Positions 1 to 64,000 of a stretch of DNA of 64,000 bases are shown here, in pieces. The stretch comes from Neoroseomonas soli. GTDB taxonomy: Bacteria > Pseudomonadota > Alphaproteobacteria > Acetobacterales > Acetobacteraceae. The notes under the pieces were generated by a model, which was not told the DNA's origin, did no database searches, and saw nothing but the letters and a program-made list of their open reading frames with translations. Where the stretch lies: the NCBI RefSeq assembly GCF_018129065.1, contig NZ_JAAEDM010000002.1, positions 1 to 64,000 of the forward strand, written 5' to 3'. The stretch's first letter is position 1. Each line of letters opens with the position of its first letter. A program made the translations under genes and the position numbers.

Positions 1-783
1 CTCGCCCGAGGCAGTCAGCGTCACGTCGTCGCCCAGCGCCGCATCGAGCGAGAGCCGCGCCCCGCTCGCCGGCCCGTCGAGCGTCAGCCTTGCCCGCGCT
101 GCCCGCCCCGGCAGGCCGAGCAGCGTGCCGAGCAGCCCATCCGCCGGCTCACTGGCATCGAGCCGCGCCGTCAGCCGGTCCGCGCCTGGGGCCAGGTCCA
201 ACGCGACCAGCGCCTCCGCCGGCGCATCCAGCCGCCGCGCCGCCAGCCGCGCCGAGAGACGCCCGGCTTCAAGCCCGGCCTCCCCCTCGATGGCCAGCAC
301 GGCGGCGACGCCCATCACCGGCGCGCCCAGTTCGATGCGCTCCACCGCCAGCCGGTCGAGCCGCAGCGCGACGGGCAATTCCGGCATCGCCGGGATCAGC
401 GGCGCATCCGGCTCGGGCGGCGGGGGCGGCGTGCCGTCGCCCGGCGGCAGGCGATGCAGCACCACGCGGCGGGCGGTGATGGCGGTGATCCGCGCCTCCC
501 GCCGCAGCAGCGCCATCAGGTCCAGGGCGACCTGCGCGTCTTCCAACTCGACCCAGGTGCCCTCGGCATCGGCCATGGCCAGGCGCGCCACACCGATGCG
601 GCCGGGCAGGGGACCCGTCAGCCCCTCGACCGTCAGCCCCGGCACGAAATCCCCGGCCAGCCGGGCGAGGGTCCGCCGCCCGCCTTCCCCATTCGCCCAG
701 ACCAGCGCCCCGCCCAGCAGCACCAGCGCAAGGACCGGCAGCGCCAGCAGGGTCAACAGGAGAGCGCGGAGGATGCGGCGCAT
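1..783 (-). CDS. tamB: Translocation and assembly module subunit TamB, N-terminal part
   Basis: The first 261 residues of a protein that runs off the left edge of the window. It opens with a membrane anchor (MRRILRALLLTLLALPVLAL) followed by beta-rich sequence typical of the AsmA/TamB family, including GLTVEGLTGPLPGRIGVARL. TamB is anchored in the inner membrane, spans the periplasm and works with TamA in moving material to the outer membrane. The ATG lies one base after the tamA stop, which is the usual tamA-tamB operon order. Identification rests on the N-terminus and the neighbour; the C-terminal DUF490 domain is outside the window. Confidence 0.85.
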   Translation of the reverse strand, partial: MRRILRALLLTLLALPVLALVLLGGALVWANGEGGRRTLARLAGDFVPGLTVEGLTGPLPGRIGVARLAMADAEGTWVELEDAQVALDLMALLRREARITAITARRVVLHRLPPGDGTPPPPPEPDAPLIPAMPELPVALRLDRLAVERIELGAPVMGVAAVLAIEGEAGLEAGRLSARLAARRLDAPAEALVALDLAPGADRLTARLDASEPADGLLGTLLGLPGRAARARLTLDGPASGARLSLDAALGDDVTLTASGE

Positions 784-784
784 G

Positions 785-2662
785 TCAGAAAGCCTGCCCG
801 ATGCCGACATAGAGCGCATAGGCCGGATCGCCGCGCTCGGGATTGAGCGGCACGCCGACATCGACGCGGATCGGCCCGATCGCCGTCAGGTAGCGCATTC
901 CGAGGCCCACGCCGACGCGGAAGTCGCCGCTGCCGGGGTAGGAATCTTCCCCGACGCTGCCCGCATCCACGAAGGCCACCGCCCCCCACGGGCCGGAGAT
1001 GCGCTGCCGCCACTCGACCGCGAATTCCATCAGGCTCGCCCCGCCGAGCGGCCGGTTGCCGGCATCGCGCGGCCCGATCGACTGGAAGGTGTAGCCGCGC
1101 ACCGACCCGCCGCCGCCCGAATAGAACCGCTTGTCGAGGGTGATCTGGTCCCGCGTCGCGCCCACCGTCGCGCCCAGCGCCCCGCGCAGCGCCAACACCC
1201 CGCGGGCATCCCCCGTCACGTCGAGATAGGTGCTGCCCACCGCGAGCAGTCGCGTGAAGGTGCTGCCGTCCTGGATCGACCAGTAGGGCGTCGCCGTCAC
1301 CGCGGCGCGCACCCCGCTGGTCGGGTCGAGCAGGCTCGTCGTGTCGTCCCACCGCAACCCGGCGACGAAGCCGAGCAGCGAGAAATCCTCGAGCACGCCG
1401 TAGCGCCCGATGCGTCCGGTCTCGTAGAGCGGACCACCCTGCAATGCGAGGCGCTCCGACAGCCGCCGCTCGGCCAGCGCGGAGACGAGGATCGCCTCCC
1501 GGTCATAGGCTTCGAGCAATTCGCGCACCGCCCCGACGCGGGCGGTCAGCCGCGCGTCGTAGCGCCAGATCTCCGGCAGGGTCAGGGTGGCGAAGGCGCG
1601 GTAGGTGGCGTTGCCGAAGCTGCTTTCGCTCAGGCGGGCGGCCTCGGCCTCCAGCCGCAGCCGCTCGGCGCCGCCGAAGAGGTTGCGGTGCTCCCAGAAG
1701 GCGCTGATGCCGAGGCCGTAGTTGGTCTCGTAGGACACCGTGCCGCCGATCGCCCGCAGCGGCCGTTCGGAGACATGGAAGGTGACCGGCAGCCGGTTGT
1801 CGGGCGTGAGCGCGCTGGCGGGCTCGGCCCGCACGCTTTCGAAGACGCCGAGGGCGACCAGGGCGCGGCGGGCGCGTTCCAGCGCGGCGGGGGAATAGTC
1901 GCGCCCTTCGATCTGCCGGGCCGCGGTGCGCTGCAGCAGGCCGGCATGGGTGCGGACCTGGCCGGTGACCTCGGGCGCGGCGAAGGTCGCGCGCGGGCCG
2001 GGGGCGAAGCGCCAGGCGATGTCCATGGCGCGGCGGTCGTGGTCCACCCAGACCTCCCGCCCGGCCACGGCGGCGAGCGGATGCCCCGACCGGCGCAGCG
2101 CGTCGCGGATCGCCGTCTCGGCGGAGAGCACCGCCTCCGCGCGGGCCGGATCGCCCTCGGCGAGGCCCGAGGCGGCGGCGGCCTCCCGCACCGGCCCGGC
2201 GGCCGCTTCGGGTTCGGCGGCGATGGCGATCCGGCCGATGAGGTAGCGCGGCCCCGGGGTCAGGGTCAGCACCACCGGCACCGGCTCCGTCGCGCGCTGC
2301 AGCAGGGCGGGCAGGCCGGGGTCGTCGGGCTGCAGGCCGGCGATGGTGGCGGCGACGGAACCGCCCCAGAAGCCTTCGGCGCGCAGCGCCTCCATCAGCC
2401 GGGGCAGGTCGGCGCGGACGCGGCCTATCAGGCCGAAGGCGTCGGTGGGCGCGCGCTCGCGCAGGCGAATGGTCTGGGCCACGGCCTCGGCGGTCGCGCG
2501 CAGCCCGGAATCATCGAGTGGCGCGACCTCGGCCGTATAGGGCAGGTCGGGCGGTTCCTCCTGTGCCATGGCCGGGCAGGCGAGCAGCGACACGAGCACC
2601 GCCCAGGCCGCGCCGGAGCCGGTGGTGCGCCGTCGCACGGCGGGATAGGATTCGCGAATCAT
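785..2662 (-). CDS. tamA: Outer-membrane assembly protein TamA (Omp85/BamA family)
   Basis: 625 residues. A signal peptide ends near PAMA-QEEPP, POTRA-like sequence covers roughly residues 40-260, and a C-terminal 16-strand Omp85 barrel holds the family motif GGGGSVRGYTFQSIGP and ends in aromatic Phe (YVGIGQAF). TamA is the barrel partner of TamB in the outer membrane. The ATG at 2662 overlaps by two bases the divergent ATG of the M20 hydrolase. A GTG at 2638 (MRRRTTGSGAAWAVLVSLL) would give a tighter signal peptide and remove the overlap. Neither start has a clear ribosome binding site, so the start is uncertain by 8 codons; the identity is not. Confidence 0.88.
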   Translation of the reverse strand: MIRESYPAVRRRTTGSGAAWAVLVSLLACPAMAQEEPPDLPYTAEVAPLDDSGLRATAEAVAQTIRLRERAPTDAFGLIGRVRADLPRLMEALRAEGFWGGSVAATIAGLQPDDPGLPALLQRATEPVPVVLTLTPGPRYLIGRIAIAAEPEAAAGPVREAAAASGLAEGDPARAEAVLSAETAIRDALRRSGHPLAAVAGREVWVDHDRRAMDIAWRFAPGPRATFAAPEVTGQVRTHAGLLQRTAARQIEGRDYSPAALERARRALVALGVFESVRAEPASALTPDNRLPVTFHVSERPLRAIGGTVSYETNYGLGISAFWEHRNLFGGAERLRLEAEAARLSESSFGNATYRAFATLTLPEIWRYDARLTARVGAVRELLEAYDREAILVSALAERRLSERLALQGGPLYETGRIGRYGVLEDFSLLGFVAGLRWDDTTSLLDPTSGVRAAVTATPYWSIQDGSTFTRLLAVGSTYLDVTGDARGVLALRGALGATVGATRDQITLDKRFYSGGGGSVRGYTFQSIGPRDAGNRPLGGASLMEFAVEWRQRISGPWGAVAFVDAGSVGEDSYPGSGDFRVGVGLGMRYLTAIGPIRVDVGVPLNPERGDPAYALYVGIGQAF

Positions 2663-3812
2663 GCACACCGATCTTTCCGCGACCCTTACCTCCTGGCGAC
2701 GGCATCTGCACGCCAACCCCGGCCTGACCCTTCACGAAGGCGAGACGGCGGCGTTCGTCGTCGCCCGGCTGAAGGAGATGGGCGTCACCGACATCGCCGA
2801 GAATGTCGGCGGCCACGGCGTGGTGGCGACGCTGCGGCGGGGCGGCGGCAACCGCTCGGTCGGCCTGCGCGCCGACATGGATGCGCTGCCGATCCAGGAG
2901 CAGAACGAGAACATCGCCTGGAAGTCCACGGTGCCCGGCGTGATGCACGCCTGCGGGCATGACGGGCACACCACGGCGCTGCTCGGCGCGGCGAAGGTGC
3001 TGCTGGACGACCCGAGCTGGACCGGCACGGTGCGCCTGGTCTTCCAGCCCGCCGAGGAAGGCGGGGGCGGCGCCAGGTCCATGATCGCCGACGGGCTGTT
3101 CGAACGTTTCCCGATGGACCGCATCTTCGGCTGGCACAACTGGCCGGGCCTGCCGGCCGGGACCATCGGCGTGCATGAGCGCGCCGTGATGGCCGCCGGG
3201 GCGCGCTTCCAGATCGTCTTCGAGGGCCATGCCGGCCATGCCGCGCTGCCGCACCTGACGCGGGACCCGATGATCGCGGCGGGCCACGCCATCGTCGCCG
3301 TGCAGTCGATCGTCGCGCGCAACCTCGACCCGCTGAACGGCGGCGTCGTCAGCATCACCGTGGTCGAGGGCGGGGAGGCGCAGAACCAGATCACCGCCCG
3401 CGTGACGCTCAAGGGCACCGCGCGCTGGCTGCGCGACGCGGATGGCGAGACGATCCGCGAGAGCCTCGACCGCATCGCCCAGGGCGTCGCGGCGACCTAC
3501 GGCGTCCACGCGAACTTCACCTTCAATGCGGGCGTGATGGTCACGGCGAACCACGCGGCCGAGCGCGACCTTGCGGCCGAGGCCGCCGCCGCCGTCACCG
3601 AGGTGCGCAGGGACGTCCTCCCCGCCATGACCGGCGAGGATTTCTCCTGGTACCTGAAGCAGGTGCCCGGTGCCTTCGTCTGGATCGGCAACGGGCCGGC
3701 GGAGAACGGGTGCGAACTGCACAACCCGCTCTACGACTTCAACGACGAGATCCTGCCGACGGCCTCGAAATTCCTGGCCGAGGCGGCGAAGCGGGCGCTG
3801 GCGGGCGGCTGA
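2661..3812 (+). CDS. M20 family amidohydrolase (hippurate hydrolase/N-acyl-amino-acid amidohydrolase type)
   Basis: 383 residues, the normal length of the M20D HipO/AmhX/IAA-amino-acid hydrolase group. Metal-site motifs are visible: GLRADMDALPI, the MHACGHDGHTTALLG cluster, and FQPAEEGGGGA with the catalytic/metal glutamates. The dimerisation lid contains GHAGHAALPH. It is expected to hydrolyse N-acyl amino acids in the cytoplasm; the substrate cannot be told from sequence. AGGA precedes the ATG by ten bases. The start overlaps that of tamA on the other strand in a CATG, so the two divergent genes have no intergenic space. Confidence 0.9.
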   Translation: MHTDLSATLTSWRRHLHANPGLTLHEGETAAFVVARLKEMGVTDIAENVGGHGVVATLRRGGGNRSVGLRADMDALPIQEQNENIAWKSTVPGVMHACGHDGHTTALLGAAKVLLDDPSWTGTVRLVFQPAEEGGGGARSMIADGLFERFPMDRIFGWHNWPGLPAGTIGVHERAVMAAGARFQIVFEGHAGHAALPHLTRDPMIAAGHAIVAVQSIVARNLDPLNGGVVSITVVEGGEAQNQITARVTLKGTARWLRDADGETIRESLDRIAQGVAATYGVHANFTFNAGVMVTANHAAERDLAAEAAAAVTEVRRDVLPAMTGEDFSWYLKQVPGAFVWIGNGPAENGCELHNPLYDFNDEILPTASKFLAEAAKRALAGG

Positions 3813-3835
3813 CCCCCGCCCGCATCCGCCCCCGT

Positions 3836-4237
3836 CTATTCGGCCGCGACCGGCTGGTCCGGCGCGCGCGGCGCACGGCTGGCGCGCGGGGGCGCGGGGG
3901 GCTCTGCGGCGGGTGGTTCGGCGGTCGTCTCCGGCAGCGTCGTCGAGGCGAGTTCCATGGCGTGCTCGAACAGCCGCGTCGCCGCGTCGGAATAGTCCTG
4001 CGTGGCCTCCGCGAACCAGCGTTGCTGTAGCGCCGCCAGGTCCATGATGTTGCCGCAGCAGCGCATCTCATCGATCGTCCGTGAATCCGCGCGCAGGCGG
4101 TCCGCGACGAAATCCATGCCTTCCTTGATCATGGTCGCGGCGAGGCGCGGGATCGCTTCCCCGTTCGCGAGGGCCGGAAATCCGATCGGCGCCGTGCTGG
4201 TCGGTCCACCCGGCGACATCGTCTGGCCTTGATCCAT
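3836..4237 (-). CDS. Phasin-family protein (PHA granule associated)
   Basis: 133 residues. The helical core (about residues 35-100) has the phasin pattern NIMDLAALQQRWFAEATQDY followed by SDAATRLFEHAMELAS; the tail is rich in Pro, Ala and Arg. Phasins coat polyhydroxyalkanoate granules and control their size. The start at 4237 is set by a consensus GGAGG just upstream. The gene ends close behind the convergent M20 gene. An FNR-type box lies about 85 bp upstream of the start, and an FNR-like regulator is the next gene, which suggests oxygen-dependent control. Low similarity to characterised phasins keeps this below certainty. Confidence 0.65.
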   Translation of the reverse strand: MDQGQTMSPGGPTSTAPIGFPALANGEAIPRLAATMIKEGMDFVADRLRADSRTIDEMRCCGNIMDLAALQQRWFAEATQDYSDAATRLFEHAMELASTTLPETTAEPPAAEPPAPPRASRAPRAPDQPVAAE

Positions 4238-4315
4238 GAAGTGCCCTCCTTCTGGTTCGTGGGGGGCTCGGGGGCACCCCCGCGATGGCAATCGGGGATC
4301 GCGGGGCGCCGTGCA

Positions 4316-4329
4316 CTAATCCAGATCAA
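4316..4329 (-). promoter_or_regulatory. FNR/FixK-type box upstream of the phasin gene
   Basis: On the minus strand the sequence reads TTGATCTGGATTAG, which matches 8 of the 10 fixed bases of the FNR/FixK consensus TTGAT-N4-ATCAA. Its centre is about 85 bp upstream of the phasin ATG and about 55 bp beyond the end of the adjacent fnr-like gene. The regulator next door has the E-x-x-S-R recognition helix that reads this site in FNR proteins. Confidence 0.5.
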
Positions 4330-4378
4330 GCACACGCCAAAGTGACGCCGGCCCCCGTCTCCGCACGCAAGGGTGGCG

Positions 4379-5146
4379 TCACGGTGCCGGATCGCTCCAG
4401 AGGCCGAGCAGCCCTTTCGGCGGATCGGCCAGCGCCACCAGGCGCGCCGCATCCTGCACGACGACCCGGCGGTGCAGCAGGGTGACGATCCCCTGCTCCC
4501 GCAGGGTCCGCAGCATCCGGCTGACGTGTTCGGGGGTGAGGCCGGTGGCGTCGCCGATCAGGCGATTGGTCAGCGGCACGGGCACGGCACGGCCGGGTTC
4601 CGGCGGGAAGCGCCGCTGCGCGCGGGCGACGAGTTCCAGCAGCAGGTGCGCGACCCGCGCCAGCGCGTCGCGCTGGCCCACGGTCGTCAGCCGTTCCGCG
4701 ATCAGGGCGGCGTCGCGTTCGATGGTCCAGAGGATGCGGTCGTCGAAACCCGGCCAGGCATGGCGCAGCCGGTGCAGGGCTTCGAGTGGCAGGGGGCAGA
4801 CCAGCGCGGGCGTCAGCGCCTCGGCACTGTGGGAATGGGTCGCCTGGCCGGTCGGCATCAGCCCGAACAGGGCGCCCGGCAGCAGGAAGCGCAGGATCTG
4901 CCGCCGCCCGTCCGGCAGCGTCTGCGCCAGCATGACCCAGCCGGAGATGAGGTTGAGCGCGTCCTGCACCGGCTCCCCCTGGCGGTACACGGCGGTCCCG
5001 GCCGGCAGGGCGATGGGCCGCCGGCGGGCCGTCTCCAGCGCGAGGAGCGCCTCCGGCGATCGCATGGGGGCGCAAAGCCCCCGAGGCCGCGCGGGGCAGC
5101 CTTCGCAGGTGAGCGTTGCGGCGTCCGGGACCGGTTCGCGGGGCAT
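4379..5146 (-). CDS. FNR-type Crp/Fnr transcriptional regulator with four candidate cluster cysteines
   Basis: 255 residues: a short Cys-bearing N-terminus, a cyclic-nucleotide-binding-like beta-roll (about 30-140), a dimer helix and a C-terminal winged helix. Cysteines C14, C17 and C25 form C-x2-C-x7-C, and C117 sits in ALVCPLPLEALHRL, aligned with C122 of E. coli FNR. All four [4Fe-4S] ligands of an oxygen sensor therefore appear present, with wider spacing than in E. coli. The recognition helix GLTPEHVSRMLRTL keeps E-x-x-S-R. The start at 5146 keeps these cysteines; longer in-frame sequence upstream is low-complexity and unsupported. The likely target is the phasin gene downstream. Confidence 0.85.
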   Translation of the reverse strand: MPREPVPDAATLTCEGCPARPRGLCAPMRSPEALLALETARRRPIALPAGTAVYRQGEPVQDALNLISGWVMLAQTLPDGRRQILRFLLPGALFGLMPTGQATHSHSAEALTPALVCPLPLEALHRLRHAWPGFDDRILWTIERDAALIAERLTTVGQRDALARVAHLLLELVARAQRRFPPEPGRAVPVPLTNRLIGDATGLTPEHVSRMLRTLREQGIVTLLHRRVVVQDAARLVALADPPKGLLGLWSDPAP

Positions 5147-5193
5147 CGGCGGCGAGCATGCCACGCCCGGCGCGGCTTTGCGCGGCCGTGTCG

Positions 5194-5661
5194 CTACCGG
5201 CCCGCCGCCGCGGGATTGTGGAAGGGCCTGCCGGCCCAGCCCTCGTGCAGCGGCGCGAGGAAGTAGAAGGTGATCCGCCGCGCCGCGAAGCGCCACACGC
5301 CGTCCTGCTTCACCATCTCGTCGTCATAGTGCCCGGCCGAGACGTAGGACACGCCGTTCATCACCGAGAGGTATTCCATCGAGATCCGCCCCGTCGCGCG
5401 GTCCCCGTCCAGCACCACCGTGCCGTTGGAGCAGAAATGCCAGAACTCCTCGGTCATCGCCGGCACGCGCCGCGCGAAGAACTCGGTCAGTGCGGCGCGG
5501 CCGCGCACTGCGGTCAGCCCCTCGAACACCCCGTCCTCGGTGAAGAGGTCGATGAACTCCGCCCATTGCCGCCCGTCGAGCAGGTGGCAGTAGCGGGCGC
5601 GGAGGTCGGCGATGGCGAGTTGGTCCTCCACGGCGCGGAGCCGGTCCTCGAGGCTTCTCAT
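5194..5661 (-). CDS. SnoaL-like (NTF2-fold) domain protein
   Basis: 155 residues, a typical single SnoaL_4 domain: LAIADLRARYCHLLDGRQW, the DLFTEDGVFEGL turn, GRAALTEFFARRVP and a C-terminal DGVWRFAARRITFYFLAPL strand. Members act as isomerases, dehydratases or small-molecule-binding accessory proteins; none can be assigned here. The ATG at 5661 was chosen because the conserved domain starts a few residues later and upstream in-frame sequence overlaps the divergent monooxygenase gene. The two genes diverge over 82 bp and may share control and substrate. Confidence 0.75.
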   Translation of the reverse strand: MRSLEDRLRAVEDQLAIADLRARYCHLLDGRQWAEFIDLFTEDGVFEGLTAVRGRAALTEFFARRVPAMTEEFWHFCSNGTVVLDGDRATGRISMEYLSVMNGVSYVSAGHYDDEMVKQDGVWRFAARRITFYFLAPLHEGWAGRPFHNPAAAGR

Positions 5662-5743
5662 CGGGCATTTCCCTTGTTCGGCATGCAGGATAGGCCCCGC
5701 CGCCGCTTTCCGCCCAGCACCTGGCCGGGCTACTCCTTCCGCG

Positions 5744-7174
5744 ATGCAGCATGATCCCGCCCCCGGCCTCCTCGCGCTCGAGGCCCGCCTCGCCGAAAGC
5801 CTGGAGCGCCTCCAGGAGCCTTCGACCGACTGGGTGCCGCCGACGACGGCGCCGGACGGCACGGTGGCGCTCGACGTCGCGGTGCTCGGCGCGGGCATGG
5901 CGGGGCTCTCGGCCGGCTTCGCGCTGAGGCGGGAAGGGGTGCCGCGGGTCGCGCTCTTCGACCCCGCGCCCGAGGGCGATGAAGGCCCCTGGGCCACCTA
6001 CGCCCGGATGCGGACGCTGCGCAGCCCGAAGCAACTGGCCGGGCCGGCGCTCGGCCTGCCGGACCTGACCTTCCGCGCCTGGCACGAGGCGCAGCACGGC
6101 GCCGCCGGCTGGGAAAGCCTCGGCAAGATCCCGACGCCGGCATGGATGGACTACCTGCGCTGGTATCGCCGCGTCTCCGGGCTGGATGTGCGCAACGGCA
6201 TCGCGGTCGCGCGCATCGAACCGAATGGCGCGGTGTTCCGGCTGGCGCTGAGCGACGGCACCACCGCCCATGCGCGCCATGTCGTGCTCGCGACGGGGCG
6301 CGATGGCCTCGGCGGGCCGCGCCTGCTGCCCGGCTTCGCGCCGGAATGGCGCGGGGCGCTTTGGGCGCATTCGGCCGATGCGATCGACTTCGCGGCGATC
6401 GCCGGCAAGCATGTCGTCGTCATCGGTGCCGGCGCCTCGGCCTTCGACAACGCGGCGGCGGCACTGGAAGCCGGCTGCGGCCGCATGACCATGCTGCTGC
6501 GCCGGCAGCGCCTGCCGCGGGTCAATTCCGGTAAGTCGCTGGAAGGCCGCGGCACCTGGCACGGCTGGCACGCCCTGCCCGCCGAATGGCGCTGGCGCCT
6601 CGCGCTGTCCGTCGAGCGCCGCCAGACGCCGCCGCCCCACGAAAGCGTCCGCCGCGTCTCCGCCCACGCCAATGCCGCGATCCGGATGGGCGCCGGCATC
6701 GAATGCGTGACGCGCGACGGCGAGGCGCTGCTGCTGAAGACGCCGAAGGGCGAGATCCGCGCGGATTTCACCATCCTCGGCACCGGCTTCCTGCAGGATG
6801 CCTCGCTGCGCTCAGAACTCGGCGCCATCGCGGATCAGATCCGCCTCTGGCGCGACGCCTACACGCCGCCGGAGCACGAACGCGACGAGGCGCTCGGCCT
6901 CAATCCCTGGCTCGACGAAGGCTTCGCCTTCACCCCGCGCATCCCGGGCACGGCGCCGCACCTCGCGCGCCTGCATTGCTTCAACTTCGCGGCGACGCTC
7001 AGCCACGGGAAACTCACCGGCGACATCCCGGCGATCAGCGGCGGGGCGCAGCGGCTCACTCGCGCCATCTGCGCCCGGCTGCTGGCGGCGGATATCGAAT
7101 ACCACGCGGCGAAGCACGCGGCCTTCAATGAGCCCGAAATCAACGGCGACGAGTGGCCGGGGGTCGAGCTCTAG
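5744..7174 (+). CDS. Flavin-containing monooxygenase-like NAD(P)/FAD oxidoreductase
   Basis: 476 residues. The FAD Rossmann motif GAGMAG is at about 49-54 and the second (NADPH) Rossmann motif VIGAGASAFDNA at about 228-239, with ATGRDGLGGP between. TILGTGFLQD near residue 350 is the late ATG-type motif of these proteins. The layout matches class B flavin monooxygenases (FMO/BVMO-like), which use NADPH and oxygen to oxidise small organic substrates in the cytoplasm. The strict BVMO fingerprint FxGxxxHxxxWP is not seen, so the reaction is undefined. The ATG at 5744 removes an unsupported upstream extension; a strong hairpin follows the stop. Confidence 0.8.
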   Translation: MQHDPAPGLLALEARLAESLERLQEPSTDWVPPTTAPDGTVALDVAVLGAGMAGLSAGFALRREGVPRVALFDPAPEGDEGPWATYARMRTLRSPKQLAGPALGLPDLTFRAWHEAQHGAAGWESLGKIPTPAWMDYLRWYRRVSGLDVRNGIAVARIEPNGAVFRLALSDGTTAHARHVVLATGRDGLGGPRLLPGFAPEWRGALWAHSADAIDFAAIAGKHVVVIGAGASAFDNAAAALEAGCGRMTMLLRRQRLPRVNSGKSLEGRGTWHGWHALPAEWRWRLALSVERRQTPPPHESVRRVSAHANAAIRMGAGIECVTRDGEALLLKTPKGEIRADFTILGTGFLQDASLRSELGAIADQIRLWRDAYTPPEHERDEALGLNPWLDEGFAFTPRIPGTAPHLARLHCFNFAATLSHGKLTGDIPAISGGAQRLTRAICARLLAADIEYHAAKHAAFNEPEINGDEWPGVEL

Positions 7175-7182
7175 AAAGCAGG

Positions 7183-7206
7183 TCGGGGGAGGGGAACCTC
7201 CCCCGA
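7183..7206. terminator. Hairpin terminator between convergent genes
   Basis: A perfect 10-bp stem, TCGGGGGAGG / CCTCCCCCGA, with a GGAA loop. A pyrimidine stretch with TTTT follows on the plus strand. It lies 9 bp after the monooxygenase stop and 24 bp before the end of the convergent TctC gene. Confidence 0.6.
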
Positions 7207-7229
7207 ATCCCCCTCCCTTTTCTGGATAC

Positions 7230-8201
7230 TCAGTCGGCGGTGATGCGGGCCTCGCGCGCGATCGTCTGCCAGCGGGCGGCGCTGGCGGCGATCCAGGCGT
7301 CGCTTTCGGCGGCCGGCACGTTCATCGGCTCGACGAAGGCGGTGCGCAGGCGGTCCGCCGTCTGCTGCGTGCGGGTGGCGGCCAGCGCCTCGCGCAGCCG
7401 CGCCACCACCGGCGCGGGCGTCCGCTTCGGCACCGCCAGGTTGAACCAGATGCCGAGGTCATAGCCCGCGAGCCCGCCCTCCTGCATCGTCGGCACGTCG
7501 GGCAGCGCGCTTGCGCGCGTCGTCGTCGTCACCGCCAGCGCGCGGAAGGCGCCGGAACGGATATGCGCGGTGGAGGTCGCGGTGGTGTCGAAGCCGAAAT
7601 CCACTTCCTTCGCCAGCAGCGCCGCCACCAGCGGGGACGACCCGCGATAGGGCACGTGCGTCGCCTCGATCCCTGCCATCTTCATGAACACTGCGCACGA
7701 AAGGTGCGAGGACGACCCGTTCCCCACCGAGCCGAAGATCAGCGGCCGGCGCTTCGCTTCCTCGATGAAGCCCTGCAGGTTCGTCGCCTGCACGCGGCCG
7801 GGGATGACGGAGAGCACGTTCGCCACTTCCCCGATCAGCCCGAGGCTGGTGAAGTCGCGCACCGCATCCACGCCGGAACTCGCGTAGACGATCGGATTCA
7901 CCCCGAACAATGCGGTGGTGCCGAACAGGATCGTGTAGCCGTCGGCATCCGCCTGCGCCGCCGCCTGCGTGCCGATGTTGCCGCCGGCACCGGCGCGGTT
8001 CTCGATCACCACCGGCTGGTGCAGCTCGCGCGACAGCGGCTCGGCGATGATGCGCGCGACGATGTCGTTCACCCCGCCGGGCGGATAGGTGACGATGATC
8101 CTGATGGGCCGGGTCGGCTGCCATCCCTGCGCGCGCAGCGCGGGCGCGGCAAGGAGCGTGCCGAGACCGGCCAGCGCGGCTCTGCGTGCGATGAGGGTCA
8201 T
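7230..8201 (-). CDS. Tripartite tricarboxylate transporter substrate-binding protein (TctC/Bug family)
   Basis: 323 residues. The export signal MTLIARRAALAGLGTLLAAP ends near LRAQ. The Bug-fold hallmarks follow: RPIRIIVTYPPGGVNDIVAR, QPVVIENRAGAGGNIGT, DGYTILFGTT and THVPYRGSSP. Such periplasmic proteins bind small carboxylates or related compounds. No TctA/TctB membrane partners are adjacent, as is usual for orphan Bug receptors in this group of bacteria. The start at 8201 gives the compact signal peptide; earlier in-frame codons lie in low-complexity sequence. The gene diverges from the sulfatase across 259 bp. Confidence 0.92.
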   Translation of the reverse strand: MTLIARRAALAGLGTLLAAPALRAQGWQPTRPIRIIVTYPPGGVNDIVARIIAEPLSRELHQPVVIENRAGAGGNIGTQAAAQADADGYTILFGTTALFGVNPIVYASSGVDAVRDFTSLGLIGEVANVLSVIPGRVQATNLQGFIEEAKRRPLIFGSVGNGSSSHLSCAVFMKMAGIEATHVPYRGSSPLVAALLAKEVDFGFDTTATSTAHIRSGAFRALAVTTTTRASALPDVPTMQEGGLAGYDLGIWFNLAVPKRTPAPVVARLREALAATRTQQTADRLRTAFVEPMNVPAAESDAWIAASAARWQTIAREARITAD

Positions 8202-8460
8202 GGACGTTTTCGCTTCGTTTGAGGACGAGGGCGTCCTATCCCCGATCCCTCCCGAACGCCAGGGCGGCGGCCGCGTGTCCGGCTTCCGCCGGCCGTGCCG
8301 GTCTTGATGTGCCGCATCAGGGGGTAACAGGCGCGTCATCGGCGGTCTTTGGTGTCGTTACTCCGTCATAATGAGGCTAGAACTCCCCGCTCGGCAGCGC
8401 ATTGCCGTTGTCGTGCCGGCGCCGGATCGGCTCATTCCAACACCTCGGAGGGTTGTCACG

Positions 8461-10155
8461 ATGGCGACAGTCTTTCGCCGCGCCCTGATAGGCAGCGCGC
8501 TTGGTGCTCTGGCAGTGTGTGGCAGCCTCAACCTTGCGGCTGCTCAGGCACCACCCGCGCAGCCGCCCGCACCGGCCGCAGCCGCGCAAGCAACGCAGCA
8601 GCAACGGCCGCCGAACATCGTGTTCATCATGGGTGACGATGTCGGCATGTGGAACATCGGCGCCTATCACCGCGGGCTGATGGCGGCACGCACGCCCAGT
8701 CTCGATCGGCTGGCGGCGGAAGGGATGATATTCACCGACTACTACGCGGAGCCGTCCTGCACCGCGGGGCGCGCCAACTTCATCACCGGCCAGTTGCCGA
8801 TCCGCACGGGGCTGACCACGGTCGGCCAGGCGGGTGCGACGGTCGGCATGCCGGCGGCTGCACCCACCATCGCGACCGCGCTGCGCGCCCAGGGCTACGC
8901 CACCGCGCAGTTCGGCAAGAACCACCTCGGCGATCTCAACCCGTTCCTGCCGACCATGCACGGCTTCGATGAGTTCTTCGGCTACCTCTATCACCTCGAT
9001 GCCATGCAGGACCCGTTCTACCCGACCTTTCCGCCGGCGCTGCGGGATACGGTGGGCCCGCGCAATCTCGTGCGGTCCTTCGCCACGGACGTGGACGACG
9101 CGACCGTACACCCCCGCTGGGGCCGCGTCGGCCGCCAGCGCATCGTGGACGAAGGCCCGTTGCCGCCGCGTCCCATGCCCAACATCCAGTACAACATGAC
9201 GACCTTCGACGAGGTCATCCGCGACAACGTGATCCGCTTCATCGACCAGTCGGTGGCGGCCAACCGGCCGTTCTTCGTCTGGATGAACCCGACGCGCATG
9301 CACGTCGAAACACACCTTTCTCCGGAATACGAAGGCCGGCGCAATGCGGAGAATGGCTGGTCGATCTCGGAGGCCGGCATGGCGCAGATGGACGACAACA
9401 TCGGCGCGGTGATGAACCACCTGCAACAGCGTGGGCTGGCCGAGAATACCATCGTCGTCTTCACCACCGACAACGGCGCCGAGAACTTCACCTGGCCCGA
9501 TGGCGGCAATACGCCCTTCGCTGGCGGCAAGGGCACGGCGCTCGAAGGCGGCGTGCGGGTACCGATGATCGTTCGCTGGCCCGAGCGCATACCGGCTGGC
9601 GTCGTGGAGAATGGCATCATGTCGGGGCTCGACTGGTTCCCGACGCTGCTCGCCGCGGCCGGCAACGCGGAAATCCGCGATCAGTTGCGGGCGGGCCGGG
9701 ACCTGGGCGGACGCACCTATCGCGTCTACCTCGATGGCTACAACCAGCTTCCCATGCTGACAGGCCGGGGGCCGTCCAACCGCAACGAGGTCTTCTACTT
9801 CACGGAAGGCACGCTGAGCGCGGTGCGGATCGGCGACTACAAGTATCGCTTTACGGACCAGCCGCAGGGCTGGCTAGGCGGTACGGTACGACTGGACTGG
9901 CCGATCATCGTCAACCTGCGGCTCGATCCGTTCGAGAGGATGGGCCTGCCGAACGGCGCCAACGGCTCCCTGAATTTCTACACCTTCTTCCTGAACAACT
10001 TCTGGCGCTTCGTCTTCGTCCAGCAGGAAGTGGCGCGCTACGCGCAGAGCTTTGTCGAGTTCCCGCCGATGCAGCGCGGTGCCTCCTTCAACATGGAGGC
10101 GGTGAAGGCGCAGATCGAGGCGGCGATCGAGCGGGCAAGGGGCGGCCACAACTAG
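8461..10155 (+). CDS. Exported arylsulfatase (type I sulfatase family)
   Basis: 564 residues. A signal peptide (MATVFRRALIGSALGALAVC...LAAAQ) is followed by a Pro/Ala/Gln linker and the alkaline-phosphatase-fold sulfatase domain. PPNIVFIMGDDVG supplies metal-binding aspartates. C100 in PSCTAGRANFITGQ is the residue expected to become formylglycine, and FTTDNGAENF gives further metal ligands. The motif is C-T-A-G-R instead of C-x-P-S-R, so maturation may differ from the classical enzyme. GGAGGG sits before the chosen ATG. It likely acts in the periplasm on sulfate or phosphonate esters. The C-terminal 150 residues are more divergent. No sulfatase-modifying enzyme is adjacent. Confidence 0.87.
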   Translation: MATVFRRALIGSALGALAVCGSLNLAAAQAPPAQPPAPAAAAQATQQQRPPNIVFIMGDDVGMWNIGAYHRGLMAARTPSLDRLAAEGMIFTDYYAEPSCTAGRANFITGQLPIRTGLTTVGQAGATVGMPAAAPTIATALRAQGYATAQFGKNHLGDLNPFLPTMHGFDEFFGYLYHLDAMQDPFYPTFPPALRDTVGPRNLVRSFATDVDDATVHPRWGRVGRQRIVDEGPLPPRPMPNIQYNMTTFDEVIRDNVIRFIDQSVAANRPFFVWMNPTRMHVETHLSPEYEGRRNAENGWSISEAGMAQMDDNIGAVMNHLQQRGLAENTIVVFTTDNGAENFTWPDGGNTPFAGGKGTALEGGVRVPMIVRWPERIPAGVVENGIMSGLDWFPTLLAAAGNAEIRDQLRAGRDLGGRTYRVYLDGYNQLPMLTGRGPSNRNEVFYFTEGTLSAVRIGDYKYRFTDQPQGWLGGTVRLDWPIIVNLRLDPFERMGLPNGANGSLNFYTFFLNNFWRFVFVQQEVARYAQSFVEFPPMQRGASFNMEAVKAQIEAAIERARGGHN

Positions 10156-10329
10156 CGTAGGTCTCGTTCGTACGTGGATTTTCCGGACGATCGGACACGC
10201 GGGTCCGGACCTGGGCTGGGGCGGTTCCACGCAAGTGGAATGCGCTCCAGCTTCGGCCAGCCTGTCATTGATTGAACTGGTGGACTCTCTCGCCGTGGAA
10301 GTGCCGAGGAGGGACTCCCTCTGGGGGCC

Positions 10330-11283
10330 TTACTTCAACACGCGTCTCAACCACTCCCCCGCCTCGGCGATGGCGCGGTCGGCCTGCTTCACATGCCCCA
10401 TCGAGCGCAGGAACCCGTGCAGCACGCCGGGGAAGGTGGTCGCCTCGACCTCCACGCCCGCCTCGCGCAGCCGCTTCTCCATGGCGAAGTTCTCGCTCGC
10501 CAGCACGTCGAGTTCCGCGACATGCAGCAGGCAGGGCGGCAGGCCCGCGAGGTCCGCGCGCAGCGGCGCGGCCAGCGGATGCAGCCGGTCCGCATCCCGC
10601 AGCGCGTAGCAGCGCCAGTAGAAATCCATCTTCTCGCGCGTCAGCGTGTGGCCGGTGGCGAATTCCTCATAGGACGCGGTGTCGAGGCGTGAATCGAACA
10701 CCCCGTAGTTCAGCAGCAGCCCGCGCAGCTTCAGGTCCGGATCGGTCTCCCGCAGCAGCAATGCCGTCGCGACGGCGAGGTTCCCGCCCGCCGAATCCCC
10801 GCCCACCACGATGCGCGTCGGGTCGAGCCCCCATTCCGCTCCATTCCTCGCCACCCAGCGCACCACCGCGGCACATTCCTCGAGTGCCTGGGGGAAGGGC
10901 GCCTCCGGGCTCAGCGCATAGTCCGGCCCCACCACGGCGCAGCCCGAGGCCGCCGCATAGCCGCGCATGATGTGGTCATGAGTGTCGATGCTGCCCCAGA
11001 CCCAGCCGCCGCCATGGATGTAGACCATCACGGGCAGGGGCTTGCCGGTCGTTGGCCGGTTCACCCGGCAGGCCAGCCGCCGCCCGCGGACCGCCAGCCA
11101 ACGGTCGCCGGTTTCCGCCATGCGCGGCCCACCCGCGGCCGCCAGTGCCAGGCCAGGCCCGTCATTCGACGCGCGCGCCGCATCCAGCGGCGGTTCCATG
11201 ACGATCGGCGGGAAGGCGCGGCCGCGCTCCTCCATCATCGCCGTGAAGGCGCGCATCTCGGGGTCCCAGCGGTCCTGGCTCAT
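10330..11283 (-). CDS. Alpha/beta hydrolase, hormone-sensitive-lipase-type esterase
   Basis: 317 residues. The oxyanion motif HGGGW, the nucleophile elbow GDSAGGN, the acid region ELDVLASE and the histidine in FPGVLHGFLR complete the HSL-family (family IV esterase) catalytic set. It is probably a cytoplasmic carboxylesterase of broad specificity. The start at 11283 (MSQDRWDPEM) has a GGAG-rich site upstream; the longer in-frame extension is rejected as it overlaps the divergent gene region. It diverges from the Pat-like gene with about 120 bp between starts. Confidence 0.88.
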   Translation of the reverse strand: MSQDRWDPEMRAFTAMMEERGRAFPPIVMEPPLDAARASNDGPGLALAAAGGPRMAETGDRWLAVRGRRLACRVNRPTTGKPLPVMVYIHGGGWVWGSIDTHDHIMRGYAAASGCAVVGPDYALSPEAPFPQALEECAAVVRWVARNGAEWGLDPTRIVVGGDSAGGNLAVATALLLRETDPDLKLRGLLLNYGVFDSRLDTASYEEFATGHTLTREKMDFYWRCYALRDADRLHPLAAPLRADLAGLPPCLLHVAELDVLASENFAMEKRLREAGVEVEATTFPGVLHGFLRSMGHVKQADRAIAEAGEWLRRVLK

Positions 11284-11404
11284 GCTTGTCTCCTCTCCTG
11301 GCCGGACGCCAGTGGAGGGGCGGGCGCGCCCGCCGGCAAGGGGGTGGCGCTCCCGCCTCCGCGCTGCCACGGTTCCGCCGTTGCGGCGACAGGAGGCTGC
11401 GGGC

Positions 11405-14068
11405 ATGCTGCACCGCACAATGCCTGACGTTTTCACCATGCCGTCCCGCTCGGGGGGCTTCCGCGAAAAGTCGCTGCTGCGCCCGCAGAACCTGGTCCTG
11501 CTGGCCGCCGAAGGCAGCGCCGAGGCGCCGATCCTCGCGCGCAACCTGGCGGCCGGCGGCTTTCACGGCCGGCTTTTCGCCATCGGCGCCGCCCCGGAAG
11601 GATTCGAGCCGGCCGCTTCGGTCGAAACGCTGCCCGTCTCGCCGGATCTTGCCGTGCTCTGCCTGCCGCCGGCCGAACTCGAAGGCGCCATGGCCGCGCT
11701 CGCCGCGCGCGGCTGCTTCGCCGCGGTGGTGCCGGGGCCGGCGCCAGACCTGGCGGAGGCCTCGGCCCGGACCGGAGTGAGGGCGCTCGGCCAGGGCTCC
11801 TTCGGCGTCGCGGTGCCCTCGATCGGGCTCAATGCGACGCTGAGCCACATCCCGCCGGCCAAGGGCCGGCTTGCGCTGGTCACGCAATCCTCGGCCATCG
11901 CCCGCGCCGTGCTGGACTGGGCCGCCGCGGAATCGGTCGGCTTCAGCCACGTCATCGGCATCGGCGGCAACCAGGAACTGGGCTTCGCGCGGGTGCTCGA
12001 CTGGCTCGCGCGGGATTCGGGGACCGGCGCGATCCTGCTCGACCTGCGCCGGATCAAGAACCGGCGCATGTTCATCTCCGCGACGCGAGCCGCGGCGCGC
12101 ACCCGCCCCGTGGTCGCGATCCGCGCCGGCGGCCGCCTCGCGGACGGCAGCGGCCTCGCCGACGAGGTGATGGAGGCGGCGCTGCGCCGCGCCGGCGTCC
12201 TGCGCGTCCGCGGGCTCGAGGACTTCCTCACCGCCGCCGAGACCCTGGCGCGCGTCCGTGTCTCCCCCCGTGCCACCGGGGCCGGCGACCGCATCGCCAT
12301 CGTGACCAACGGCATCGGCCTCGGCGCCCTGGCGGCCGATGCGGTGCTCGCCGGCGGTGCCCGGCTCGCGGCACCGGAGGAGGCGGCCATGGCCGCGCTC
12401 GCCATCGGGCTGCCGGAGGGCTGGCGCGGGCCCAATCCGCTCGCCCTCGGCCCCGCGGCCGCCGGGCGACTGGGGGAGGCCGCGGCGATGCTCGCCGCCC
12501 TGCCCGAGGTGGATGCCGTGGTCGCCCTGCACGCTCCCGCGCCGGCGGAAGACGCGGCGGTGGTGCGGGAGACCCTCGCCGCCGCGGTGAAGGCCAATCG
12601 CGGCGCGCCGATCCTGGTCGGCTGGGTGGGCCAGGCGACGGCCGGCGCCCAGCGCGCCCTGCTGGCCGCCGCGGGCGTCGCCGTCTTCGCCTCGCCCGAG
12701 GGCGCGGTGCGTGGCGCCCTCCACCTGGCGCAGGACCGCCGCAACCGCGCCGCCGCCGCCGAACTTCCGGCCCGCGAGGTGCTGGACCTGGCGCCGGACC
12801 GTGCCCATGCGGCGCGCGTCTTCGCCCGTGTGCGCGCCGCCGGCCGGCTCGAACTGACGGAGGAGGAGGCGCTCTCGGTCCTCGCCGCCTACGGCCTGCC
12901 GACCGTGCCCGGCCGCGGTGTCGCGGGACCTGAGGAGGCGGCCGCTGCCGCCGCCATGCTCGGCTTCCCGGTGGTGCTGAAGATCCTGAGCCCCGACCTG
13001 CCGCGCAAGACGGAGGTCGGCGGCGTGGCGCTCGGCCTGATGTCGGCCGACGCGGTCCGCGAGGCGGCGACGCGGATGGCGGCGCACGTCGCCGCGGCGC
13101 GCCCCGAGGCGCGGCTGACCGGCTTCCTGGTGCAACGGCAGGCGGGCAAGGGGCAGGAACTGCGCCTGCGCCTCGGCGACGATGCCATGTTCGGCCCCTG
13201 GATCGGCTTCGGCCGCGGCGGCACCGCCGCCGACATCGACCCGGACGAGGGCTTCGACCTGCCGCCCTTGAATCTCGCGCTCGCCAGGGCGCTGATCGGG
13301 CGCACCCGCACCGCGCGGCTGCTCGATGGCTGGCGCGACCACGCGCCGGCAAATGTCCCGGCCATCGCCGATGCGCTGGTGCGCCTGTCGCAGGTGGCGG
13401 TGGACTTCCCCGAGATCGAATCCTGCGGGATCAACCCGCTGCTGGCCGACACCGAGGGCGTGCTGGCGCTCGACTCCTCGATCACGCTGCGCCCGGAGGG
13501 CGAGCGGGCGCTGCTCGCCATCCCGCCCTATCCGGCGGAACTGGCGCGGGTCTGGCGCGGGCATGGCGGGCGTGAGTTGACGGTCCGCCCCATCCGCCCC
13601 GAGGACGCCGCCGCCCATGCCGAGGCCTTCGCCCGCCTCTCGCGCGACGACATCCGCTACCGCTTCTTCTCCGCGCTCGGCGAACTCAGCGCGGCGCAGA
13701 TCGCCCGCATGACGCAGATCGACTACGACCGCGAGATGGCCTTCGTCGCGGTGGAACGGTTGCCGGACGGGCCCGACCGCACCGTCGGCGTCTCCCGCCT
13801 GATCCGCGAGCCCGGCAGCACCGAGGCGGAATTCGCCATCATCGTCGACCCGACCTGGAAAGGGCAGGGCTTGGCGCGGCACCTGATGGAACGGCTCTTC
13901 GAATGGGGCCGGTCGGTCGGCGTGCGGGAGGTGGCCGGCCAGGTGCTGGCCGAGAACAGGCCGATGCTCGCCTTCGTTCGCGCCCTCGGCTTCCGCGTGC
14001 GCAACAACGCCGAGGATGCGGAGGTCATGGATGCGCGGCTGACGCTCGGGCCCGCGCCGCCCGGCTGA
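11405..14068 (+). CDS. Pat-type protein lysine acetyltransferase: NDP-forming acyl-CoA ligase fused to GNAT
   Basis: 887 residues, in order: CoA-binding Rossmann domain (about 15-150), succinyl-CoA-ligase-like domains (about 165-470, GFSHVIGIGGNQELGFARVL), ATP-grasp domain (about 483-700, VLKILSPDLPRKTEVGGVALG) and a C-terminal GNAT acetyltransferase (about 724-885; acetyl-CoA loop KGQGLARHLMERLFEWG). This is the layout of E. coli PatZ and Salmonella Pat, which acetylate acetyl-CoA synthetase and other proteins using acetyl-CoA. AGGAGG eight bases before 11405 decides the start over in-frame ATGs at 11420 and 11438. No acs or cobB is adjacent, so its partners are not visible. Confidence 0.88.
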   Translation: MLHRTMPDVFTMPSRSGGFREKSLLRPQNLVLLAAEGSAEAPILARNLAAGGFHGRLFAIGAAPEGFEPAASVETLPVSPDLAVLCLPPAELEGAMAALAARGCFAAVVPGPAPDLAEASARTGVRALGQGSFGVAVPSIGLNATLSHIPPAKGRLALVTQSSAIARAVLDWAAAESVGFSHVIGIGGNQELGFARVLDWLARDSGTGAILLDLRRIKNRRMFISATRAAARTRPVVAIRAGGRLADGSGLADEVMEAALRRAGVLRVRGLEDFLTAAETLARVRVSPRATGAGDRIAIVTNGIGLGALAADAVLAGGARLAAPEEAAMAALAIGLPEGWRGPNPLALGPAAAGRLGEAAAMLAALPEVDAVVALHAPAPAEDAAVVRETLAAAVKANRGAPILVGWVGQATAGAQRALLAAAGVAVFASPEGAVRGALHLAQDRRNRAAAAELPAREVLDLAPDRAHAARVFARVRAAGRLELTEEEALSVLAAYGLPTVPGRGVAGPEEAAAAAAMLGFPVVLKILSPDLPRKTEVGGVALGLMSADAVREAATRMAAHVAAARPEARLTGFLVQRQAGKGQELRLRLGDDAMFGPWIGFGRGGTAADIDPDEGFDLPPLNLALARALIGRTRTARLLDGWRDHAPANVPAIADALVRLSQVAVDFPEIESCGINPLLADTEGVLALDSSITLRPEGERALLAIPPYPAELARVWRGHGGRELTVRPIRPEDAAAHAEAFARLSRDDIRYRFFSALGELSAAQIARMTQIDYDREMAFVAVERLPDGPDRTVGVSRLIREPGSTEAEFAIIVDPTWKGQGLARHLMERLFEWGRSVGVREVAGQVLAENRPMLAFVRALGFRVRNNAEDAEVMDARLTLGPAPPG

Positions 14069-14125
14069 TTGCCGTGCGCGCTGTCGATCGCACCGGCCTC
14101 CGCGCCGGCTCGCGGCAGCCGCCAT

Positions 14126-14187
14126 GCGCTCCCGCCTTTGCCGGCATCCTCACCCGACCGGGCGACGCCACCCGGCCGGGATGCGCC
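14126..14187 (-). repeat. Diverged copy of palindromic repeat family A (partial)
   Basis: The stretch GGCATCCTCACCCGACCGGG...CACCCGGCCGGGATG aligns with the hairpin arm of the family A elements (CATCTTCACCCGATCAGG...CCACCTGATCGGGATC). GCGCTCCCGCCTTTG aligns with the middle of the element. Stem changes are compensatory (GATC to GACC/GGCC), so the hairpin is kept. It lies between two convergent genes. Confidence 0.5.
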
Positions 14188-14232
14188 CTGTCGTGCTGAT
14201 CCCGAACGCCTGCGGAGGTCGTTCCCAGGGCT

Positions 14233-15111
14233 CTATTCGACGGCGCATTCCTGGACCAGCGCGCGCACGCGCCCCGCGGCCTCGGAACCCTTGAGCGCGT
14301 CCCGCCAGGCCGCTTCGGCCACGCGCTGGTGGGTGCCGATCGCCTCGTCCGCGGAGGTGATGAAGGCGACGCCCGTGGCCGAGGTCGGATAGGCATCGGG
14401 CGGGAATACGCTGCCGACGACATGGGCGCGTTCGCGCCCGCGCAGCACCATGAAGGCTCCGGCCGGCTCGGGGCCGGCGATCAGGCCGATCTGCAGGCCG
14501 ATCGGCACGCTTTCCATCTGCTCGGCGATCGCTTCCGCCTCGGCGCGCGCGGCGAGGCGGCAGCGCGTGCGCGCGCGCTCCGAGAGGGCGAGGCCGGGGG
14601 CGGCGCCGTCGGTCAGCATGCGCCGTATCGAGCCTTCGCCCAGGATGGCGATGATGTTGGGCTTGCGCGCCTGGTGCAGCTTCTTGCGCGCCGTGAGCAG
14701 GCCCAGCATCTGCTCGACCTGGGTGCGCGCAATCAGCCGGTCGGAGGAGGCGTCGGCGGCTTCTGTCCAGGCTTCGGTCAGGGCGCCGTCGAAGGCGTCG
14801 GTCGAGACCGGGTAGCAGATCGCGCCACCCACCTGGAGCACCTGGTCGGATTGTTCCTCGACCTGGCGGAGGCGTTCCTGGAACGCGGCGGGTCGGCCGA
14901 AATACTCCACGCCGATGCCGAGCAGCGAAAGGGGCGAGATCTTCAGCAGTTCGGCGAGGCGGCGGATGGTGTCGAGCTTAATCACCTCCCCCTTCTCGTA
15001 CCGGTAGAGGGCAGCGCGCGACACGCCGAGGCGCGCGGCAATCTCTTCCGCGCGCAGCCCGGATTCCAGCCGATAGGCCCTCAGCTGCTGACCAATTTCC
15101 GCGAAGCGCAT
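14233..15111 (-). CDS. XRE-family transcriptional regulator with unknown C-terminal domain
   Basis: 292 residues. A helix-turn-helix of the Cro/CI type fills residues 6-62 (IAARLGVSRAALYRYEKGEV, then LDTIRRLAELLKISP). The remaining 220 residues are helical and then alpha/beta (VPIGLQIGLIAGPEPAGAFM); I cannot name this part, though it could be a sensory domain. A CCGACC/GGTCGG palindrome lies about ten bases upstream of the ATG and may be its own operator. The gene is monocistronic between convergent pat and upstream glxR on the same strand. Confidence 0.8.
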   Translation of the reverse strand: MRFAEIGQQLRAYRLESGLRAEEIAARLGVSRAALYRYEKGEVIKLDTIRRLAELLKISPLSLLGIGVEYFGRPAAFQERLRQVEEQSDQVLQVGGAICYPVSTDAFDGALTEAWTEAADASSDRLIARTQVEQMLGLLTARKKLHQARKPNIIAILGEGSIRRMLTDGAAPGLALSERARTRCRLAARAEAEAIAEQMESVPIGLQIGLIAGPEPAGAFMVLRGRERAHVVGSVFPPDAYPTSATGVAFITSADEAIGTHQRVAEAAWRDALKGSEAAGRVRALVQECAVE

Positions 15112-15120
15112 GCGGCCCTC

Positions 15121-15136
15121 CCGACCGATGGGTCGG
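15121..15136. promoter_or_regulatory. Candidate operator of the XRE regulator
   Basis: A perfect six-base inverted repeat, CCGACC-GATG-GGTCGG, lies 10 bp upstream of the regulator start, a position where binding would block transcription or translation. Autoregulation is inferred. Confidence 0.35.
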
Positions 15137-15262
15137 ATCGGTATACGCGACGTTGCCCCGGATTTCGAGACACTTTCCCAGGAGCGTTGCGGCAGGCGCG
15201 TAATTCCGCACCTGTTTCATACGATGGCGCGGACGCCCCGGCGTGGGGCGCCCGCGCCGTCG

Positions 15263-16147
15263 TCACGCCTCCTCGGCCACCTTGTGCGCGGCGAGGGTCT
15301 CGAGCGCCTTCACCAGCCCGGAATGGTCGAGATCCGCCCCGCCCGCCGCTGCGACCGCTGCGAAGAGCTGCTGGGTGGAGGCGGTGTTGGGCAGCGCCAC
15401 GCCGAGGTCCCGCCCCGCCTGCAGCGCCAGGTTCAGGTCCTTCTGGTGCAGGCGGATGCGGAAGCCCGGCGCGAAGGTGCGCTTGATCATCCGCTCCCCG
15501 TGCAGTTCGAGGATGCGGGAGGTGGCGAGCCCGCCCATCAGCGCCTGCCGCACCTTGGCCGGGTCCGCTCCGGCCTTGGAGGCGAAGGTCAGCGCCTCGG
15601 CCACCGCCTCGATGGTGAGCGCCACGATGATCTGGTTGGCGACCTTGCAGGTCTGCCCGGCGCCGACCGGGCCGACGAGGGTGATGTTCTTGCCCATCGT
15701 CTCGAACAGAGGCTTCGCGCGGGCGAAGGCGGCCTCGGTTCCGCCGACCATGATGGTCAGCGTCGCCTGCTTGGCGCCGACCTCGCCGCCGGATACCGGC
15801 GCGTCGAGGTAGTCGGCCCCCTTGGCCGCGATCTTCTCGGCGAAGGACTTGGTCGCGGTGGGGCTGATCGAGGACATGTCGATCACGAGGCTGCCCGGCT
15901 TCACGCCTTCGGCCACGCCGCCGGCGCCGAACAGCACCGCTTCCACGTCCGGGGTGTCGGGGACCATCAGGATCACCGCCTCGGCACCGGCGGCCGCGGT
16001 CTTCGCATCGGGCGCGACGGCGAAGGCCGCGCGGTCCTCGGCCGTCAGGCTCCTGCGCTCGACGACGGTGATCTCGTGGCCGGCGGCCTTGAGGTGGCCG
16101 GCCATGGGGCGACCCATGATCCCGAGGCCGATGAAGGCGATCTTCAT
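15263..16147 (-). CDS. glxR: 2-hydroxy-3-oxopropionate (tartronate semialdehyde) reductase
   Basis: 294 residues, the normal length of the beta-hydroxyacid dehydrogenase family. NAD(P) motif GLGIMGRPMAGHL, substrate motif DAPVSGGEVGAKQATLTIMV, catalytic Lys in GAGQTCKVANQIIV and cofactor motif HQKDLNLAL are all present. The whole pattern is closest to GarR/GlxR. The enzyme reduces tartronate semialdehyde to glycerate in the cytoplasm. Hydroxypyruvate isomerase is encoded on the same strand at 17221-17997, which supports the glyoxylate-to-glycerate route, but no glyoxylate carboligase is in the window. GGAGAG precedes the start. Confidence 0.85.
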   Translation of the reverse strand: MKIAFIGLGIMGRPMAGHLKAAGHEITVVERRSLTAEDRAAFAVAPDAKTAAAGAEAVILMVPDTPDVEAVLFGAGGVAEGVKPGSLVIDMSSISPTATKSFAEKIAAKGADYLDAPVSGGEVGAKQATLTIMVGGTEAAFARAKPLFETMGKNITLVGPVGAGQTCKVANQIIVALTIEAVAEALTFASKAGADPAKVRQALMGGLATSRILELHGERMIKRTFAPGFRIRLHQKDLNLALQAGRDLGVALPNTASTQQLFAAVAAAGGADLDHSGLVKALETLAAHKVAEEA

Positions 16148-16392
16148 GCGTTTCTCTCCGAAGCGGCGGAAGGATGGCCGGGCCGGGGGAGCAGTTCCCG
16201 GCTCCGTCGAACCCGAGACATAGCCGAGCAGCGGCGGCCCGAACATGCCGCGCGCGGACCGTGAGGCGACAGTGGCCGGACCGGGCGTCCGGTGCCGTCC
16301 CGGCATCGACGCTATGCAGGCATCGGCATGTTTTTTCCTGCTGCGGCGGATCACGCGCGAAAGTAGATTTTCACGGCAAGGTGATCCAAAAA

Positions 16393-16962
16393 ATGCGCCG
16401 ATCCGCGAATCTTGGTATGCTCGCCCGCCTGCTGCCGGCCCTGGCGCTTGCCGCTCCGGCGCTGCCCTTCGCCGCCGTTGCGCAGGACAGTTTCGTCCGG
16501 GTGGCGGACCAGGCGACGGGGCGGCCTCTGCTCTCCGTGCTCGGTACCGGCCTTGGCCGACCCTTCACCAGCCTGACGCTGGATCTCGCCTGCCCGACGC
16601 CGGTGGCCTGGACGATCGAGGTCTCGGGCGATCGCTTCCCGTCCGGCCTGCCGGTGGGCTTCGTGTTCGGTGGCCCGCGCGGCGGCTGGGTCGAGGTGCA
16701 GGTCGTCGCCGTGGAGCAGGGATCGGCTGGCCGGTTGCGGGTCGGGCTCGACCGCGGCTCCTTCCGCGCGGCCTTGGCCCAGGTGCGCGGCGAGATGCCG
16801 AACGCGCCGGGGGCCGACGCGATGCTGCTGGTGGGGCAGGAATTCGGCCTCTCGGTCGGCCTCGATGCCCTGGTGCGGGAGATGACCGCCTTCGCCCAGG
16901 CCTGCGAGCCAACGCCCCCGCGCCGCCCGACGGCGCGGCCCGTCGTCGTGCAGGGGCAGTAG
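16393..16962 (+). CDS. Hypothetical exported protein
   Basis: 189 residues, not recognised. A signal peptide (MRRSANLGMLARLLPALALA...FAAVAQ) precedes a mature part of about 155 residues with a beta-like core (SLTLDLACPTPVAWTIEVSG) and a pair of cysteines (DLACP and AQACEP) that could form a disulfide in the periplasm. AAGG about ten bases before the ATG supports the start; a GTG at 16381 is also in frame. It sits on the opposite strand between glxR and hyi and breaks that gene pair. Confidence 0.6.
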   Translation: MRRSANLGMLARLLPALALAAPALPFAAVAQDSFVRVADQATGRPLLSVLGTGLGRPFTSLTLDLACPTPVAWTIEVSGDRFPSGLPVGFVFGGPRGGWVEVQVVAVEQGSAGRLRVGLDRGSFRAALAQVRGEMPNAPGADAMLLVGQEFGLSVGLDALVREMTAFAQACEPTPPRRPTARPVVVQGQ

Positions 16963-17103
16963 GAGACCGCTTGCGAATGCCGGCGCTGGCCCACGCCCCT
17001 ACCCGGCCACCCCACCGACAATATCCTGGATGGCTGGCCAGGCGGGGGTGCGGGCCGGGACCGGGCTTGAGAATGTGCCATCCGGCGCATTCCCGAACGG
17101 TCT

Positions 17104-17211
17104 CTTGAGCGGTCTCCGTTCGCCTCGGCTCACGGACACCGCTCCAGGCCTTTGTTTCTGCGAGCATCTTCACCCGATCAGGCGATTCCACCTGATCGGG
17201 ATCTGCTCTCA
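17104..17211 (-). repeat. Palindromic repeat family A (108 bp, RIME-like), full copy
   Basis: It contains two inverted repeats. One is the hairpin CACCCGATCAGG/CCTGATCGGG; the other is GAGCGGT...ACCGCTC around CGTTCGCCTCGGCTCACGG. The same 108-bp unit occurs at 38089, 43671 and (truncated) 60080, and in diverged form at 14126. It lies just downstream of the hyi stop codon. Confidence 0.85.
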
Positions 17212-17220
17212 GGCCTCGCG

Positions 17221-17997
17221 TCAGCGGTAGGGCTGGAACCAGCCGAGCCCGGCCACCGTCTCGCCCGCCGGCCGGTATTCGCAGCCGATCCAGCCGCGGA
17301 AGCCGAGTTCGTCGATCCTGCGGAACACGAAGGGCCAATTGACCTCCCCCGTGCCGGGCTCGTTGCGGCCGGGATTGTCGGCCACCTGCATGTGGGCGAT
17401 CAGCGGGAGGTGCTTCTCCACGCGCTTCACGATGTCGCCCTCGGTGATCTGGCAGTGATAGAGGTCGAACTGCATCCCGACCTTCTCCGGCCCCACCGCG
17501 TCGATGATCGCCGCCGCCTGGTCGGTGGTGTTGAGGAAAAAGCCCGGGATGTCGCGATGGTTGATCGGCTCGATCACCGGCTTCACGCCCGCCTTCCCGC
17601 ATTCCTCCGCCGCCCAGGCGAGGTTCGCCCCATAGACCGCGGTCAGCGTGTCGTGCGGCACGCCCTGCGGCATCAGCCCTGCCATGACGTGCAGCCGCGG
17701 GCAGGCGAGCGCCGCGCAATAGTCCAGCGCCCTGAGGATCGCGTCGCGGAATTCCTCCTGCCGGCCGGGCAGGGCGGCCATGCCGCGCTCGCCCTTCGAC
17801 CAGTCGCCGGGGGGCGCGTTGAACAGCACCTGCTGGAGCCCGTTGTCCTTCAGCCGTGCCGCGATCCCGGCCGCCGGGAACTCGTAGGGGAAGAGGAACT
17901 CCACCGCCCGGAACCCCGCCTTCGCGGCCAGCGCGAAGCGGTCGAGGAACGGGGCCTCGTTGAACATCATGGAGAGGTTCGCGGCGAAGCGCGGCAT
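17221..17997 (-). CDS. hyi: Hydroxypyruvate isomerase (Hyi/OtnI family, TIM barrel)
   Basis: 258 residues, the exact family length. The protein begins MPRFAANLSMMFNE. The catalytic glutamates are visible in KPVIEPINHRDIPGFFL and in GWIGCEYRPAG, with MQFDLYHCQITEGDI giving metal and substrate contacts. It interconverts hydroxypyruvate and tartronate semialdehyde; the related OtnI acts on 2-oxotetronate, and the two cannot be separated by eye. It feeds the product of glxR. A family A repeat lies 9 bp beyond its stop and may terminate transcription. Confidence 0.85.
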   Translation of the reverse strand: MPRFAANLSMMFNEAPFLDRFALAAKAGFRAVEFLFPYEFPAAGIAARLKDNGLQQVLFNAPPGDWSKGERGMAALPGRQEEFRDAILRALDYCAALACPRLHVMAGLMPQGVPHDTLTAVYGANLAWAAEECGKAGVKPVIEPINHRDIPGFFLNTTDQAAAIIDAVGPEKVGMQFDLYHCQITEGDIVKRVEKHLPLIAHMQVADNPGRNEPGTGEVNWPFVFRRIDELGFRGWIGCEYRPAGETVAGLGWFQPYR

Positions 17998-18100
17998 GGC
18001 TGTTCCCCCAGGGTCGGACGGACGCGGAGGCTAGCGGCCGCGGCACCGGGCGGCCAGTCCCCGCCTCGCGCCCCGCCGCCGCTTCGGGCAGGATGGCGCC

Positions 18101-19189
18101 ATGGCGATCAATACCCCGCGCGCGACGCGCCTGATCGGGATGGCGGTGCTGGCGGGGCTGGCGGTCGCCTGCCTCCTGGTATTGCGCCCCTTCATCTCGG
18201 CGCTGCTCTGGGCGGTGATCCTGGCCTTCTCGACCTGGCCGGTCTTCGCCTTCCTGCGCGAGAGGGCGCGGCTTTCGCCGAGCCTCGCCGCGGGGGTGAT
18301 GGTGGCGGCGATGTTCCTCCTGGTCGGCCTGCCCATCGTGCTCGCCGCGCCGACGCGGCGGGGGGAGATCGAGGCACTGAGCACCTCCATCGAGGGCCTG
18401 CTGACCGACGGCCTGCCCGGCCTCGGCGTCTGGCTCGAGGCGTTGCCGGTGGTGGGCGGCTGGATCCGCGGCTGGATCGGGGAGATGGAGTTCGACCTGC
18501 TCGGCCTCGCGGGGCTTCTGCGGCCCTATGCCGGGACCATCACGCAGCAGGTGGTGGCGGTGCTCCTCGCGGTGCTCTCGGGCCTGGCGGAACTGCTGCT
18601 CGCGATCTTCCTCGCCTTCTTCTTCTATCGCGACGGGCCGGCCATGGCCGTGCGGCTCAAGGCGGTGATGGGGCGGCTCGGCGGGGAGACCGGCATCCGC
18701 ATGATGCACCTTGCCGCCGACGTCACGCGGGGCGTGGTCTGGGGGCTGGTGGGCACGGCGGTGGCGCAGGGGCTGCTCTCGGCCTTCGGCTTCTGGATGG
18801 CGGGCGTGCCCCAGCCGCTGCTGCTGGCGGTGGTGACCGGCGTCATCTCGATCTTCCCGGTCGGCGCGCCCCTCATCTGGATCCCGGCGAGCCTCTGGCT
18901 GCTGACCCAGGGGCAGACGGGCTGGGGGATCTTCATGGGCCTCTACGGGGTGCTCGTGATCTCCTCGGTCGACAATGTCATACGGCCCTGGGCGATCGCC
19001 CGCGGGGCGGACCTGCCGCTGCTGCTGACGCTGCTCGGCGCGTTGGGCGGCGTGCTGGCTTTCGGCTTCCTCGGGCTGTTCCTCGGCCCCGTGGTGCTGG
19101 CGGTCGGGTTCACCCTCATGCTGGAATTCGCCGGCGGGGCGCGGGAGGATGCGCAAGAGCCTTCCACACCACCGCCGCCGGCCCTATAG
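18101..19189 (+). CDS. AI-2E family transporter (PerM/YdiK-like permease)
   Basis: 362 residues with about eight membrane segments. The first pair (IGMAVLAGLAVACLLVLRPF, ISALLWAVILAFSTWPVFAF) is followed by a soluble amphipathic part. The conserved C-terminal block has GVISIFPVGAPLIWIP and the family signature DNVIRPWAIARG, then GGVLAFGFLGLFLGPVVLA. Members of this inner-membrane family export small molecules or exchange ions; the AI-2 function is proven only for TqsA. It precedes the peptide transporter operon by 52 bp but is probably separate. Confidence 0.85.
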   Translation: MAINTPRATRLIGMAVLAGLAVACLLVLRPFISALLWAVILAFSTWPVFAFLRERARLSPSLAAGVMVAAMFLLVGLPIVLAAPTRRGEIEALSTSIEGLLTDGLPGLGVWLEALPVVGGWIRGWIGEMEFDLLGLAGLLRPYAGTITQQVVAVLLAVLSGLAELLLAIFLAFFFYRDGPAMAVRLKAVMGRLGGETGIRMMHLAADVTRGVVWGLVGTAVAQGLLSAFGFWMAGVPQPLLLAVVTGVISIFPVGAPLIWIPASLWLLTQGQTGWGIFMGLYGVLVISSVDNVIRPWAIARGADLPLLLTLLGALGGVLAFGFLGLFLGPVVLAVGFTLMLEFAGGAREDAQEPSTPPPPAL

Positions 19190-19241
19190 CCGCGCGCCTT
19201 GGGGGAGAAGCGCCGGGAAGCGGCGGATGGAGAGAACAGGA

Positions 19242-20831
19242 ATGCGTAAGCTGCTGATGGCGGCGGCGCTGGCCGCGGGGCTCGGCGCCGGCTGGGTGGG
19301 GGCGGAGGCGCGCACGGTGCGCTGGGCCGCCTCGGGCGATCCCAACACCATGGATCCGCACAGCCAGAATGTCGGCACCGTGACCATGGTGCTGCAACAG
19401 ATCTACGACCCGCTGATCTCGCGCGACCAGAACCTCGGCCTCGCGCCCGGCCTCGCGACGCGCTGGGAGCAGGTGGAGCCGAACCGCTGGCGCTTCTGGC
19501 TGCGCGACGGCGTGAAGTTCCATGAGGGCCAGGCCTTCACCGCGGATGACGTGGTCTTCACCGTCGTCCGCGCGCAGCAGCAGACTTCCAACTACGCGAT
19601 CTACGTCGACACCATCGACCGCGCCGTGCAGGTCGAACCGCTGGTGGTGGACATCATCACCCGCGTGCCGGACCCGATCCTGCCGAACAAGATCGCCTCG
19701 ATCCTGATCATGTCCCGCGCCTGGGCGGAGCAGCACAACGCCACGCGGCCGCAGAACACCCGCGCGCGGGAGGAGATGTTCACCACCCGCAACACCAACG
19801 GCACCGGCGCCTTCCGCCTGCAATCGCGCGAGCCCGACGTGCGCACCGTGATGGCGCGCAACAACGACTGGTGGGGCTGGAGCCAGCCGGCGAGCCGCGA
19901 GGCCAACGTCACCGAGATCGTCTATCGACCGATCTCCTCCGACGCCACGCGCATCGCCGCACTGCTCTCGGGCGAGGTGGACTTCGTCCTCGACCCGCCG
20001 CTGCAGGACCTCAACCGGCTGCGCCAGGCGCAGGGCATCCGCGTGGTCGAGGGGCCGGAGGTGCGCACCATCTTCATCGCGATGGACGTGTTCCGCGATG
20101 AACTGCTGTATTCCGACGTGCGCGGCCGCAACCCGCTGAAGGACCTGCGCGTGCGGCAGGCGCTCTACCATGCGATCGACATCAACGCGATCCACCGCAC
20201 CACGATGCGCGGCCAGTCGGTCGTGACCGGCACCTTCTTCCCACCGCAGGTCAACGGCTACACGCAGTCCGAGGATGTCCGCCTGCCCTACGACCAGGCC
20301 CGCGCCCGCGCCCTGCTGGCCGAGGCCGGTTACCCCAACGGCTTCGAGATCACCCTCGACTGCCCGAACAACCGCTACATCAACGACGAGCAGATCTGCC
20401 AGGCGATCGTCGCGATGTGGGCGCGCGTCGGCGTGCGGGCGCGGTTGAACTCGATGCCGCTCGCGCCCTTCTTCGCCAAGATCCAGCGCGACGACACCTC
20501 GATCTACCTGCTCGGCTGGGGCGTGCCGACGCTCGATGCGCTCTATTCCTTCCAGTCGCTGCTGCGCTCCCGCGACGGCGGGCAGGGCAACGGCATCTGG
20601 AACTACGGGCGCTATTCCAACCCGCGCATGGATGCGCTCATCGACATCATGGTGAACCAGTCCGGCGAGGCGCGGAACGCCGCGATCCGGGAGGCGCTGC
20701 GCATCTACCGGGAAGACGTGCCGCACATCCCGCTGCACCACCAGATGATCCCCTGGGCCATGCGCGCGAACCTGCAGATCCCGCACATGGCCAACAACCA
20801 GCCCTACTTCCGCTGGGCGCGCGTGAACTGA
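19242..20831 (+). CDS. Peptide/opine-type ABC transporter substrate-binding protein (SBP family 5)
   Basis: 529 residues, as usual for DppA/OppA-type receptors. A signal peptide (MRKLLMAAALAAGLGAGWVGAEA) is followed by VRWAASGDPNTMDPHSQN, the SBP_bac_5 signature region RFWLRDGVKFHEGQAFTADD and the lobe II pattern DLRVRQALYHAIDINAI. It captures peptides or similar compounds in the periplasm for the four proteins encoded next. AACAGGA precedes the ATG at 19242. A GC-rich hairpin between this gene and the permease genes may raise its expression relative to the rest of the operon. Confidence 0.92.
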   Translation: MRKLLMAAALAAGLGAGWVGAEARTVRWAASGDPNTMDPHSQNVGTVTMVLQQIYDPLISRDQNLGLAPGLATRWEQVEPNRWRFWLRDGVKFHEGQAFTADDVVFTVVRAQQQTSNYAIYVDTIDRAVQVEPLVVDIITRVPDPILPNKIASILIMSRAWAEQHNATRPQNTRAREEMFTTRNTNGTGAFRLQSREPDVRTVMARNNDWWGWSQPASREANVTEIVYRPISSDATRIAALLSGEVDFVLDPPLQDLNRLRQAQGIRVVEGPEVRTIFIAMDVFRDELLYSDVRGRNPLKDLRVRQALYHAIDINAIHRTTMRGQSVVTGTFFPPQVNGYTQSEDVRLPYDQARARALLAEAGYPNGFEITLDCPNNRYINDEQICQAIVAMWARVGVRARLNSMPLAPFFAKIQRDDTSIYLLGWGVPTLDALYSFQSLLRSRDGGQGNGIWNYGRYSNPRMDALIDIMVNQSGEARNAAIREALRIYREDVPHIPLHHQMIPWAMRANLQIPHMANNQPYFRWARVN

Positions 20832-20838
20832 CCTGACC

Positions 20839-20867
20839 GCGGGCGCGGTCCTTCCGGCCGCGCCCGC
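20839..20867 (+). terminator. Intra-operon hairpin after the binding-protein gene
   Basis: Perfect 10-bp stem GCGGGCGCGG / CCGCGCCCGC with a nine-base loop, no T-run. Such stems between receptor and permease genes usually stabilise the upstream mRNA or attenuate read-through. Confidence 0.5.
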
Positions 20868-20882
20868 CCCGGAGTGCCACCG

Positions 20883-21866
20883 ATGTTCGCCTTCATCATC
20901 AACCGCATACTTCAGGCGCTGCCGGTCATGCTGGCCGTGGCGCTGATCTCCTTCGCGATGTTCGCCTATGTCGGCGATCCGGTGGCGATCATGCTGGGGC
21001 AGGACTTCACCGAGGCGCAGCGCGAGGCGCTGGTGCGCGACCTCGGCCTGGACCAGCCCTTCTGGGTGCAGTTCGCGACCTTCGTCGGCAATGCCGCGCA
21101 GGGCGAATTCGGCCTGTCCTACCGCCTGTCGCGCCCGGTCGCGGAACTGATCGCGGAACGCGCGCCGGCGACGCTGGAACTGGCCTTCTGTGCAGCCGGC
21201 CTCGCGCTGCTGATCGGCGTGCCGATGGGGGTCTATACGGGCCTGTATCGCCATTCCTGGCTGTCGCGCTTCTTCCTCACCTTCAGCCTGATCGGCGTCT
21301 CGCTGCCGACCTTCCTGATCGGCATCCTGCTGATCCTGGTCTTCGCCGTCTGGCTCGGCTGGCTGCCGTCCTTCGGGCGGGGGGACACGGTACAGCTCGG
21401 CTGGTGGAGCACGGGATTCCTGACCTGGTCGGGCCTCAAGGCGCTGATCCTGCCGGCCATCACGCTCGGCCTGTTCCAGCTCACGCTGATCATGCGGCTG
21501 GTGCGCTCGGAGATGATGGAGGTGCTGCGCACCGATTACATCAAGTTCGCCCGTGCCCGGGGCCTGCCGAACCGGGCGGTGCATTTCGGCCATGCGCTGA
21601 AGAACACGCTAGTGCCGGTCATCACCATCGTCGGCCTGCAACTCGGCGCCATCATCGCCTTCGCCATCGTCACCGAGACGGTGTTCCAGTGGCCGGGCAT
21701 GGGGCTGCTGTTCATCCAGTCCGTGGGGGCGGCCGACATCCCGGTGATGAGCGCCTACCTGCTGCTGATCGCCCTGGTGTTCGTCACCATCAACCTGATC
21801 GTCGATCTTCTCTACTACGCCGTGGATCCCCGCCTGCGGATCGGTCGCGGCAAGGGAGGCCACTGA
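20883..21866 (+). CDS. Peptide ABC transporter permease (DppB type)
   Basis: 327 residues, about six membrane helices beginning MFAFIINRILQALPVMLAVA, with a periplasmic loop (DFTEAQREALVRDLGLDQPF) typical of DppB/OppB. The cytoplasmic EAA loop is RTDYIKFARARGLPNRAVHFGHALKN in two conserved parts (EVLRTDYIKFARARG, LPNRAVHFGHALKN). GGAG eight bases upstream decides the ATG at 20883 over the in-frame GTG at 20874. It forms the channel with the next gene product. Confidence 0.92.
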   Translation: MFAFIINRILQALPVMLAVALISFAMFAYVGDPVAIMLGQDFTEAQREALVRDLGLDQPFWVQFATFVGNAAQGEFGLSYRLSRPVAELIAERAPATLELAFCAAGLALLIGVPMGVYTGLYRHSWLSRFFLTFSLIGVSLPTFLIGILLILVFAVWLGWLPSFGRGDTVQLGWWSTGFLTWSGLKALILPAITLGLFQLTLIMRLVRSEMMEVLRTDYIKFARARGLPNRAVHFGHALKNTLVPVITIVGLQLGAIIAFAIVTETVFQWPGMGLLFIQSVGAADIPVMSAYLLLIALVFVTINLIVDLLYYAVDPRLRIGRGKGGH

Positions 21867-21869
21867 GCC

Positions 21870-22784
21870 ATGGCCGCGGCCGTGAAGCGTTTCTTCGATT
21901 CCGACCTCTGGTGGTCCTTCACCCGTTCGCCGGTGACGGTGCTTTCCGCCATCGTCGCGCTGGTCTGCATCCTCGGTGCGCTCTTCGCGCCCTGGATCGC
22001 GCCGCACAATCCCTTCGACCTCGCCTCCCTGAACCTGATCGACGCCTTCAAGCCGCCGGCCTGGGAAGAGGAAGGCGTGGCCGAATACGTCCTCGGCACG
22101 GACGACCAGGGGCGCGACGTGCTCTCGGCCATCATGTACGGGGCGCGGGTGTCGCTGATCGTGGGCATATCTGCCACGCTCTTCGCGACCTTCGTCGGCG
22201 TCTCGCTGGGGCTGCTCGCGGGCTATGCCGGCGGGCATGTGGATAGCGTGCTCATGCGGATATGCGACGTCCAGCTGACCTTTCCCTCGATCCTGGTGGC
22301 CCTGCTGGTGGACGGCATCACCCGCGCCGCATTGCCGCGGGAGGTGCATGACCAGATCGCGCTGTTCGTCGTGATCTTCGCCATCGGCATCAGCGAATGG
22401 CCGAAATTCGCACGCACGGTGCGCGGGTCGACGCTGGTCGAGCGCAACAAGGAATACGTCCAGGCCGCGCGCGTCATCGGCGTGCCCTCCGCGCGCATCA
22501 TGGTCAGCCATGTCCTGCCCAACGTGGTCGGGCCTGTGCTGGTGGTGGCGACGCTGAACCTCGGCCTCGCGATCCTGTCGGAGGCCACGCTCTCCTTCCT
22601 CGGCGTCGGCGTGCCGCCGACGCAACCTTCGCTCGGCACGCTCATCAGGATCGGCAACGACTTCCTGTTCAGCGGCGAGTGGTGGATCACGATCTTCCCG
22701 GGCATCGCGCTCATCGCGATGGTGCTCTCGGTCAACCTCCTGGGCGACTGGCTGCGTGACGCCCTCAACCCGAAGCTGCGCTGA
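21870..22784 (+). CDS. Peptide ABC transporter permease (DppC type)
   Basis: 304 residues. The N-terminus has the OppC_N segment (SPVTVLSAIVALVCILGALF, WIAPHNPFD), then LGTDDQGRDVLSAIMYGARVSL, which is a DppC hallmark, and the EAA loop EYVQAARVIGVPSARIMVSH. It is the second inner-membrane subunit of the channel. It starts 3 bp after the DppB-type gene and its stop overlaps the next ATG by one base, so the operon is tightly coupled. Confidence 0.92.
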   Translation: MAAAVKRFFDSDLWWSFTRSPVTVLSAIVALVCILGALFAPWIAPHNPFDLASLNLIDAFKPPAWEEEGVAEYVLGTDDQGRDVLSAIMYGARVSLIVGISATLFATFVGVSLGLLAGYAGGHVDSVLMRICDVQLTFPSILVALLVDGITRAALPREVHDQIALFVVIFAIGISEWPKFARTVRGSTLVERNKEYVQAARVIGVPSARIMVSHVLPNVVGPVLVVATLNLGLAILSEATLSFLGVGVPPTQPSLGTLIRIGNDFLFSGEWWITIFPGIALIAMVLSVNLLGDWLRDALNPKLR

Positions 22785-23770
22785 TGTCGAACCTTGCTCC
22801 ACTCCTGCGGGTGAAGAACCTGCGCGTCGAGTTCCCGACCAGGCGCGGCACGCTGGTGGCGCTCGACGACGTGTCCTTCGACATCGCGCCGGGCGAGGTG
22901 CTCGGTGTCGTCGGTGAATCCGGCGCCGGCAAGTCGATGACGGGTGCCGCGATCATCGGCCTGCTGGAACCGCCCGGCCGCATCGCCAGGGGCGAGATCC
23001 TGCTCGACGGCAAGCGCATCGACAACCTGCGCTACGAGCAGATGCGCCGCATCCGCGGCAAGGAGATCGGCGCGATCTTCCAGGACCCGCTGACCACGCT
23101 GAACCCGCTCTACACGGTCGGCCGGCAGTTGGTGGAGACGATGACCACCCACCTGCCGGTCGGCCCCGGCGAAGCGCGCAGGCGCGCCATCGAATGGCTG
23201 GAGCTGGTGGGCATCCCCGCCGCGGCGCAGCGCATCGACAGCTACCCGCACGAATTCTCGGGCGGCATGCGCCAGCGCGTGGTGATCGCGCTCGCGCTGT
23301 GTGCGGAGCCTCGCCTGATCGTGGCCGACGAGCCGACGACGGCGCTCGATGTCTCGATCCAGGCGCAGGTCATCGCCCTGCTGAAGCGCCTCGCGCGGGA
23401 GAAGGGCACGGCGATGATGCTGGTGACGCACGACATGGGCGTCATCGCCGAGACCGCCGACCGCGTCGCCGTCATGTATGCCGGCCGCATCGCCGAGATC
23501 GGCCCCGTCCGCGAAGTGGTGAAGCACGCCAACCACCCCTATTCGGCAGGGCTGATGGCCTCCATCCCGCCGCTCGACCGGCGCGTGGAACGCCTCGCGC
23601 AGATCGATGGCGCCATGCCGCGGCTTTCGGCCATTCCGAAGGGCTGCGCCTACAACCCGCGTTGCCCGCAGGTCTTCGGCAAATGCCGCGAACTGCGCCC
23701 GGACCTGATCAACGCCGGCACGACGCAGGCCGCCTGCTGGCTCTACGACACGGAGGCCACCCGTGGCTGA
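22784..23770 (+). CDS. Peptide ABC transporter ATP-binding protein (DppD type)
   Basis: 328 residues. Walker A GESGAGKS (about 44-51), ABC signature FSGGMRQR, Walker B LIVADEPTTALD and the H-loop LVTHDMG are intact. The C-terminal oligopeptide extension carries the cysteines of the DppD/OppD Fe-S region (GCAYNPRCPQVFGKC...ACW). It powers import by ATP hydrolysis with the DppF-type partner. The ATG overlaps the preceding stop (TGATG). Confidence 0.93.
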   Translation: MSNLAPLLRVKNLRVEFPTRRGTLVALDDVSFDIAPGEVLGVVGESGAGKSMTGAAIIGLLEPPGRIARGEILLDGKRIDNLRYEQMRRIRGKEIGAIFQDPLTTLNPLYTVGRQLVETMTTHLPVGPGEARRRAIEWLELVGIPAAAQRIDSYPHEFSGGMRQRVVIALALCAEPRLIVADEPTTALDVSIQAQVIALLKRLAREKGTAMMLVTHDMGVIAETADRVAVMYAGRIAEIGPVREVVKHANHPYSAGLMASIPPLDRRVERLAQIDGAMPRLSAIPKGCAYNPRCPQVFGKCRELRPDLINAGTTQAACWLYDTEATRG

Positions 23771-24794
23771 GGCGCCCCCGATGTTCGAGGCGCGCGACCT
23801 GGCGCGCCATTTCGACGTTTCCCGCCCCTTCCTCCAGCGCATGCTCGCGCGCGAGGCGAAGCGCACGCTGCGCGCGGTGGACGGCATCTCCTTCTCGATC
23901 CCGAAGGGCACGACGCTGTCGCTGGTGGGTGAATCCGGCTGCGGCAAATCGACCGTCGCGCGCCTTTCGGTGGGTCTCTACGGCCCGACCGCGGGCTCGG
24001 TGCATTTCGACGGGCGGGACCTCGCGGAAGCGCGCGCCCTGGCGGACCAGCGCCGGCGCATGCAGATGATCTTCCAGGATCCCTATGCCTCGCTGAACCC
24101 GCGCTGGCGCGTGGCCGACATCATCGCCGAGCCGATCCGCGCCTTCAGCCTGGTGAGGACGCGCGGCGAGCAGGAGAACCGCGTCGCGGAACTGCTGACG
24201 CAGGTGGGGCTCTCGCCGCTCGACGGGCAGAAGTTCCCGCACGAGTTCTCGGGTGGTCAGCGGCAGCGCATATCGATCGCGCGCGCGCTGTCGTCGAACC
24301 CGGAATTCCTGGTCTGCGACGAGCCGACCTCGGCACTCGACGTCTCGGTGCAGGCGCAGATCCTGAACCTGATGAAGGAACTCCAGCAGCGGCTGGGGCT
24401 GACCTACCTTTTCATCAGCCACAACCTCGCCGTGGTGCGCCAGGTCAGCGACCGCATCGGGGTGATGTACCTGGGGCGGCTGGCGGAACTCTCGCCGGCG
24501 GAAAGTCTCTTCAGGCGACCGCGTCATCCCTACACGCGCGCGCTGATGGAAGCGATCCCGGACCTCGACATGACGGGTCGCGAACGCATCCCTGTCGGCG
24601 GCGAGGTGCCGTCGCCCATCTCGCCGCCTTCCGGCTGCGCCTTCCATCCGCGCTGCCCGCTGGCGAATGAGCGCTGCAAGCGGGAACGGCCGGAACTCAT
24701 GCCAGCAGGGGACGCCATGGTGGCTTGCCACGCGGTCGAGGAAGGCCGCGACGATGCCATGCCGATGCCGGCGATTGCGCGCGACGCGGCTTGA
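23763..24794 (+). CDS. Peptide ABC transporter ATP-binding protein (DppF type)
   Basis: 343 residues. Walker A GESGCGKS (about 56-63), signature FSGGQRQRISIARAL, Walker B FLVCDEPTSALD and H-loop FISHNLAV are intact. The C-terminal extension has the Cys motif GCAFHPRCPLANERC. It is the second ATPase of the transporter. The start is a GTG at 23763 that overlaps the DppD-type gene by 8 bp; an ATG at 23781 is the alternative. The operon ends at a strong hairpin 10 bp downstream. Confidence 0.92.
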   Translation: MAEAPPMFEARDLARHFDVSRPFLQRMLAREAKRTLRAVDGISFSIPKGTTLSLVGESGCGKSTVARLSVGLYGPTAGSVHFDGRDLAEARALADQRRRMQMIFQDPYASLNPRWRVADIIAEPIRAFSLVRTRGEQENRVAELLTQVGLSPLDGQKFPHEFSGGQRQRISIARALSSNPEFLVCDEPTSALDVSVQAQILNLMKELQQRLGLTYLFISHNLAVVRQVSDRIGVMYLGRLAELSPAESLFRRPRHPYTRALMEAIPDLDMTGRERIPVGGEVPSPISPPSGCAFHPRCPLANERCKRERPELMPAGDAMVACHAVEEGRDDAMPMPAIARDAA

Positions 24795-24803
24795 GGTGCG
24801 TTC

Positions 24804-24830
24804 CCGGAGAGGGGTGCTCCCCCTCTCCGG
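24804..24830 (+). terminator. Terminator of the peptide transporter operon
   Basis: Eleven-base stem CCGGAGAGGGG / CCCCTCTCCGG with a short loop, 10 bp after the last stop codon. The T-run is weak, as is usual in such GC-rich genomes. Confidence 0.6.
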
Positions 24831-24981
24831 ACTTCACCCAGCCGGGTTCCGATCGCCGATGAACGCCCTTGGGGCCGCGAGGTCTCTGGACACCAGGCCC
24901 GACCGGGATTGCGTGCGACCGAAGCAACGCTATCCCGTTTCGTGAATTGTCCGGTTCCCAAATGCCCTTGGCGAGTGAGGT

Positions 24982-25008
24982 CCGGGGGAGGGCAAAGCCT
25001 TTCCCCGG
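24982..25008 (-). terminator. Hairpin downstream of the ggt gene
   Basis: Imperfect inverted repeat CCGGGG...GGC-AAA-GCC...CCCCGG, 7 bp beyond the ggt stop on the minus strand. Together with the hairpin at 24804 it closes the convergent region. The 150 bp between the two hairpins show no gene. Confidence 0.5.
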
Positions 25009-25014
25009 CGCGCC

Positions 25015-26712
25015 CTACTCCCCAACCGCCACACCCTCGCGCCTTGGATCCGCGCCGCCCACCAGCCCGTCCGGCGTCACGCGGATGATCTGCAGCCCGG
25101 AGTTCATCTCGCTAACCTGCACCTGATGCCCCCGCCCGCGCAGCGCCGGCTCCAGCGCCGCCGCGGGCGTTCCGGCCTCCAGCTCGACCGCGCCGCCCAC
25201 CGTCCCGACATGCGGCAGCGAAGCGGCTTCCTGCGGCGTCATGCCCCAATCCAGCAGCGCCACCAGCGACTGCGCCACGTACCCGATGATGCGCGCCCCG
25301 CCAGGCGACCCCGTGACGGCATAGAGTTTCCCCTCGCCATCCAGCACCATGGTCGGCGCCATCGAGGACCGCGGCCGCTTGCCGCCCTCCACCCGGTTCG
25401 CGATGGGCCTCCCGTTCCGCTCCGGCGCGAAGGAGAAATCCGTCAGCTCGTTGTTCAGCATGAAGCCGCGAACCATGATGCGCGCGCCGAACAGTGCCTC
25501 GATGGTGGTGGTCATCGCGACGGCATTGCTCTCGGCATCGACGATCGAGACATGGCTCGTGCCGGCCTCGAATTCCTGCATCTGTGGCGCGTGTCGCGTC
25601 TCCCGCCAGGGCGGATTGCCCGCGCGCGGGGAGGCCACCGCGCGGTCGCGGTCCATCAATTGCGCGCGCGCCGTCAGGTAGCCCGCGTCCACCAGCCCGC
25701 GCACCGGCACGGAGACGAAGTCGGGATCAGCCAGATAGGCCGCGCGATCGGCGAAGGCGAGCCGCCCCGCATCCGCGATCAGATGCGCCGCATCGACACC
25801 GAGCGGTTCCATCCGCGGCAGGTCGAAATGCGCCAGCAGCCCGAGGATCTGCGCCACCGCGACGCCGCCCGAGGACACCGGCGGGAAGCCGCACACCCGG
25901 AAGCGCCGATATCCCGTGCATACCGCCTCCCGCCGCCGCGGCGCATAGGTGGACAGGTCGGTGGCCGCCATCACGCCGGGATTGGTCGCGTGCCCGGTCA
26001 CGGCGCCGACGATGTCCTCCGCGATCGGGCCGCGCGCCATGGCCTGCGCGCCCTGCGCGGCGATGGCGCGCAACGTTTCCGCCAGCGCCGGGTTGCGCAG
26101 CCTGTGCCCCGCGGGCAGCGGCAGCCCCCGCGCGTCGAAGTAATACGCCGCCGCAGCCGGATCGCGCCGCAGCAACGCCATGTCGGAGGCAATGTCCTGT
26201 GCCAGCCGCTCGCTGATCGGGAAGCCGTCCTCCGCGAGACGGATGCCTGGCTCGATCAGCCGGGCCCAGGGCAGGCGCCCGTGCTCGCGATGCGCGGCCT
26301 CCAGCATCGCGACCGTTCCCGGCACGCCGACCGAGCGGCCCCCCACCACCGCCTGCATATGCGGCATCGGCCGCCCGTCGCGCAGGAACAGGTCCGGCCC
26401 CGCCGCGGCGGGCGCCGTCTCCCGCCCGTCCCAGGCTGCCAGGCGCCCGCTGCCGCCGGCGAAGTGCAGCAGGAAGGCGCCGCCGCCAATGCCGGAGGAT
26501 TGCGGCTCCACCAGCGTCAGCACCATCTGCACGGCGACCGCCGCATCCACGGCATTGCCGCCGTCCCGCAGCACGGCGAGCCCGGCCTCCGCCGCCAGCG
26601 GATGCGCCGCCGCGACCATGTGGCGGCGCGCCGGCTGTGCCTCCGCGATGCCGGTGAGGAGAAGCAGGACCAGGATGGCGCGGCGCAGGATCATCGCCGC
26701 AGGATAGCGCAT
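25015..26712 (-). CDS. ggt: Gamma-glutamyltranspeptidase
   Basis: 565 residues. A signal peptide ([18 protein letters not shown]) precedes the Ntn-hydrolase precursor. [28 protein letters not shown] is the conserved N-terminal part in two stretches; the nucleophile and autocleavage residue is the threonine of GTSHVSIVD (Thr385), and [11 protein letters not shown] and GSPGGARII bind the gamma-glutamyl group. It cleaves glutathione and gamma-glutamyl compounds in the periplasm. AGGA seven bases before the ATG at 26712 favours this start over the ATG at 26694. The start overlaps that of the divergent yraN gene inside one CATG. Confidence 0.93.
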
Positions 26713-27103
26713 GTTCGATTCCTATGACCGCACCCATCGCCTGCTGCGCGGCCGCCGCGCCGAGGCCTCAGGCCGCGACGCCGAGGCCATCGCCGCCGCC
26801 GCGCTGGCGCGCGGCGGTTGGTCCGTCCTCGCCCGCCGCGCCCGCACGCCCGCCGGCGAGATCGACCTGGTCGCCGAACGCGACGGGTTGCTTGCCTTCA
26901 TCGAGGTGAAGGCGCGCCCCTCGCTGTCCGAGGCGGCCCACGCCCTCGGCCCGCGCCAGCGCGCACGGCTGGTCGCGGCGGCGGAATGTTGGCTCGCCGC
27001 CAATCCGGGTCACGGCGAAGCCGGCATGCGCTTCGACGTGGTGATCGTGGCGGCGGACGGCACCGCGCGCCGCATCGCCGACGCCTTCCGCCTGGGCGAT
27101 TGA
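26711..27103 (+). CDS. yraN: YraN family (UPF0102) endonuclease-like protein
   Basis: 130 residues, the family length. [20 protein letters not shown] is followed by the restriction-endonuclease-like core [18 protein letters not shown] with FIEVKARPS (the D...ExK pattern) and VAAAECWLA. The protein is small and soluble, linked to nucleic acid processing in other species, but its function is not firmly established. AGGA six bases before the ATG supports the start. It diverges from ggt with overlapping start codons. Confidence 0.88.
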
Positions 27104-27140
27104 CGCCGCTTCCGTGCGGCGCCGCGCCGCCAAACGACGA

Positions 27141-27175
27141 CCGGGCGCACAAGGGTCCGGCCCTCATGCGCCCGG
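27141..27175. terminator. Hairpin between convergent yraN and molybdenum hydroxylase genes
   Basis: Nine-base stem CCGGGCGCA / TGCGCCCGG with a 17-base loop that itself can pair (GGGTCCGGCCC). A second G-run/C-run hairpin follows at about 27186-27204, directly before the end of the hydroxylase gene. Confidence 0.45.
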
Positions 27176-27208
27176 TGCGAAGGGGAGGGGGGCTCGCGCC
27201 CCCTGTCC

Positions 27209-29464
27209 TTACGGCTGTTCCAGCCGTTCCGTCACCCGCGGCGGCGACATCGGCAGCGCGGAGAAGCGCTTGCCGAGCGCGTCGTAGACGGCGTTGGCGA
27301 TCGCCGCGAGCGGCGGCACGATCGGCGCCTCGCCCACGCCGCGCACGCCCTGCGGGTGCTTGGGGTTTGGGATCTCGAGCATCACGGCATCGATCATCGG
27401 CACGTCGGAGCAGACCGGCATGCGGTAGTCGAGGAAGGTCGCGTTATCGACCTTCCCGTTCTTGTCGTAGAGGTATTCCTCCGACAGCGCCCAGCCGATG
27501 CCCTGCACCACGCCGCCCTGGATCTGGCCCTCGACATAGCCCGGGTGCAGCGCGCGGCCGACATCCTGCGCCGCCGTGTAGCGCAGCACGCGGATGATGC
27601 CGAGATCGACGTCCACCTCGACATCCACGACATGCGTGGCGAAGCCGGGGTCGGCGCCGGTGGTGTTGAGCTGCACCTGGGTGCCGATCGGCCCGCCCAT
27701 CTCGTTCGCCTTGGCGGCGAGCTCCTTGAGCGAGAGCGGGGGGAACTTGCCGGCATTGTCGCCGGCCGGGAGGGCCATCCCGTCCTCCCACTTCACCGCC
27801 TCGGCGTCGATGTTCCAGATCTTCGCCGCGCGTTCCTTCAACTGCCCGATCACCTTCTCGGTGGACGCGGTCGCGACCATCGCCGAGGCGAAGGTCACGC
27901 GGCTGCCGCCGGTGAGGTTCGAGAAGCCGATCGTCATCGTGTCGCCGATGATGACGTTGACGCGGGAATGCTCGACGCCCAGCAGTTCCGCCACCACGTT
28001 GGAGATCGAGGCGCGGCTGCCGCCGATGTCCGGGTGGCCGGTCGTCACCACGACGTTGCCGTCCTCGGTGATGTTGACCTGGACCGAGGATTCGCCGCCG
28101 GCGTTGTACCAGAAGCCGGAGGCGACGCCGCGGCCGCGCTTCACGCCCGGTCGCGGGTTCCTGTCGAGCGGCGCCTTGTAGTGCGGGTGGGCCTTGATCG
28201 CCTCGATCGTCTCCTTGAAGGTCACCTGGCCGAAGGTCGGGCCATAGAGGGCCTTGTCGCCCGGCTTGGCGCTGTTCCTGATCCGCAGGTCCAGCGGATC
28301 AAGGCCGAGCTTCTCCGCGATCTCGTCCAGCACGCTCTCGGCCGCGAAGGCGCCATGCGGCCCGCCCGGCGCGCGATAGGCCGCGACCTTGGAGCGGTTC
28401 GACACCACCTCGTAGCCGACCGACAGCACGTTCGGGATGGCATAGGCGGAAAGGGAGCAGCCCACCGGCCCGCGCAGCGGCGCACCGGGAAGCCCGCCCG
28501 CCTGCACGTAGAAGGTCGCCTGCGCGGCGACGATGGTGCCGTCCTTCTTCGCGCCGATCTTCACGGTGGACATGGAGCCCGGCGCCGGGCCGGTCGCGCG
28601 CTGCACCTCGTCGCGCGTCATCACCATCTTCACCGGGCGGCCGGACTTCTTCGACAGCATCACCGCGACGGGTTCGAGGTAGATGATCGTCTTGCCGCCG
28701 AAGCCGCCGCCGATCTCGGCCGGGATGGCGCGGATGTTGCTCTGCGGGATGCCCGTGAGCAGCGAGGTCATCGCCCGGACCATGAACTGGCCTTGCGACG
28801 ACGACCAGATCGTGACCCGCCCGTCCGCGGCGTAGGACACGGTGCAGGAATGCGGCTCGATGTAGCCCTGGTGGACCGGGCGGGTGGTGAAGCTGCGCTC
28901 GACGATGACGTCGGCGTCCTTGAAGCCCGCCTCCACGTCACCGGTCTTGAGCACCATGGTGCCGGTGATGTTGGAGGACTTGCCCTCGTGCTTGTTCCAT
29001 TCATGCAGGATCGGGGCGTCGGGCTTGATCGCGTCCTCGATCTCGATGACGTGGGGCAGGACCTCGTAGTCCACCTCGATCAGCGCGCAGGCGGCCGCGG
29101 CAACTTCCTCGCTGATCGCGGCGACGGCGGCGACCGGATGGCCGTGGAACAGCGCCTTTTCCCGCGCCATCACGTTGCGGCACATCCAGCGCATGTCCTG
29201 GATGCCGAGCATCACGGACTTGTCGACCGGGAACTCGACGATGTCCTTCGCCGTGACGATGGCCTTCACGCCCGGCAGCGCCTCGGCCTTCGAGGTGTCG
29301 ATGCCGCGGATGCGGGCGTGCGCGTGAGGGCTGCGCAGCACCTTGCCCCACATCATGCCGGGCATGTTGACGTCGGCGCTGTACTGCGCCCGGCCGGTGA
29401 CCTTGTCGGCGCCGTCGGGGCGGATCGTGCGCTGGCCGATCCACTTGTTGGTCATGTCGTTCAT
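27209..29464 (-). CDS. Molybdenum hydroxylase large (molybdopterin-binding) subunit, xanthine dehydrogenase family
   Basis: 751 residues. The N-terminal a/b-hammerhead domain starts RPDGADKVTGRAQYSADVNM. Molybdopterin-binding parts include PAEIGGGFGGKTIIYLEP, AYRAPGGPHGAFAAES and the catalytic glutamate in VRGVGEAPIVPP near the C-terminus. The loop AYRAPGG differs from AYRCSFR, so this is not a form I CO dehydrogenase; aldehyde, aromatic-acyl-CoA or heterocycle hydroxylation is more likely. Gene order FAD-FeS-Mo (M-S-L) is that of the CO-dehydrogenase-like branch. Its ATG overlaps the stop of the Fe-S subunit (ATGA). Confidence 0.9.
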   Translation of the reverse strand: MNDMTNKWIGQRTIRPDGADKVTGRAQYSADVNMPGMMWGKVLRSPHAHARIRGIDTSKAEALPGVKAIVTAKDIVEFPVDKSVMLGIQDMRWMCRNVMAREKALFHGHPVAAVAAISEEVAAAACALIEVDYEVLPHVIEIEDAIKPDAPILHEWNKHEGKSSNITGTMVLKTGDVEAGFKDADVIVERSFTTRPVHQGYIEPHSCTVSYAADGRVTIWSSSQGQFMVRAMTSLLTGIPQSNIRAIPAEIGGGFGGKTIIYLEPVAVMLSKKSGRPVKMVMTRDEVQRATGPAPGSMSTVKIGAKKDGTIVAAQATFYVQAGGLPGAPLRGPVGCSLSAYAIPNVLSVGYEVVSNRSKVAAYRAPGGPHGAFAAESVLDEIAEKLGLDPLDLRIRNSAKPGDKALYGPTFGQVTFKETIEAIKAHPHYKAPLDRNPRPGVKRGRGVASGFWYNAGGESSVQVNITEDGNVVVTTGHPDIGGSRASISNVVAELLGVEHSRVNVIIGDTMTIGFSNLTGGSRVTFASAMVATASTEKVIGQLKERAAKIWNIDAEAVKWEDGMALPAGDNAGKFPPLSLKELAAKANEMGGPIGTQVQLNTTGADPGFATHVVDVEVDVDLGIIRVLRYTAAQDVGRALHPGYVEGQIQGGVVQGIGWALSEEYLYDKNGKVDNATFLDYRMPVCSDVPMIDAVMLEIPNPKHPQGVRGVGEAPIVPPLAAIANAVYDALGKRFSALPMSPPRVTERLEQP

Positions 29465-29943
29465 CGCGCGGCCTCCCTCATCTCAGCGGCCGTTTCCAGC
29501 ACGGCGCGCACGATCTTGTCGTAGCCCGTGCAGCGGCAGAGGTTGCCGGCCAGGCCGAAACGCACCTCCTCCTCCGTCGGGTCGGGGTTCTTCTCGAGCA
29601 GCGAGCGCGCCGAGATCAGCACGCCGGGCGTGCAGATGCCGCACTGCAGCGCGGCCATCTCCAGGAACTTCTGCTGCAGCGGGTGCAGCTTGTCGCCCTG
29701 GGCCATGCCCTCGATGGTGGCGATCTCGTGGCCCTCGGCCTCGACCGCCAGCATCAGGCAGGAACACATCAGCCGCCCATCGACGGTGATCGAGCAGGCG
29801 CCGCAGTCGCCGGTGCCGCAGCCTTCCTTCGTGCCGGTCAGGCCGAGCGGCCCGCGCAGCGCATCAAGCATCGAGGAGGAGGCGTCGCAGAGGAACTCGA
29901 CCGGTTCCCCGTTGACCGTGGTGGAGACGTGAATCTTGGCCAT
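29461..29943 (-). CDS. Molybdenum hydroxylase small subunit, two [2Fe-2S] clusters
   Basis: 160 residues, as usual. The plant-ferredoxin-like cluster motif GCGTGDCGACSITVDG with a further Cys in SCLML is in the N-terminal half; the helical domain carries CGICTPG and NLCRCTGYDKI for the second cluster. It carries electrons from the molybdenum centre to the FAD subunit. It lies between the FAD gene (4 bp upstream) and the large-subunit gene (4-bp overlap). Confidence 0.94.
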   Translation of the reverse strand: MAKIHVSTTVNGEPVEFLCDASSSMLDALRGPLGLTGTKEGCGTGDCGACSITVDGRLMCSCLMLAVEAEGHEIATIEGMAQGDKLHPLQQKFLEMAALQCGICTPGVLISARSLLEKNPDPTEEEVRFGLAGNLCRCTGYDKIVRAVLETAAEMREAAR

Positions 29944-29947
29944 GGTG

Positions 29948-30817
29948 TCAGTTCCCCCCGGCGCGGCGCGCCGCGATCGCGGCGGTGCGCTTGAGCAGCA
30001 CGCCAGCCACCTTGATGCGGTAGGCGATGGTGCCGCGCTTGTCGTTGATCGGCTTGCAGGCGGCGCGGCAGGCGGCGGCGGCGGCTTCCAGCGCGGCGTC
30101 ATCGAGCCGCGAGCCGATCAGCGCGCGCGCCGCGTCCTCGACGAGCAGCACGGTCGGCGCGACGGCGCCGAGTCCGACGCGCGCGGCCTTCACCACGCCG
30201 CCTTCCAGCACCAGGTTCACGCCCATGCCGACCACCGCGATGTCCATCTCCGTGCGCGGGATCATGCGGAGGTAGGCATCGCCGGACCCCTTCGGCCGCG
30301 CCGGCAGGGTGAAGGAGACGACGATCTCGCCCGGCGTCAGGTTCGTGCGGCCCGGCCCGGCCGGCACCTTCTCGACCGGCAGTTCCCGCCGCCCGTTCGG
30401 CCCCTGGATGGTCACGACCGCGCCGGCCGCAACCATGGCCGGCACGCTGTCCCCGGCCGGCGAGGCATTGCACAGGTTGCCGCCCGGCGAGGCGCGCCCC
30501 TGCACCTGCTTCGACCCGATCAGGTTGACCGCTTCCAGCACCCCCGGCCACGCCTTGCGGAACCCCGCATGTTCGGCCAGCACGGCGCCGGAGACCGCGG
30601 CGCCGATGCGGAAGGCCCCGCCGCCGAGGTCCTCGATCGCCGTCATCTCCGGGATCTTCTTGATGTCGATGATGGTGCCGGGCTTCGCGACGCCAGCACG
30701 CATCTGCACCAGCAGGTCGGTGCCGCCGGCCAGGATCCGCGCGCCGCCCGCGGCGGCGGCGAAGGCGCCCACCGCTTCATCGAGCGTTCGCGGCGCCAGG
30801 TATCGGATATCTGTCAT
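29948..30817 (-). CDS. Molybdenum hydroxylase medium (FAD-binding) subunit
   Basis: 289 residues. FAD-binding motifs ILAGGTDLLVQMRAG and GGNLCNASPAGDSVPAM match the CoxM/CutM family, followed by the C-terminal CO-dehydrogenase flavoprotein domain (DIAVVGMGVNLVLEGG). It is the first gene of the three-subunit operon, and passes electrons to an external acceptor. Its upstream gap of 134 bp to the dioxygenase gene probably holds the promoter. Confidence 0.92.
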   Translation of the reverse strand: MTDIRYLAPRTLDEAVGAFAAAAGGARILAGGTDLLVQMRAGVAKPGTIIDIKKIPEMTAIEDLGGGAFRIGAAVSGAVLAEHAGFRKAWPGVLEAVNLIGSKQVQGRASPGGNLCNASPAGDSVPAMVAAGAVVTIQGPNGRRELPVEKVPAGPGRTNLTPGEIVVSFTLPARPKGSGDAYLRMIPRTEMDIAVVGMGVNLVLEGGVVKAARVGLGAVAPTVLLVEDAARALIGSRLDDAALEAAAAACRAACKPINDKRGTIAYRIKVAGVLLKRTAAIAARRAGGN

Positions 30818-30951
30818 GCTCGCTTTCCATCCCTTGGCACCCCGTCGGCACGGGGCGCCGCCCAGAATCAGGTTCGTTGCATCGGGTGCCCGAGGCTAAG
30901 CCGGTCCAGGCGCGGCCGAAAGCCCCCCCTCCGACCGGCGCCTCCGTCCGT

Positions 30952-31857
30952 TCAGCCGGCGGGCATCAGCTTCGCCGGGTCGGCGCCAACCCGCCCGCCG
31001 CCGTCGCTGGCCTCGCGGGAGAGCGTGAAGTCGTAGCGGATGCCGGGCATCCCCGGCACCGGCGCGTCCGGCTGCCCGGTCGCCGCCGTCACCACCAGGG
31101 ATTTCGAGACGCCGAACACCGTGTCGCTGTCCACATGTTCGTCCTCGGCGAGGTAGAGCGCCGTCACCAGTTCCCGGTAGCCGGGCGCGGAGATCAGGAA
31201 ATGGATATGCGCCGGGCGGAAGCCGTGGCGCGCCTGCCGCCGCACGAACTCGCCCACCGGCCCTTCCATCGGGATGGAGTAGCCGCGCGGCTTCAGCGTG
31301 CGGACGCGGTAGTTGCCCTGGCCGTCGCAGCGCACCCGGCCGCGCATGTCCATCACGGAAGGATCATGCGCCTGCAGGTCATAGAGCCCGTCCGCATCGG
31401 CCTGCCACAGATCGACCCAGGCCCCCGCCACGCCCTTGCCCTCGGCGTCCAGCACCCGGCCGTAGAGCATGATCTCCGGCCCCTTGGAGACCCGGGCGAT
31501 GCTCTCCCCGAGGGCGACCTCGGGCGCCTGCTCGCGGAAGAAGGGGCCGAGCAGGCTGGTCTCGGTCCCCGCCGCCTCACGCCCCTCGGCATCGTGCATC
31601 ACGTTCACCACGCGCGAGAGGCCGAGCACGTCCGACAGCAGGATGAATTCCTGCCGGACCGGGGAGCAGGCCTGCCCCACCGCGGTCAGGAAGGCGATGC
31701 CCTTCAGCCATTCATCGGGCGTCAGCCGCACCTCCCGCGCGAAGGCGTGCAGGTGGCGCACCGCGGCCTCCATGATCTCGCGCATCCGTGGATCGGGGGT
31801 GCCGGCCATCTGGGCGATGACGGCATCGGTGACCTGGTCGGCGTCGAGGTCCTGCAT
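30952..31857 (-). CDS. Intradiol ring-cleavage dioxygenase (catechol/hydroxyquinol 1,2-dioxygenase type)
   Basis: 301 residues. An N-terminal helical dimerisation domain (about 1-100) precedes the catalytic beta-sandwich. The four non-haem Fe(III) ligands align at Y159 (DGLYD), Y193 (PRGYSIP), H217 and H219 (RPAHIHF). It opens catechol-like rings between the hydroxyls in the cytoplasm; catechol and hydroxyquinol enzymes cannot be told apart by eye. GGAGGAAACC before the ATG at 31857 decides the start. It lies upstream of the molybdenum hydroxylase genes on the same strand, which suggests one aromatic pathway. Confidence 0.9.
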   Translation of the reverse strand: MQDLDADQVTDAVIAQMAGTPDPRMREIMEAAVRHLHAFAREVRLTPDEWLKGIAFLTAVGQACSPVRQEFILLSDVLGLSRVVNVMHDAEGREAAGTETSLLGPFFREQAPEVALGESIARVSKGPEIMLYGRVLDAEGKGVAGAWVDLWQADADGLYDLQAHDPSVMDMRGRVRCDGQGNYRVRTLKPRGYSIPMEGPVGEFVRRQARHGFRPAHIHFLISAPGYRELVTALYLAEDEHVDSDTVFGVSKSLVVTAATGQPDAPVPGMPGIRYDFTLSREASDGGGRVGADPAKLMPAG

Positions 31858-31951
31858 GGTTTCCTCCTGGCGGCGCACCCGGCGCCACCCCGCTTCGGCG
31901 GTCAGCCTGCGCGGTGGTGGCCTGGCCGGTCAATGGACGACCGGGGGGCGG

Positions 31952-33988
31952 TCACGACCCCCGTTGCAGCAGGGCCACCACCGCCCGCTGCCAGGCCTCC
32001 CAAGCCTGGTCGGCGGCGGCGCCGGCCTGGTCGGCCTCGCGGCTCGCGGCATTGAGGCGACGACGGGCTTCCTGCTGTTCAGGGCCGGTGCGGTCCTCCG
32101 CCGCCTGGCGGGCGCGGGCCAGCGCCTGGTCCGCGCTGCGATAGGCACGCGCCTTGATCCGCGCATCGTCGAGCAGGCGGCGCAGGTCCTGCATCGCCTC
32201 GACCACCGCGGCGAGGTCGGCGCGGCCCGGCACGTCCGGCCCGACGCGGGCGAGGATCTCCTGCAACCGCTCCAGCGTCCCCGGCCCGCCGGGCAGGCGG
32301 CGCAGGTTCTGCTCGATGTCGAATTGCTGCCAGCGCAGCAGGATGGGCTCGCCCAGGCCGCTGTCCCACAGCGGCGTGTCCTGGCGCACGGCGCGCTCAA
32401 AGGGCAGGCGGATGGTCTGGGTGGAGCCTTCCAGCGTGACCTCGTGCCGCAGGCCGAAATCGCCCTCCGAGACGATGGGGAAGCGCGGCGTCGCGCCGGG
32501 GCGGCGGGGCACGTCGATCACCAGCATGCCGCGCGCGCCGCGCGGGTCGATGGCGACCGCCGTCTCCTCCGTGCGGGCCATGTCCACGCTGACGAAGCCG
32601 CGGCGCAGCGCGATCCGCGTCACCCTGTCGGCGCTGCTGCCGGACTGGGTGTACTGCACGTCCCGGTCGCGGGCGAAGGCGAGGATGCGGCCGTCGCCCG
32701 CGGGCATGGCGCGGATCTCCGCATCGCCGAGGAAGACGCCGGCCTCCGGCCCCTCCGCGCCATAGACCGTCGCGAGGCCGTCCGGCAGCGTGTGCGGGGA
32801 GGCGTTGCGGATGCGCACTGCCTGGAGCGGGTGCCGCGCCGCGAGGTCCTGGATCCACCAGACCCGCTCGGCCGGCAGGCGAATATCGAGGAAGGGGACG
32901 TTCGCCGTCTCCCCGCTGCGGATGGTCACGGGTTCGGCAAGGACGAAGGCGACGCGGCCGGCGGAGGCCTCGGCTGTGGCGGCGGTCGCGGGCTGTGCGG
33001 GTGCGGCGCCGCCGGCGGGTGCTTCGGGCGAACGGGCCCGAGCAGCCATCTGCGGCGCGGCGGCGCTCATCTCCGCCATGCGGCCCAACGCCATGGGCGC
33101 CGGCGCCGGCGGCGGGAGCGGGCGTCCGCCGGTATCGGCGGTGACATGCACCGCCCCGGCGACGCGCACCGGCATCTCCGGCCGCGCCACCGTGATCGGC
33201 TGGTAGATGTTCTGGCGGAACGCCGCCGCTTCGCCGGAGACGAGCGCGAGCCGCACCGCATCCCAGTCGCTGCCCGAGGCATTCTCCACCACGGCCCAGC
33301 CCTGCAGCCGCGCCTGGGGCGGCGTCGCGGCGGGTGCGGCGCCCATCGGCGGCACCAGCAGCCGGTAGGACGGCTTCCACAACGGCGCGCCCGCGACGTA
33401 GAGCACCGCCACCTGCCGGGCACGGTCGGCGCGCAGGCGGATCTCGATGCGCCTCTCATCGGCCGAGCGCGCCGCGGCAAGCGCCTCCGCCGCGCGGGCG
33501 ACGCGGGCGGCGAGGGCGGTGTCGGCCAGTTTCACCTCGTCGCCCTCGCGCAGCAGCACGGTCGCGATGCCGGTGGGCGTGACGAGGGACAGGCGCAGGC
33601 CGCGATCGGTCTCCGCGGCGTCGGCGATGCGGCCGCGCGCGCCGCCGGCCTCGGCCTCCTGCCCGCGCAGGGCGGCGAGGAGGCGGGTGCGGCTCTCGAA
33701 ATCCTCGGGGCGGAGAGGCAGGCCGCGGAAGGCCTCGCCGGCCAGGTCGCGGGCGGGCAGGCGCAGGCCCTCCACCGTGCCGGCCGTGTCCACCACGATC
33801 AGGCTGCGCAGCAGGTCGTCCACGTCGTCGATCGGCGCGCGGAAGGTGACGGAGGCATCGGCCGCGACCTCGCCCGCGCGCTCGACCTGCGCGAGCCCGG
33901 CGGAGGACAGCGTCACGCTGCGCACCGGCAATTCCGTCGCCAGCGCCGTCGAGGCCGTCAGCAGGAAGGCGAGGGTCAGGCGGCGCAT
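31952..33988 (-). CDS. DUF4139 domain exported protein
   Basis: 678 residues. A signal peptide (MRRLTLAFLLTASTALA) is followed by TELPVRSVTLSSAGLAQVER, typical of DUF4139/DUF4140 proteins, then a large beta-rich domain (AGAPLWKPSYRLLVPP). A low-complexity Pro/Ala stretch follows near residue 310, and the C-terminal 100 residues are rich in Ala, Arg and Gln and look coiled-coil (DQALARARQAAEDRTGPEQ). The function of the family is unknown. The first start fits the signal peptide. A 300-residue upstream in-frame extension is rejected as low-complexity antisense to the neighbouring gene. Confidence 0.75.
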   Translation of the reverse strand: MRRLTLAFLLTASTALATELPVRSVTLSSAGLAQVERAGEVAADASVTFRAPIDDVDDLLRSLIVVDTAGTVEGLRLPARDLAGEAFRGLPLRPEDFESRTRLLAALRGQEAEAGGARGRIADAAETDRGLRLSLVTPTGIATVLLREGDEVKLADTALAARVARAAEALAAARSADERRIEIRLRADRARQVAVLYVAGAPLWKPSYRLLVPPMGAAPAATPPQARLQGWAVVENASGSDWDAVRLALVSGEAAAFRQNIYQPITVARPEMPVRVAGAVHVTADTGGRPLPPPAPAPMALGRMAEMSAAAPQMAARARSPEAPAGGAAPAQPATAATAEASAGRVAFVLAEPVTIRSGETANVPFLDIRLPAERVWWIQDLAARHPLQAVRIRNASPHTLPDGLATVYGAEGPEAGVFLGDAEIRAMPAGDGRILAFARDRDVQYTQSGSSADRVTRIALRRGFVSVDMARTEETAVAIDPRGARGMLVIDVPRRPGATPRFPIVSEGDFGLRHEVTLEGSTQTIRLPFERAVRQDTPLWDSGLGEPILLRWQQFDIEQNLRRLPGGPGTLERLQEILARVGPDVPGRADLAAVVEAMQDLRRLLDDARIKARAYRSADQALARARQAAEDRTGPEQQEARRRLNAASREADQAGAAADQAWEAWQRAVVALLQRGS

Positions 33989-34074
33989 GGGCAGGTTCCT
34001 CTCCGCAGGGGCGGCGGAGGGTAGGGAGCGATACGCAGCCGGTCCAGCGCCCCGGACGGGACGCATGAAGCGGT

Positions 34075-34710
34075 TCAGGGGCGGAGCACGATGTCGGCCT
34101 CGGCCAGCAGCGCGCGCGGCTCGATGCGGTCGGCCGGGACGAAGGAGATGATCACGCTTTCGCGCGCCCGCGGATCGCGGATGCCGTTGAGCACGCCGTC
34201 CCGCGCATTGAGCGGTTCCCCCGCGACGTAGAACTGCGTGACCAGCACCGCGCCGCCCGGGCGCGTCACCTGGACATGGATGTGCGGCGTGCGGCCTGGA
34301 TAGGGCGCGGGGCGCAGGGTGCGGAAGGCATAGGCGCCGCGCGCATCGGCGACGACGCGGCCATAGCCCTGGAAGTTGCCGTCGAAGAGCCGCGTCTCCG
34401 GCGCGCGGGGGTGGTTGTAGCGGCCGTTCGCGTCGCATTGCCAGATCTCGACCAGCGCGCCGGGGATGGGCTCGCCCGCCGTGTCGGTGATCCGGCCGCG
34501 CAGATGCGCGACGATGCCCATCGCCTCGGCCGCGGCGCCGCGCACGCGCACCAGGTCGGCATCGGTGTCGGGCGGGAAGGCCACGGGATAGAAGGGGCCG
34601 CGCGTCTGCGCGGGGGTGGCCGCTCGCATCTGCGCGAGGGCGGGCAGCGGCAGCACCAGCCCGCCGGCGGCGAGCGCCAGGCGGCGGCGGGCGAGGGTCG
34701 CGATCGGCAT
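34075..34710 (-). CDS. Exported intradiol dioxygenase-like protein (protocatechuate 3,4-dioxygenase fold)
   Basis: 211 residues. An N-terminal signal with twin arginines (ARRRLALAAGGLVLPLPALAQ) precedes a single intradiol dioxygenase domain without the dimerisation helices of the catechol enzymes. Candidate Fe ligands are Y98 (GRYNHP), Y137 (APYPGR), H143 and H145 (TPHIHV), all present. Secreted members of this group occur widely but have few known substrates. Export with an assembled iron site would fit the Tat route. The start at 34710 is the first codon giving the signal. Confidence 0.82.
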   Translation of the reverse strand: MPIATLARRRLALAAGGLVLPLPALAQMRAATPAQTRGPFYPVAFPPDTDADLVRVRGAAAEAMGIVAHLRGRITDTAGEPIPGALVEIWQCDANGRYNHPRAPETRLFDGNFQGYGRVVADARGAYAFRTLRPAPYPGRTPHIHVQVTRPGGAVLVTQFYVAGEPLNARDGVLNGIRDPRARESVIISFVPADRIEPRALLAEADIVLRP

Positions 34711-34782
34711 GGCGCGCCTCCGGCGTTGATGCGCGATGCTATGCCACGGAACGGCGCGCGGCGGTGTTGCGAAGCGCAACCT

Positions 34783-35370
34783 TCAGATAAGGGCGGGGAC
34801 CAGCGAGGCGACCATCAGCGCCGCCATCCCGACATTGAAGGCGCGCAGCGCGGCGGGCGTGCCCAGCACCCGTCCCGCCCCGGCCCCGAGTCCCGCCCAG
34901 ACCGCGGTGCAGGGGAAGCAGACCAGGGCGAAGGCACCGGCGATGCGCAGCGTCTCCGCCAGCGTGTCGCCGGCCGGCGTCGTGAAGGCCGGGATTGCGG
35001 CGAGGGCGATCATCCACGCCTTGGGGTTCACCCACTGGAACAGCGCCGCGCCGACGAAGCCGAGCGGCGGCCGGGACGGACCCTCGCCCGGCGCGCCCGC
35101 GCGGGCGATCTTCCAGGCCAGCACCAGCAGCCAGGCGGCGCCGCCCCATTTCAGCACGGTGTGCAGCAGTGGCCAGGCAGCGAAGGGGCCCGCGAGGCCG
35201 AGGCCCACGATCGCCAGCATCGCCGCGAAGCCCAGTGTGATGCCGAGCATGTGCGGCACCGTCGCGCGTACCCCGTGATTCGCCGCCGCCGCCGCGACCA
35301 TCAGCACGTTCGGGCCGGGTGTCACGGATGTCGCCACGGCGAAGCCGAGCAGCGGGAGGAGCGTTTCCAT
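34783..35370 (-). CDS. LysE/RhtB family amino-acid exporter
   Basis: 195 residues with five to six membrane helices. The family signature GFAVATSVTPGPNVLMVAAA, the LGITLGFAAMLAIVGLGL helix and FQWVNPKAWMIALAAI are present. It is expected to export amino acids or derivatives across the inner membrane. It diverges from the RidA-like gene with about 100 bp between starts. Confidence 0.9.
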   Translation of the reverse strand: METLLPLLGFAVATSVTPGPNVLMVAAAAANHGVRATVPHMLGITLGFAAMLAIVGLGLAGPFAAWPLLHTVLKWGGAAWLLVLAWKIARAGAPGEGPSRPPLGFVGAALFQWVNPKAWMIALAAIPAFTTPAGDTLAETLRIAGAFALVCFPCTAVWAGLGAGAGRVLGTPAALRAFNVGMAALMVASLVPALI

Positions 35371-35468
35371 GGTTTGAATCTATGTCAGTATCGCTGGCCT
35401 TATTCTGGCGCTCTTGCCGGGACGCCCATGCGCGTGTCGCATGGTGCCGTTGGATGAAGGAGGATGCC

Positions 35469-35936
35469 ATGCCCGACGAAACCCCGGAACAGCGCCTGGC
35501 GGCGCTCGGCCTGACATTGCCGCCGGTGCCGAAGCCGATCGGGACCTATGTGCCGTACCGGGTGGAGGGCGGGTTTCTCTACACCTCGGGCCAGGGGCCG
35601 CGGCGGCCGGATGGCGTACCGGTGCGCGGCAAGGTGCCTTCCGAGATGAGCATCGAGGAAGCCTATGGCTATGCACGCATGATCGGCCTCGGCCTGCTCG
35701 CGGCGGCCGCCGAGGGCGCGGGCGGGCTGGCGAGGCTCAAGGCGGTGAAGCTCCTCGGGATGGTCAATTCGGACCTGGACTTCGAGGAGCACCCGAAGGT
35801 GATCAACGGCTGCTCGGACCTGTTCGTCGCCGTGCTCGGCGAGAATGGCCGCCACTCGCGCTCGGCGGTCGGGATGGCCTCGCTGCCGAACCGCATCCCG
35901 GTGGAGATCGAGGCGATCTTCCGGATCATCGACTAG
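35469..35936 (+). CDS. RidA/YjgF/Rid-family protein (Atu1372-like)
   Basis: 155 residues, the length of the Rid subfamily with an extended N-terminus. PIGTYVPYRVEGGFLYTSGQGP and VKLLGMVNSDLDFEEHPKVI lead to the substrate-site pattern NGCSDLFVAVLG and SRSAVGMASLPNRIPVEIEA, with the arginine that binds imine carboxylates. Rid proteins hydrolyse reactive enamine/imine intermediates. AAGGAGG six bases upstream decides the start. The stop TAG is shared with the boundary of a family B repeat. Confidence 0.87.
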   Translation: MPDETPEQRLAALGLTLPPVPKPIGTYVPYRVEGGFLYTSGQGPRRPDGVPVRGKVPSEMSIEEAYGYARMIGLGLLAAAAEGAGGLARLKAVKLLGMVNSDLDFEEHPKVINGCSDLFVAVLGENGRHSRSAVGMASLPNRIPVEIEAIFRIID

Positions 35937-36054
35937 TGTCCTGATTCCGCAATCCCGCGGACTTCGTTCTCAGGCCACCAGCCTTTGTTTTCAGTGGCCT
36001 GCTTGTTCGCTTCGTTCGCTGGAATTCCAGCGAACTTCGCGGGCAGGACACCAG
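35933..36054 (+). repeat. Palindromic repeat family B (122 bp, MITE-like), copy 1
   Basis: Ends CTAGTGTCCTG and CAGGACACCAG form terminal inverted repeats. Inside are CAGGCCAC/GTGGCCTG and GCGAACTTCG-type palindromes around TTCGCTGGAATTCCAGCGAA. A second copy in inverted orientation lies at 60158-60279, with almost the same sequence and exactly the same length. The first CTAG contains the RidA stop codon. No transposase is encoded. Confidence 0.85.
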
Positions 36055-36157
36055 CCCGACACGGCATTCCTCACGGCTTTGTGCGCCATCGATCTGGTTG
36101 CGTTGCGCGTTAGCCCATCGGCGAACCCTGACCGGGCAGGGCGCCGATGAGGCTGGC

Positions 36158-38092
36158 ATGCGACGCAGCATTGCAAGATGGACGATCGGGATCGTCATTG
36201 CCGTGTTCGTGCTTTTCGCGGGGGCTGCCGCGGTGGCGTGGCTGGCCGCGCGCCCGATGGCCGAGGCGCGCCTGTCCGCGGCAATCGGCCGGTCGGTCAC
36301 GATCGGGAGCATGTCGATCGAGCCCTCGCTGGGGCTGACCACGATCACCTTCGACGAGGTGCGGATTGCCAACCCGGAAGGATGGCCCGCCGACCCGCCC
36401 TTCGCGCGCATCCTGCGGGTCACGGTCGATTTCGACCTTGCTCGGAGTGTCCGGACCCGCGCCCTCGTCCTTCCGTCGCTCGCCATCGAATCGCCGGTGG
36501 TGACGGCGCTTTCGCGCGGGGAGGGCGACAACAACTACTCGTTCGCGCTGCCGGCGCCGCCGGGTGAGCCGCTGGTGCAGGACCCCACGCCACCGTCCCG
36601 CCTGCGCATCGGCGCCTTGCGCGTGCAGGGTGGCCAGGCGCATGTCGCCATCGACCACCTGCGCGCAGACTTCGAGGTGGGCTTCGAGACGCGCGACGAC
36701 GCTTCCGGCGTGCCGATGATCGTGGCCGAGGCGCGCGGCACCTATGCCGCCCAGCCCCTGACCGCCTCGCTGACAGGCGGCGCCCTCCTGGCGCTGGGTG
36801 ATGCGAAGGTGCCGTGGCCGGTCGATCTCACGCTGGCGAACGGCCCGACCCGTGGGCGGCTGGTTGGCACCTTGCAGGACGCCATTGCCCTCGCGGGCGC
36901 TGACCTGACGCTGGAACTTGCGGGGCCGGACATGGCGCTGCTCACGCCGTTGACGGGCGTGCCGATCCCCCGGACGCCGCGATACCAGGTCAGGGGCAAG
37001 CTCAGCTATGCCGATACGCGCGTGCGCTTCACCGAGATCGCAGGGCGTGTCGGCAACAGCGACCTCGGCGGCACGATCACGATCGACCCGCGCGGGACGC
37101 GGCCGGATGTCACGGCGGAACTGCAGTCGCGCCGCGTCGATCTCGCCGACCTCGCCGGATTCATCGGCGGGCGGCCGGGACGCGGCACGCCGACGCGGGA
37201 GACGCAACAGGCCACGCGCGTCCTGCCCGACGCGCCGGTGAACATACCCAAGCTGGAAATGGCGAATGTGCATCTCGCCTACCGTGCTCAGCGGGTGGTG
37301 GGCGGCTCGGCCCCGGTGGACGATCTCAGGGCACAACTCGAATTGATCGACGGGACGATCACGCTGCGCCCGGTCGCATTCGGCGTGGGGCGCGGCGAAG
37401 TCGTCGCCAACCTGGTGCTGACCCCCACCGAGGGCGAAGCCCTGCGGATGCAGGGGCAGGTCGATTTCCGCCGCGTGGACATCTCCCGCATCATGCGCTT
37501 CGTCGGGTCCGAGGGCGGCGGCAGCCTCACCGGCCGGGCGAGGATCAATGCGACGGGCCGATCGACCGCCGAGCTGCTCGCCCGCGGCGATGGATCCCTG
37601 ATCCTCGTCACCTCCGGCGGCAGCCTTTCGGCCGTGCTCGTGGACCTGTCGGGACTGCGGCTCGGCAATGCGATCTTTTCGGCCTTCGGCCTGCCGTCGC
37701 GCACGCGGATCGAATGCTTCGTCAGCGACTTCGTGCTGCAGAACGGTGTCCTGCGGCCACGCGTGCTGTTGCTCGAAACCGCTGATGCGCTGTTGAGCGG
37801 CGAGGGGTCGATCCGCCTCGACCAGGAACGGCTGGACATGCGGGTGCGCAGCCGCCCGAAGCGCCTGACCATCGCGGCGCTGCCCACGGATCTCCTGGTC
37901 ACCGGCACCCTGAAGGATCCGATGATCACGCCCGAGATCGTGGAACTCGGTATCCGCGGGGGGATCGCGGCGGCGCTCGGCTTCGCCTCCGTGCCCCTGG
38001 CGATCCTCCCGACGATCGAACTGGGCATCGGCGACGACACCCGCTGCAACGACACGCTGCGCCGCGCGCAGGGCGGGCGGCGGGGGAACTAG
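36158..38092 (+). CDS. AsmA family protein
   Basis: 644 residues. An N-terminal membrane anchor (ARWTIGIVIAVFVLFAGAAA) is followed by the AsmA start pattern (RSVTIGSMSIEPSLGLTTIT, FDEVRIANPEGWP) and repeated beta segments. The C-terminal AsmA_2-like part has SGGSLSAVLVDLSGLRLGNA and LDQERLDMRVRSRPKRL. AsmA-like proteins bridge the periplasm and affect lipid supply to the outer membrane. The start at 36158 has a GAGG element upstream. The stop TAG lies on the boundary of a family A repeat. Confidence 0.87.
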   Translation: MRRSIARWTIGIVIAVFVLFAGAAAVAWLAARPMAEARLSAAIGRSVTIGSMSIEPSLGLTTITFDEVRIANPEGWPADPPFARILRVTVDFDLARSVRTRALVLPSLAIESPVVTALSRGEGDNNYSFALPAPPGEPLVQDPTPPSRLRIGALRVQGGQAHVAIDHLRADFEVGFETRDDASGVPMIVAEARGTYAAQPLTASLTGGALLALGDAKVPWPVDLTLANGPTRGRLVGTLQDAIALAGADLTLELAGPDMALLTPLTGVPIPRTPRYQVRGKLSYADTRVRFTEIAGRVGNSDLGGTITIDPRGTRPDVTAELQSRRVDLADLAGFIGGRPGRGTPTRETQQATRVLPDAPVNIPKLEMANVHLAYRAQRVVGGSAPVDDLRAQLELIDGTITLRPVAFGVGRGEVVANLVLTPTEGEALRMQGQVDFRRVDISRIMRFVGSEGGGSLTGRARINATGRSTAELLARGDGSLILVTSGGSLSAVLVDLSGLRLGNAIFSAFGLPSRTRIECFVSDFVLQNGVLRPRVLLLETADALLSGEGSIRLDQERLDMRVRSRPKRLTIAALPTDLLVTGTLKDPMITPEIVELGIRGGIAAALGFASVPLAILPTIELGIGDDTRCNDTLRRAQGGRRGN

Positions 38093-38196
38093 AACAGATC
38101 CCGATCAGGTGGCCTTACCTGATCGGGTGAAGATGCTCGCAAGAACAAGGGCCTGGAGCGGTGTTCGTGAGCCCGGGCGAACGGAAGCCGCTCCAG
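38089..38196 (+). repeat. Palindromic repeat family A (108 bp), full copy
   Basis: Begins CTAGAACAGATCCCGATCAG and ends in GAAGCCGCTCCAG. The hairpin CCCGATCAGG/CCTGATCGGG and the second palindrome GAGCGGTGTTCG/CGAACGGAAGCCGCTC are intact. Positions 38090-38092 are also the stop codon of the AsmA gene. The element fills most of the space to the convergent D-aminoacylase gene and could terminate both. Confidence 0.87.
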
Positions 38197-38207
38197 GTTC
38201 CGGGCCT

Positions 38208-39662
38208 TCAGACGCGGTTGCGCGTGACCAGCCGCCCCGGCTTCTCCCCCGTCGCGCCCTTGCCGGCCACATAGGTCGGCACCCCGTTCGCCCAGACTTC
38301 CTCGATGCCCAGCGATTCCTGCTTCGGCTTCTCGAAGGTCGCCTTGTCGATGATGGTGTCGGCGTCGAACAGCACCAGGTCGGCATAGGCGCCTTCGCGG
38401 ATCACGCCGCGATCCACCATCCCGAACAGCGACGCGGTGCGCCCCGTCATCTTGTGGATGGCCGTTTCCATCGAGAACAGCCGCAATTCGCGCGAATAGA
38501 GCCCCAGCACGCGCGGGAAGGTGCCCCACAGGCGCGGGTGCGGGTGCGCGTCATGCGGGATGCCGTCCGAGCCGATGACGGAGGACGGGTGCGCCATGAT
38601 CCGCCGCACATCCTCCTCGTCCATCTGGAAGGTGATCTGCCCGGCGGGCAGCAGGCGCTCGGCCGCCAGGCGGATGTCGGTGTTCCAGCCGCGCGCGATG
38701 TCGGACAGGTACTTGCCCGCCATCTCCGGATGCGGGACGGACCAGGTGATCATCACCTTCACGTCGTCGCGCAGGCGATCCGGCATCAGCACGGTCGAGC
38801 CGGCCGGGTAGGGGTACATGTCGAAATAGACGTCCTGCGACTGGTTGTAGGCATCGATCAGCGAGAGCGTCTGGTTCGACCGCCCGTAGTTCTCGGGCAT
38901 CGAGCACTTGTGGTGGCTGATCCAGACCGGCACGCCGACGCGATTGCCGATCTTCGCCGTTTCCTCGATCGAGGCGCAGACGCGGTCGGCCTCGTCGCGC
39001 ATGTGGGTGACGTAGATGCCGCCGAAGGCGCGCAGCGGCTCGGCCACCGCGATCACTTCCTCGGTCGTCGCGTGCATGTTCAGCGGGTAGTAGAGGCCAG
39101 TGGAGAAGCCCGACGCACCCTCGGCGAGCGAATTCTTCACCTTGAGGCGCATCTTCTCGATCTCGCCGTCGTTCGCCGGGCGCATGACGTCGCCGTTCAT
39201 CGTATCGACGCGCATCGTCTGGTGGCCGACCAGCGCGTAGGTGTTCACTTCCGACCCGCGCTTCTTCAGTTCATGCGCGTAGTCGCCGAAGGAATCGAAC
39301 CGCCACCAGCCATCCTCGCCGATCAGGTCGAGCGGCGCCGGCGGGCGGGAGGTGAAGCGGGCAGGGGCGAGCGACACGCCGCAATTCCCGACCACGACGG
39401 TGGTGACGCCCTGGCTGATCTTGCAGGTCATGCATTCCGGCCCGCACATCACCGCGCGGTCGTCATGCGTGTGGGCGTCGATGAAGCCGGGGGCCAGCGC
39501 CTTGCCGCCCGCGATCACCTCCCGGTCCGCGCTGGCGCCGCCGAGGTCGCCCACCGCCACGATGCGGTCCCCCGTGATGCCGACATCGCCGCGGCGGCGC
39601 GGGCCGCCGGTTCCGTCGAAGATCGTCGCGTCGCGGATGATGAGGTCGCAGCGGAGGGCCAT
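38208..39662 (-). CDS. N-acyl-D-amino-acid deacylase (D-aminoacylase) family amidohydrolase
   Basis: 484 residues, the normal length. LIIRDATIFDGTGGPRRRGD opens the composite domain. Metal ligands are seen in GFIDAHTHDDRAV, the conserved Cys in VVVGNCGVSLAP, histidines in IYVTHMRDEADR and PVWISHHKCS, and the aspartate in SSVIGSDGIPHDAHPHPRLW. It hydrolyses N-acyl-D-amino acids or N-acylated dipeptide-like compounds in the cytoplasm. It diverges from the LivK-like receptor across 163 bp, so uptake and hydrolysis of one substrate may be linked. The start at 39662 has no clear ribosome binding site. Confidence 0.88.
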   Translation of the reverse strand: MALRCDLIIRDATIFDGTGGPRRRGDVGITGDRIVAVGDLGGASADREVIAGGKALAPGFIDAHTHDDRAVMCGPECMTCKISQGVTTVVVGNCGVSLAPARFTSRPPAPLDLIGEDGWWRFDSFGDYAHELKKRGSEVNTYALVGHQTMRVDTMNGDVMRPANDGEIEKMRLKVKNSLAEGASGFSTGLYYPLNMHATTEEVIAVAEPLRAFGGIYVTHMRDEADRVCASIEETAKIGNRVGVPVWISHHKCSMPENYGRSNQTLSLIDAYNQSQDVYFDMYPYPAGSTVLMPDRLRDDVKVMITWSVPHPEMAGKYLSDIARGWNTDIRLAAERLLPAGQITFQMDEEDVRRIMAHPSSVIGSDGIPHDAHPHPRLWGTFPRVLGLYSRELRLFSMETAIHKMTGRTASLFGMVDRGVIREGAYADLVLFDADTIIDKATFEKPKQESLGIEEVWANGVPTYVAGKGATGEKPGRLVTRNRV

Positions 39663-39825
39663 GGCAATGACGTCCCGTCGTGGATGAGGTGATGCGGCGA
39701 TGATGGCCCGCCTGCGCCGGACGCGAAACCCCGCCCCCTTGCGACGCGGGCGCCCGCCCGTCCAGCATGCCGCCGCAACGAAGCGGGGCCGTGGGCCCTG
39801 CGCAAGCGAAGGGAACGTTCCTGGC

Positions 39826-41073
39826 ATGACCGGATTCAACCGCCGCCAGATCCTGGCCGGAGGCGCCGCTGCCGGTGCCGCCATCATCGCCCCATCCGGC
39901 CGCGCCCGGGCGCAGGCGCGGGACCAGGTGATCCGCATCGGCGTGCTCGCCGACTTCTCCGGCCCCTATCGGTCCACGTCCGGCCCCACCAGCCTCGCTG
40001 CCGCGCAACAGGCGGTGGAGGACCTGGGACTCGCCCAGCGCGGCATCCGCGTGGAGGTGATGCAGGGGGACCACCAGAACCGCCCCGACGCCGCCCTCGC
40101 GCTCGCCCGCCGCTGGATCGACCAGGACGGCGTGGACATGATCTGCGAGGTCAACAACTCGGCCATCGCGCTCGCCGTGGCGAACCTGGTGAAGGAGAAG
40201 GACAGGATCCAGTTGGCGTCGGGCGCGGCGACCTCGGCGCTGACCGGGGCGCAGTGCAGCACGCACACGATGCAGTGGACCTACGATACCTGGATGTTCT
40301 CGAACGTCGTCGGCGGCGCCTCGGTGCGTGCGGGCGGCGACACCTGGTTCATGATCACCGCCGACTACGCCTTCGGCCATCAGCTCGAACGCGACGTCGG
40401 GCAGTTCGTGCAGCGCGCGGGCGGGCGCGTGCTGGGTTCGGCGCGCTATCCCTTCCCGGGGACGGCCGACTTCTCCTCCTTCCTGCTGCAGGCGCAGGCG
40501 AGCCGCGCGAAGGTGGTGGGCCTCGCGATGGCGGCCGCCGACATGGTGAACTGCGTCAAGCAGGCGCATGAATTCGGCCTGACGCGGCGCGGCGCGCAGC
40601 TCGCCGGCATGATCATGTTCGTGCAGGACATCAAGGCGATCGGGCTCGAGGCCGCGCAGGGCATGCTGCTCAGCGAGGTCTACTACCACGACCTCAATGA
40701 CCGCACGCGCGGGCTCGGCCAGCGTATCCTGCGCCGCACGCCGGACAACATGCCGGGGCAGGAGCATGCTGGCACCTATTCCTGCTGCATCCACTACCTG
40801 AAGGCGGTGGCGGAGATCGGCGCCGCCCGCGCCAAGGCCTCGGGCATCGAGGTCATCAACGTGATGAAGCGCATGCCGACCGACGACGACGCCTTCGGCC
40901 CGGGGCGCGTGCGGGAGGACGGGCGCAAGATCCACCCCGCCTATCTCTTCGAGGTGAAGAAGCCCTCCGAGAGCAGCGGCGCGTGGGATTTCTACAAGCT
41001 GCGCGCGACCGTGCCGGCCGAGGAAGCCTTCCGCCCGCTGAACGAAGGTGGCTGCCCGCTGGTGCGGGGCTGA
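39826..41073 (+). CDS. Branched-chain amino-acid type ABC transporter substrate-binding protein (LivK family)
   Basis: 415 residues. A twin-arginine-type signal (MTGFNRRQILAGGAAAGAAI...RARA) precedes the periplasmic-binding-protein fold: IRIGVLADFSGPY, the hinge GGDTWFMITADYAFGHQLER and FSSFLLQAQASRAKVVGLAM. No permease or ATPase genes adjoin it, so it is an orphan receptor. Its divergent neighbour is the D-aminoacylase. A hairpin lies about 30 bp after the stop. Confidence 0.9.
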   Translation: MTGFNRRQILAGGAAAGAAIIAPSGRARAQARDQVIRIGVLADFSGPYRSTSGPTSLAAAQQAVEDLGLAQRGIRVEVMQGDHQNRPDAALALARRWIDQDGVDMICEVNNSAIALAVANLVKEKDRIQLASGAATSALTGAQCSTHTMQWTYDTWMFSNVVGGASVRAGGDTWFMITADYAFGHQLERDVGQFVQRAGGRVLGSARYPFPGTADFSSFLLQAQASRAKVVGLAMAAADMVNCVKQAHEFGLTRRGAQLAGMIMFVQDIKAIGLEAAQGMLLSEVYYHDLNDRTRGLGQRILRRTPDNMPGQEHAGTYSCCIHYLKAVAEIGAARAKASGIEVINVMKRMPTDDDAFGPGRVREDGRKIHPAYLFEVKKPSESSGAWDFYKLRATVPAEEAFRPLNEGGCPLVRG

Positions 41074-41103
41074 CGACTCGCGGGGCGGCGGGGGGCGACT
41101 CCG

Positions 41104-41122
41104 CCGCCAGCGTCTCTGGCGG
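41104..41122 (+). terminator. Hairpin downstream of the LivK-like gene
   Basis: Seven-base stem CCGCCAG / CTGGCGG with loop CGTCT, 30 bp after the stop and just before the nrdJ control region. Confidence 0.45.
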
Positions 41123-41126
41123 TAGA

Positions 41127-41142
41127 AAGCCAGATGTAGCGG
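41127..41142 (+). promoter_or_regulatory. Upstream NrdR box of nrdJ (degenerate)
   Basis: AAGCCAGATGTAGCGG matches the core of the NrdR consensus (C-w-A-t-A-T-a-T-w-G) at 7 of 10 positions. It lies exactly 32 bp upstream of a near-perfect second box, the spacing typical of NrdR box pairs (about three helical turns). Confidence 0.65.
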
Positions 41143-41158
41143 GTCAAGAGCCATCGAC

Positions 41159-41174
41159 CCACAATATGTAGTGG
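41159..41174 (+). promoter_or_regulatory. Downstream NrdR box of nrdJ
   Basis: CCACAATATGTAGTGG, a palindrome with CCAC/GTGG arms, matches the NrdR consensus acaCwAtATaTwGtgt at most positions. It is 80 bp upstream of the nrdJ start. NrdR is the dATP/ATP-sensing repressor of ribonucleotide reductase genes. Confidence 0.8.
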
Positions 41175-41253
41175 CATCCAACTGGCATTCCTGATACCAA
41201 TTGTTTCGCCGAATCGCCGCGGGGGGCGGCGGGACGGGAAGGGGAAGAGCCAG

Positions 41254-43674
41254 ATGGATGGAATGCATGCCGGTGCCCTGCGGGCATCGAATGGTGTCGT
41301 GCGGCCGCTGCCAGGTGGTGCTTTCGGCGAGGCGAAGTTGCAGCCGCGCCCGCTCGATGCCGGCATGGGCGTGGCCGTCGCCCGCCGCACCGTCTTCCGC
41401 CCCGAGGATGCCGAATGCTTCGGCCGCGTCGCCGACCGCGTCGCGGAAGGGAACATGTCCCTGCTCGGCCGCCCGCTCGGCGCCCGGGAGGTCGCGGAAC
41501 GCGCCCGCCTGCGCAACGCCATCGCGACCGGCGCGCTGATCACCTCCGGCCGTCACCTGCAGCATGGCGACGCGCAGCAGGCCACGCGCAACATGGAGGT
41601 CTTCACCAACTGCGCGACGGCGATCGCCTCCTTCGCCAAGTTCTACCTGCTGCTCAACGGCTCCGGTGTCGGCCGCGCCTATGACGACGCGCTGGTCGCG
41701 GTGGACTGGGCGCAGGCGCCCGAGGTGCTGCTGCACCTCTCGCCCGACCATGCCGACTTCCCGCGCGACCGCGCCGCACTGCACCGCTTCGGCAGCGAAT
41801 TCGGCCTGGTTCCCTGGGGCGCGGCCGAGGCCGACCTCGACGAAGCCGCCATCCGCGGCTTCATCGCGCGCGAATGGCTGGCGAGCCCCGCCGCCGCGCC
41901 GGCTGACGCCATGGTCCATCGCGTCGATGACAGCCGCGAAGGCTGGGCCAAGGCTATCGAGTTGCTTGAAAGCCTGGCCTTCCAGGGCGCGCGCGACCGC
42001 ACCCTGGTGCTGGACTTCTCCGCCATCCGCCCGCGCGGCGCGCCGATCGGCGGCATGCAAGGGCGCCCAGCCTCGGGCCCGCTGTCCCTGATGCGCGCCT
42101 TCATGGCGATGCGCCGCGAGGTGATCGCCCCCGCCCGCGACGGCCGCCTGCCCGAGCCCTGGGAACAGGCGATGCTGGTGGACCACTACCTCTCGGTCGA
42201 GGTCCAGGTCGGCGGCGCCCGCCGAGCCGCGCGCATGGCGACCAAGAACTGGCGCGACCCCGGCATCCTGCGCTTCATCCGCTCCAAGTCCGAGGGCGGG
42301 CTCTGGACCGCGAACAACTCCGTCATGGTGGACCGCGCCTTCTGGCGCGGGGTCGAGGCCGCCCGCGCCGGTTCCGCCCGCGCCGAGGACCTGCACGCAC
42401 AGAAGGTCTTCGAGGAAGCCACCCGCTGCGCCTTCGTGAACGGCGAGCCCGGCTTCATCAACGGCGACATGCTGGAGGACCACCGCACCGGCCGCGCGCG
42501 GGAAAAGCCCGTGCACCATGATGGCCGCGACGTGCGTTCCGCCCGCTACCAGGTGGACCATGCGGCGGGGCTGCTCGCGAACCTCTCCGCCCGCGCGGCC
42601 GAGGCGCATTTCCCCTGCACGACCAACCCCTGCGGCGAGATCGTGCTGCACGTGACCGGCGGCTACTGCGTGATCGCGGATTTCGCGCCGCTGCTGGCCT
42701 GCCCGGTGGACCCGGCCACCATCATTCCCGGCGTAATGCCGGATGCGCTCGCCGCCGAATGGGATGCGCGGGTGGAGGATGCGGTGCGCCTCGGCGTGCG
42801 CTTCCTCACGCGCGCCAACGGCATGGACGCGCTTTATGCCGAGGAAGTGCGCCGCACCAACCGCATGGGCATCGGCCCCACCGGCCTGCATGAATGGGCC
42901 TGGGCGCGCTTCGGCCTCGGCTTCGACGACCTGCTCGACGAGGAGAAGTCAGCCCCGTTCTGGGAGGCATTGGCGCGCTTCTCGGACGCGGCGAAGGAGG
43001 AAGGCGACGCTTATGCCGAGGAACTCGGCCGCACGCGCCCCTTCACCGTGACGACCGTGAAGCCTGCCGGCACGACGTCCAAGCTGTTCGGCCTGACCGA
43101 AGGCGCGCACCTTCCCGCGCGCCGGCAATATCTGCGCTGGGTGCAGTTCAAGGGCACCAAGGGCGAGTCCGGCGCCTGGCTGGCGGATTCCGACCCGCTG
43201 CTCGCGGACTACGAGGCGCGCGGCTACCCGGTGCGGCAGTTGCGCTCCTTCCCCGGCATGAGCGTGGTCGGCTTCCCGACCCTGCCGCTGATCCAGCGCC
43301 TCGGCCTGGGCGACCGGCTGAAGACCGCGCCGGAGGCGAGCCCGCAGGAACAGTACCGTTGGCTCGCGCTGATGGAGCGCCACTGGATCGGCGCCGAGCG
43401 CGGCAACCAGATCTCCTACACGCTCAAGGTCTATACCGACCGGCACGACCTGGACGCCTTCCGCGACATCCTGCTGACCCACCAGCCGCAGGTGCGCTGC
43501 TGCGCCGTGCTGCCTTCCGCGCCCGACAGCGCGCTCGGCTACGAATACCTGCCGGAGGAGGAGGTCACGGAAGAGGCCTTCCAGGCCATCGTCGCCGCCA
43601 TCCGCGACCCCGCGCTGCATGAGGCGCTGGACATGGCGCACCTCGCCTGCGCCAGCGGCGTCTGCCCGATCTAG
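41254..43674 (+). CDS. nrdJ: Monomeric class II (adenosylcobalamin-dependent) ribonucleotide reductase
   Basis: 806 residues, similar to the single-chain triphosphate reductase of Lactobacillus leichmannii. Catalytic cysteines align: C120 (FTNCATAI), C460 in NPCGEI (thiyl radical), C472 (GGYC, redox partner of C120), and the C-terminal shuttle pair C799/C804 (LACASGVCPI, C-x4-C). TVKPAGTTSKLFGLTEGAH is the phosphate-binding region. It makes deoxynucleotides with or without oxygen and needs coenzyme B12. GGGGAAG precedes the ATG. Two NrdR boxes lie upstream; no cobalamin riboswitch was seen. The stop TAG overlaps a family A repeat. Confidence 0.93.
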   Translation: MDGMHAGALRASNGVVRPLPGGAFGEAKLQPRPLDAGMGVAVARRTVFRPEDAECFGRVADRVAEGNMSLLGRPLGAREVAERARLRNAIATGALITSGRHLQHGDAQQATRNMEVFTNCATAIASFAKFYLLLNGSGVGRAYDDALVAVDWAQAPEVLLHLSPDHADFPRDRAALHRFGSEFGLVPWGAAEADLDEAAIRGFIAREWLASPAAAPADAMVHRVDDSREGWAKAIELLESLAFQGARDRTLVLDFSAIRPRGAPIGGMQGRPASGPLSLMRAFMAMRREVIAPARDGRLPEPWEQAMLVDHYLSVEVQVGGARRAARMATKNWRDPGILRFIRSKSEGGLWTANNSVMVDRAFWRGVEAARAGSARAEDLHAQKVFEEATRCAFVNGEPGFINGDMLEDHRTGRAREKPVHHDGRDVRSARYQVDHAAGLLANLSARAAEAHFPCTTNPCGEIVLHVTGGYCVIADFAPLLACPVDPATIIPGVMPDALAAEWDARVEDAVRLGVRFLTRANGMDALYAEEVRRTNRMGIGPTGLHEWAWARFGLGFDDLLDEEKSAPFWEALARFSDAAKEEGDAYAEELGRTRPFTVTTVKPAGTTSKLFGLTEGAHLPARRQYLRWVQFKGTKGESGAWLADSDPLLADYEARGYPVRQLRSFPGMSVVGFPTLPLIQRLGLGDRLKTAPEASPQEQYRWLALMERHWIGAERGNQISYTLKVYTDRHDLDAFRDILLTHQPQVRCCAVLPSAPDSALGYEYLPEEEVTEEAFQAIVAAIRDPALHEALDMAHLACASGVCPI

Positions 43675-43778
43675 AGCAGATCCCGATCAGGTGGACTCAC
43701 CTGATCGGGTGAAGATGCTCGCAAGAACAAAGGCCTGGAGCGGTGTTCGTGAGCCGAGGCGAACGGAAACCGCTCTAG
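43671..43778 (+). repeat. Palindromic repeat family A (108 bp), best-preserved copy
   Basis: It has terminal inverted repeats CTAGAGC and GCTCTAG, which make it look like a mobile element with CTAG ends. The first internal palindrome pairs CCCGATCAGGTG with CACCTGATCGGG; the second pairs GAGCGGT with ACCGCTC. Positions 43672-43674 are the nrdJ stop codon. Size and two-palindrome layout resemble the RIME elements of rhizobia. Confidence 0.9.
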
Positions 43779-43962
43779 GCGGTGAACGGGCGGGGCTCTG
43801 CCCCGCGCCCTGCCGGGGTGCGTGGCGGACCCCGGACCCCGCCAGTGGAGTCATCCACTGTGGGTCGGGGTGAACTGGTGCGGCGTCCATGTCCGGCGTA
43901 TGCCGGGCCGATGGGGCGGCCGCGTGCAAGACCAGGGGCGATCAGGCGGGGGCGCCCCCGGA
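43779..43962. other. Intergenic region without a gene
   Basis: GC-rich filler between nrdJ with its repeat and the convergent crotonase gene. It holds several small inverted repeats, for example GGGCGGGGC/GCCCCGCGCCC and AGTGGA-GTCA-TCCACT at 43844-43859. No supported open reading frame. Confidence 0.5.
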
Positions 43963-44745
43963 TCAGCGCCCTTCAAACACCGGCTTGCGCTTGTCCAGGA
44001 AGGCGCGGGCCGCGTTGCGGAAGTCCTCGGTGTAGGCGAAGGAGCCCTCGCGCACCCGGTCCTCCGCCGTGATCGGCAGTTCGCCGCGCAACTGCTGCAT
44101 CGCCCGCTTGTGGAACCGCGCCGAGAGCGGAGAACCCTGCGCGATCCGCTCCGCCAGCGCCTGCGCCTCCGCATGCACCGCGCCATCTTCGACCAGGCGG
44201 GAGAGCAGCCCCTTCGCCTGCGCTTCCTCCCCGGTGAAGACGCGGCCTTCGATCAGGATCTCCGCCGTCACCGCGTAGCCGACCATCTGCATGATGGGGT
44301 CGATTTCCTCATAGGCGTAGAAGATGCCGAGGTTGCGCGCGGGAATGCCCATCCGCGTCGCCGGCGATCCCACGCGGAAGTCGCACATCGTCGCGATCCC
44401 GCAGCCCCCGCCCATGGTCCAGCCGGAACACGCCGCGATGGTGGGATGGATGCAGGTGCGGATGGCGTGGAAGGCGCCGTGCAGTTCGCGGGCATAGACC
44501 TCCTCGCGTTCCGGAGTGCCGCGTTCGGCGGCGAAGGCGGCGATGTCCGCGCCGGCGCAGAAGGCTGCCTCCCCGGCGCCGCGCACGACAACGGCGCGCA
44601 GCGATTCATCGGCGGAGAGTGCGGCGAAGGCCTCCCCCAGCGCGACCCACATCGGCAGGTCGAGACAGTTGCGCTTGCCCTCTCGGTCGATGAGGACGGT
44701 GGCGATCACGCCCTCGCGGGACGTGCGGATCAGGTCGTGCGGCAT
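43963..44745 (-). CDS. Enoyl-CoA hydratase/isomerase (crotonase) family protein lacking the usual glutamates
   Basis: 260 residues with the crotonase fold: oxyanion-hole stretches AAFCAGADIAAF and CSGWTMGGGCGIATMCDFRV are intact. The two catalytic glutamates of classical enoyl-CoA hydratase (rat E144 and E164) correspond to G116 and A136 here. Simple hydration is therefore unlikely, and an isomerase, decarboxylase or thioesterase-like reaction on an acyl-CoA is more probable. It sits downstream of the 2-hydroxyacid dehydrogenase gene, separated by a tandem repeat. The ATG at 44745 is the start that begins the conserved domain. Confidence 0.82.
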   Translation of the reverse strand: MPHDLIRTSREGVIATVLIDREGKRNCLDLPMWVALGEAFAALSADESLRAVVVRGAGEAAFCAGADIAAFAAERGTPEREEVYARELHGAFHAIRTCIHPTIAACSGWTMGGGCGIATMCDFRVGSPATRMGIPARNLGIFYAYEEIDPIMQMVGYAVTAEILIEGRVFTGEEAQAKGLLSRLVEDGAVHAEAQALAERIAQGSPLSARFHKRAMQQLRGELPITAEDRVREGSFAYTEDFRNAARAFLDKRKPVFEGR

Positions 44746-44791
44746 GGGTGGGTTATAGCGGCGCGCCCTCGGCGCCACACTACCCTCAGCC

Positions 44792-44920
44792 GCGCCGAAA
44801 CCGTCGCTCGCGCGTCCGGCGCCACATCCCCGGTGCGCCGAAACCGCCGTTCGCGCTTCCGGCGCGCACCCCTGCTCGCGCCGAAACCGCCCGCGCGCCC
44901 GGCGCGAAACCGCCGCCCGC
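44792..44920. repeat. 43-bp direct tandem repeat, about three copies
   Basis: Units start GCGCCGAAACCG at 44792, 44835 and 44878 (period exactly 43). They share the form GCGCCGAAACCGnCG...TCGCGCnTCCGGCGC. The third is shortened and degenerates into GCGCGAAACCGCCG. Non-coding, between the dehydrogenase and crotonase genes. Confidence 0.75.
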
Positions 44921-44977
44921 GGCGCGGGACCCCGGAGCGCGGCGGCAACCCCGCCGGGCTACGCCGGCCAGGCGTGT

Positions 44978-45916
44978 TCACGCAACCCGGTGCAGCAACG
45001 CCTCTCCCGCGCCGAGCCGCCGCACATTCTCCGCAGCGATGGCGAAGGACCGGTCGAAGGTGCCCGTGGTCAGCCAGCCGACATGCGGCGTGACCACCAC
45101 GTTCGGCAGGCTAAACAGCGGATCGCGCGGATCGGCCGGCTCGGCGGCGAAGACATCCAGCCCCGCCGCGGCGAGGTGCCCCGATCGCAGGGCCGCCACC
45201 AGCGCCGCCTGGTCCACCAGCCCGCCGCGGGCGGTGTTCACCAGCACCGCACCCGGCTTCATGCGGGCCATGGCGCGCGCGTCGATCAGCCCGCGCGTTT
45301 CCGGCGTCTCTGGGATGTGCAGGGAGACGACGTCGCTCTCGGCCAGCAGCGCATCGAGGTCGCGGAATTCCCCCACCGCCCCGGCCTTCGCCGCGCGCGC
45401 CGTGTAGAGCACCCGGCAGCCCATCGCCGCCAGCACGGGCGCGAGCAGGGCAGGGATGGCGCCATACCCGACCAGCCCCACCGTCCGCCCGCCGAGTTCG
45501 AACAGCCCGTCCTGCAACGCCGGCGGCTGCGCCCAGCCGCGCCCCGCGCGCGTCTCGGCGTCGAAATGCGACACCCGCCGCAGCGCGCCCAGCATCAGCA
45601 GCAGCGTCAGTTCCGCCACCGCGCGGGAATTGGTGCCGGGCAGGTTGCACACCGCGATGCCGCGCGCCCGCGCCGCATCGAGGTCGATGGTGTTCACACC
45701 GACGCCGATCTTCTGGATCAGGCGCAGCCCAGGCGCCGCAGCGATGTGCGCCGCGGTCAGCGGCCGGAGCACGTGCCAGATGACCTCGGCCCAGGGCAGC
45801 GCCCTTGCGAGGCCGGCCTCATCCGCCTCGGAACAGACGCGAAGGTCGAGGCCGGGAAGGGCACGCAGCCGCGCCTCGAGTCCCGGTCCGGCGGCGTAGT
45901 GCAGCAGGACCTTCAT
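44978..45916 (-). CDS. D-2-hydroxyacid dehydrogenase family protein
   Basis: 312 residues. The NAD-binding motif reads LVGYGAIPALLAPVLAAMG (GxGxxP instead of GxGxxG). The catalytic arginine (NTARGGLVDQ), glutamate region (GLDVFAAEPADPRDPLF) and histidine (VVTPHVGWLT) are present. It reduces 2-oxoacids to D-2-hydroxyacids, or the reverse, with NAD(P)H. It is downstream of the kinase/enolase-like pair on the same strand but 328 bp away, so co-transcription is uncertain. Start 45916 gives MKVLLHYAAGPG. Confidence 0.85.
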   Translation of the reverse strand: MKVLLHYAAGPGLEARLRALPGLDLRVCSEADEAGLARALPWAEVIWHVLRPLTAAHIAAAPGLRLIQKIGVGVNTIDLDAARARGIAVCNLPGTNSRAVAELTLLLMLGALRRVSHFDAETRAGRGWAQPPALQDGLFELGGRTVGLVGYGAIPALLAPVLAAMGCRVLYTARAAKAGAVGEFRDLDALLAESDVVSLHIPETPETRGLIDARAMARMKPGAVLVNTARGGLVDQAALVAALRSGHLAAAGLDVFAAEPADPRDPLFSLPNVVVTPHVGWLTTGTFDRSFAIAAENVRRLGAGEALLHRVA

Positions 45917-46244
45917 GGGACGACCGCGGGGGGCGCCACGCGCGTCGCAGGCCAGGTCGATGCAAGCCCACCGGCCGAAAGGCCCTGGCCCTGTTCGGCC
46001 GGGATCTGGCTTTGATGGAGGAAGGCAGGTCCTCCGCCGCTTTCGTCCGGAAGAAAACCGCGGCCATCCGGCCGAAAACCACGCCACCCACCGCCATGGC
46101 GCACCGCCCGAAGGCCTGTAGAAACCGAGAGTTGATGGGGCGCCTGGGGATGGGCTATAGGAATATTATCAAGTCCCGGGCTCCCGGCCGAAGGCACCGG
46201 CAAGCGCGATAAAGCGATAAAATCTGTAAAATGATAAAGTGCCG
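45917..46244. promoter_or_regulatory. AT-rich control region with GATAAA repeats
   Basis: A 328-bp stretch without a supported gene. The part at 46155-46240 is far richer in A+T than the surroundings. It carries GATAAA at 46208, 46216 and 46233, the first two as an 8-bp direct repeat GCGATAAA. TTGATAATATT occurs on the minus strand near 46165, upstream of the dehydrogenase gene, and could hold its promoter, but no clear -35/-10 pair stands out. Confidence 0.4.
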
Positions 46245-47531
46245 TCATCGCGACCGCCCCAGCACCGCCCCGCCGGCGAAGCGCGCCCGGGCGCCAAGCG
46301 CCTCCTCGATCCGCAGCGCCTCGTTCCACTTCGCCATGCGCTCGGACCGCGCGAAGGAGCCGACCTTCAGTTGCCCCACGCCCCAGCCGAGGGCGAGATG
46401 CACGATGGTCACATCCTCCGTCTCGCCGGACCGCGCCGAGACGATCCCGGCATAGCCGACCTCCTTCGCCGCCTCCCAGGCCGCGCGCGTCTCGGTCAGC
46501 GTGCCGCGCTGGTTCGGCTTGATCAGCACGGTATTGGCGGCACCCGCCTTCGCCGCTTCCCGCACGCGGGCGGCGTCGGTCACCAGGAAGTCGTCGCCCA
46601 CCACCTGCACGCGATGGCCGACCTCCTTCGTGAAGGCGGCGAAGCCCGCGGCATCGTCCTCGGCGAGCGGGTCCTCGATGGAGGCGATCGGATAGGCGGA
46701 AAGCCAGCCGAGCAGCATGCGGATCATGCCGTCGGTATCCAGTTCGCGCCCCTCCAGCCCGAGCCGGTAGCGCCCACCCTTGCCGAAATCCGTCGCTGCG
46801 ATATCGAGCGCGATCGCCACCTGCTCGCCGGGCCGGAAGCCCGCGCGCTCGATGGCCTTCACCAGCGTTTCCAGCGCCTGCTCGTTGGCGGTGAAGGCCG
46901 GCCACCAGCCGCCTTCGTCGGCGACGCCCTGCAGCAGTCCGCGCTCCTTCATGATGGCGCCGGCGGCGCGGTAGACCTCGGCGGTCCAGTCGAGCGCCTC
47001 GGCGAAACTCGTCGCGGCCGGGCAGATCACCAGGAAATCCTGGATGTCCACCCGCCGCCCGGCATGCGCGCCGCCGCCGAGGATCTGGATCTGCGGCAGT
47101 GGCAGAAGCGTCGCGTCCTCGCCGCCCAGGTACTTCCACAGCAGCGTCCCGTTCGCATGCGCGGCGGCATGCGCAGCGGCCATGGACACCGCGAGCGTCG
47201 CATTGGCGCCGAGCCGCGACTTGTTCGGCGTGCCATCCAGCGCGATCAGCCGCGCATCCAGCGCCGCCTGGTCCGCCGCGTCGATGCCGGTGACGGCCGG
47301 CGCGATCTCCTCGTTCACCGAGGCGACGGCGCCCTTCACGTCATAGCCGCCGAAGGCCGCGCCGCCGTCGCGGCGGTCCAGCGCCTCGCCGCTGCCGGTG
47401 CTCGCGCCCGCGGGCGCGATGGCGAGGCCGCGTGCGCCGCCGGCGAGCCGCACCTCGGCCTCCACCGTCGGGCGTCCGCGGCTGTCCCACACACGGCGGC
47501 CGCGGATGGAGGCGATGGTGGTGTTGCTCAT
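46245..47531 (-). CDS. Enolase paralogue with altered active site
   Basis: 428 residues, enolase length and fold throughout. Retained (yeast numbering in brackets): S44 loop AGAST, H156 (H159), E206 in ADEGGWWP (E211), D243, E287 and D314 for Mg, K338 in LIKPNQRGTLTE (K345) and K389 in GQLKVG (K396). Changed: E168 is D165 (DIQDF) and the substrate-contacting H373 of SHRSGETED is A367 (SARSGETED). Phosphopyruvate hydratase activity is therefore doubtful, and another phospho-acid is a possible substrate. The ATG overlaps the kinase stop (ATGA). I infer that it acts on the product of that kinase. Confidence 0.85.
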   Translation of the reverse strand: MSNTTIASIRGRRVWDSRGRPTVEAEVRLAGGARGLAIAPAGASTGSGEALDRRDGGAAFGGYDVKGAVASVNEEIAPAVTGIDAADQAALDARLIALDGTPNKSRLGANATLAVSMAAAHAAAHANGTLLWKYLGGEDATLLPLPQIQILGGGAHAGRRVDIQDFLVICPAATSFAEALDWTAEVYRAAGAIMKERGLLQGVADEGGWWPAFTANEQALETLVKAIERAGFRPGEQVAIALDIAATDFGKGGRYRLGLEGRELDTDGMIRMLLGWLSAYPIASIEDPLAEDDAAGFAAFTKEVGHRVQVVGDDFLVTDAARVREAAKAGAANTVLIKPNQRGTLTETRAAWEAAKEVGYAGIVSARSGETEDVTIVHLALGWGVGQLKVGSFARSERMAKWNEALRIEEALGARARFAGGAVLGRSR

Positions 47532-48535
47532 AGGCCGAGTTCTTCCTCCCAGGCGAACCGCACCGTCCTCAGCCGGTCGGGCGGACATTGCAGCAGCGCG
47601 CGCGCCACGCGGCGCACGCGGTCCTTGTCCTGCTCCTCGGTCAGGTATTCGACCGGGCTCTTGCCGTCCACGCGGGCGAGGAAAAGCCCCGGCAGCAGGC
47701 TCGCCGCGCGGGCTTCCAGCGTGGCCGGCGCCTCCCACCCCACGCCGGCAAGATAGGCGGTGGCCAGCGCGTCGAAGCAACCGAGGAAGTCGCGCGCGGC
47801 GCGCGGCGTCCACAGGCATTTCAGCAGCAGGTGATTGAGGCAGAAGGCGAGGTCGAAGGCCGGATCGCCCCACCATGCGCATTCCGCATCGAGGAAGACC
47901 GGCCCCTTCGGTCCGACCAGGATGTTCTTCGGGCTGACGTCGCCGTGCACGAGCGTGCGCTTCGTCGCCGCCGTCCGCGCAACGAGCGCCTCCAGCGCAG
48001 GCGCGAGGTCGGGATGCGCGCGCGCGGTCGCGACCAGGTAGGGCTCGAGCCGGATGGCGTGGAACAGGTTGTCGGTCGGGAAGTCGGAGGAGATATCCGG
48101 CCGTTGCGCCATCCTTGCCTGGATGCGCGCGAGGCGACGGCCGACCTCCGCGGCGAAGGCGGCGTCGGCCCTGCCTTCGCGCAGGCGCTCCTTCCACACC
48201 GGATAGGCCTCGGGCGCGAGCCATTCCATCGCGAGCGTGCCCGTCGCCTCGTCCTGGCCGAGCAGGAGCGGGACGGAACAGGGCGCGGCCTCGCGTGCGT
48301 GCGTGAGCCAGCGGGCCTCGTAGCGATTGCGCACCACCGGCGCCTGCCAGTCGGCGGCCACCTTCAGCTTCGGCAGGGCGCGCTTGACGCAGACTTCCCG
48401 CCCGTCGGGCAGCACCACGCGCCAGATGTCGGAGGACACGCCGCCCGCAAGCGGCTGCCCGCGCGCCGTCGCCCCGGGGTCGAGCAGACCCATGGCGCGT
48501 AGCCCCTGCAGCATTTCTCCCGGTACGTTCGGCAT
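47528..48535 (-). CDS. APH-family phosphotransferase (small-molecule kinase)
   Basis: 335 residues with the aminoglycoside-phosphotransferase/choline-kinase fold: ATP-site Lys in VCVKRALPKL, catalytic loop LVHGDVSPKNILVG and metal-binding FLDAECAWWGDPAFDLAF. Members phosphorylate hydroxyls of sugars, choline, homoserine or antibiotics. Here the gene is fused by a 4-bp overlap to an enolase paralogue, which points to a metabolic substrate, not to drug resistance. The start at 48535 (MPNVPGEM) excludes a low-complexity upstream extension. It diverges from the protease-like gene by about 150 bp. Confidence 0.85.
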   Translation of the reverse strand: MPNVPGEMLQGLRAMGLLDPGATARGQPLAGGVSSDIWRVVLPDGREVCVKRALPKLKVAADWQAPVVRNRYEARWLTHAREAAPCSVPLLLGQDEATGTLAMEWLAPEAYPVWKERLREGRADAAFAAEVGRRLARIQARMAQRPDISSDFPTDNLFHAIRLEPYLVATARAHPDLAPALEALVARTAATKRTLVHGDVSPKNILVGPKGPVFLDAECAWWGDPAFDLAFCLNHLLLKCLWTPRAARDFLGCFDALATAYLAGVGWEAPATLEARAASLLPGLFLARVDGKSPVEYLTEEQDKDRVRRVARALLQCPPDRLRTVRFAWEEELGL

Positions 48536-48689
48536 TGCGGCGCGCAGCCTAACGCACCGGCGCCGGATGGCCAGATGGTCGCTCCATGGCGCCTTTGCGT
48601 GCCGGCCCGGCCGGCGCGCCATGCGCGCGGCGGCGGACCGTGCTAGTAACCGCGCTTTCCCCGCGACACGGAGCGCCGACGGACAGAGC

Positions 48690-49658
48690 ATGGCCAAGGA
48701 CGACTGGGATATCCCCGAACATCTTCAGCCCGACCCGACTGATATGTCCTTCGACCTCGACGCGGCGCTCGGCTGCGTCGTCGGCCTGCGGACCCAGGTT
48801 CCGGCGGATGCCTATACGTCGCGCGTCCTCGGCACTGAGCGGGAGGGCAGCGGCGTCGTCATCCGCGACGGCCTGGTCCTGACCATCGGCTACCTGGTCA
48901 CCGAGGCGGAGGGCATCTGGATCACCGCGGCGGACGGCCGTGCCGTGCCGGGCCACACCCTGGCCGTCGACCAGGAGACCGGCTTCGGGCTCGTGCAGGC
49001 GCTGGGCAGGCTCGGCGTCACGCCGATGGACCTCGGCGACAGCGAAGCCTTGCGCATCGGCGCGCCGGTGGTGCTCGCCGCGGCCGGCGGACGCGGGAAC
49101 GCGGTGGCCGCCAAGCTGGTCGCGCGCCAGCCCTTCGCCGGCTACTGGGAATACCTGCTCGAGGACGCGCTGTTCACCGCGCCGGCGCATCCCTCCTGGG
49201 GCGGGGCTGGGTTGATCGGGCCGGACGGCAAGCTGATGGGCATCGGCTCGCTGATCCTCCAGCAGGGCGAGGAGGGGCGGCGGCTCGACCTCAACATGGT
49301 CGTGCCGGTGCATCGGCTCTCGCCGATCCTGAACGACCTGATGACCTATGGCCGGGTGAACCGCCCGGCGCGGCCCTGGCTCGGCCTCTACGCCACCGAG
49401 GACGATGAGGGGGTGGCGATCGCCTCCCTCGCCCCCGGCGGGCCGGCGGAGAATTCCGGCGTGCGAAGCGGGGACCGCGTCCTCACCGTGGAGGGCGTGG
49501 CCGTGACCGACCTCGCGGAGCTGTGGCGGGCCGTCTGGGCCTGCGGGGATGCCGGGGCGACGGTGAAGCTGAAGCTCGGTCGCGCGCGGGGCTCGCGCGA
49601 CGTCGCGGTGGTCTCGGCGGATCGCGCTTCCTTCCTCAAACACCCGCGGATGCATTGA
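48690..49658 (+). CDS. HtrA/trypsin-fold pseudo-protease with PDZ domain
   Basis: 322 residues: a chymotrypsin-like double barrel (about 25-215) and a PDZ domain (about 225-305; PWLGLYATEDDEGVAIASLA, GGPAENSGVRSGDRVL). Compared with HtrA, the catalytic His is Tyr68 (VLTIGYLVTEA for LTNxHVV), the Asp is Gly98 (DQETGFGLVQA) and the Ser position reads SWGGAGL instead of GNSGGPL. All triad residues are lost, so it probably acts as a binding or scaffold protein. There is no signal peptide, so it is cytoplasmic. The next gene, a cupin, begins directly after its stop codon. Confidence 0.8.
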   Translation: MAKDDWDIPEHLQPDPTDMSFDLDAALGCVVGLRTQVPADAYTSRVLGTEREGSGVVIRDGLVLTIGYLVTEAEGIWITAADGRAVPGHTLAVDQETGFGLVQALGRLGVTPMDLGDSEALRIGAPVVLAAAGGRGNAVAAKLVARQPFAGYWEYLLEDALFTAPAHPSWGGAGLIGPDGKLMGIGSLILQQGEEGRRLDLNMVVPVHRLSPILNDLMTYGRVNRPARPWLGLYATEDDEGVAIASLAPGGPAENSGVRSGDRVLTVEGVAVTDLAELWRAVWACGDAGATVKLKLGRARGSRDVAVVSADRASFLKHPRMH

Positions 49659-50213
49659 ATGAGCCGCGTGGTCGTCGTCCCGCCCGGCCAGGGCGAGCAG
49701 CACTGGCAGCCCCAGCCCGCCAATGGCTGGATCGAGGTGCTGACCGCCCCGCGGCTGGCGGGCGCGCCGCCGGGCCTTTCGGCCGGGCTCCAGGAACTGC
49801 CGCCGCTCGGCAAGATCCGCGAGCACGCGCACCCCGCGCAGACCGAGATCTTCTGGATCATCCAGGGCCAGGCGCTGGCGCGGCTGGACGGGGTGGTGCG
49901 GCGCATCACCGCCGGCACCTTCATGGTCGCGCCGCCGCATGCGCGCCACGGCTTCATCAACGACGGCGACACGCCCTTCCGCATGCTGTGGATGCTGGTC
50001 CCGGCGGGGCTCGAGGAGTTCTTCGTCGCGATCGGCCGTCCCAAGGGGCCGGGCCTGCCCGACCCCACGCCCTATCCGCGGCCTACCGAGACGGGCGCGA
50101 TCGAACTCGCCACCGTGTTCGAGACGCTCGACCCGCCGCCCGAGGCGCCATGGGACACCGCGCCGATCACCGACCCTGCCGTGCTGGAGCCGCTGCGCCG
50201 CATCGCGGTGTGA
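49659..50213 (+). CDS. Cupin-domain protein
   Basis: 184 residues with one cupin barrel. Motif 1, IREHAHPAQTEIFWIIQG, gives the H-x-H...E metal ligands; motif 2, FMVAPPHARHGFIN, gives the late histidine. Such proteins are metal-dependent oxygenases, isomerases or binding proteins. The function is not recognisable. The ATG abuts the stop of the pseudo-protease gene with no gap, so the two are translated together and may work together. Confidence 0.85.
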   Translation: MSRVVVVPPGQGEQHWQPQPANGWIEVLTAPRLAGAPPGLSAGLQELPPLGKIREHAHPAQTEIFWIIQGQALARLDGVVRRITAGTFMVAPPHARHGFINDGDTPFRMLWMLVPAGLEEFFVAIGRPKGPGLPDPTPYPRPTETGAIELATVFETLDPPPEAPWDTAPITDPAVLEPLRRIAV

Positions 50214-50295
50214 CTTGCCGGGCCGCCCGTTTCGGGCCGAACATCCCCCGCAGGGCAGGCGGGCACGAACCCGCCACCACCAGTGGAGGGAACGA

Positions 50296-51630
50296 ATGAC
50301 CCGTGCAATCACGCGCCGCACGGCGCTCGCGGCCGGTGCCGGACTGATCGCGGCCCCGCCCATCGTGCGGCAGGCGAACGCGCAATCGCAGTTCGACTGG
50401 AAGCGCTTCGCCGGCGAGCGCATCGAGGTCAGCCTGACCGCCAATCCACGCAGCACGATCCTGATCCAGAACCAGCGCGAGTTCGAGGACATGACCGGCA
50501 TCCGCGTCGGCGCGGAGCAGATCCCCGAGCAGCAGCACCGGCAGAAATTCGCGATCGAGTTCGCCTCCGGGCGGGCCTCCTTCGACGTGGTGGGCATCAG
50601 CCTGCACGTGAACAAGCGCCAGGTCGGCCGTGCGCGCTGGTGCACGGACATCAAGGCGCTGATGGCCGATGCGTCCATCACCTCGCCCGATTTCGACTTC
50701 GCGGATTTCGGAGCGGGCGCGGTGGCCTATTCCACGCAGTCCGACGGGCGCATGGATACGCTGCCCGAGTTCACCGACTACTTCATCCTCTACTACAACA
50801 AGGAACTGCTCGCGGCGAAGAACATCGCCCCGCCGGCCACCTTCGACGAGATGTACGAGAGCGCGCGGCGGCTGAACGATTCCTCGCGCCAGATCTACGG
50901 CAATGTCGGGCGCGGGCTGCGCAACGCCAATGTCGTGCTCTATTCGTCCTTCCTGCTCGGCACCCAGCAGCGCGACTTCCTGGACGAGCAGCGCCGTCTG
51001 ATCAGCGACACGCCTGACGCCATCTGGGCGGGCGAGTTCTACAAGAAACTGCTGCGCGACTGCTCTCCGCCCGGCGTGTCCGGCTTCAACTGGAACGAGT
51101 GCCAGACGACCTTCATGCAGGGCCGCGCCGCCTTCTGGCTGGACGGCGTGGGCTTCGCCGCGCCGCTCGAGGACCGCACGCGCTCCCGCATCGCGGGCAA
51201 GGTCGGCTATGCGGTGGTGCCGCGCGGACCGGCGAACCACCACTGCGCCATGTTCGGCACCGGCTTCGGCATCGCCGAGACCAGCCGCAAGAAGGGCGCG
51301 GCCTGGTACTACCTGCAATGGGCCTCGGGGAAGGCGAACCAGTTGCGCTACCTGACCTCGGGCGCGGGCTCGCCGGCGCGGACCTCGCCCTACCGGAACG
51401 AGGAGGCCATCTCGCAGTCCCGCTTCTCGCGCGAGTTCTTCTCGACGCTGGTGGAGAGCGCGCGCATCAGCCGCCCCGGCCTGCCGGAGATCGTGCCCGT
51501 CACCGAATTCCGCGACACCATCGGCGCGGCGCTGACGAGCACGATCGGCGGCGCCGACGTGGCGACGGAGCTGAAGAAGGCGACGGAAGCCTTCCGCCCC
51601 GTGCTCGAGGCTTCCGAGCGCGCGGCCTGA
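50296..51630 (+). CDS. Sugar-type ABC transporter substrate-binding protein (SBP family 1)
   Basis: 444 residues. A twin-arginine-like signal (MTRAITRRTALAAGAGLIAA...ANAQ) precedes a family 1 extracellular binding protein: EFEDMTGIRVGAEQIPEQQ, YFILYYNKELLAAKNIAPPA and FMQGRAAFWLDG. It delivers sugars or polyols to the two permeases encoded next. GGAGGG lies upstream of the ATG. The first permease gene begins 4 bp after its stop. Confidence 0.9.
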   Translation: MTRAITRRTALAAGAGLIAAPPIVRQANAQSQFDWKRFAGERIEVSLTANPRSTILIQNQREFEDMTGIRVGAEQIPEQQHRQKFAIEFASGRASFDVVGISLHVNKRQVGRARWCTDIKALMADASITSPDFDFADFGAGAVAYSTQSDGRMDTLPEFTDYFILYYNKELLAAKNIAPPATFDEMYESARRLNDSSRQIYGNVGRGLRNANVVLYSSFLLGTQQRDFLDEQRRLISDTPDAIWAGEFYKKLLRDCSPPGVSGFNWNECQTTFMQGRAAFWLDGVGFAAPLEDRTRSRIAGKVGYAVVPRGPANHHCAMFGTGFGIAETSRKKGAAWYYLQWASGKANQLRYLTSGAGSPARTSPYRNEEAISQSRFSREFFSTLVESARISRPGLPEIVPVTEFRDTIGAALTSTIGGADVATELKKATEAFRPVLEASERAA

Positions 51631-51634
51631 CGCC

Positions 51635-52555
51635 ATGGAGGGCACGGCGAGCCTGGCAGGCACGGCGGCGGCGGGCGCAGCCCCCCGCCGGCGACGCAAC
51701 TATGCCCGGCACTACTGGTGGTTCGTCGTGCCCTGCGGCGCGGTGGTCCTCGGCACCATCGTCTTCCCGTGGGTCTTCACGCTGTACATGTCGGTGCACG
51801 AGTGGAGGCTCGGCGGCGGCAGGTCCTGGGTCGGCTTCGCCAACTACGCGAAGCTGGTGGAGGACGAACGCTTCCTGCTCTCGATCCTGCGCACGCTCTA
51901 CTTCACGGCGCTCTCGGTGCTGTTGCCGATGGTGCTGGGGCTGCTCGCCGCACTTGCCTTCCATCGCAAGTTCCCGCTGCGCGGGCTGGCGCGCACCATC
52001 TTCATCCTGCCGATGATGGCAACGCCCGTCGCCGTCGCGCTGGTCTGGACCATGATGTTCCACCCGCAGCTCGGCGTGCTGAACTGGCTGCTGCAACAGG
52101 TTGGGCTGCCGCCGTCCATGTGGGTCTATGCGCCCGAGACCGTCATCCCGACGCTGGTGCTGATCGAGGTCTGGCACTGGACGCCGCTGGTGATGCTGAT
52201 CCTGCTCGGCGGCCTGGCCTCGCTGCCGATCGATCCCTACGAGGCGGCGAAGATCGACGGCGCCACGCCATGGCAGGCGTTCCGGCACATCACGCTGCCG
52301 CTGTTGGCACCCTTCCTGGTGGTGGCGCTGATCATCCGCACCATCGACGCGCTGAAGGCCTTCGACACCATCTACGTCATCACCCAGGGCGGGCCGGGGA
52401 CGGCGAGCGAGACCATCAACATCTTTCTCTATCTGCAGGCCTTCGCCTACTACAACCTCGGCTATGCGAGCGCCGTGGTGGTGGTGTTCTTCACCATCAT
52501 CATCGCGCTCGCCATGGTGCTGCTCTGGACCCGCGCGCGGGTGAAGGACGCGTGA
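51635..52555 (+). CDS. Sugar ABC transporter permease (MalF/UgpA type)
   Basis: 306 residues, six membrane helices starting WWFVVPCGAVVLGTIVFPWV. The EAA loop is YEAAKIDGATPWQAFRHITL followed by PLLAPFLVV; TQGGPGTASETINIFLYLQA is typical of this subfamily. Its stop overlaps the start of the second permease by one base (TGATG). Confidence 0.92.
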   Translation: MEGTASLAGTAAAGAAPRRRRNYARHYWWFVVPCGAVVLGTIVFPWVFTLYMSVHEWRLGGGRSWVGFANYAKLVEDERFLLSILRTLYFTALSVLLPMVLGLLAALAFHRKFPLRGLARTIFILPMMATPVAVALVWTMMFHPQLGVLNWLLQQVGLPPSMWVYAPETVIPTLVLIEVWHWTPLVMLILLGGLASLPIDPYEAAKIDGATPWQAFRHITLPLLAPFLVVALIIRTIDALKAFDTIYVITQGGPGTASETINIFLYLQAFAYYNLGYASAVVVVFFTIIIALAMVLLWTRARVKDA

Positions 52556-53382
52556 TGCGGAAGGTGAAGCGCATCGCCGGGAACATCGGCTTCGGCTTCG
52601 GGGTGCTGATGCTGGTCTCCCCGGCCATCCTCGTCTTCCTGTGGATGTTGTCGCTGTCGCTGAAGACGGAACTCGACAACACCGATTATCCGCCGGTCTT
52701 CATCCCGAACCCGCCGGTGATGGACAATTTCGCCGCAGTGTTCGAGCGCAACGACTTCGTGAAGTATGCGCTGAATTCGGTGATCGTCTCCTTCAGCGCG
52801 ACGGGCCTCGCGATCCTGTTCGGCGTGCCGGCGGGCTATGGCATCGCCAAGATGAAGGCGACCAAGGCGGCGGTCGTCATCCTGATCGCGCGCATCACGC
52901 CGGGGCTGTCCTACCTGATCCCGCTGTTCCTGCTGTTCCAGTGGATCGGGCTGACGGGGACGGTGGCGCCGATCATCATCACCCACCTGGTCATCACCGT
53001 GCCCATCGTGGTCTGGATCATGATGGGCTTCTTCGAAGGGCTGCCGCCGGAACTCGAGGAAGCGGCGCTGGTGGACGGCGCGACGATCTGGCAGGCCTTC
53101 CGCCACGTCGCGATGCCACTGGCGCGGCCGGGGATCACGGTGGCGACCATCCTGTCCTTCATCTTTTCCTGGAACAACTTCATCTTCGCCATGGTGCTGG
53201 CGGGGCGGGAATCCCGCACGCTGCCCGTCGCGGTGAACAACATGCTGACCTTCGAGCAGATCTCCTGGGGCCCGCTCTCGGCCGCCGCCCTGCTGGTGAC
53301 GGCGCCGGTGCTGCTGCTGACGCTGCTCGCGCAGAAGCAGATCGTGGCCGGGCTGACGGCCGGGGGCGTGAAGGGGGGCTGA
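52555..53382 (+). CDS. Sugar ABC transporter permease (MalG/UgpE type)
   Basis: 275 residues, six membrane helices. The EAA loop is LEEAALVDGATIWQAFRHVA with MPLARPGI, and the C-terminal segment SFIFSWNNFIFAMVLAG is typical of MalG-type proteins. No gene for the matching ATPase lies in the cluster or anywhere nearby, so the complex must borrow a shared ATPase encoded elsewhere. Confidence 0.92.
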   Translation: MRKVKRIAGNIGFGFGVLMLVSPAILVFLWMLSLSLKTELDNTDYPPVFIPNPPVMDNFAAVFERNDFVKYALNSVIVSFSATGLAILFGVPAGYGIAKMKATKAAVVILIARITPGLSYLIPLFLLFQWIGLTGTVAPIIITHLVITVPIVVWIMMGFFEGLPPELEEAALVDGATIWQAFRHVAMPLARPGITVATILSFIFSWNNFIFAMVLAGRESRTLPVAVNNMLTFEQISWGPLSAAALLVTAPVLLLTLLAQKQIVAGLTAGGVKGG

Positions 53383-53437
53383 GCGGTCTGGCAAAACCCG
53401 CGCGAAGGCTTATATTTCGGCCATCGGGAGACGTGTC

Positions 53438-53752
53438 ATGACCCTCCGCCGCATTCCCGCCGCCGTCCGTTTCATGGTGATGCATGGGGTGGTCGGGCTC
53501 GGCCTATCGACCGTCTTCGTGGGCGCGGTGCTCTGGGCTGATCCGGGCGGGGTGGGCTCGCTGATCCTGCGGGTTGGCGGCTGGCCGGTCGTCGCGATGC
53601 TCTGGTATTTCTCGGGCCTGACCTTCGGCGCGGTGCAGATCGCCACGGCCGTGATGCTGCAGGATGGCCAGGACCGTCCGGCCGGCGGCCGGCGCTTCCG
53701 TCTGCCGGTCCCGCCCGTGCCGGTGCGCGCGGCGGCCCGCCGGCGCGGCTGA
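53438..53752 (+). CDS. Small inner-membrane protein, unknown function
   Basis: 104 residues with two predicted membrane helices (MVMHGVVGLGLSTVFVGAVL and GWPVVAMLWYFSGLTFGAVQ) and a basic, Pro/Arg-rich C-terminal tail (RFRLPVPPVPVRAAARRR). I do not recognise the family. GGGAG precedes the ATG. It follows the sugar permease by 55 bp on the same strand but need not belong to the transporter. Confidence 0.6.
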   Translation: MTLRRIPAAVRFMVMHGVVGLGLSTVFVGAVLWADPGGVGSLILRVGGWPVVAMLWYFSGLTFGAVQIATAVMLQDGQDRPAGGRRFRLPVPPVPVRAAARRRG

Positions 53753-53920
53753 GGGCGGGGGGCTCCCGCGGTTCCATCGGGATCGGCATCGGGTCGCGCA
53801 GGGCGACCGCAGCGGAGGGGTTCTGCGCGGCCGCTACAATGTTCCGCTGCCGGGGCGGCGCTGGACGCGGGCGCCACCCCGCGCGACATTGCTGGCCGCT
53901 TTCCAAAGGGACCGGCCCGT

Positions 53921-55342
53921 ATGCAGAACACCGAAGAGATCTGGCGCTTCGTCGAGGCCAAGGCGCAGGACGCGATCGGGCTGTCCGACCGCGTCTGGGG
54001 CATGCCGGAACTTTGCTATGCCGAAGTCCGTTCCTGCGCCGAGCACACCGCGATGCTCGAGGCGCACGGGTTCCGCGTCACGAAGAACGTCGCCGGCATC
54101 CCCACCGCCGTGATGGGCGAGGCGGGGGAGGGCGGTCCGGTCATCGCCATCCTCGGTGAATACGATGCGCTGCCGGGTCTCTCCCAGGAAGCGGGCGTGG
54201 CCGAGCACCGGCCGATGCCGGGCGACGGTTCGGGCCATGGCTGCGGGCACAATCTGCTCGGCGCCGCGTCGCTGCTCGCCGCTTCCGCGGTGAAGGACTG
54301 GCTGGCGGCGAATGGCGTGAAGGCGCGGGTGCGCTACTACGGCTGCCCGGCCGAGGAAGGCGGCGCCGCCAAGGGCTTCATGGTCCGCGCCGGCGCCTTC
54401 GACGACGTGGACATGGCGATCTGCTGGCACCCGGCCGCCTTCTCGGGCGTGAACGAGGCGGTGTCGCTGGCGAATACGCGCATCGACTTCTCCTTCACCG
54501 GCCGTTCGTCCCACGCCGCAGCCGCGCCGCACCTCGGGCGCTCGGCGCTCGACGCGGTCGAGCTCATGAATGTCGGCGTGAACTACATGCGCGAGCACAT
54601 GCCGTCCGACGCGCGGATCCACTACGCGTATCTCGATGCCGGCGGCATCGCGCCGAACGTCGTGCAGGGCACGGCGAAGGTGCGCTACCTGATCCGCGCG
54701 CGCGATCTCGTCGAATTGAACGGGCTGGTGGCGCGCGTGAGGAAGATCGCCGACGGCGCGGCGCTGATGACCGAGACGGCGGTGACGACGAAGGTGGTCA
54801 GCGCGGTGTCGAACCTGCTCGCCAACACCCCGCTCGAGGAGGCGATGCACGACAACCTGCTGCGCCTCGGCCCGCCGCAGTTCGACGACGAGGACCGCGC
54901 CTTCGCGCGTGAGATCCAGAAGACGCTGACCGACGACGACATCGCCGCCGCCTTCCGCCGCCACGGGCTGAAGGTGGAGCGCGACAAGGCGCTTTGCGAC
55001 ATCGTCGTGCCGCTCGATGCGCAGGGCAGCGGCGGGGTCGGCTCGACCGACGTGGGCGACGTGTCCTGGGCGGTGCCGACGGTGCAGGCGCGCGGGACGA
55101 CCTATGCCATCGGCACGCCGGGCCATTCCTGGCAGCTTACCGCGCAGGGCAAGTCCGGCATCGCGCACAAGGGCCTGGTGCATGTGGCAAAGGTGATGGC
55201 CGGGACGGCGGTGGATGCCATCGTGAAGCCGGATCTGCTCGCCGCGGCCAAGGCCGACCACGAGGCGCGCACCGCGGCGACCCCCTATGTCTGCCCGCTT
55301 CCGCCGGATGTGAACCCGCCGATCAGGATGTCGGCGGACTGA
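53921..55342 (+). CDS. M20 family amidohydrolase, AbgB-like
   Basis: 473 residues, longer than the HipO type at 2661 and matching p-aminobenzoyl-glutamate hydrolase subunit B. Motifs: ILGEYDALPGLSQ, GSGHGCGHNLLGAASLLAA, YGCPAEEGGAAKGFMVRAG, RSSHAAAAPHLGRSALDAV and STDVGDVSWAVPTVQ. It is a metal-dependent hydrolase of N-acylated or aminobenzoyl amino acids. Which substrate is used here is unknown. Two strong hairpins follow the stop. Confidence 0.9.
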   Translation: MQNTEEIWRFVEAKAQDAIGLSDRVWGMPELCYAEVRSCAEHTAMLEAHGFRVTKNVAGIPTAVMGEAGEGGPVIAILGEYDALPGLSQEAGVAEHRPMPGDGSGHGCGHNLLGAASLLAASAVKDWLAANGVKARVRYYGCPAEEGGAAKGFMVRAGAFDDVDMAICWHPAAFSGVNEAVSLANTRIDFSFTGRSSHAAAAPHLGRSALDAVELMNVGVNYMREHMPSDARIHYAYLDAGGIAPNVVQGTAKVRYLIRARDLVELNGLVARVRKIADGAALMTETAVTTKVVSAVSNLLANTPLEEAMHDNLLRLGPPQFDDEDRAFAREIQKTLTDDDIAAAFRRHGLKVERDKALCDIVVPLDAQGSGGVGSTDVGDVSWAVPTVQARGTTYAIGTPGHSWQLTAQGKSGIAHKGLVHVAKVMAGTAVDAIVKPDLLAAAKADHEARTAATPYVCPLPPDVNPPIRMSAD

Positions 55343-55357
55343 CCTGGTTCCCGGTGT

Positions 55358-55379
55358 CCAGAGGCCTTTCGGCCTCTGG
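55358..55379. terminator. Terminator hairpin after the AbgB-like gene
   Basis: Perfect nine-base stem CCAGAGGCC / GGCCTCTGG with a TTTC loop, 16 bp after the stop codon. Confidence 0.6.
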
Positions 55380-55389
55380 CGGATGGGGT

Positions 55390-55414
55390 CCGGGGAAGGC
55401 AGGGCCTTCCCCGG
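55390..55414. terminator. Second hairpin between convergent genes
   Basis: Perfect 11-base stem CCGGGGAAGGC / GCCTTCCCCGG with a three-base loop, 7 bp beyond the end of the DUF169 gene on the minus strand, so it can serve that gene. Confidence 0.6.
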
Positions 55415-55420
55415 GATCGC

Positions 55421-56233
55421 TCACACCTTCCCGGCGTAGGACTTCGCCATGCCTTCACCGGGATCCGCCTGCGGCCCATAGGGCATGATCGGGTAGCGCA
55501 GCCCGGCCTTGGACAGGCCGAGCAGGCCCTCGACGGCGATGGCGAGATCGGCCGGCGGCAATGCCATCAGCATCTCGTCATCCGCGACGCCGCCGTAGCG
55601 CCGTTCCGCATAGCAGGGGATGGAGAGCGACGGCGCGCGGTCGCGCAGCGCGCGGCCCCAGGAATCGGCGCAGGCGCTCTCCCCCGTCACGGAGAATTCG
55701 AAGCGCTTGTAGGTCTTCCACTGCAGCCCGTTGATGAACAGGATCATCTGCGCGGGGTTCGCGTAGAAGAGGCAGATGTCCGGCGGGTCGAGCCGGGCGC
55801 TGCGCAGCGGGGAAACCGCCAGGCCCGCATAGCGCGGCGGCACGCGCGGCATTTCCGCCTGGTGCTTGCGCGCGGCCTCGCGGTTCTCGAACCACACGCC
55901 TTCGAACTTGCGGCCGGAGAGGTAAAGCTCGGAGGGCTCGTTGAGCCCGATCACGCCGCCGCAATTGGAGAAGCCCGGCACGTTCGCGGTGGTGATGCCC
56001 ATGGTGAAGCCGGCGATGCGGGCCTGGGTCACCAGCTGGCAGGTGGAGAAGGTCTTGCCTTCCGTGGGGCGGCGCAGGCCGGGGACCTTGGCCATCTCGG
56101 CCTCGTCGGCGAACAGCTTCATGCCGATCGGCAGGGTGCGCAGGCGAAGCAGTTCGGTGAGCTGGCGCGCGAGCTCGGCGATCTGCTTCGCATCGAGCGG
56201 CGGCGTCTCCGCCATCGGCGGGGCATCGGTCAT
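55421..56233 (-). CDS. DUF169 family protein
   Basis: 270 residues. The start of the domain (AELARQLTELLRLRTLPIGM, KLFADEAEM) and the cysteine-bearing motifs FSTCQLVTQAR, PGFSNCGGVIGL, TGESACADSWG and SIPCYAERRYGG are typical of DUF169, a family without an established role. The four conserved cysteines could bind a metal or Fe-S cluster. It is third in a minus-strand group behind a DUF6065 gene (104 bp gap) and a tandem-repeat protein gene. Confidence 0.8.
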   Translation of the reverse strand: MTDAPPMAETPPLDAKQIAELARQLTELLRLRTLPIGMKLFADEAEMAKVPGLRRPTEGKTFSTCQLVTQARIAGFTMGITTANVPGFSNCGGVIGLNEPSELYLSGRKFEGVWFENREAARKHQAEMPRVPPRYAGLAVSPLRSARLDPPDICLFYANPAQMILFINGLQWKTYKRFEFSVTGESACADSWGRALRDRAPSLSIPCYAERRYGGVADDEMLMALPPADLAIAVEGLLGLSKAGLRYPIMPYGPQADPGEGMAKSYAGKV

Positions 56234-56337
56234 GGGCGGTTCCTCCTCGTCCCGCGGATGATGCGACGCGGAGGAGGAAACGGCAAAAACCGCCCGGCCG
56301 TCGCGGGCGGGCGGCGTTCATCGGGCTGAGGAAGGCG

Positions 56338-57150
56338 TCAGCCCGACGTCGCGGCCTCGCGTGCCGCGGCCATGGCGGCGAAGGGGCAGCCGGCGGCGCG
56401 GCGCTGGCGGCGGACCTCGGCGGCGTAGCGTCCGGGCTGGTGTTCCTCGGCGCTGGCGGGGATGACGACGCTCTCGCGATAGGCATCCCACTCGGCGTCG
56501 CCCCACTGGGTGAAGGCGTCCGTCACCGTCGAGGCATTCATCACCGCATCGGCATAGGCGAATTGCGGGATCGGCTGCACCTGCAGGAGGGGGCGGAGCT
56601 GGTTGATCTCGACCGGGGTGTCGGTGCGCGTCAGCCGGATATTGGTGAAGAGCGGGCCGAACCACTTGTCGAATTCGACGATGCCTTCGAACTGCTCGTA
56701 GGCGGCGTGCTTCGGCAGGTTTGCGGGGGAACGGGTCAGCAGCGACCAGCCTGGCGCCGTGCGCACGAAGAGCCCGGTCCACATCTGCACCACGCCCGCT
56801 TCGGGCAGGCCGGTCAGGAAGGGCGGGGAGAAGCCGCGGATGTCTTCCGGCACGGCCTCGTCAAAGGTGTCTCGGAAATAGGGGTACTGCGCCGCGCCGA
56901 GGCCGAGGGGCATCCATTCCCCCTCGAGCGCCTCGCAGGTCCACAGCACTTCATGCCCGTCCCACATGAGTGTCAGGTCGAGCGGGGCGGTGATGTGCCA
57001 GCCGAAGCCGGCAGCGGTGGTGACGGCATCGCAGTAGCGGAAGGCCCGCGTTGGCAGCCCGCCGAGACCCGAGCGATCGGCGCGCTCCGGCGCCGGTATG
57101 CCGGGGATCAGGCGGTGGAAGCTGACGATCGGAGTGCGGTCCGGGCCCAT
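56338..57150 (-). CDS. DUF6065-like protein of unknown function
   Basis: 270 residues, soluble, no signal peptide. Recognisable stretches: PTRAFRYCDAVTTAAGFGWH, PLDLTLMWDGHEVLW, VVQMWTGLFVRTAPGWSLLT and YEQFEGIVEFDKWFGPLFTN. These match my recollection of the DUF6065 family; no function is known to me. AGGA nine bases before the ATG at 57150 supports this start; the reading frame runs on upstream through the repeat array only because the array is open in nearly all frames. It follows the repeat-protein gene by 79 bp, which suggests joint expression. Confidence 0.65.
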   Translation of the reverse strand: MGPDRTPIVSFHRLIPGIPAPERADRSGLGGLPTRAFRYCDAVTTAAGFGWHITAPLDLTLMWDGHEVLWTCEALEGEWMPLGLGAAQYPYFRDTFDEAVPEDIRGFSPPFLTGLPEAGVVQMWTGLFVRTAPGWSLLTRSPANLPKHAAYEQFEGIVEFDKWFGPLFTNIRLTRTDTPVEINQLRPLLQVQPIPQFAYADAVMNASTVTDAFTQWGDAEWDAYRESVVIPASAEEHQPGRYAAEVRRQRRAAGCPFAAMAAAREAATSG

Positions 57151-57229
57151 GGCGGTGCGTCCTGGAGGGTGCGCGGATATCCACGCGACAGGGCGGGGGA
57201 TCCGCGGTGCGGTCCCCCGGCCCCGAGGA

Positions 57230-57643
57230 TCAGGCGCGACGGAGGCCGGCGCCGATGCGGACGGCGCCCTTGTCGGCGACGGCGGCCTTGGGGGTGCGGA
57301 GGCCGGCACCGGTGCGGACGGCGCCCTTGTCGGCGACGGCGGCCTTCGGGGTGCGGAGGCCTGCACCGATGCGGACGGCGCCCTTGTCGGCGACGGCGGC
57401 ATTGGGGGTGCGGAGGCCGGCACCGATGCGGACGGCGCCCTTGTCGGCAACGGCGGCATTGGGGGTGCGGAGGCCGGCGCCGATGCGGACGGCGCCCTTG
57501 TCGGCGACGGCGGCCTTGGGGGTGCGGAGGCCTGCACCGATGCGGACGGTGCCCTTGTCGGCGACGGCGGCCTTGGGGGTGCGGAGGCCTGCACCGATGC
57601 GGATGATGCCCTTGTCGGCGACGGCGGCGAGGATCTTGGTCAT
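57230..57643 (-). CDS. Tandem 19-residue-repeat protein, seven units
   Basis: 137 residues made almost entirely of repeats. After MTKILAAVADKG IIRIGAGLRTP come six units of the form KAAVADKGAVRIGAGLRTP, with K/N, A/T and I/T exchanges; the last ends GLRRA. Each unit is basic (K, R, R, D) and its central part alternates polar and apolar residues, so a beta-solenoid or self-assembling fibre, or a precursor of repeated small peptides, is possible. GGAG seven bases before the ATG makes this the best-supported of several open frames. There is no signal peptide and no cysteine. I do not recognise the family. It diverges from a SARP-like regulator. Confidence 0.6.
   Translation of the reverse strand: MTKILAAVADKGIIRIGAGLRTPKAAVADKGTVRIGAGLRTPKAAVADKGAVRIGAGLRTPNAAVADKGAVRIGAGLRTPNAAVADKGAVRIGAGLRTPKAAVADKGAVRTGAGLRTPKAAVADKGAVRIGAGLRRA
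57240..57640. repeat. 57-bp tandem DNA repeat array (about seven units)
   Basis: The unit recurs every 57 bp (for example GTGCGGAGGCC at 57294, 57351 and 57408). Differences between units are few, so the array expanded recently or is kept uniform by conversion. As 57 is a multiple of three and the unit lacks stops, at least five reading frames stay open across it. Confidence 0.9.
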
Positions 57644-58076
57644 GCGGTTTCTCCGGCTTGGAGGTCGCTGGCAACGGGGCCAGTAGCCCGACCTTGGCCA
57701 AGCAGGGCGGCACGCACAAGCAAACATTCCTACTTGTTTAAAACTATCTTCCTAGTATTATGATCAATAGGAAAAGCATCAGTTCTTCAATCCAGCGAGA
57801 CGCTTAAAGACGAGGACCATGACTCACCTGAACGCTAGATTCATGCAGTTGTGACGTCTCTCACGCGAAATTAACGGAGGAAATCACAACTTATTGGAGA
57901 ATACCTCCGGGGGTTGATCGCGAATAAGGTTCCACTCGCTTTGCGTGCGAGAATTCACCGCGGAGCCGTACCGATCAAGCATAAGGTAAATCATCACGAT
58001 ACCGGGCCCGCCGGGGTCAACGAGTCTCAGGGCGCGGTTTGGTGAAGCAGGCCGGACGCGTTATGAGAGCGTGAGG
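57644..58076. promoter_or_regulatory. Divergent AT-rich control region
   Basis: A 433-bp region with no supported gene between the divergent repeat-protein and SARP-like regulator genes. The part at 57720-57990 is much richer in A+T than the rest of the window. It holds runs such as TTTAAAACTATC, CTAGTATTATGATCAATAGG and an FNR-like sequence TTGATCGCGAATAA (57914-57927, 8 of 10 fixed bases). Promoters for both genes are expected here, but I could not fix -35/-10 pairs. Confidence 0.5.
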
Positions 58077-60086
58077 ATGTCAGATCTCATTATCCGCTCC
58101 GGACAGGACGACAGACCTCCGCTGGAGGGAATCGTCCCCCCCGTCGTCATCGCCGGGCCGCCTGCGATCAGGGTGCGGATCACCATGCTCGGCAGGATGG
58201 ATGTCCGCGCCGTGACGGGTGAGCCCCTGCTGCCGCGATCCCGCAAGACGCGCGCTGTGTTGGCGGTCCTCGCGATCGAATCGCCCTCCGTGGTGTCCCG
58301 CCAGCGGCTGGCCGACCTGCTCTGGAGCCGCCGCGGCGAGGAACAGGCCCGCGGCTCTCTCCGCCAGGCGCTGCACGAGTTGCAGGAGGCGCTCGGTGAG
58401 TGGGGCCGCGGCCTTCTGATAGCGACCCGCGAGACGGTGGCCTTGGACCTGGATGGCGTCTGGTCCGATGCACGCGAACTGCCGCTGATGGCGCGCGAGC
58501 GGGCCGAGGCGCTGAACCTGCTGCAGGCGGAGCTGCTCTCGGACCTCGACGGCCTCGATGCCGCCTTCGACACCTGGTTGCTCGACCAGCGCCGCCGGTT
58601 GCGCGAAGCGGCGCTCGATGCCGCCACCGCCCGCCTCGCCGCGGCAGCCACGGCCGAGGCCCGCGCGTTGGAGGCGCGCCGCGTGCTCGCCATCGACGCC
58701 GCGCAGGAACCCGTGTGGCGCATCCTGATCCGCGCCGAAGCCGAACGCGGCGACCGCGGCGCGGCCTTCGCCGCCTGGGAGGAGTGCCGCCGCGTCTTCG
58801 CCGAGCGCTTCCGCAGCGCGCCGTCGCCGGAAACCGCGGCGCTCGCGGATTCGCTGCGCGGCGAGGTCCCCGCCCTGCCGCCTGTCGCGGTTTCGCGCAG
58901 CGCGGTGCGTGGGGCGCGGCTCGGCGTCATGCCCTTCCGCGTGCTTGGAGGGGAGGCCGATGCGGAAGTCTCGCTGGGCCTCGCCGGAGAGATCACCGCG
59001 GCCCTCGCGCGGTTCCGCTGGCTCGTGCTGGTGGACAGTTCCTCGCTCGCCGCCGCCGTGCGGCAGGAAGGCGGGGGCGGGAGCCTCGAGCTCGACTTCA
59101 CCCTCTCGGGCACCGTGCAGCGCGCCGGGAACCGGGTGCGCGTCACGCTCCGCCTGACCGACCACCGCACGCCCGAAGCCGTGGTCTGGGCCGAGCGCTT
59201 CGATCGCGACGCCAACGACATCCTGGCCCTTCAGGACGAGATCGCCGCCGAGGTGGTGGCTCGCGTCGACCCCGAGATCCTGCTGATCGAGGCGAACCGC
59301 GCCGCTGCGCGGCCTCCGGTCCATGCGACCGCCTACGACCTGCTGCTGCGCGCGATCCCGGCCATCTACCGCCTCGACCGGCAGTCCTACGAGCTCGCCG
59401 GCAGCATGCTGGCCGAGGCGACGCGGCTCGAGCCGGATTACGCGCCGGCCTATGCCTGGCATGCCTACTGGCACCTGTTCCTGGTCGGGCAGGGCTGGGC
59501 GCAGAACGATGCCGACGTGCTGGCCAAGAGCGAGGCGCTCGCCTCGCGCGCCGTGGCGCTCGATCCTTCGGATGCGCAGGCGCTCGCCATCCTCGGCCAT
59601 GTGCGCGCCTTCCTCCACCACCGGGTTGCCGAGGCGGTCACGCTCTACGAACGGGCGCTCGCGCTGAACCCCAACCTGCCGATGGCCTGGGTCTTCTCGG
59701 CCCTCGCGCTGTCCTACCGCGGGGACCACGCCGAGGCCCTGCGGCGGTGGGAACGCTACAAGCGCCTGGCACCGCTGCATCCGCACGCCTTCTTCTTCGA
59801 TGCGGCGCAGCTGGTGCCGCTGCTGCTCCTGCGCCGCTACGAGGAGGTGGACGCGGCCGCGCGGCAGGTGACCGCCCTCCATTCGGGCTTCACCTTCCCC
59901 TACAAGGCCTGGTTGTCCGCGCTCGGGCACATGGGGCGGCCGCAGGAGGCGGCGGAGGTGAGGGCCCGGCTTTCCGCCATGGAGCCGGATTTCGACCTCA
60001 CCAAGGCGCGTGAGCGGGCGCCCATGCAGGCCGCGGTCGATCTCGACCACTACCTCGCCGGGCTGCGCAAGGCCGGCATCACCTGA
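58077..60086 (+). CDS. SARP/BTAD-like transcriptional regulator with TolB-like and TPR domains
   Basis: 669 residues. In order: winged helix of the SARP type (about 33-105; SRKTRAVLAVLAIESPSVVS, QRLADLLWSRRGEEQARGSL), BTAD helices (about 110-265), a TolB/FlgO-like domain (about 283-410; LGVMPFRVLGGEADAEVSLG) and a TPR region (about 430-640). Such proteins activate nearby gene groups, which here would be the divergent repeat-protein/DUF6065/DUF169 genes. GAGAG seven bases before the ATG at 58077 favours it over the GTG at 58071. The last codons and stop (GIT-stop) lie inside a truncated family A repeat, so the original C-terminus was probably replaced. Confidence 0.82.
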   Translation: MSDLIIRSGQDDRPPLEGIVPPVVIAGPPAIRVRITMLGRMDVRAVTGEPLLPRSRKTRAVLAVLAIESPSVVSRQRLADLLWSRRGEEQARGSLRQALHELQEALGEWGRGLLIATRETVALDLDGVWSDARELPLMARERAEALNLLQAELLSDLDGLDAAFDTWLLDQRRRLREAALDAATARLAAAATAEARALEARRVLAIDAAQEPVWRILIRAEAERGDRGAAFAAWEECRRVFAERFRSAPSPETAALADSLRGEVPALPPVAVSRSAVRGARLGVMPFRVLGGEADAEVSLGLAGEITAALARFRWLVLVDSSSLAAAVRQEGGGGSLELDFTLSGTVQRAGNRVRVTLRLTDHRTPEAVVWAERFDRDANDILALQDEIAAEVVARVDPEILLIEANRAAARPPVHATAYDLLLRAIPAIYRLDRQSYELAGSMLAEATRLEPDYAPAYAWHAYWHLFLVGQGWAQNDADVLAKSEALASRAVALDPSDAQALAILGHVRAFLHHRVAEAVTLYERALALNPNLPMAWVFSALALSYRGDHAEALRRWERYKRLAPLHPHAFFFDAAQLVPLLLLRRYEEVDAAARQVTALHSGFTFPYKAWLSALGHMGRPQEAAEVRARLSAMEPDFDLTKARERAPMQAAVDLDHYLAGLRKAGIT

Positions 60087-60159
60087 TCGGGTGAAGATGC
60101 TCGCACAAGACAAAGGCCTGGAGCGGTGTTCGTGAGCCGAGGCGAACGGAAACCGCTCT
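60080..60159 (+). repeat. Palindromic repeat family A, 5'-truncated copy
   Basis: It begins within the first hairpin (CACCTGATCGGGTGAAGATG) and lacks the first 27 bases of the 108-bp unit, including CTAGAGCAGATC. The second palindrome GAGCGGT...ACCGCTC is intact. It supplies the stop codon of the upstream gene (TGA in CCTGATC) and joins directly to a family B element. Confidence 0.87.
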
Positions 60160-60279
60160 GGTGTCCTGCCTGCGAAGTTCGCTGGATTTCCAGCGAACGA
60201 AGCGAACAAGCAGGCCACTGAAAACAAAGGCCAGTGGCCTGAGAACGAAGTCCGCAGGATTTCGGAATCAGGACACTAG
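60158..60279 (-). repeat. Palindromic repeat family B (122 bp), copy 2
   Basis: Inverted relative to copy 1 at 35933. Ends CTGGTGTCCTG and CAGGACACTAG. The last bases CTAG contain the stop codon (TAG on the minus strand) of the MOSC gene, as the matching end of copy 1 contains the RidA stop. Confidence 0.85.
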
Positions 60280-60749
60280 ACAGGCCGGATCGTCTCACCC
60301 GGGCGGATCGTGCCGCCCGTCACGATCCGGCAATTCAGGCCGCTGCGATTGATCAGCGGCTTGAACACCTTCTTCCCGAGCAGGTCCTCGAGATACTGGC
60401 AGGGCACGTTCAGCCGCCCGCCATGCAGCACCACCTCGCCGACACGGAAATCCCGGCCGACCAGATGGTTCAGCGGCACGCCGGCGACCAGCAGGTTGCG
60501 CCGCGTCTCATGCGGCGCGAGGTCGATGCCGTGGTCGCGCCGCAGCGCCTCCAGCGTTTCCGTCTCGATCAGCGTCACCTGGCGATCGGCGTGCGGCTTG
60601 TGGCTGTAGGTGCCGCGGCCGTTGGCGTAGCGGTCGCCGTCGATGCCGACGCCTTCGACCAGCCGTGCCGCGTCGAGTTCCACCATCGGCGCCGAGGCCT
60701 CCGGCGCGATGTGGATCGCGACGAGGACGCCTGTGAAATCGAAGCTCAT
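60276..60749 (-). CDS. MOSC-domain protein
   Basis: 157 residues, a stand-alone MOSC domain: GIDGDRYANGRGTY, VTLIETETLEAL, ETRRNLLVAGVPLNHLVGRD and the conserved cysteine in LNRSGLNCRIVTGG-like context (NRSGLNCRIV). MOSC proteins bind the molybdenum cofactor or act in sulfur transfer; YiiM-like members reduce N-hydroxylated compounds. The ATG overlaps the hydrolase stop (ATGA). The stop codon falls inside a family B repeat. Confidence 0.87.
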   Translation of the reverse strand: MSFDFTGVLVAIHIAPEASAPMVELDAARLVEGVGIDGDRYANGRGTYSHKPHADRQVTLIETETLEALRRDHGIDLAPHETRRNLLVAGVPLNHLVGRDFRVGEVVLHGGRLNVPCQYLEDLLGKKVFKPLINRSGLNCRIVTGGTIRPGETIRPV

Positions 60750-61585
60750 CGCAGCAACTCCGCCGCGGCGCGCAGCAGGGCGCCATCCGGGGTCCAGAGC
60801 GTTTCGAGCACGCGGAAATGGTCGGCGCCGGGGATGGGGATGAGAGGCCCCGGTGCCTGCGCCTCCGCCCGCACGCGATGGAAGGCGCGGGATTGGCGCC
60901 GCAGTTCCGGCAGTTCGGCCGCGCCGTAGGCCACGGCGATCGGCTTCTGCACAACAGGACGGCGGATCGGCGAGAGGTCGGCGACCTCGGCCCCGCTCAG
61001 GCGAAGCTTCGCGTCCAGGAAGGTGTCGCGGATCGGCGCAAGTTCGTAGATGCCGGACATGGCGAGCGCGGCCGTCACCGCCGGGTGTTCCGCCGCCAAA
61101 GCGGCGAGGTGCCCGCCCGCCGACCAGCCGGAGACGACGACAGGGCCCCCGATGCCGTGCGCGGCGCCATTCGCGGCGAGCCAGTCCAGGGCGCGCGAGA
61201 TCTGCCAGGCGATGCCGGTCAGCGTCGCCTCGGGGGCCAGCGTGTAGCCCGGAAGCGCGGCGGACCAGCCCATGGCAAGCGCGCCCTGCGCGAGGATGGC
61301 GAAATCCTCCCGCCGGTTGCGCTGCCAGTAGCCGCCATGGATGAAGACGAGGCAGGGCGCGGCGGCGTCCCGGCCGGGATAGAGGTCCCACTTCTCGCGC
61401 TCGGCCTCGCCATAGGACAGGTCGAGATGCCCCGCATGGCCCGCGCGGAACTTTGCGGAGGCGGCGTTGCGCGCGGCGATCTGCTGCGCGCTGTCGGCCA
61501 CCATGTCGGTGTTGTTGTAGGCGTCGTCGCGCTGCTTCTGCGGCCAGGACGACCAGCCTTCGGGGATGGCGCAGGGCGTGCTCAC
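60746..61585 (-). CDS. Alpha/beta hydrolase, kynurenine-formamidase-like
   Basis: 279 residues. FIHGGYWQRNRREDF carries the HGGYW motif of the AFMID-type formamidases; the nucleophile is in VVSGWSAGGHLAAL and the histidine in PIPGADHFRVLE. It probably hydrolyses an N-formyl or ester substrate in the cytoplasm. The gene is coupled by 4-bp ATGA overlaps to the dehydrogenase before it and the MOSC gene after it, so the three products probably share a pathway. The substrate is unknown. Confidence 0.85.
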   Translation of the reverse strand: MSTPCAIPEGWSSWPQKQRDDAYNNTDMVADSAQQIAARNAASAKFRAGHAGHLDLSYGEAEREKWDLYPGRDAAAPCLVFIHGGYWQRNRREDFAILAQGALAMGWSAALPGYTLAPEATLTGIAWQISRALDWLAANGAAHGIGGPVVVSGWSAGGHLAALAAEHPAVTAALAMSGIYELAPIRDTFLDAKLRLSGAEVADLSPIRRPVVQKPIAVAYGAAELPELRRQSRAFHRVRAEAQAPGPLIPIPGADHFRVLETLWTPDGALLRAAAELLR

Positions 61586-62553
61586 GGCTTGATCACCCGC
61601 ACCGGGGCCCCCGTGTTGAAGGCCAGGACCGCCTCGACCGCGCCCTCGTAATAAGCGCGATAGTTCTGCTGCGTGACGTAGCCGAGATGCGGCGTCAGCA
61701 CCGTGTTGGGCGCGGAGAGCATCGGATGGCCGGCAGGCAGCGGCTCGCTGTCATAGACGTCGATGCCGGCGCCGGCGATGGTGCCGGCCCTGAGCGCGGC
61801 GATCAGCGCATCCTGGTCGATCAGCGGGCCGCGGCTGGTGTTCACGATGTAGGCCGTGCGCTTCATGCGCGCGAGGTCCTCGGCACCGACGATGCCGCGC
61901 GAGCGGTCCGAGAGGATCAGGTGCAGCGTGACGACGTCGGCCTCGGCGAGCAGGGTCGCCCTGTCCACGCGCGTGGCGCCCATCTCGGCGGCGCGCTCCC
62001 CGGTCAGGTTCTGGCTCCAGGCGAGCACCTTCATGCCGAAGGCCTGCGCGACCTTCGCCACGCGGCCGCCCAGCTTGCCGAGGCCGATCACCCCAAGCGT
62101 GCGCCCTTCCAACCCGTACCCCACCGAGGTCTGCCACCCCCCGGCCCGCAGCGATTCCTGCTGGCGCGGGAGATCGCGCATCAGGCTGATGATCAGCCCC
62201 CAGGTGATGTCCACCGTGGGATCGCCGAAGGAGGGCGTGCCGCAGAAGACGATGCCCTTCTCGGCGCAGGCTGCCGCGTCGATGGAGCGGTTGCGCGCCG
62301 CGGTGGTGATCAGCAGGCGCAGCTTCGGCAGGCGCTCGATCAAGGCGCGCGGGAAGGGGGTGCGCTCGCGCATCGCCAGGATCGCGTCGAAGGGCGCGAG
62401 GCGCTGCGCCAGGGCCTCGCGGTCGGTCAGCGTGTCGCGGAAGACGGTGATCTCGACGCCCGGGAGCCGGTCCCAGGGGCCGAGCGACATGGCCACGCCC
62501 TGATAGTCGTCGAGGATGGCAAGGCGCTTCAGCGGCGCCGGGGCCTGGCTCAT
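61582..62553 (-). CDS. D-2-hydroxyacid dehydrogenase family protein (SerA-like)
   Basis: 323 residues. NAD motif LGVIGLGKLGGRVAKVAQAFG, catalytic Arg in NTSRGPLIDQ, Glu in IDVYDSEPLPAG and His in VLTPHLGYVT are all present, so it should be active. It interconverts a 2-oxoacid and a D-2-hydroxyacid. It is second in a four-gene minus-strand operon, 76 bp after the receptor gene and overlapping the hydrolase gene by 4 bp. Confidence 0.9.
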   Translation of the reverse strand: MSQAPAPLKRLAILDDYQGVAMSLGPWDRLPGVEITVFRDTLTDREALAQRLAPFDAILAMRERTPFPRALIERLPKLRLLITTAARNRSIDAAACAEKGIVFCGTPSFGDPTVDITWGLIISLMRDLPRQQESLRAGGWQTSVGYGLEGRTLGVIGLGKLGGRVAKVAQAFGMKVLAWSQNLTGERAAEMGATRVDRATLLAEADVVTLHLILSDRSRGIVGAEDLARMKRTAYIVNTSRGPLIDQDALIAALRAGTIAGAGIDVYDSEPLPAGHPMLSAPNTVLTPHLGYVTQQNYRAYYEGAVEAVLAFNTGAPVRVIKP

Positions 62554-62629
62554 GGAACGTCTCCTCTGGTGTTGCGCCTTGATCGCCCCGGTTGGGCGAC
62601 GGCGCAAGCCGGGTCCCGGGGGCGGGCGA

Positions 62630-63535
62630 TCACGCGCCGAGGGCGCGGGTGACGATCGCCTCGTCCACGCAATCCTCGAAGGACGGGGCGCCCTTGAGAA
62701 TGCCGGCGGTGGTCATGGCGCCGCGCAACTGCTCGAAGGCCGCGCGCGGGAAATGCGGGGTGGGCGACCAGAGCGCCAGCGCCTGGTAGCGGGCGAGCGC
62801 CGCGGTCAGCGCCTCGCGTGGCACCTCGGCGAAGAGCGGCGCGACGGTGGCGGCGATCTCCCCGGCAGGTGCCTGGGCGATCCAGGTGAGCGCCTCGGCC
62901 ATGGCGCGGATCATCGCCTCGAACTCGGCGCTGCGTTCGGCGATGCGGGCCTCGGTGGCGTAGAAGGCGGTGTAGGCGGAAGGGCCGCGATCCGCCGCGC
63001 GGTGCCAGACGGCGCCGCCGCGCGCCTCGATCAGGGCCGCGTGCGGTTCGAAGACCTGCGCGACGTCGAGCGTGCCGGCGAGGACCGCCGCGGCGTTCTC
63101 CGCCATCGACCTTCCCGTCACCCGGTTCAGCGAGGCCAGGTCGATCCCGTCGCGCCGCAGGTCGTCCTGCAGGCACCACCAGGGGGTCGGGACCTCGCTG
63201 ACGCTGCCGAAACGCAACCGCGGCAGGTCGGCGAGGGTGAAGCCGGGGTTGGGCCCGCGCCCGACCAGCAGGAAGGGGTCCTTCATCACCACGGCGCAGA
63301 AGGAGCGCAGCGGGCAGGAGGGGTCGCGGTCGCGCAGCATCATCGGTCGCATCGGGCCCGACCAGGCGATGTCGGCTCGGCCGGAGAGCAGGTTCTCCGC
63401 CGCCTTGCTGGGGTCGCCGGCGGTGTCGCGCCGGACCTCCACCCCCTGTCGCGCGAACATCCCACGCGCCTCGGCAACGTAGTAGGGAGCGTAGAAGATG
63501 GCGCGAAAGGGCTCGTTCAGGATGACGGGCTGCAA
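62630..63535 (-). CDS. NMT1/THI5-like ABC transporter substrate-binding protein
   Basis: 301 residues. FRAIFYAPYYVAEARGMFAR, VEVRRDTAGDPSKAAENLLS and GRADIAWSGPMRPMM match the NMT1/THI5-like family, which binds pyrimidine, sulfonate or nitrate-like ligands. There is no ATG near the conserved start; a TTG at 63535 preceded by GGAGG at six bases is well supported and gives LQPVILNEPFRA. No signal peptide follows from this start. It may therefore be cytoplasmic and enzymatic like THI5, or lack a recognised export signal. No permease is adjacent. Confidence 0.8.
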   Translation of the reverse strand: MQPVILNEPFRAIFYAPYYVAEARGMFARQGVEVRRDTAGDPSKAAENLLSGRADIAWSGPMRPMMLRDRDPSCPLRSFCAVVMKDPFLLVGRGPNPGFTLADLPRLRFGSVSEVPTPWWCLQDDLRRDGIDLASLNRVTGRSMAENAAAVLAGTLDVAQVFEPHAALIEARGGAVWHRAADRGPSAYTAFYATEARIAERSAEFEAMIRAMAEALTWIAQAPAGEIAATVAPLFAEVPREALTAALARYQALALWSPTPHFPRAAFEQLRGAMTTAGILKGAPSFEDCVDEAIVTRALGA

Positions 63536-63671
63536 GGCGGGCCTCCGGGACAGGGGGGTGCATCCTGCGCAAGACGGTGCGGGCGGACCAGCCCTGCCGA
63601 TTCGCCGCTGGCGTGACCTGCGAACTTCGCGGCATAAGCCCTTGCCCGGACAGGACAGCGGCAACGCGGCC

Positions 63672-63700
63672 TTCGCCGGGATTCGTGACAACGCTATATC
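63672..63700 (+). promoter_or_regulatory. Weak candidate promoter upstream of minC
   Basis: TTCGCC and TATATC separated by 17 bases, about 70 bp upstream of the minC start. Both hexamers match the sigma-70 consensus only partly, and the only support is spacing and local A+T. Confidence 0.25.
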
Positions 63701-63770
63701 TGGTGTGTGCCGTCGCCTTGGGCCACAATCCCTATGGTTCCGGCCCCCAGACGATCCCCTCGGGAGACCC

Positions 63771-64000
63771 ATGTCCGCCGCGCCTCGGCCCGAAACGTCG
63801 CCCCGCCTCGAGCCGTTCCGCTTGCGCGGTGCGAACTTCAACCTGCTCGTCCTGCGCCTGCTCGATCCGCGCCCGGAAGCGGTGGTGCCCGCCATCGGGG
63901 ATCAGTTCCGCCGCGCGCCAGGCTTCCTGCGCTTCGCGCCCGTCGTGCTCGGCCTCGGTGACCTCGAAGTGCCGGCCAGCGCGGTGGACTTCCAGGGGCT
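63771..64000 (+). CDS. minC: Septum site-determining protein MinC, N-terminal part
   Basis: The first 76 residues of a protein cut by the right edge of the window. FRLRGANFNLLVLRLLDP followed by APGFLRFAPVVLGLGDLEV is the MinC N-terminal domain, which binds FtsZ and blocks its assembly away from mid-cell. GGGAGA precedes the ATG. minD and minE would be expected just beyond the window. Confidence 0.87.
   Translation, partial: MSAAPRPETSPRLEPFRLRGANFNLLVLRLLDPRPEAVVPAIGDQFRRAPGFLRFAPVVLGLGDLEVPASAVDFQG

Follow-up and report, generated by a model that had tools for sequence, protein, structure and literature searches.

A repeat peptide and a DUF6065-like partner form a conserved pair

The window analyzed here is a 64,000-nucleotide stretch of contig NZ_JAAEDM010000002.1 from Neoroseomonas soli, and the core of the system it carries is a pair of genes, one encoding a tandem-repeat peptide and the other a member of a divergent DUF6065 branch. 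Their conservation together across genomes points to a two-gene peptide system that is apparently undescribed: our literature search returned nothing on DUF6065, and among the records listed, titles and abstract openings held no description of such a peptide/partner pair. A preliminary description of the window had proposed a joint system made of a seven-unit repeat ORF, the DUF6065-like and DUF169 genes that follow it, and a divergent SARP-type regulator. The layout is as claimed (Table 1), as is the ribosome binding site before the repeat ORF (GGAG, 7 bases upstream of the ATG). Comparison across genomes did not show the lack of co-occurrence that would have spoken against the proposal: it bears out the repeat ORF and DUF6065-like gene as belonging together and supports the SARP-type protein as their probable regulator, while DUF169 drops out of the core and the proposed self-assembling filament is abandoned.

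Table 1. Features of the peptide/partner locus (positions in the window).
Feature	Position	Strand	Basis
Gene for the repeat peptide (137 aa; seven units of 19 aa)	57230..57643	-	ORF reading, tandem-repeat analysis
57-bp tandem array within repeat peptide gene	57240..57628	-	Tandem Repeats Finder (6.8 copies of a 57-bp period, 94% matches, score 680); reading of the sequence gives seven units
DUF6065-like partner (270 aa) of a divergent PF19541 branch, with a predicted dUTPase fold	56338..57150	-	Pfam, AlphaFold, Foldseek
G+C-rich stem-loop separating the peptide and partner genes	57195..57218	-	Limits by eye; weak covariation; gap fold z -2.50 (window)
Divergent SARP/BTAD-type regulator with a TPR-like C-terminal part and a listed GTG start	58071..60086	+	Pfam BTAD
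Candidate SARP-style operator, three degenerate heptads CGTTAAT-TTCG-CGTGAGA-GA-CGTCACA, first two 11 bp apart	57850..57876	-	Sequence
Conserved imperfect palindrome ACAAGTAGGAATGTTTGCTTGT in peptide gene leader	57716..57737	-	Sequence
DUF169 gene, synteny only in Neoroseomonas-type clade, probably no core part	55421..56233	-	Pfam, synteny

Within the genus, the partner gene adjoins the repeat in all 16 repeat-bearing genomes, and a unit ORF lies upstream of 39 of 40 partner genes; the remaining one stands with a different repeat ORF. Across GTDB species, we took the best 80 of 194 relatives, of which 77 loci could be evaluated; in 75 of these, a unit-bearing ORF lies upstream of the partner gene. 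Pattern matching accounts for 73 of the 80, and L171 and L174 were added on visual inspection. Three loci (L144, L162, and L177) were set aside, their contigs ending 27, 64, and 158 nt upstream, while L171 was kept with 157 nt; in L179 and L189, no peptide was present within 600 nt. Units also lie upstream in the four other genomes with the paired branch in a class-wide sample (4/4). Where genomes hold two paralogous pairs, GAGxR units accompany partners of clade A and GGLSP units those of clade B (9/9 genomes having both).

Canonical DUF6065 loci differ in this respect, as none of the 29 examined has a unit ORF. A repeat-content scan of these loci returned one Pro-Thr low-complexity ORF (L094) and two overlapping frames but no unit, and the largest cluster of flanking ORFs comprised only four ORFs from 3 of the 29 loci.

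Beyond the pair, the remaining neighbors vary in the gene lists of six loci, and ORF clustering over the 80 loci showed that the regulator alone recurs widely. The DUF169 gene of the window matches its family (PF02596, E 2.1e-43), but such genes occur in 14 of 80 loci, in one clade only, and we excluded DUF169 from the core. In the ORF clusters and the six gene lists, we saw no recurring known peptide-modifying enzyme, protease, or transporter, nor did we see a recurring secretion signal by the pair. Searches of PADLOC-DB gave no anti-phage defense match for four locus proteins (E up to 0.01), and NCBIfam gave none over cut-off for the eight proteins submitted. The pair is also present in a phage-like contig (L268), whose peptide is just 20-25 aa with two units; tblastn of phage records returned no match to the L268 protein (E up to 0.01) or to the window partner P0002 (E up to 0.1). 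Separately, a canonical DUF6065 query returned three weak haloarchaeal virus records.

Units vary in number and linker, and residue X is mostly uniform within arrays

The unit consensus core in the window's repeat ORF is A-D-K-G-x-V-R-I-G-A-G-L-R-T-P. The window's 64 kb hold a single occurrence of the two-unit pattern, and 15 further genomes in the genus have the repeat frame open, so the ORF is more than a chance reading frame. More generally, the core approximates D-x-G-x-V-R-L-G-(A)G-X, where X is the position that follows the Gly turn. The number of units per array, where counted, runs from 1 to 18, with a single unit in 8 of 80 loci, and linker length differs both between units and between species. 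Most precursors with a readable start have just a short stretch ahead of the first unit, and no long leader was found in the precursors read. Our unit patterns were modelled on the first arrays seen, with the D or E, V/I, R, and Gly positions fixed and X free. Between the window's units, pN/pS is 0.34, with pN held down because fixed pattern positions cannot vary in the pN/pS, Fst (hand-chosen sets of 15 clade A and 18 GG arrays), and codon analyses; of 12 arrays, three have a pN/pS above 1, at a pS of 0.05 to 0.07.

X differs between arrays and is uniform inside 64 of the 74 arrays with two or more units, all of which were taken; the other 10 are mixed. The 64 comprise 62 by pattern plus L123, where the pattern slips at the last unit and all 18 of 18 residues are Cys, and L165, whose third unit was masked in the pattern count. 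Uniformity holds even in arrays where the X codons vary internally. It is unusual, as a signature of evolution, for a residue to be common within most arrays yet to differ from one lineage to another. Covariation of X (n=16) stayed below the 95% point of the null for columns of DUF6065 (top 0.70 vs 0.85), DUF169 (0.62 vs 0.66), and the SARP regulator (0.99 vs 1.05).

The repeats are predicted to be disordered: in an AlphaFold model of a 356-residue read-through joining peptide and partner, they were disordered and undocked, with pLDDT about 35 on a thin alignment. This prediction, weak evidence given the thin alignment, together with the variable linkers and the single-unit versions, led us to reject self-assembly into a filament or a beta-solenoid structure.

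A dUTPase fold is predicted for the partner

The window's partner matches PF19541 (E 6.1e-14, 52.5 bits, cut-off 26.6), as do all 56 members of set A2 (E up to 0.1), which places the paired branch in the same Pfam family as canonical DUF6065, e.g., that of Caulobacter vibrioides. Twenty-one positions are kept in both branches, including R130, T131, N144, E159, D161, and N170, but the canonical branch lacks many positions conserved in the paired one (among the paired-only residues are R23, R35, R38, W124, E155, W163, and R172), and it has no nearby unit peptide.

AlphaFold modelled the partner with a pLDDT of 83.5 and a pTM of 0.72, and dUTPases made up all 50 listed of the 463 Foldseek PDB matches (best E 1.3e-4); among those listed, TM was mostly 0.6 to 0.75 by target and about 0.36 by query. 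The partner is thus predicted to have a dUTPase-type beta-barrel fold, as a monomer. The likeness to dUTPases (PF00692) is one of predicted fold: Pfam dUTPase matched neither the partner nor set A2, a sequence search of solved structures gave a best E of 0.1, and hhalign of partner against dUTPase was not significant (E 0.53), with the register as expected for motifs 2 to 4. The motif-3 catalytic Asp was not found in the partner, Glu159 being aligned near it by inspection, and, unlike dUTPases, the partner shows by eye no Gly-rich motif-5 arm of its own at the C terminus. Docking of a unit into the partner in the manner of motif 5 was considered and dropped, as it was not seen in the read-through model.

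A SARP-type regulator probably controls the pair

The regulator is over cut-off for BTAD (PF03704, 31 bits vs 22.1) and below it for Trans_reg_C, the OmpR-type winged helix (21.5 vs 26.2 bits). Of its earlier domain labels, BTAD therefore stands, while all TPR matches in Pfam fell under their cut-offs and the TolB label was not reproduced, as Pfam returned no TolB match. A relative of the regulator is linked to the pair in 52 of 80 loci, in 8 of which the best segment is the C-terminal part only; the other 28 show no such regulator, though some of these contigs are cut. Of 30 regions preceding the peptide gene, 22 carry direct repeats of the heptad placed 11 bp apart (≤2 mismatches), vs 1.0 expected from shuffles, as do 4 of 6 regions first left out (26 of 36 in total); the motif was derived from Neoroseomonas, and outside that clade the repeats occur in 15 of 23 regions. 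Judged from these sequence features, a SARP-type regulator probably controls the pair. PimR is a SARP with the heptad CGGCAAG in direct repeats with 4-bp spacers (PMC3367932). The window regulator is like such SARPs in its BTAD domain and in intergenic heptad direct repeats with 4-bp spacers; the window heptad is CGTTAA-like rather than of the PimR type, and the operator is a candidate.

Between the two genes of the pair, the stem-loop fold reaches z < -2 in 38 of the 74 gaps. No known RNA family scored over its gathering threshold in positions 55000-60500.

Possible roles of the pair

We consider it about an even call that the peptide is a multi-copy substrate, each unit of which is recognized by the DUF6065-like partner. 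The first gene would give a disordered polypeptide with one to many core copies, and the second a dUTPase-fold protein recognizing every unit; most likely, the units would be the substrate within a multi-copy precursor and the partner a maturation enzyme or dedicated carrier. We propose that many units per polypeptide, together with the stem-loop between the genes, would place substrate in excess of enzyme, and an array with one X common to all units would give one main product. The pairing, seen genus-wide and across species and absent from canonical loci, argues for this reading, as do the differing neighbors in the six listed loci, the regulator alone recurring widely in the 80, paralogous pairs that keep their own unit types, the mostly uniform X, the stem-loops, and the predicted fold. 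Against it stand the lack of a recurring modifying enzyme, protease, or transporter beside the pair, the missing long leader in the precursors read, the undocked repeats, the absence of partner residues covarying with X above the null, the non-significant dUTPase profile match, the two loci lacking the peptide, the mixed X in 10 arrays, and pN/pS above 1 in three.

The peptide and partner genes are adjacent, as would be expected of a RiPP precursor if the partner were its modifying enzyme. The microviridin precursor AMdnA has three cores, an ATP-grasp enzyme (AMdnC), and a known product, and multi-core processing is called rare in PMC5934393. Our pair resembles such multi-core precursors in having several cores per polypeptide and one partner; unlike AMdnA, arrays here reach at least 18 units with no long leader in the precursors read, and unlike AMdnC, for which enzyme and product are known, our partner is predicted to adopt a dUTPase fold, for which no peptide chemistry is known.

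For this branch of DUF6065, a domain of unknown function, the pairing supplies a specific partner and a candidate substrate open to testing, alongside the fold prediction. The dUTPase fold is not known to act on peptides. If the partner does modify the units, the pair would represent a new ribosomal peptide class. A more ambitious version is tentative and, in our judgment, leans toward the improbable: the dUTPase fold would have been recast as a unit-by-unit peptide recognizer, defining such a class in Alphaproteobacteria and some phages, with X setting the product in most arrays and a cognate SARP-type regulator that may read the product as a signal.

A rather unlikely alternative is that the peptide is a multivalent scaffold, in which each linker unit binds one dUTPase-fold barrel and cross-links the partner into a network or body, with no modification or cutting. 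EPYC1 of algal pyrenoids is a disordered tandem-repeat linker with repeated binding motifs, and known dUTPases are mostly trimers. The peptides studied here share with EPYC1 repeated motifs in a polypeptide predicted to be disordered, and this predicted disorder, the variable copy number (up to 18), and array-wide uniform motif in most arrays would suit a scaffold. However, single-unit versions occur, which argues against a scaffold since one unit cannot cross-link, and the short two-unit peptide of the phage-like locus is also against it. If the partner just binds the units, this would be a new kind of repeat-scaffold pair.

Less probable still, released units could be a lineage-specific peptide signal that the partner helps to mature and that the linked SARP-type regulator senses through its TPR part. 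The frequent linkage of the regulator, the SARP-style repeats upstream of the peptide gene, and an X that varies between arrays while mostly uniform within them, as expected of a recognition residue, are consistent with a signal; the 28 loci with no such regulator (some on cut contigs), the 8 of 52 with a C-terminal segment only, the lack of a recurring secretion signal or transporter, the absence of regulator residues covarying with X above the null, and the arrays with mixed X are not.

We think it improbable that the Gly-turn unit acts in trans in place of the Gly-rich arm at the C terminus of dUTPases, to close or block a nucleotide site in the partner. The C-terminal residues of several dUTPases of the class are RGAGGFGSTG and a common unit reads VRLGGFAPTL, which, with the predicted fold and Glu159 near the motif-3 Asp, gives this reading its appeal; however, the likeness is short and was judged visually, the profile alignment lacks significance, and no docking is predicted. 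Finally, flanking genes in Neoroseomonas are also syntenic, as they would be if repeat ORF and partner were mere neighbors linked through shared descent, but this is very improbable and largely refuted, as the pair is kept from genus to genus even though the neighbors listed differ, and it is also found in the phage-like contig.

Gene content of the locus

The four genes of the locus lie where the preliminary description had placed them, as the coordinates in the window confirm (table). The repeat ORF holds a tandem array of 6.8 copies with a period of 57 and 94% matches. In the product of the divergent gene, the regulator, Trans_reg_C and TPR matches both fell under their cut-offs. The palindrome-like block within the repeat gene's leader is conserved, with some changes, across 13 aligned loci.

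Features of the window
Feature	Position	Strand	Remarks
Repeat ORF	57643 to 57230	minus	137 aa; GGAG seven bases 5′ of ATG
DUF6065 family protein (partner)	56338-57150	minus	downstream of repeat ORF; PF19541, E 6.1e-14
DUF169 protein	55421-56233	minus	downstream of repeat ORF; E 2.1e-43
Divergent gene (regulator)	58071-60086	plus	BTAD domain above cut-off
Palindrome-like block ACAAGTAGGAATGTTTRCTTGT	57716-57737		TTCCTAT...GGAA pair ahead
Second tandem array	44791-44921		period 43, 3.1 copies, score 139

A constant pair of repeat peptide and DUF6065-like protein

We surveyed 59 relatives' genomes, 35 of them Neoroseomonas including the window's own. The repeat protein is present in 16 of the 59, every one a Neoroseomonas, and in all 16 a DUF6065-like gene lies directly 3′ of the repeat gene (76-100% identity). 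The gene order regulator, repeat, DUF6065, DUF169 is kept wherever the contig extends far enough; in G016 and G018, a contig break falls inside the array and the regulator sits on the other contig piece. Much of the genus also has a second DUF6065-like paralog, ~50% identical and likewise preceded by an ORF bearing the unit, the short repeated core of the peptide. Nine genomes of a 40-gene same-genus set contain both paralogs, and in 9/9 GAGxR units accompany the window's type (clade A) and GGLSP units accompany clade B, so unit type tracks the partner, not the species. A unit ORF lies upstream of 39 of the 40 genes; the fortieth, at locus L083, has a different upstream repeat of ~25 aa per unit. 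This gene (L083, 8037-8813) belongs to clade C (37% identity), and the dissimilar repeat before it reads KQTRQFGDGG...LKAHLAKASAKTA.

The pair extends beyond the genus; we call its divergent DUF6065 branch the paired branch. A GTDB scan of one genome per species with alignment A1 gave 194 relatives, and the best 80 were kept; going by their labels, most of these are Acetobacteraceae and Rhodospirillales, two are Sneathiella, and a few are MAGs labelled as other groups. A unit-bearing ORF lies directly upstream of the partner in 73/80 loci by pattern and in two more by eye, or 75/77 once three loci with contig ends too close upstream are set aside. The remaining two, both Elioraea with a paired-branch DUF6065 (L179 and L189), lack a unit ORF in the 600 nt upstream, and the pattern matched nowhere in either locus; their peptide gene has presumably been lost or moved. 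A stricter two-unit pattern matched upstream in 59/80 loci vs once elsewhere in the 691,925 bases of both strands of the same loci. Array size ranges from a single unit in eight loci, by reading, to 18 units in the largest array counted, some arrays being cut by contig ends or masked.

In a class-wide draw of 289 genomes, the matches to the A2 profile fell cleanly into two groups: five genomes, the window's own among them, at E < 1e-111, and 26 genomes at E 5.4e-12 or weaker. Besides the window's own, each of the four genomes in the stronger group has units upstream. Canonical DUF6065 loci (other PF19541 members) have units in 0/29 cases within flanks of ~1.5 kb, and a phylum-wide draw of 398 genomes (E up to 1e-30) yielded the paired branch in the window's own genome only. 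One protein (L098:694-2217) joins a canonical DUF6065 to a further domain, which we take to resemble SapC. Weak canonical matches, at 24-26% identity, also occur in the haloarchaeal viruses MW450817.2 (27141-27827) and MZ334513.1 (26733-27116).

Selection on the unit and on residue X

Across loci, the unit approximates D-x-G/S-x-V-R-[LIMVFT]-G-[AGNSM]..., with two chief forms, VRxGAG-X-R and VRLGG-X-(A/S)P-x-L, where X is the residue right after the Gly turn. Within-array pN/pS was 0.20 to 0.34 in 6 of 12 arrays (window, L115, L120, L123, L124, L127), and 0.49 to 0.85 in three (L116, L121, L122); it exceeded 1 in the other three (L114, L119, L125), each of which had a pS of 0.05 to 0.07; between loci, pN/pS was 0.64. 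In 15 clade A arrays, mean diversity of X was 0.01 within arrays vs 0.78 in total (Fst 0.99), and Fst was at most 0.54 at all other free unit positions. The corresponding values in 18 chosen GG arrays were 0.04 vs 0.75 (Fst 0.94), and here the residue preceding the Gly pair also had an Fst of 0.97. X remains uniform where its codons differ within an array (L127 GTG/GTC, L168 GTC/GTG, L143 TTT/TTC, L178 TAT/TAC), so selection works at the protein level and not through DNA homogenisation alone. Taking all available arrays of at least two units, 64/74 have a uniform X. The mixed arrays are L124 alone in clade A (one Tyr of 15) and nine of clade B from related same-genus genomes (L042, L043, L045, L047, L048, L049, L190, L191, L193), among which L045 has a Leu/Asn/Cys mixture, unlike most arrays. 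Arrays thus tend towards one product each, with exceptions.

The partner has a predicted dUTPase-like fold

An AlphaFold2 model of the partner from 56 sequences (pLDDT 83.5, pTM 0.72) was compared with the PDB by Foldseek, and dUTPases made up all of the best 50 of 463 matches (best E 1.3e-4). Their TM-scores were mostly 0.6 to 0.75 by target and ~0.36 by query, the latter indicating that part of the partner falls outside the dUTPase fold. Against viral models, the top matches were to Caudovirales proteins that are uncharacterised (best E 3.0e-8); dUTPases followed from rank 10 on. At the sequence level, similarity to dUTPases from the class did not reach significance (E 0.53), though the alignment keeps the register expected for motifs 2 to 4. 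Residues conserved in both branches include R130, T131, N144, E159, D161, and N170. Those conserved only in the paired branch, among them R23, R35, R38, W124, R140, E155, W163, and R172, are candidates for peptide contact. In a model of the natural L122 read-through, the repeats were disordered and undocked, so prediction gives no support for unit binding.

Possible roles of the pair

The constant pair, the unit-level selection, the single-unit relatives, and a stem-loop between the genes lead us to prefer a reading in which the repeat peptide would be a substrate and the partner its enzyme (or carrier); we give this best fit about an even chance. The stem-loop could favour peptide over partner. 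Repeat-partner intergenic gaps had a fold z < -2 in 38/74 cases (mean -2.02), and the clade A stem showed weak covariation only. Read as substrate and enzyme, the pair would work in the same way as multi-copy peptide precursors. We do not class it as a RiPP or a dUTPase, since the features that define those classes are not all in evidence. PMC5934393 terms multi-core processing rare. Literature searches found no paper with DUF6065 in the library searched and, among the matches listed, no description of such a pair.

The same repeats might instead form a scaffold, which we consider distinctly less probable than a substrate. It is more doubtful still that the peptide is a signal which the regulator reads. 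That the unit acts as an in-trans arm or inhibitor is the least likely of these readings. A relative of the regulator occurs, at varied positions, in 52/80 loci (in 8/52 the best segment is the C-terminal part only); many of the other 28 are cut contigs. DUF169 occurs in 14/80 loci, all of the Neoroseomonas-type clade.

SARP operators are described in PMC3367932 as heptads separated by 4-bp spacers. We searched for CGTTAA-like heptads 11 bp apart in the window and in 29 of the 35 loci whose regulator lies upstream on the opposite strand. Heptad pairs with no more than two mismatches were found in 22/30 regions (1.0 in shuffles; 0 to 7 at other periods) and in 4/6 of the remaining regions, run without shuffles, or 26/36 overall. 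The motif had been picked from Neoroseomonas; outside that clade such heptad pairs occur in 15/23 regions, some on the opposite strand.

The pair on viral contigs

The paired branch also occurs on fifteen IMG/VR contigs. Among the ten having at least 150 nt of upstream sequence, seven have one or two units upstream and three (L255, L258, L265) have none. The most telling viral case is a phage-like contig (L268:2840-3699), in which a short peptide (20-25 aa) carrying two GGTNR units is followed by a hairpin and T run (by eye) and then by a DUF6065-like gene of 35% identity. The hairpin with its T run is terminator-like, and neighbouring genes resemble, by eye, lysozyme and integrase.
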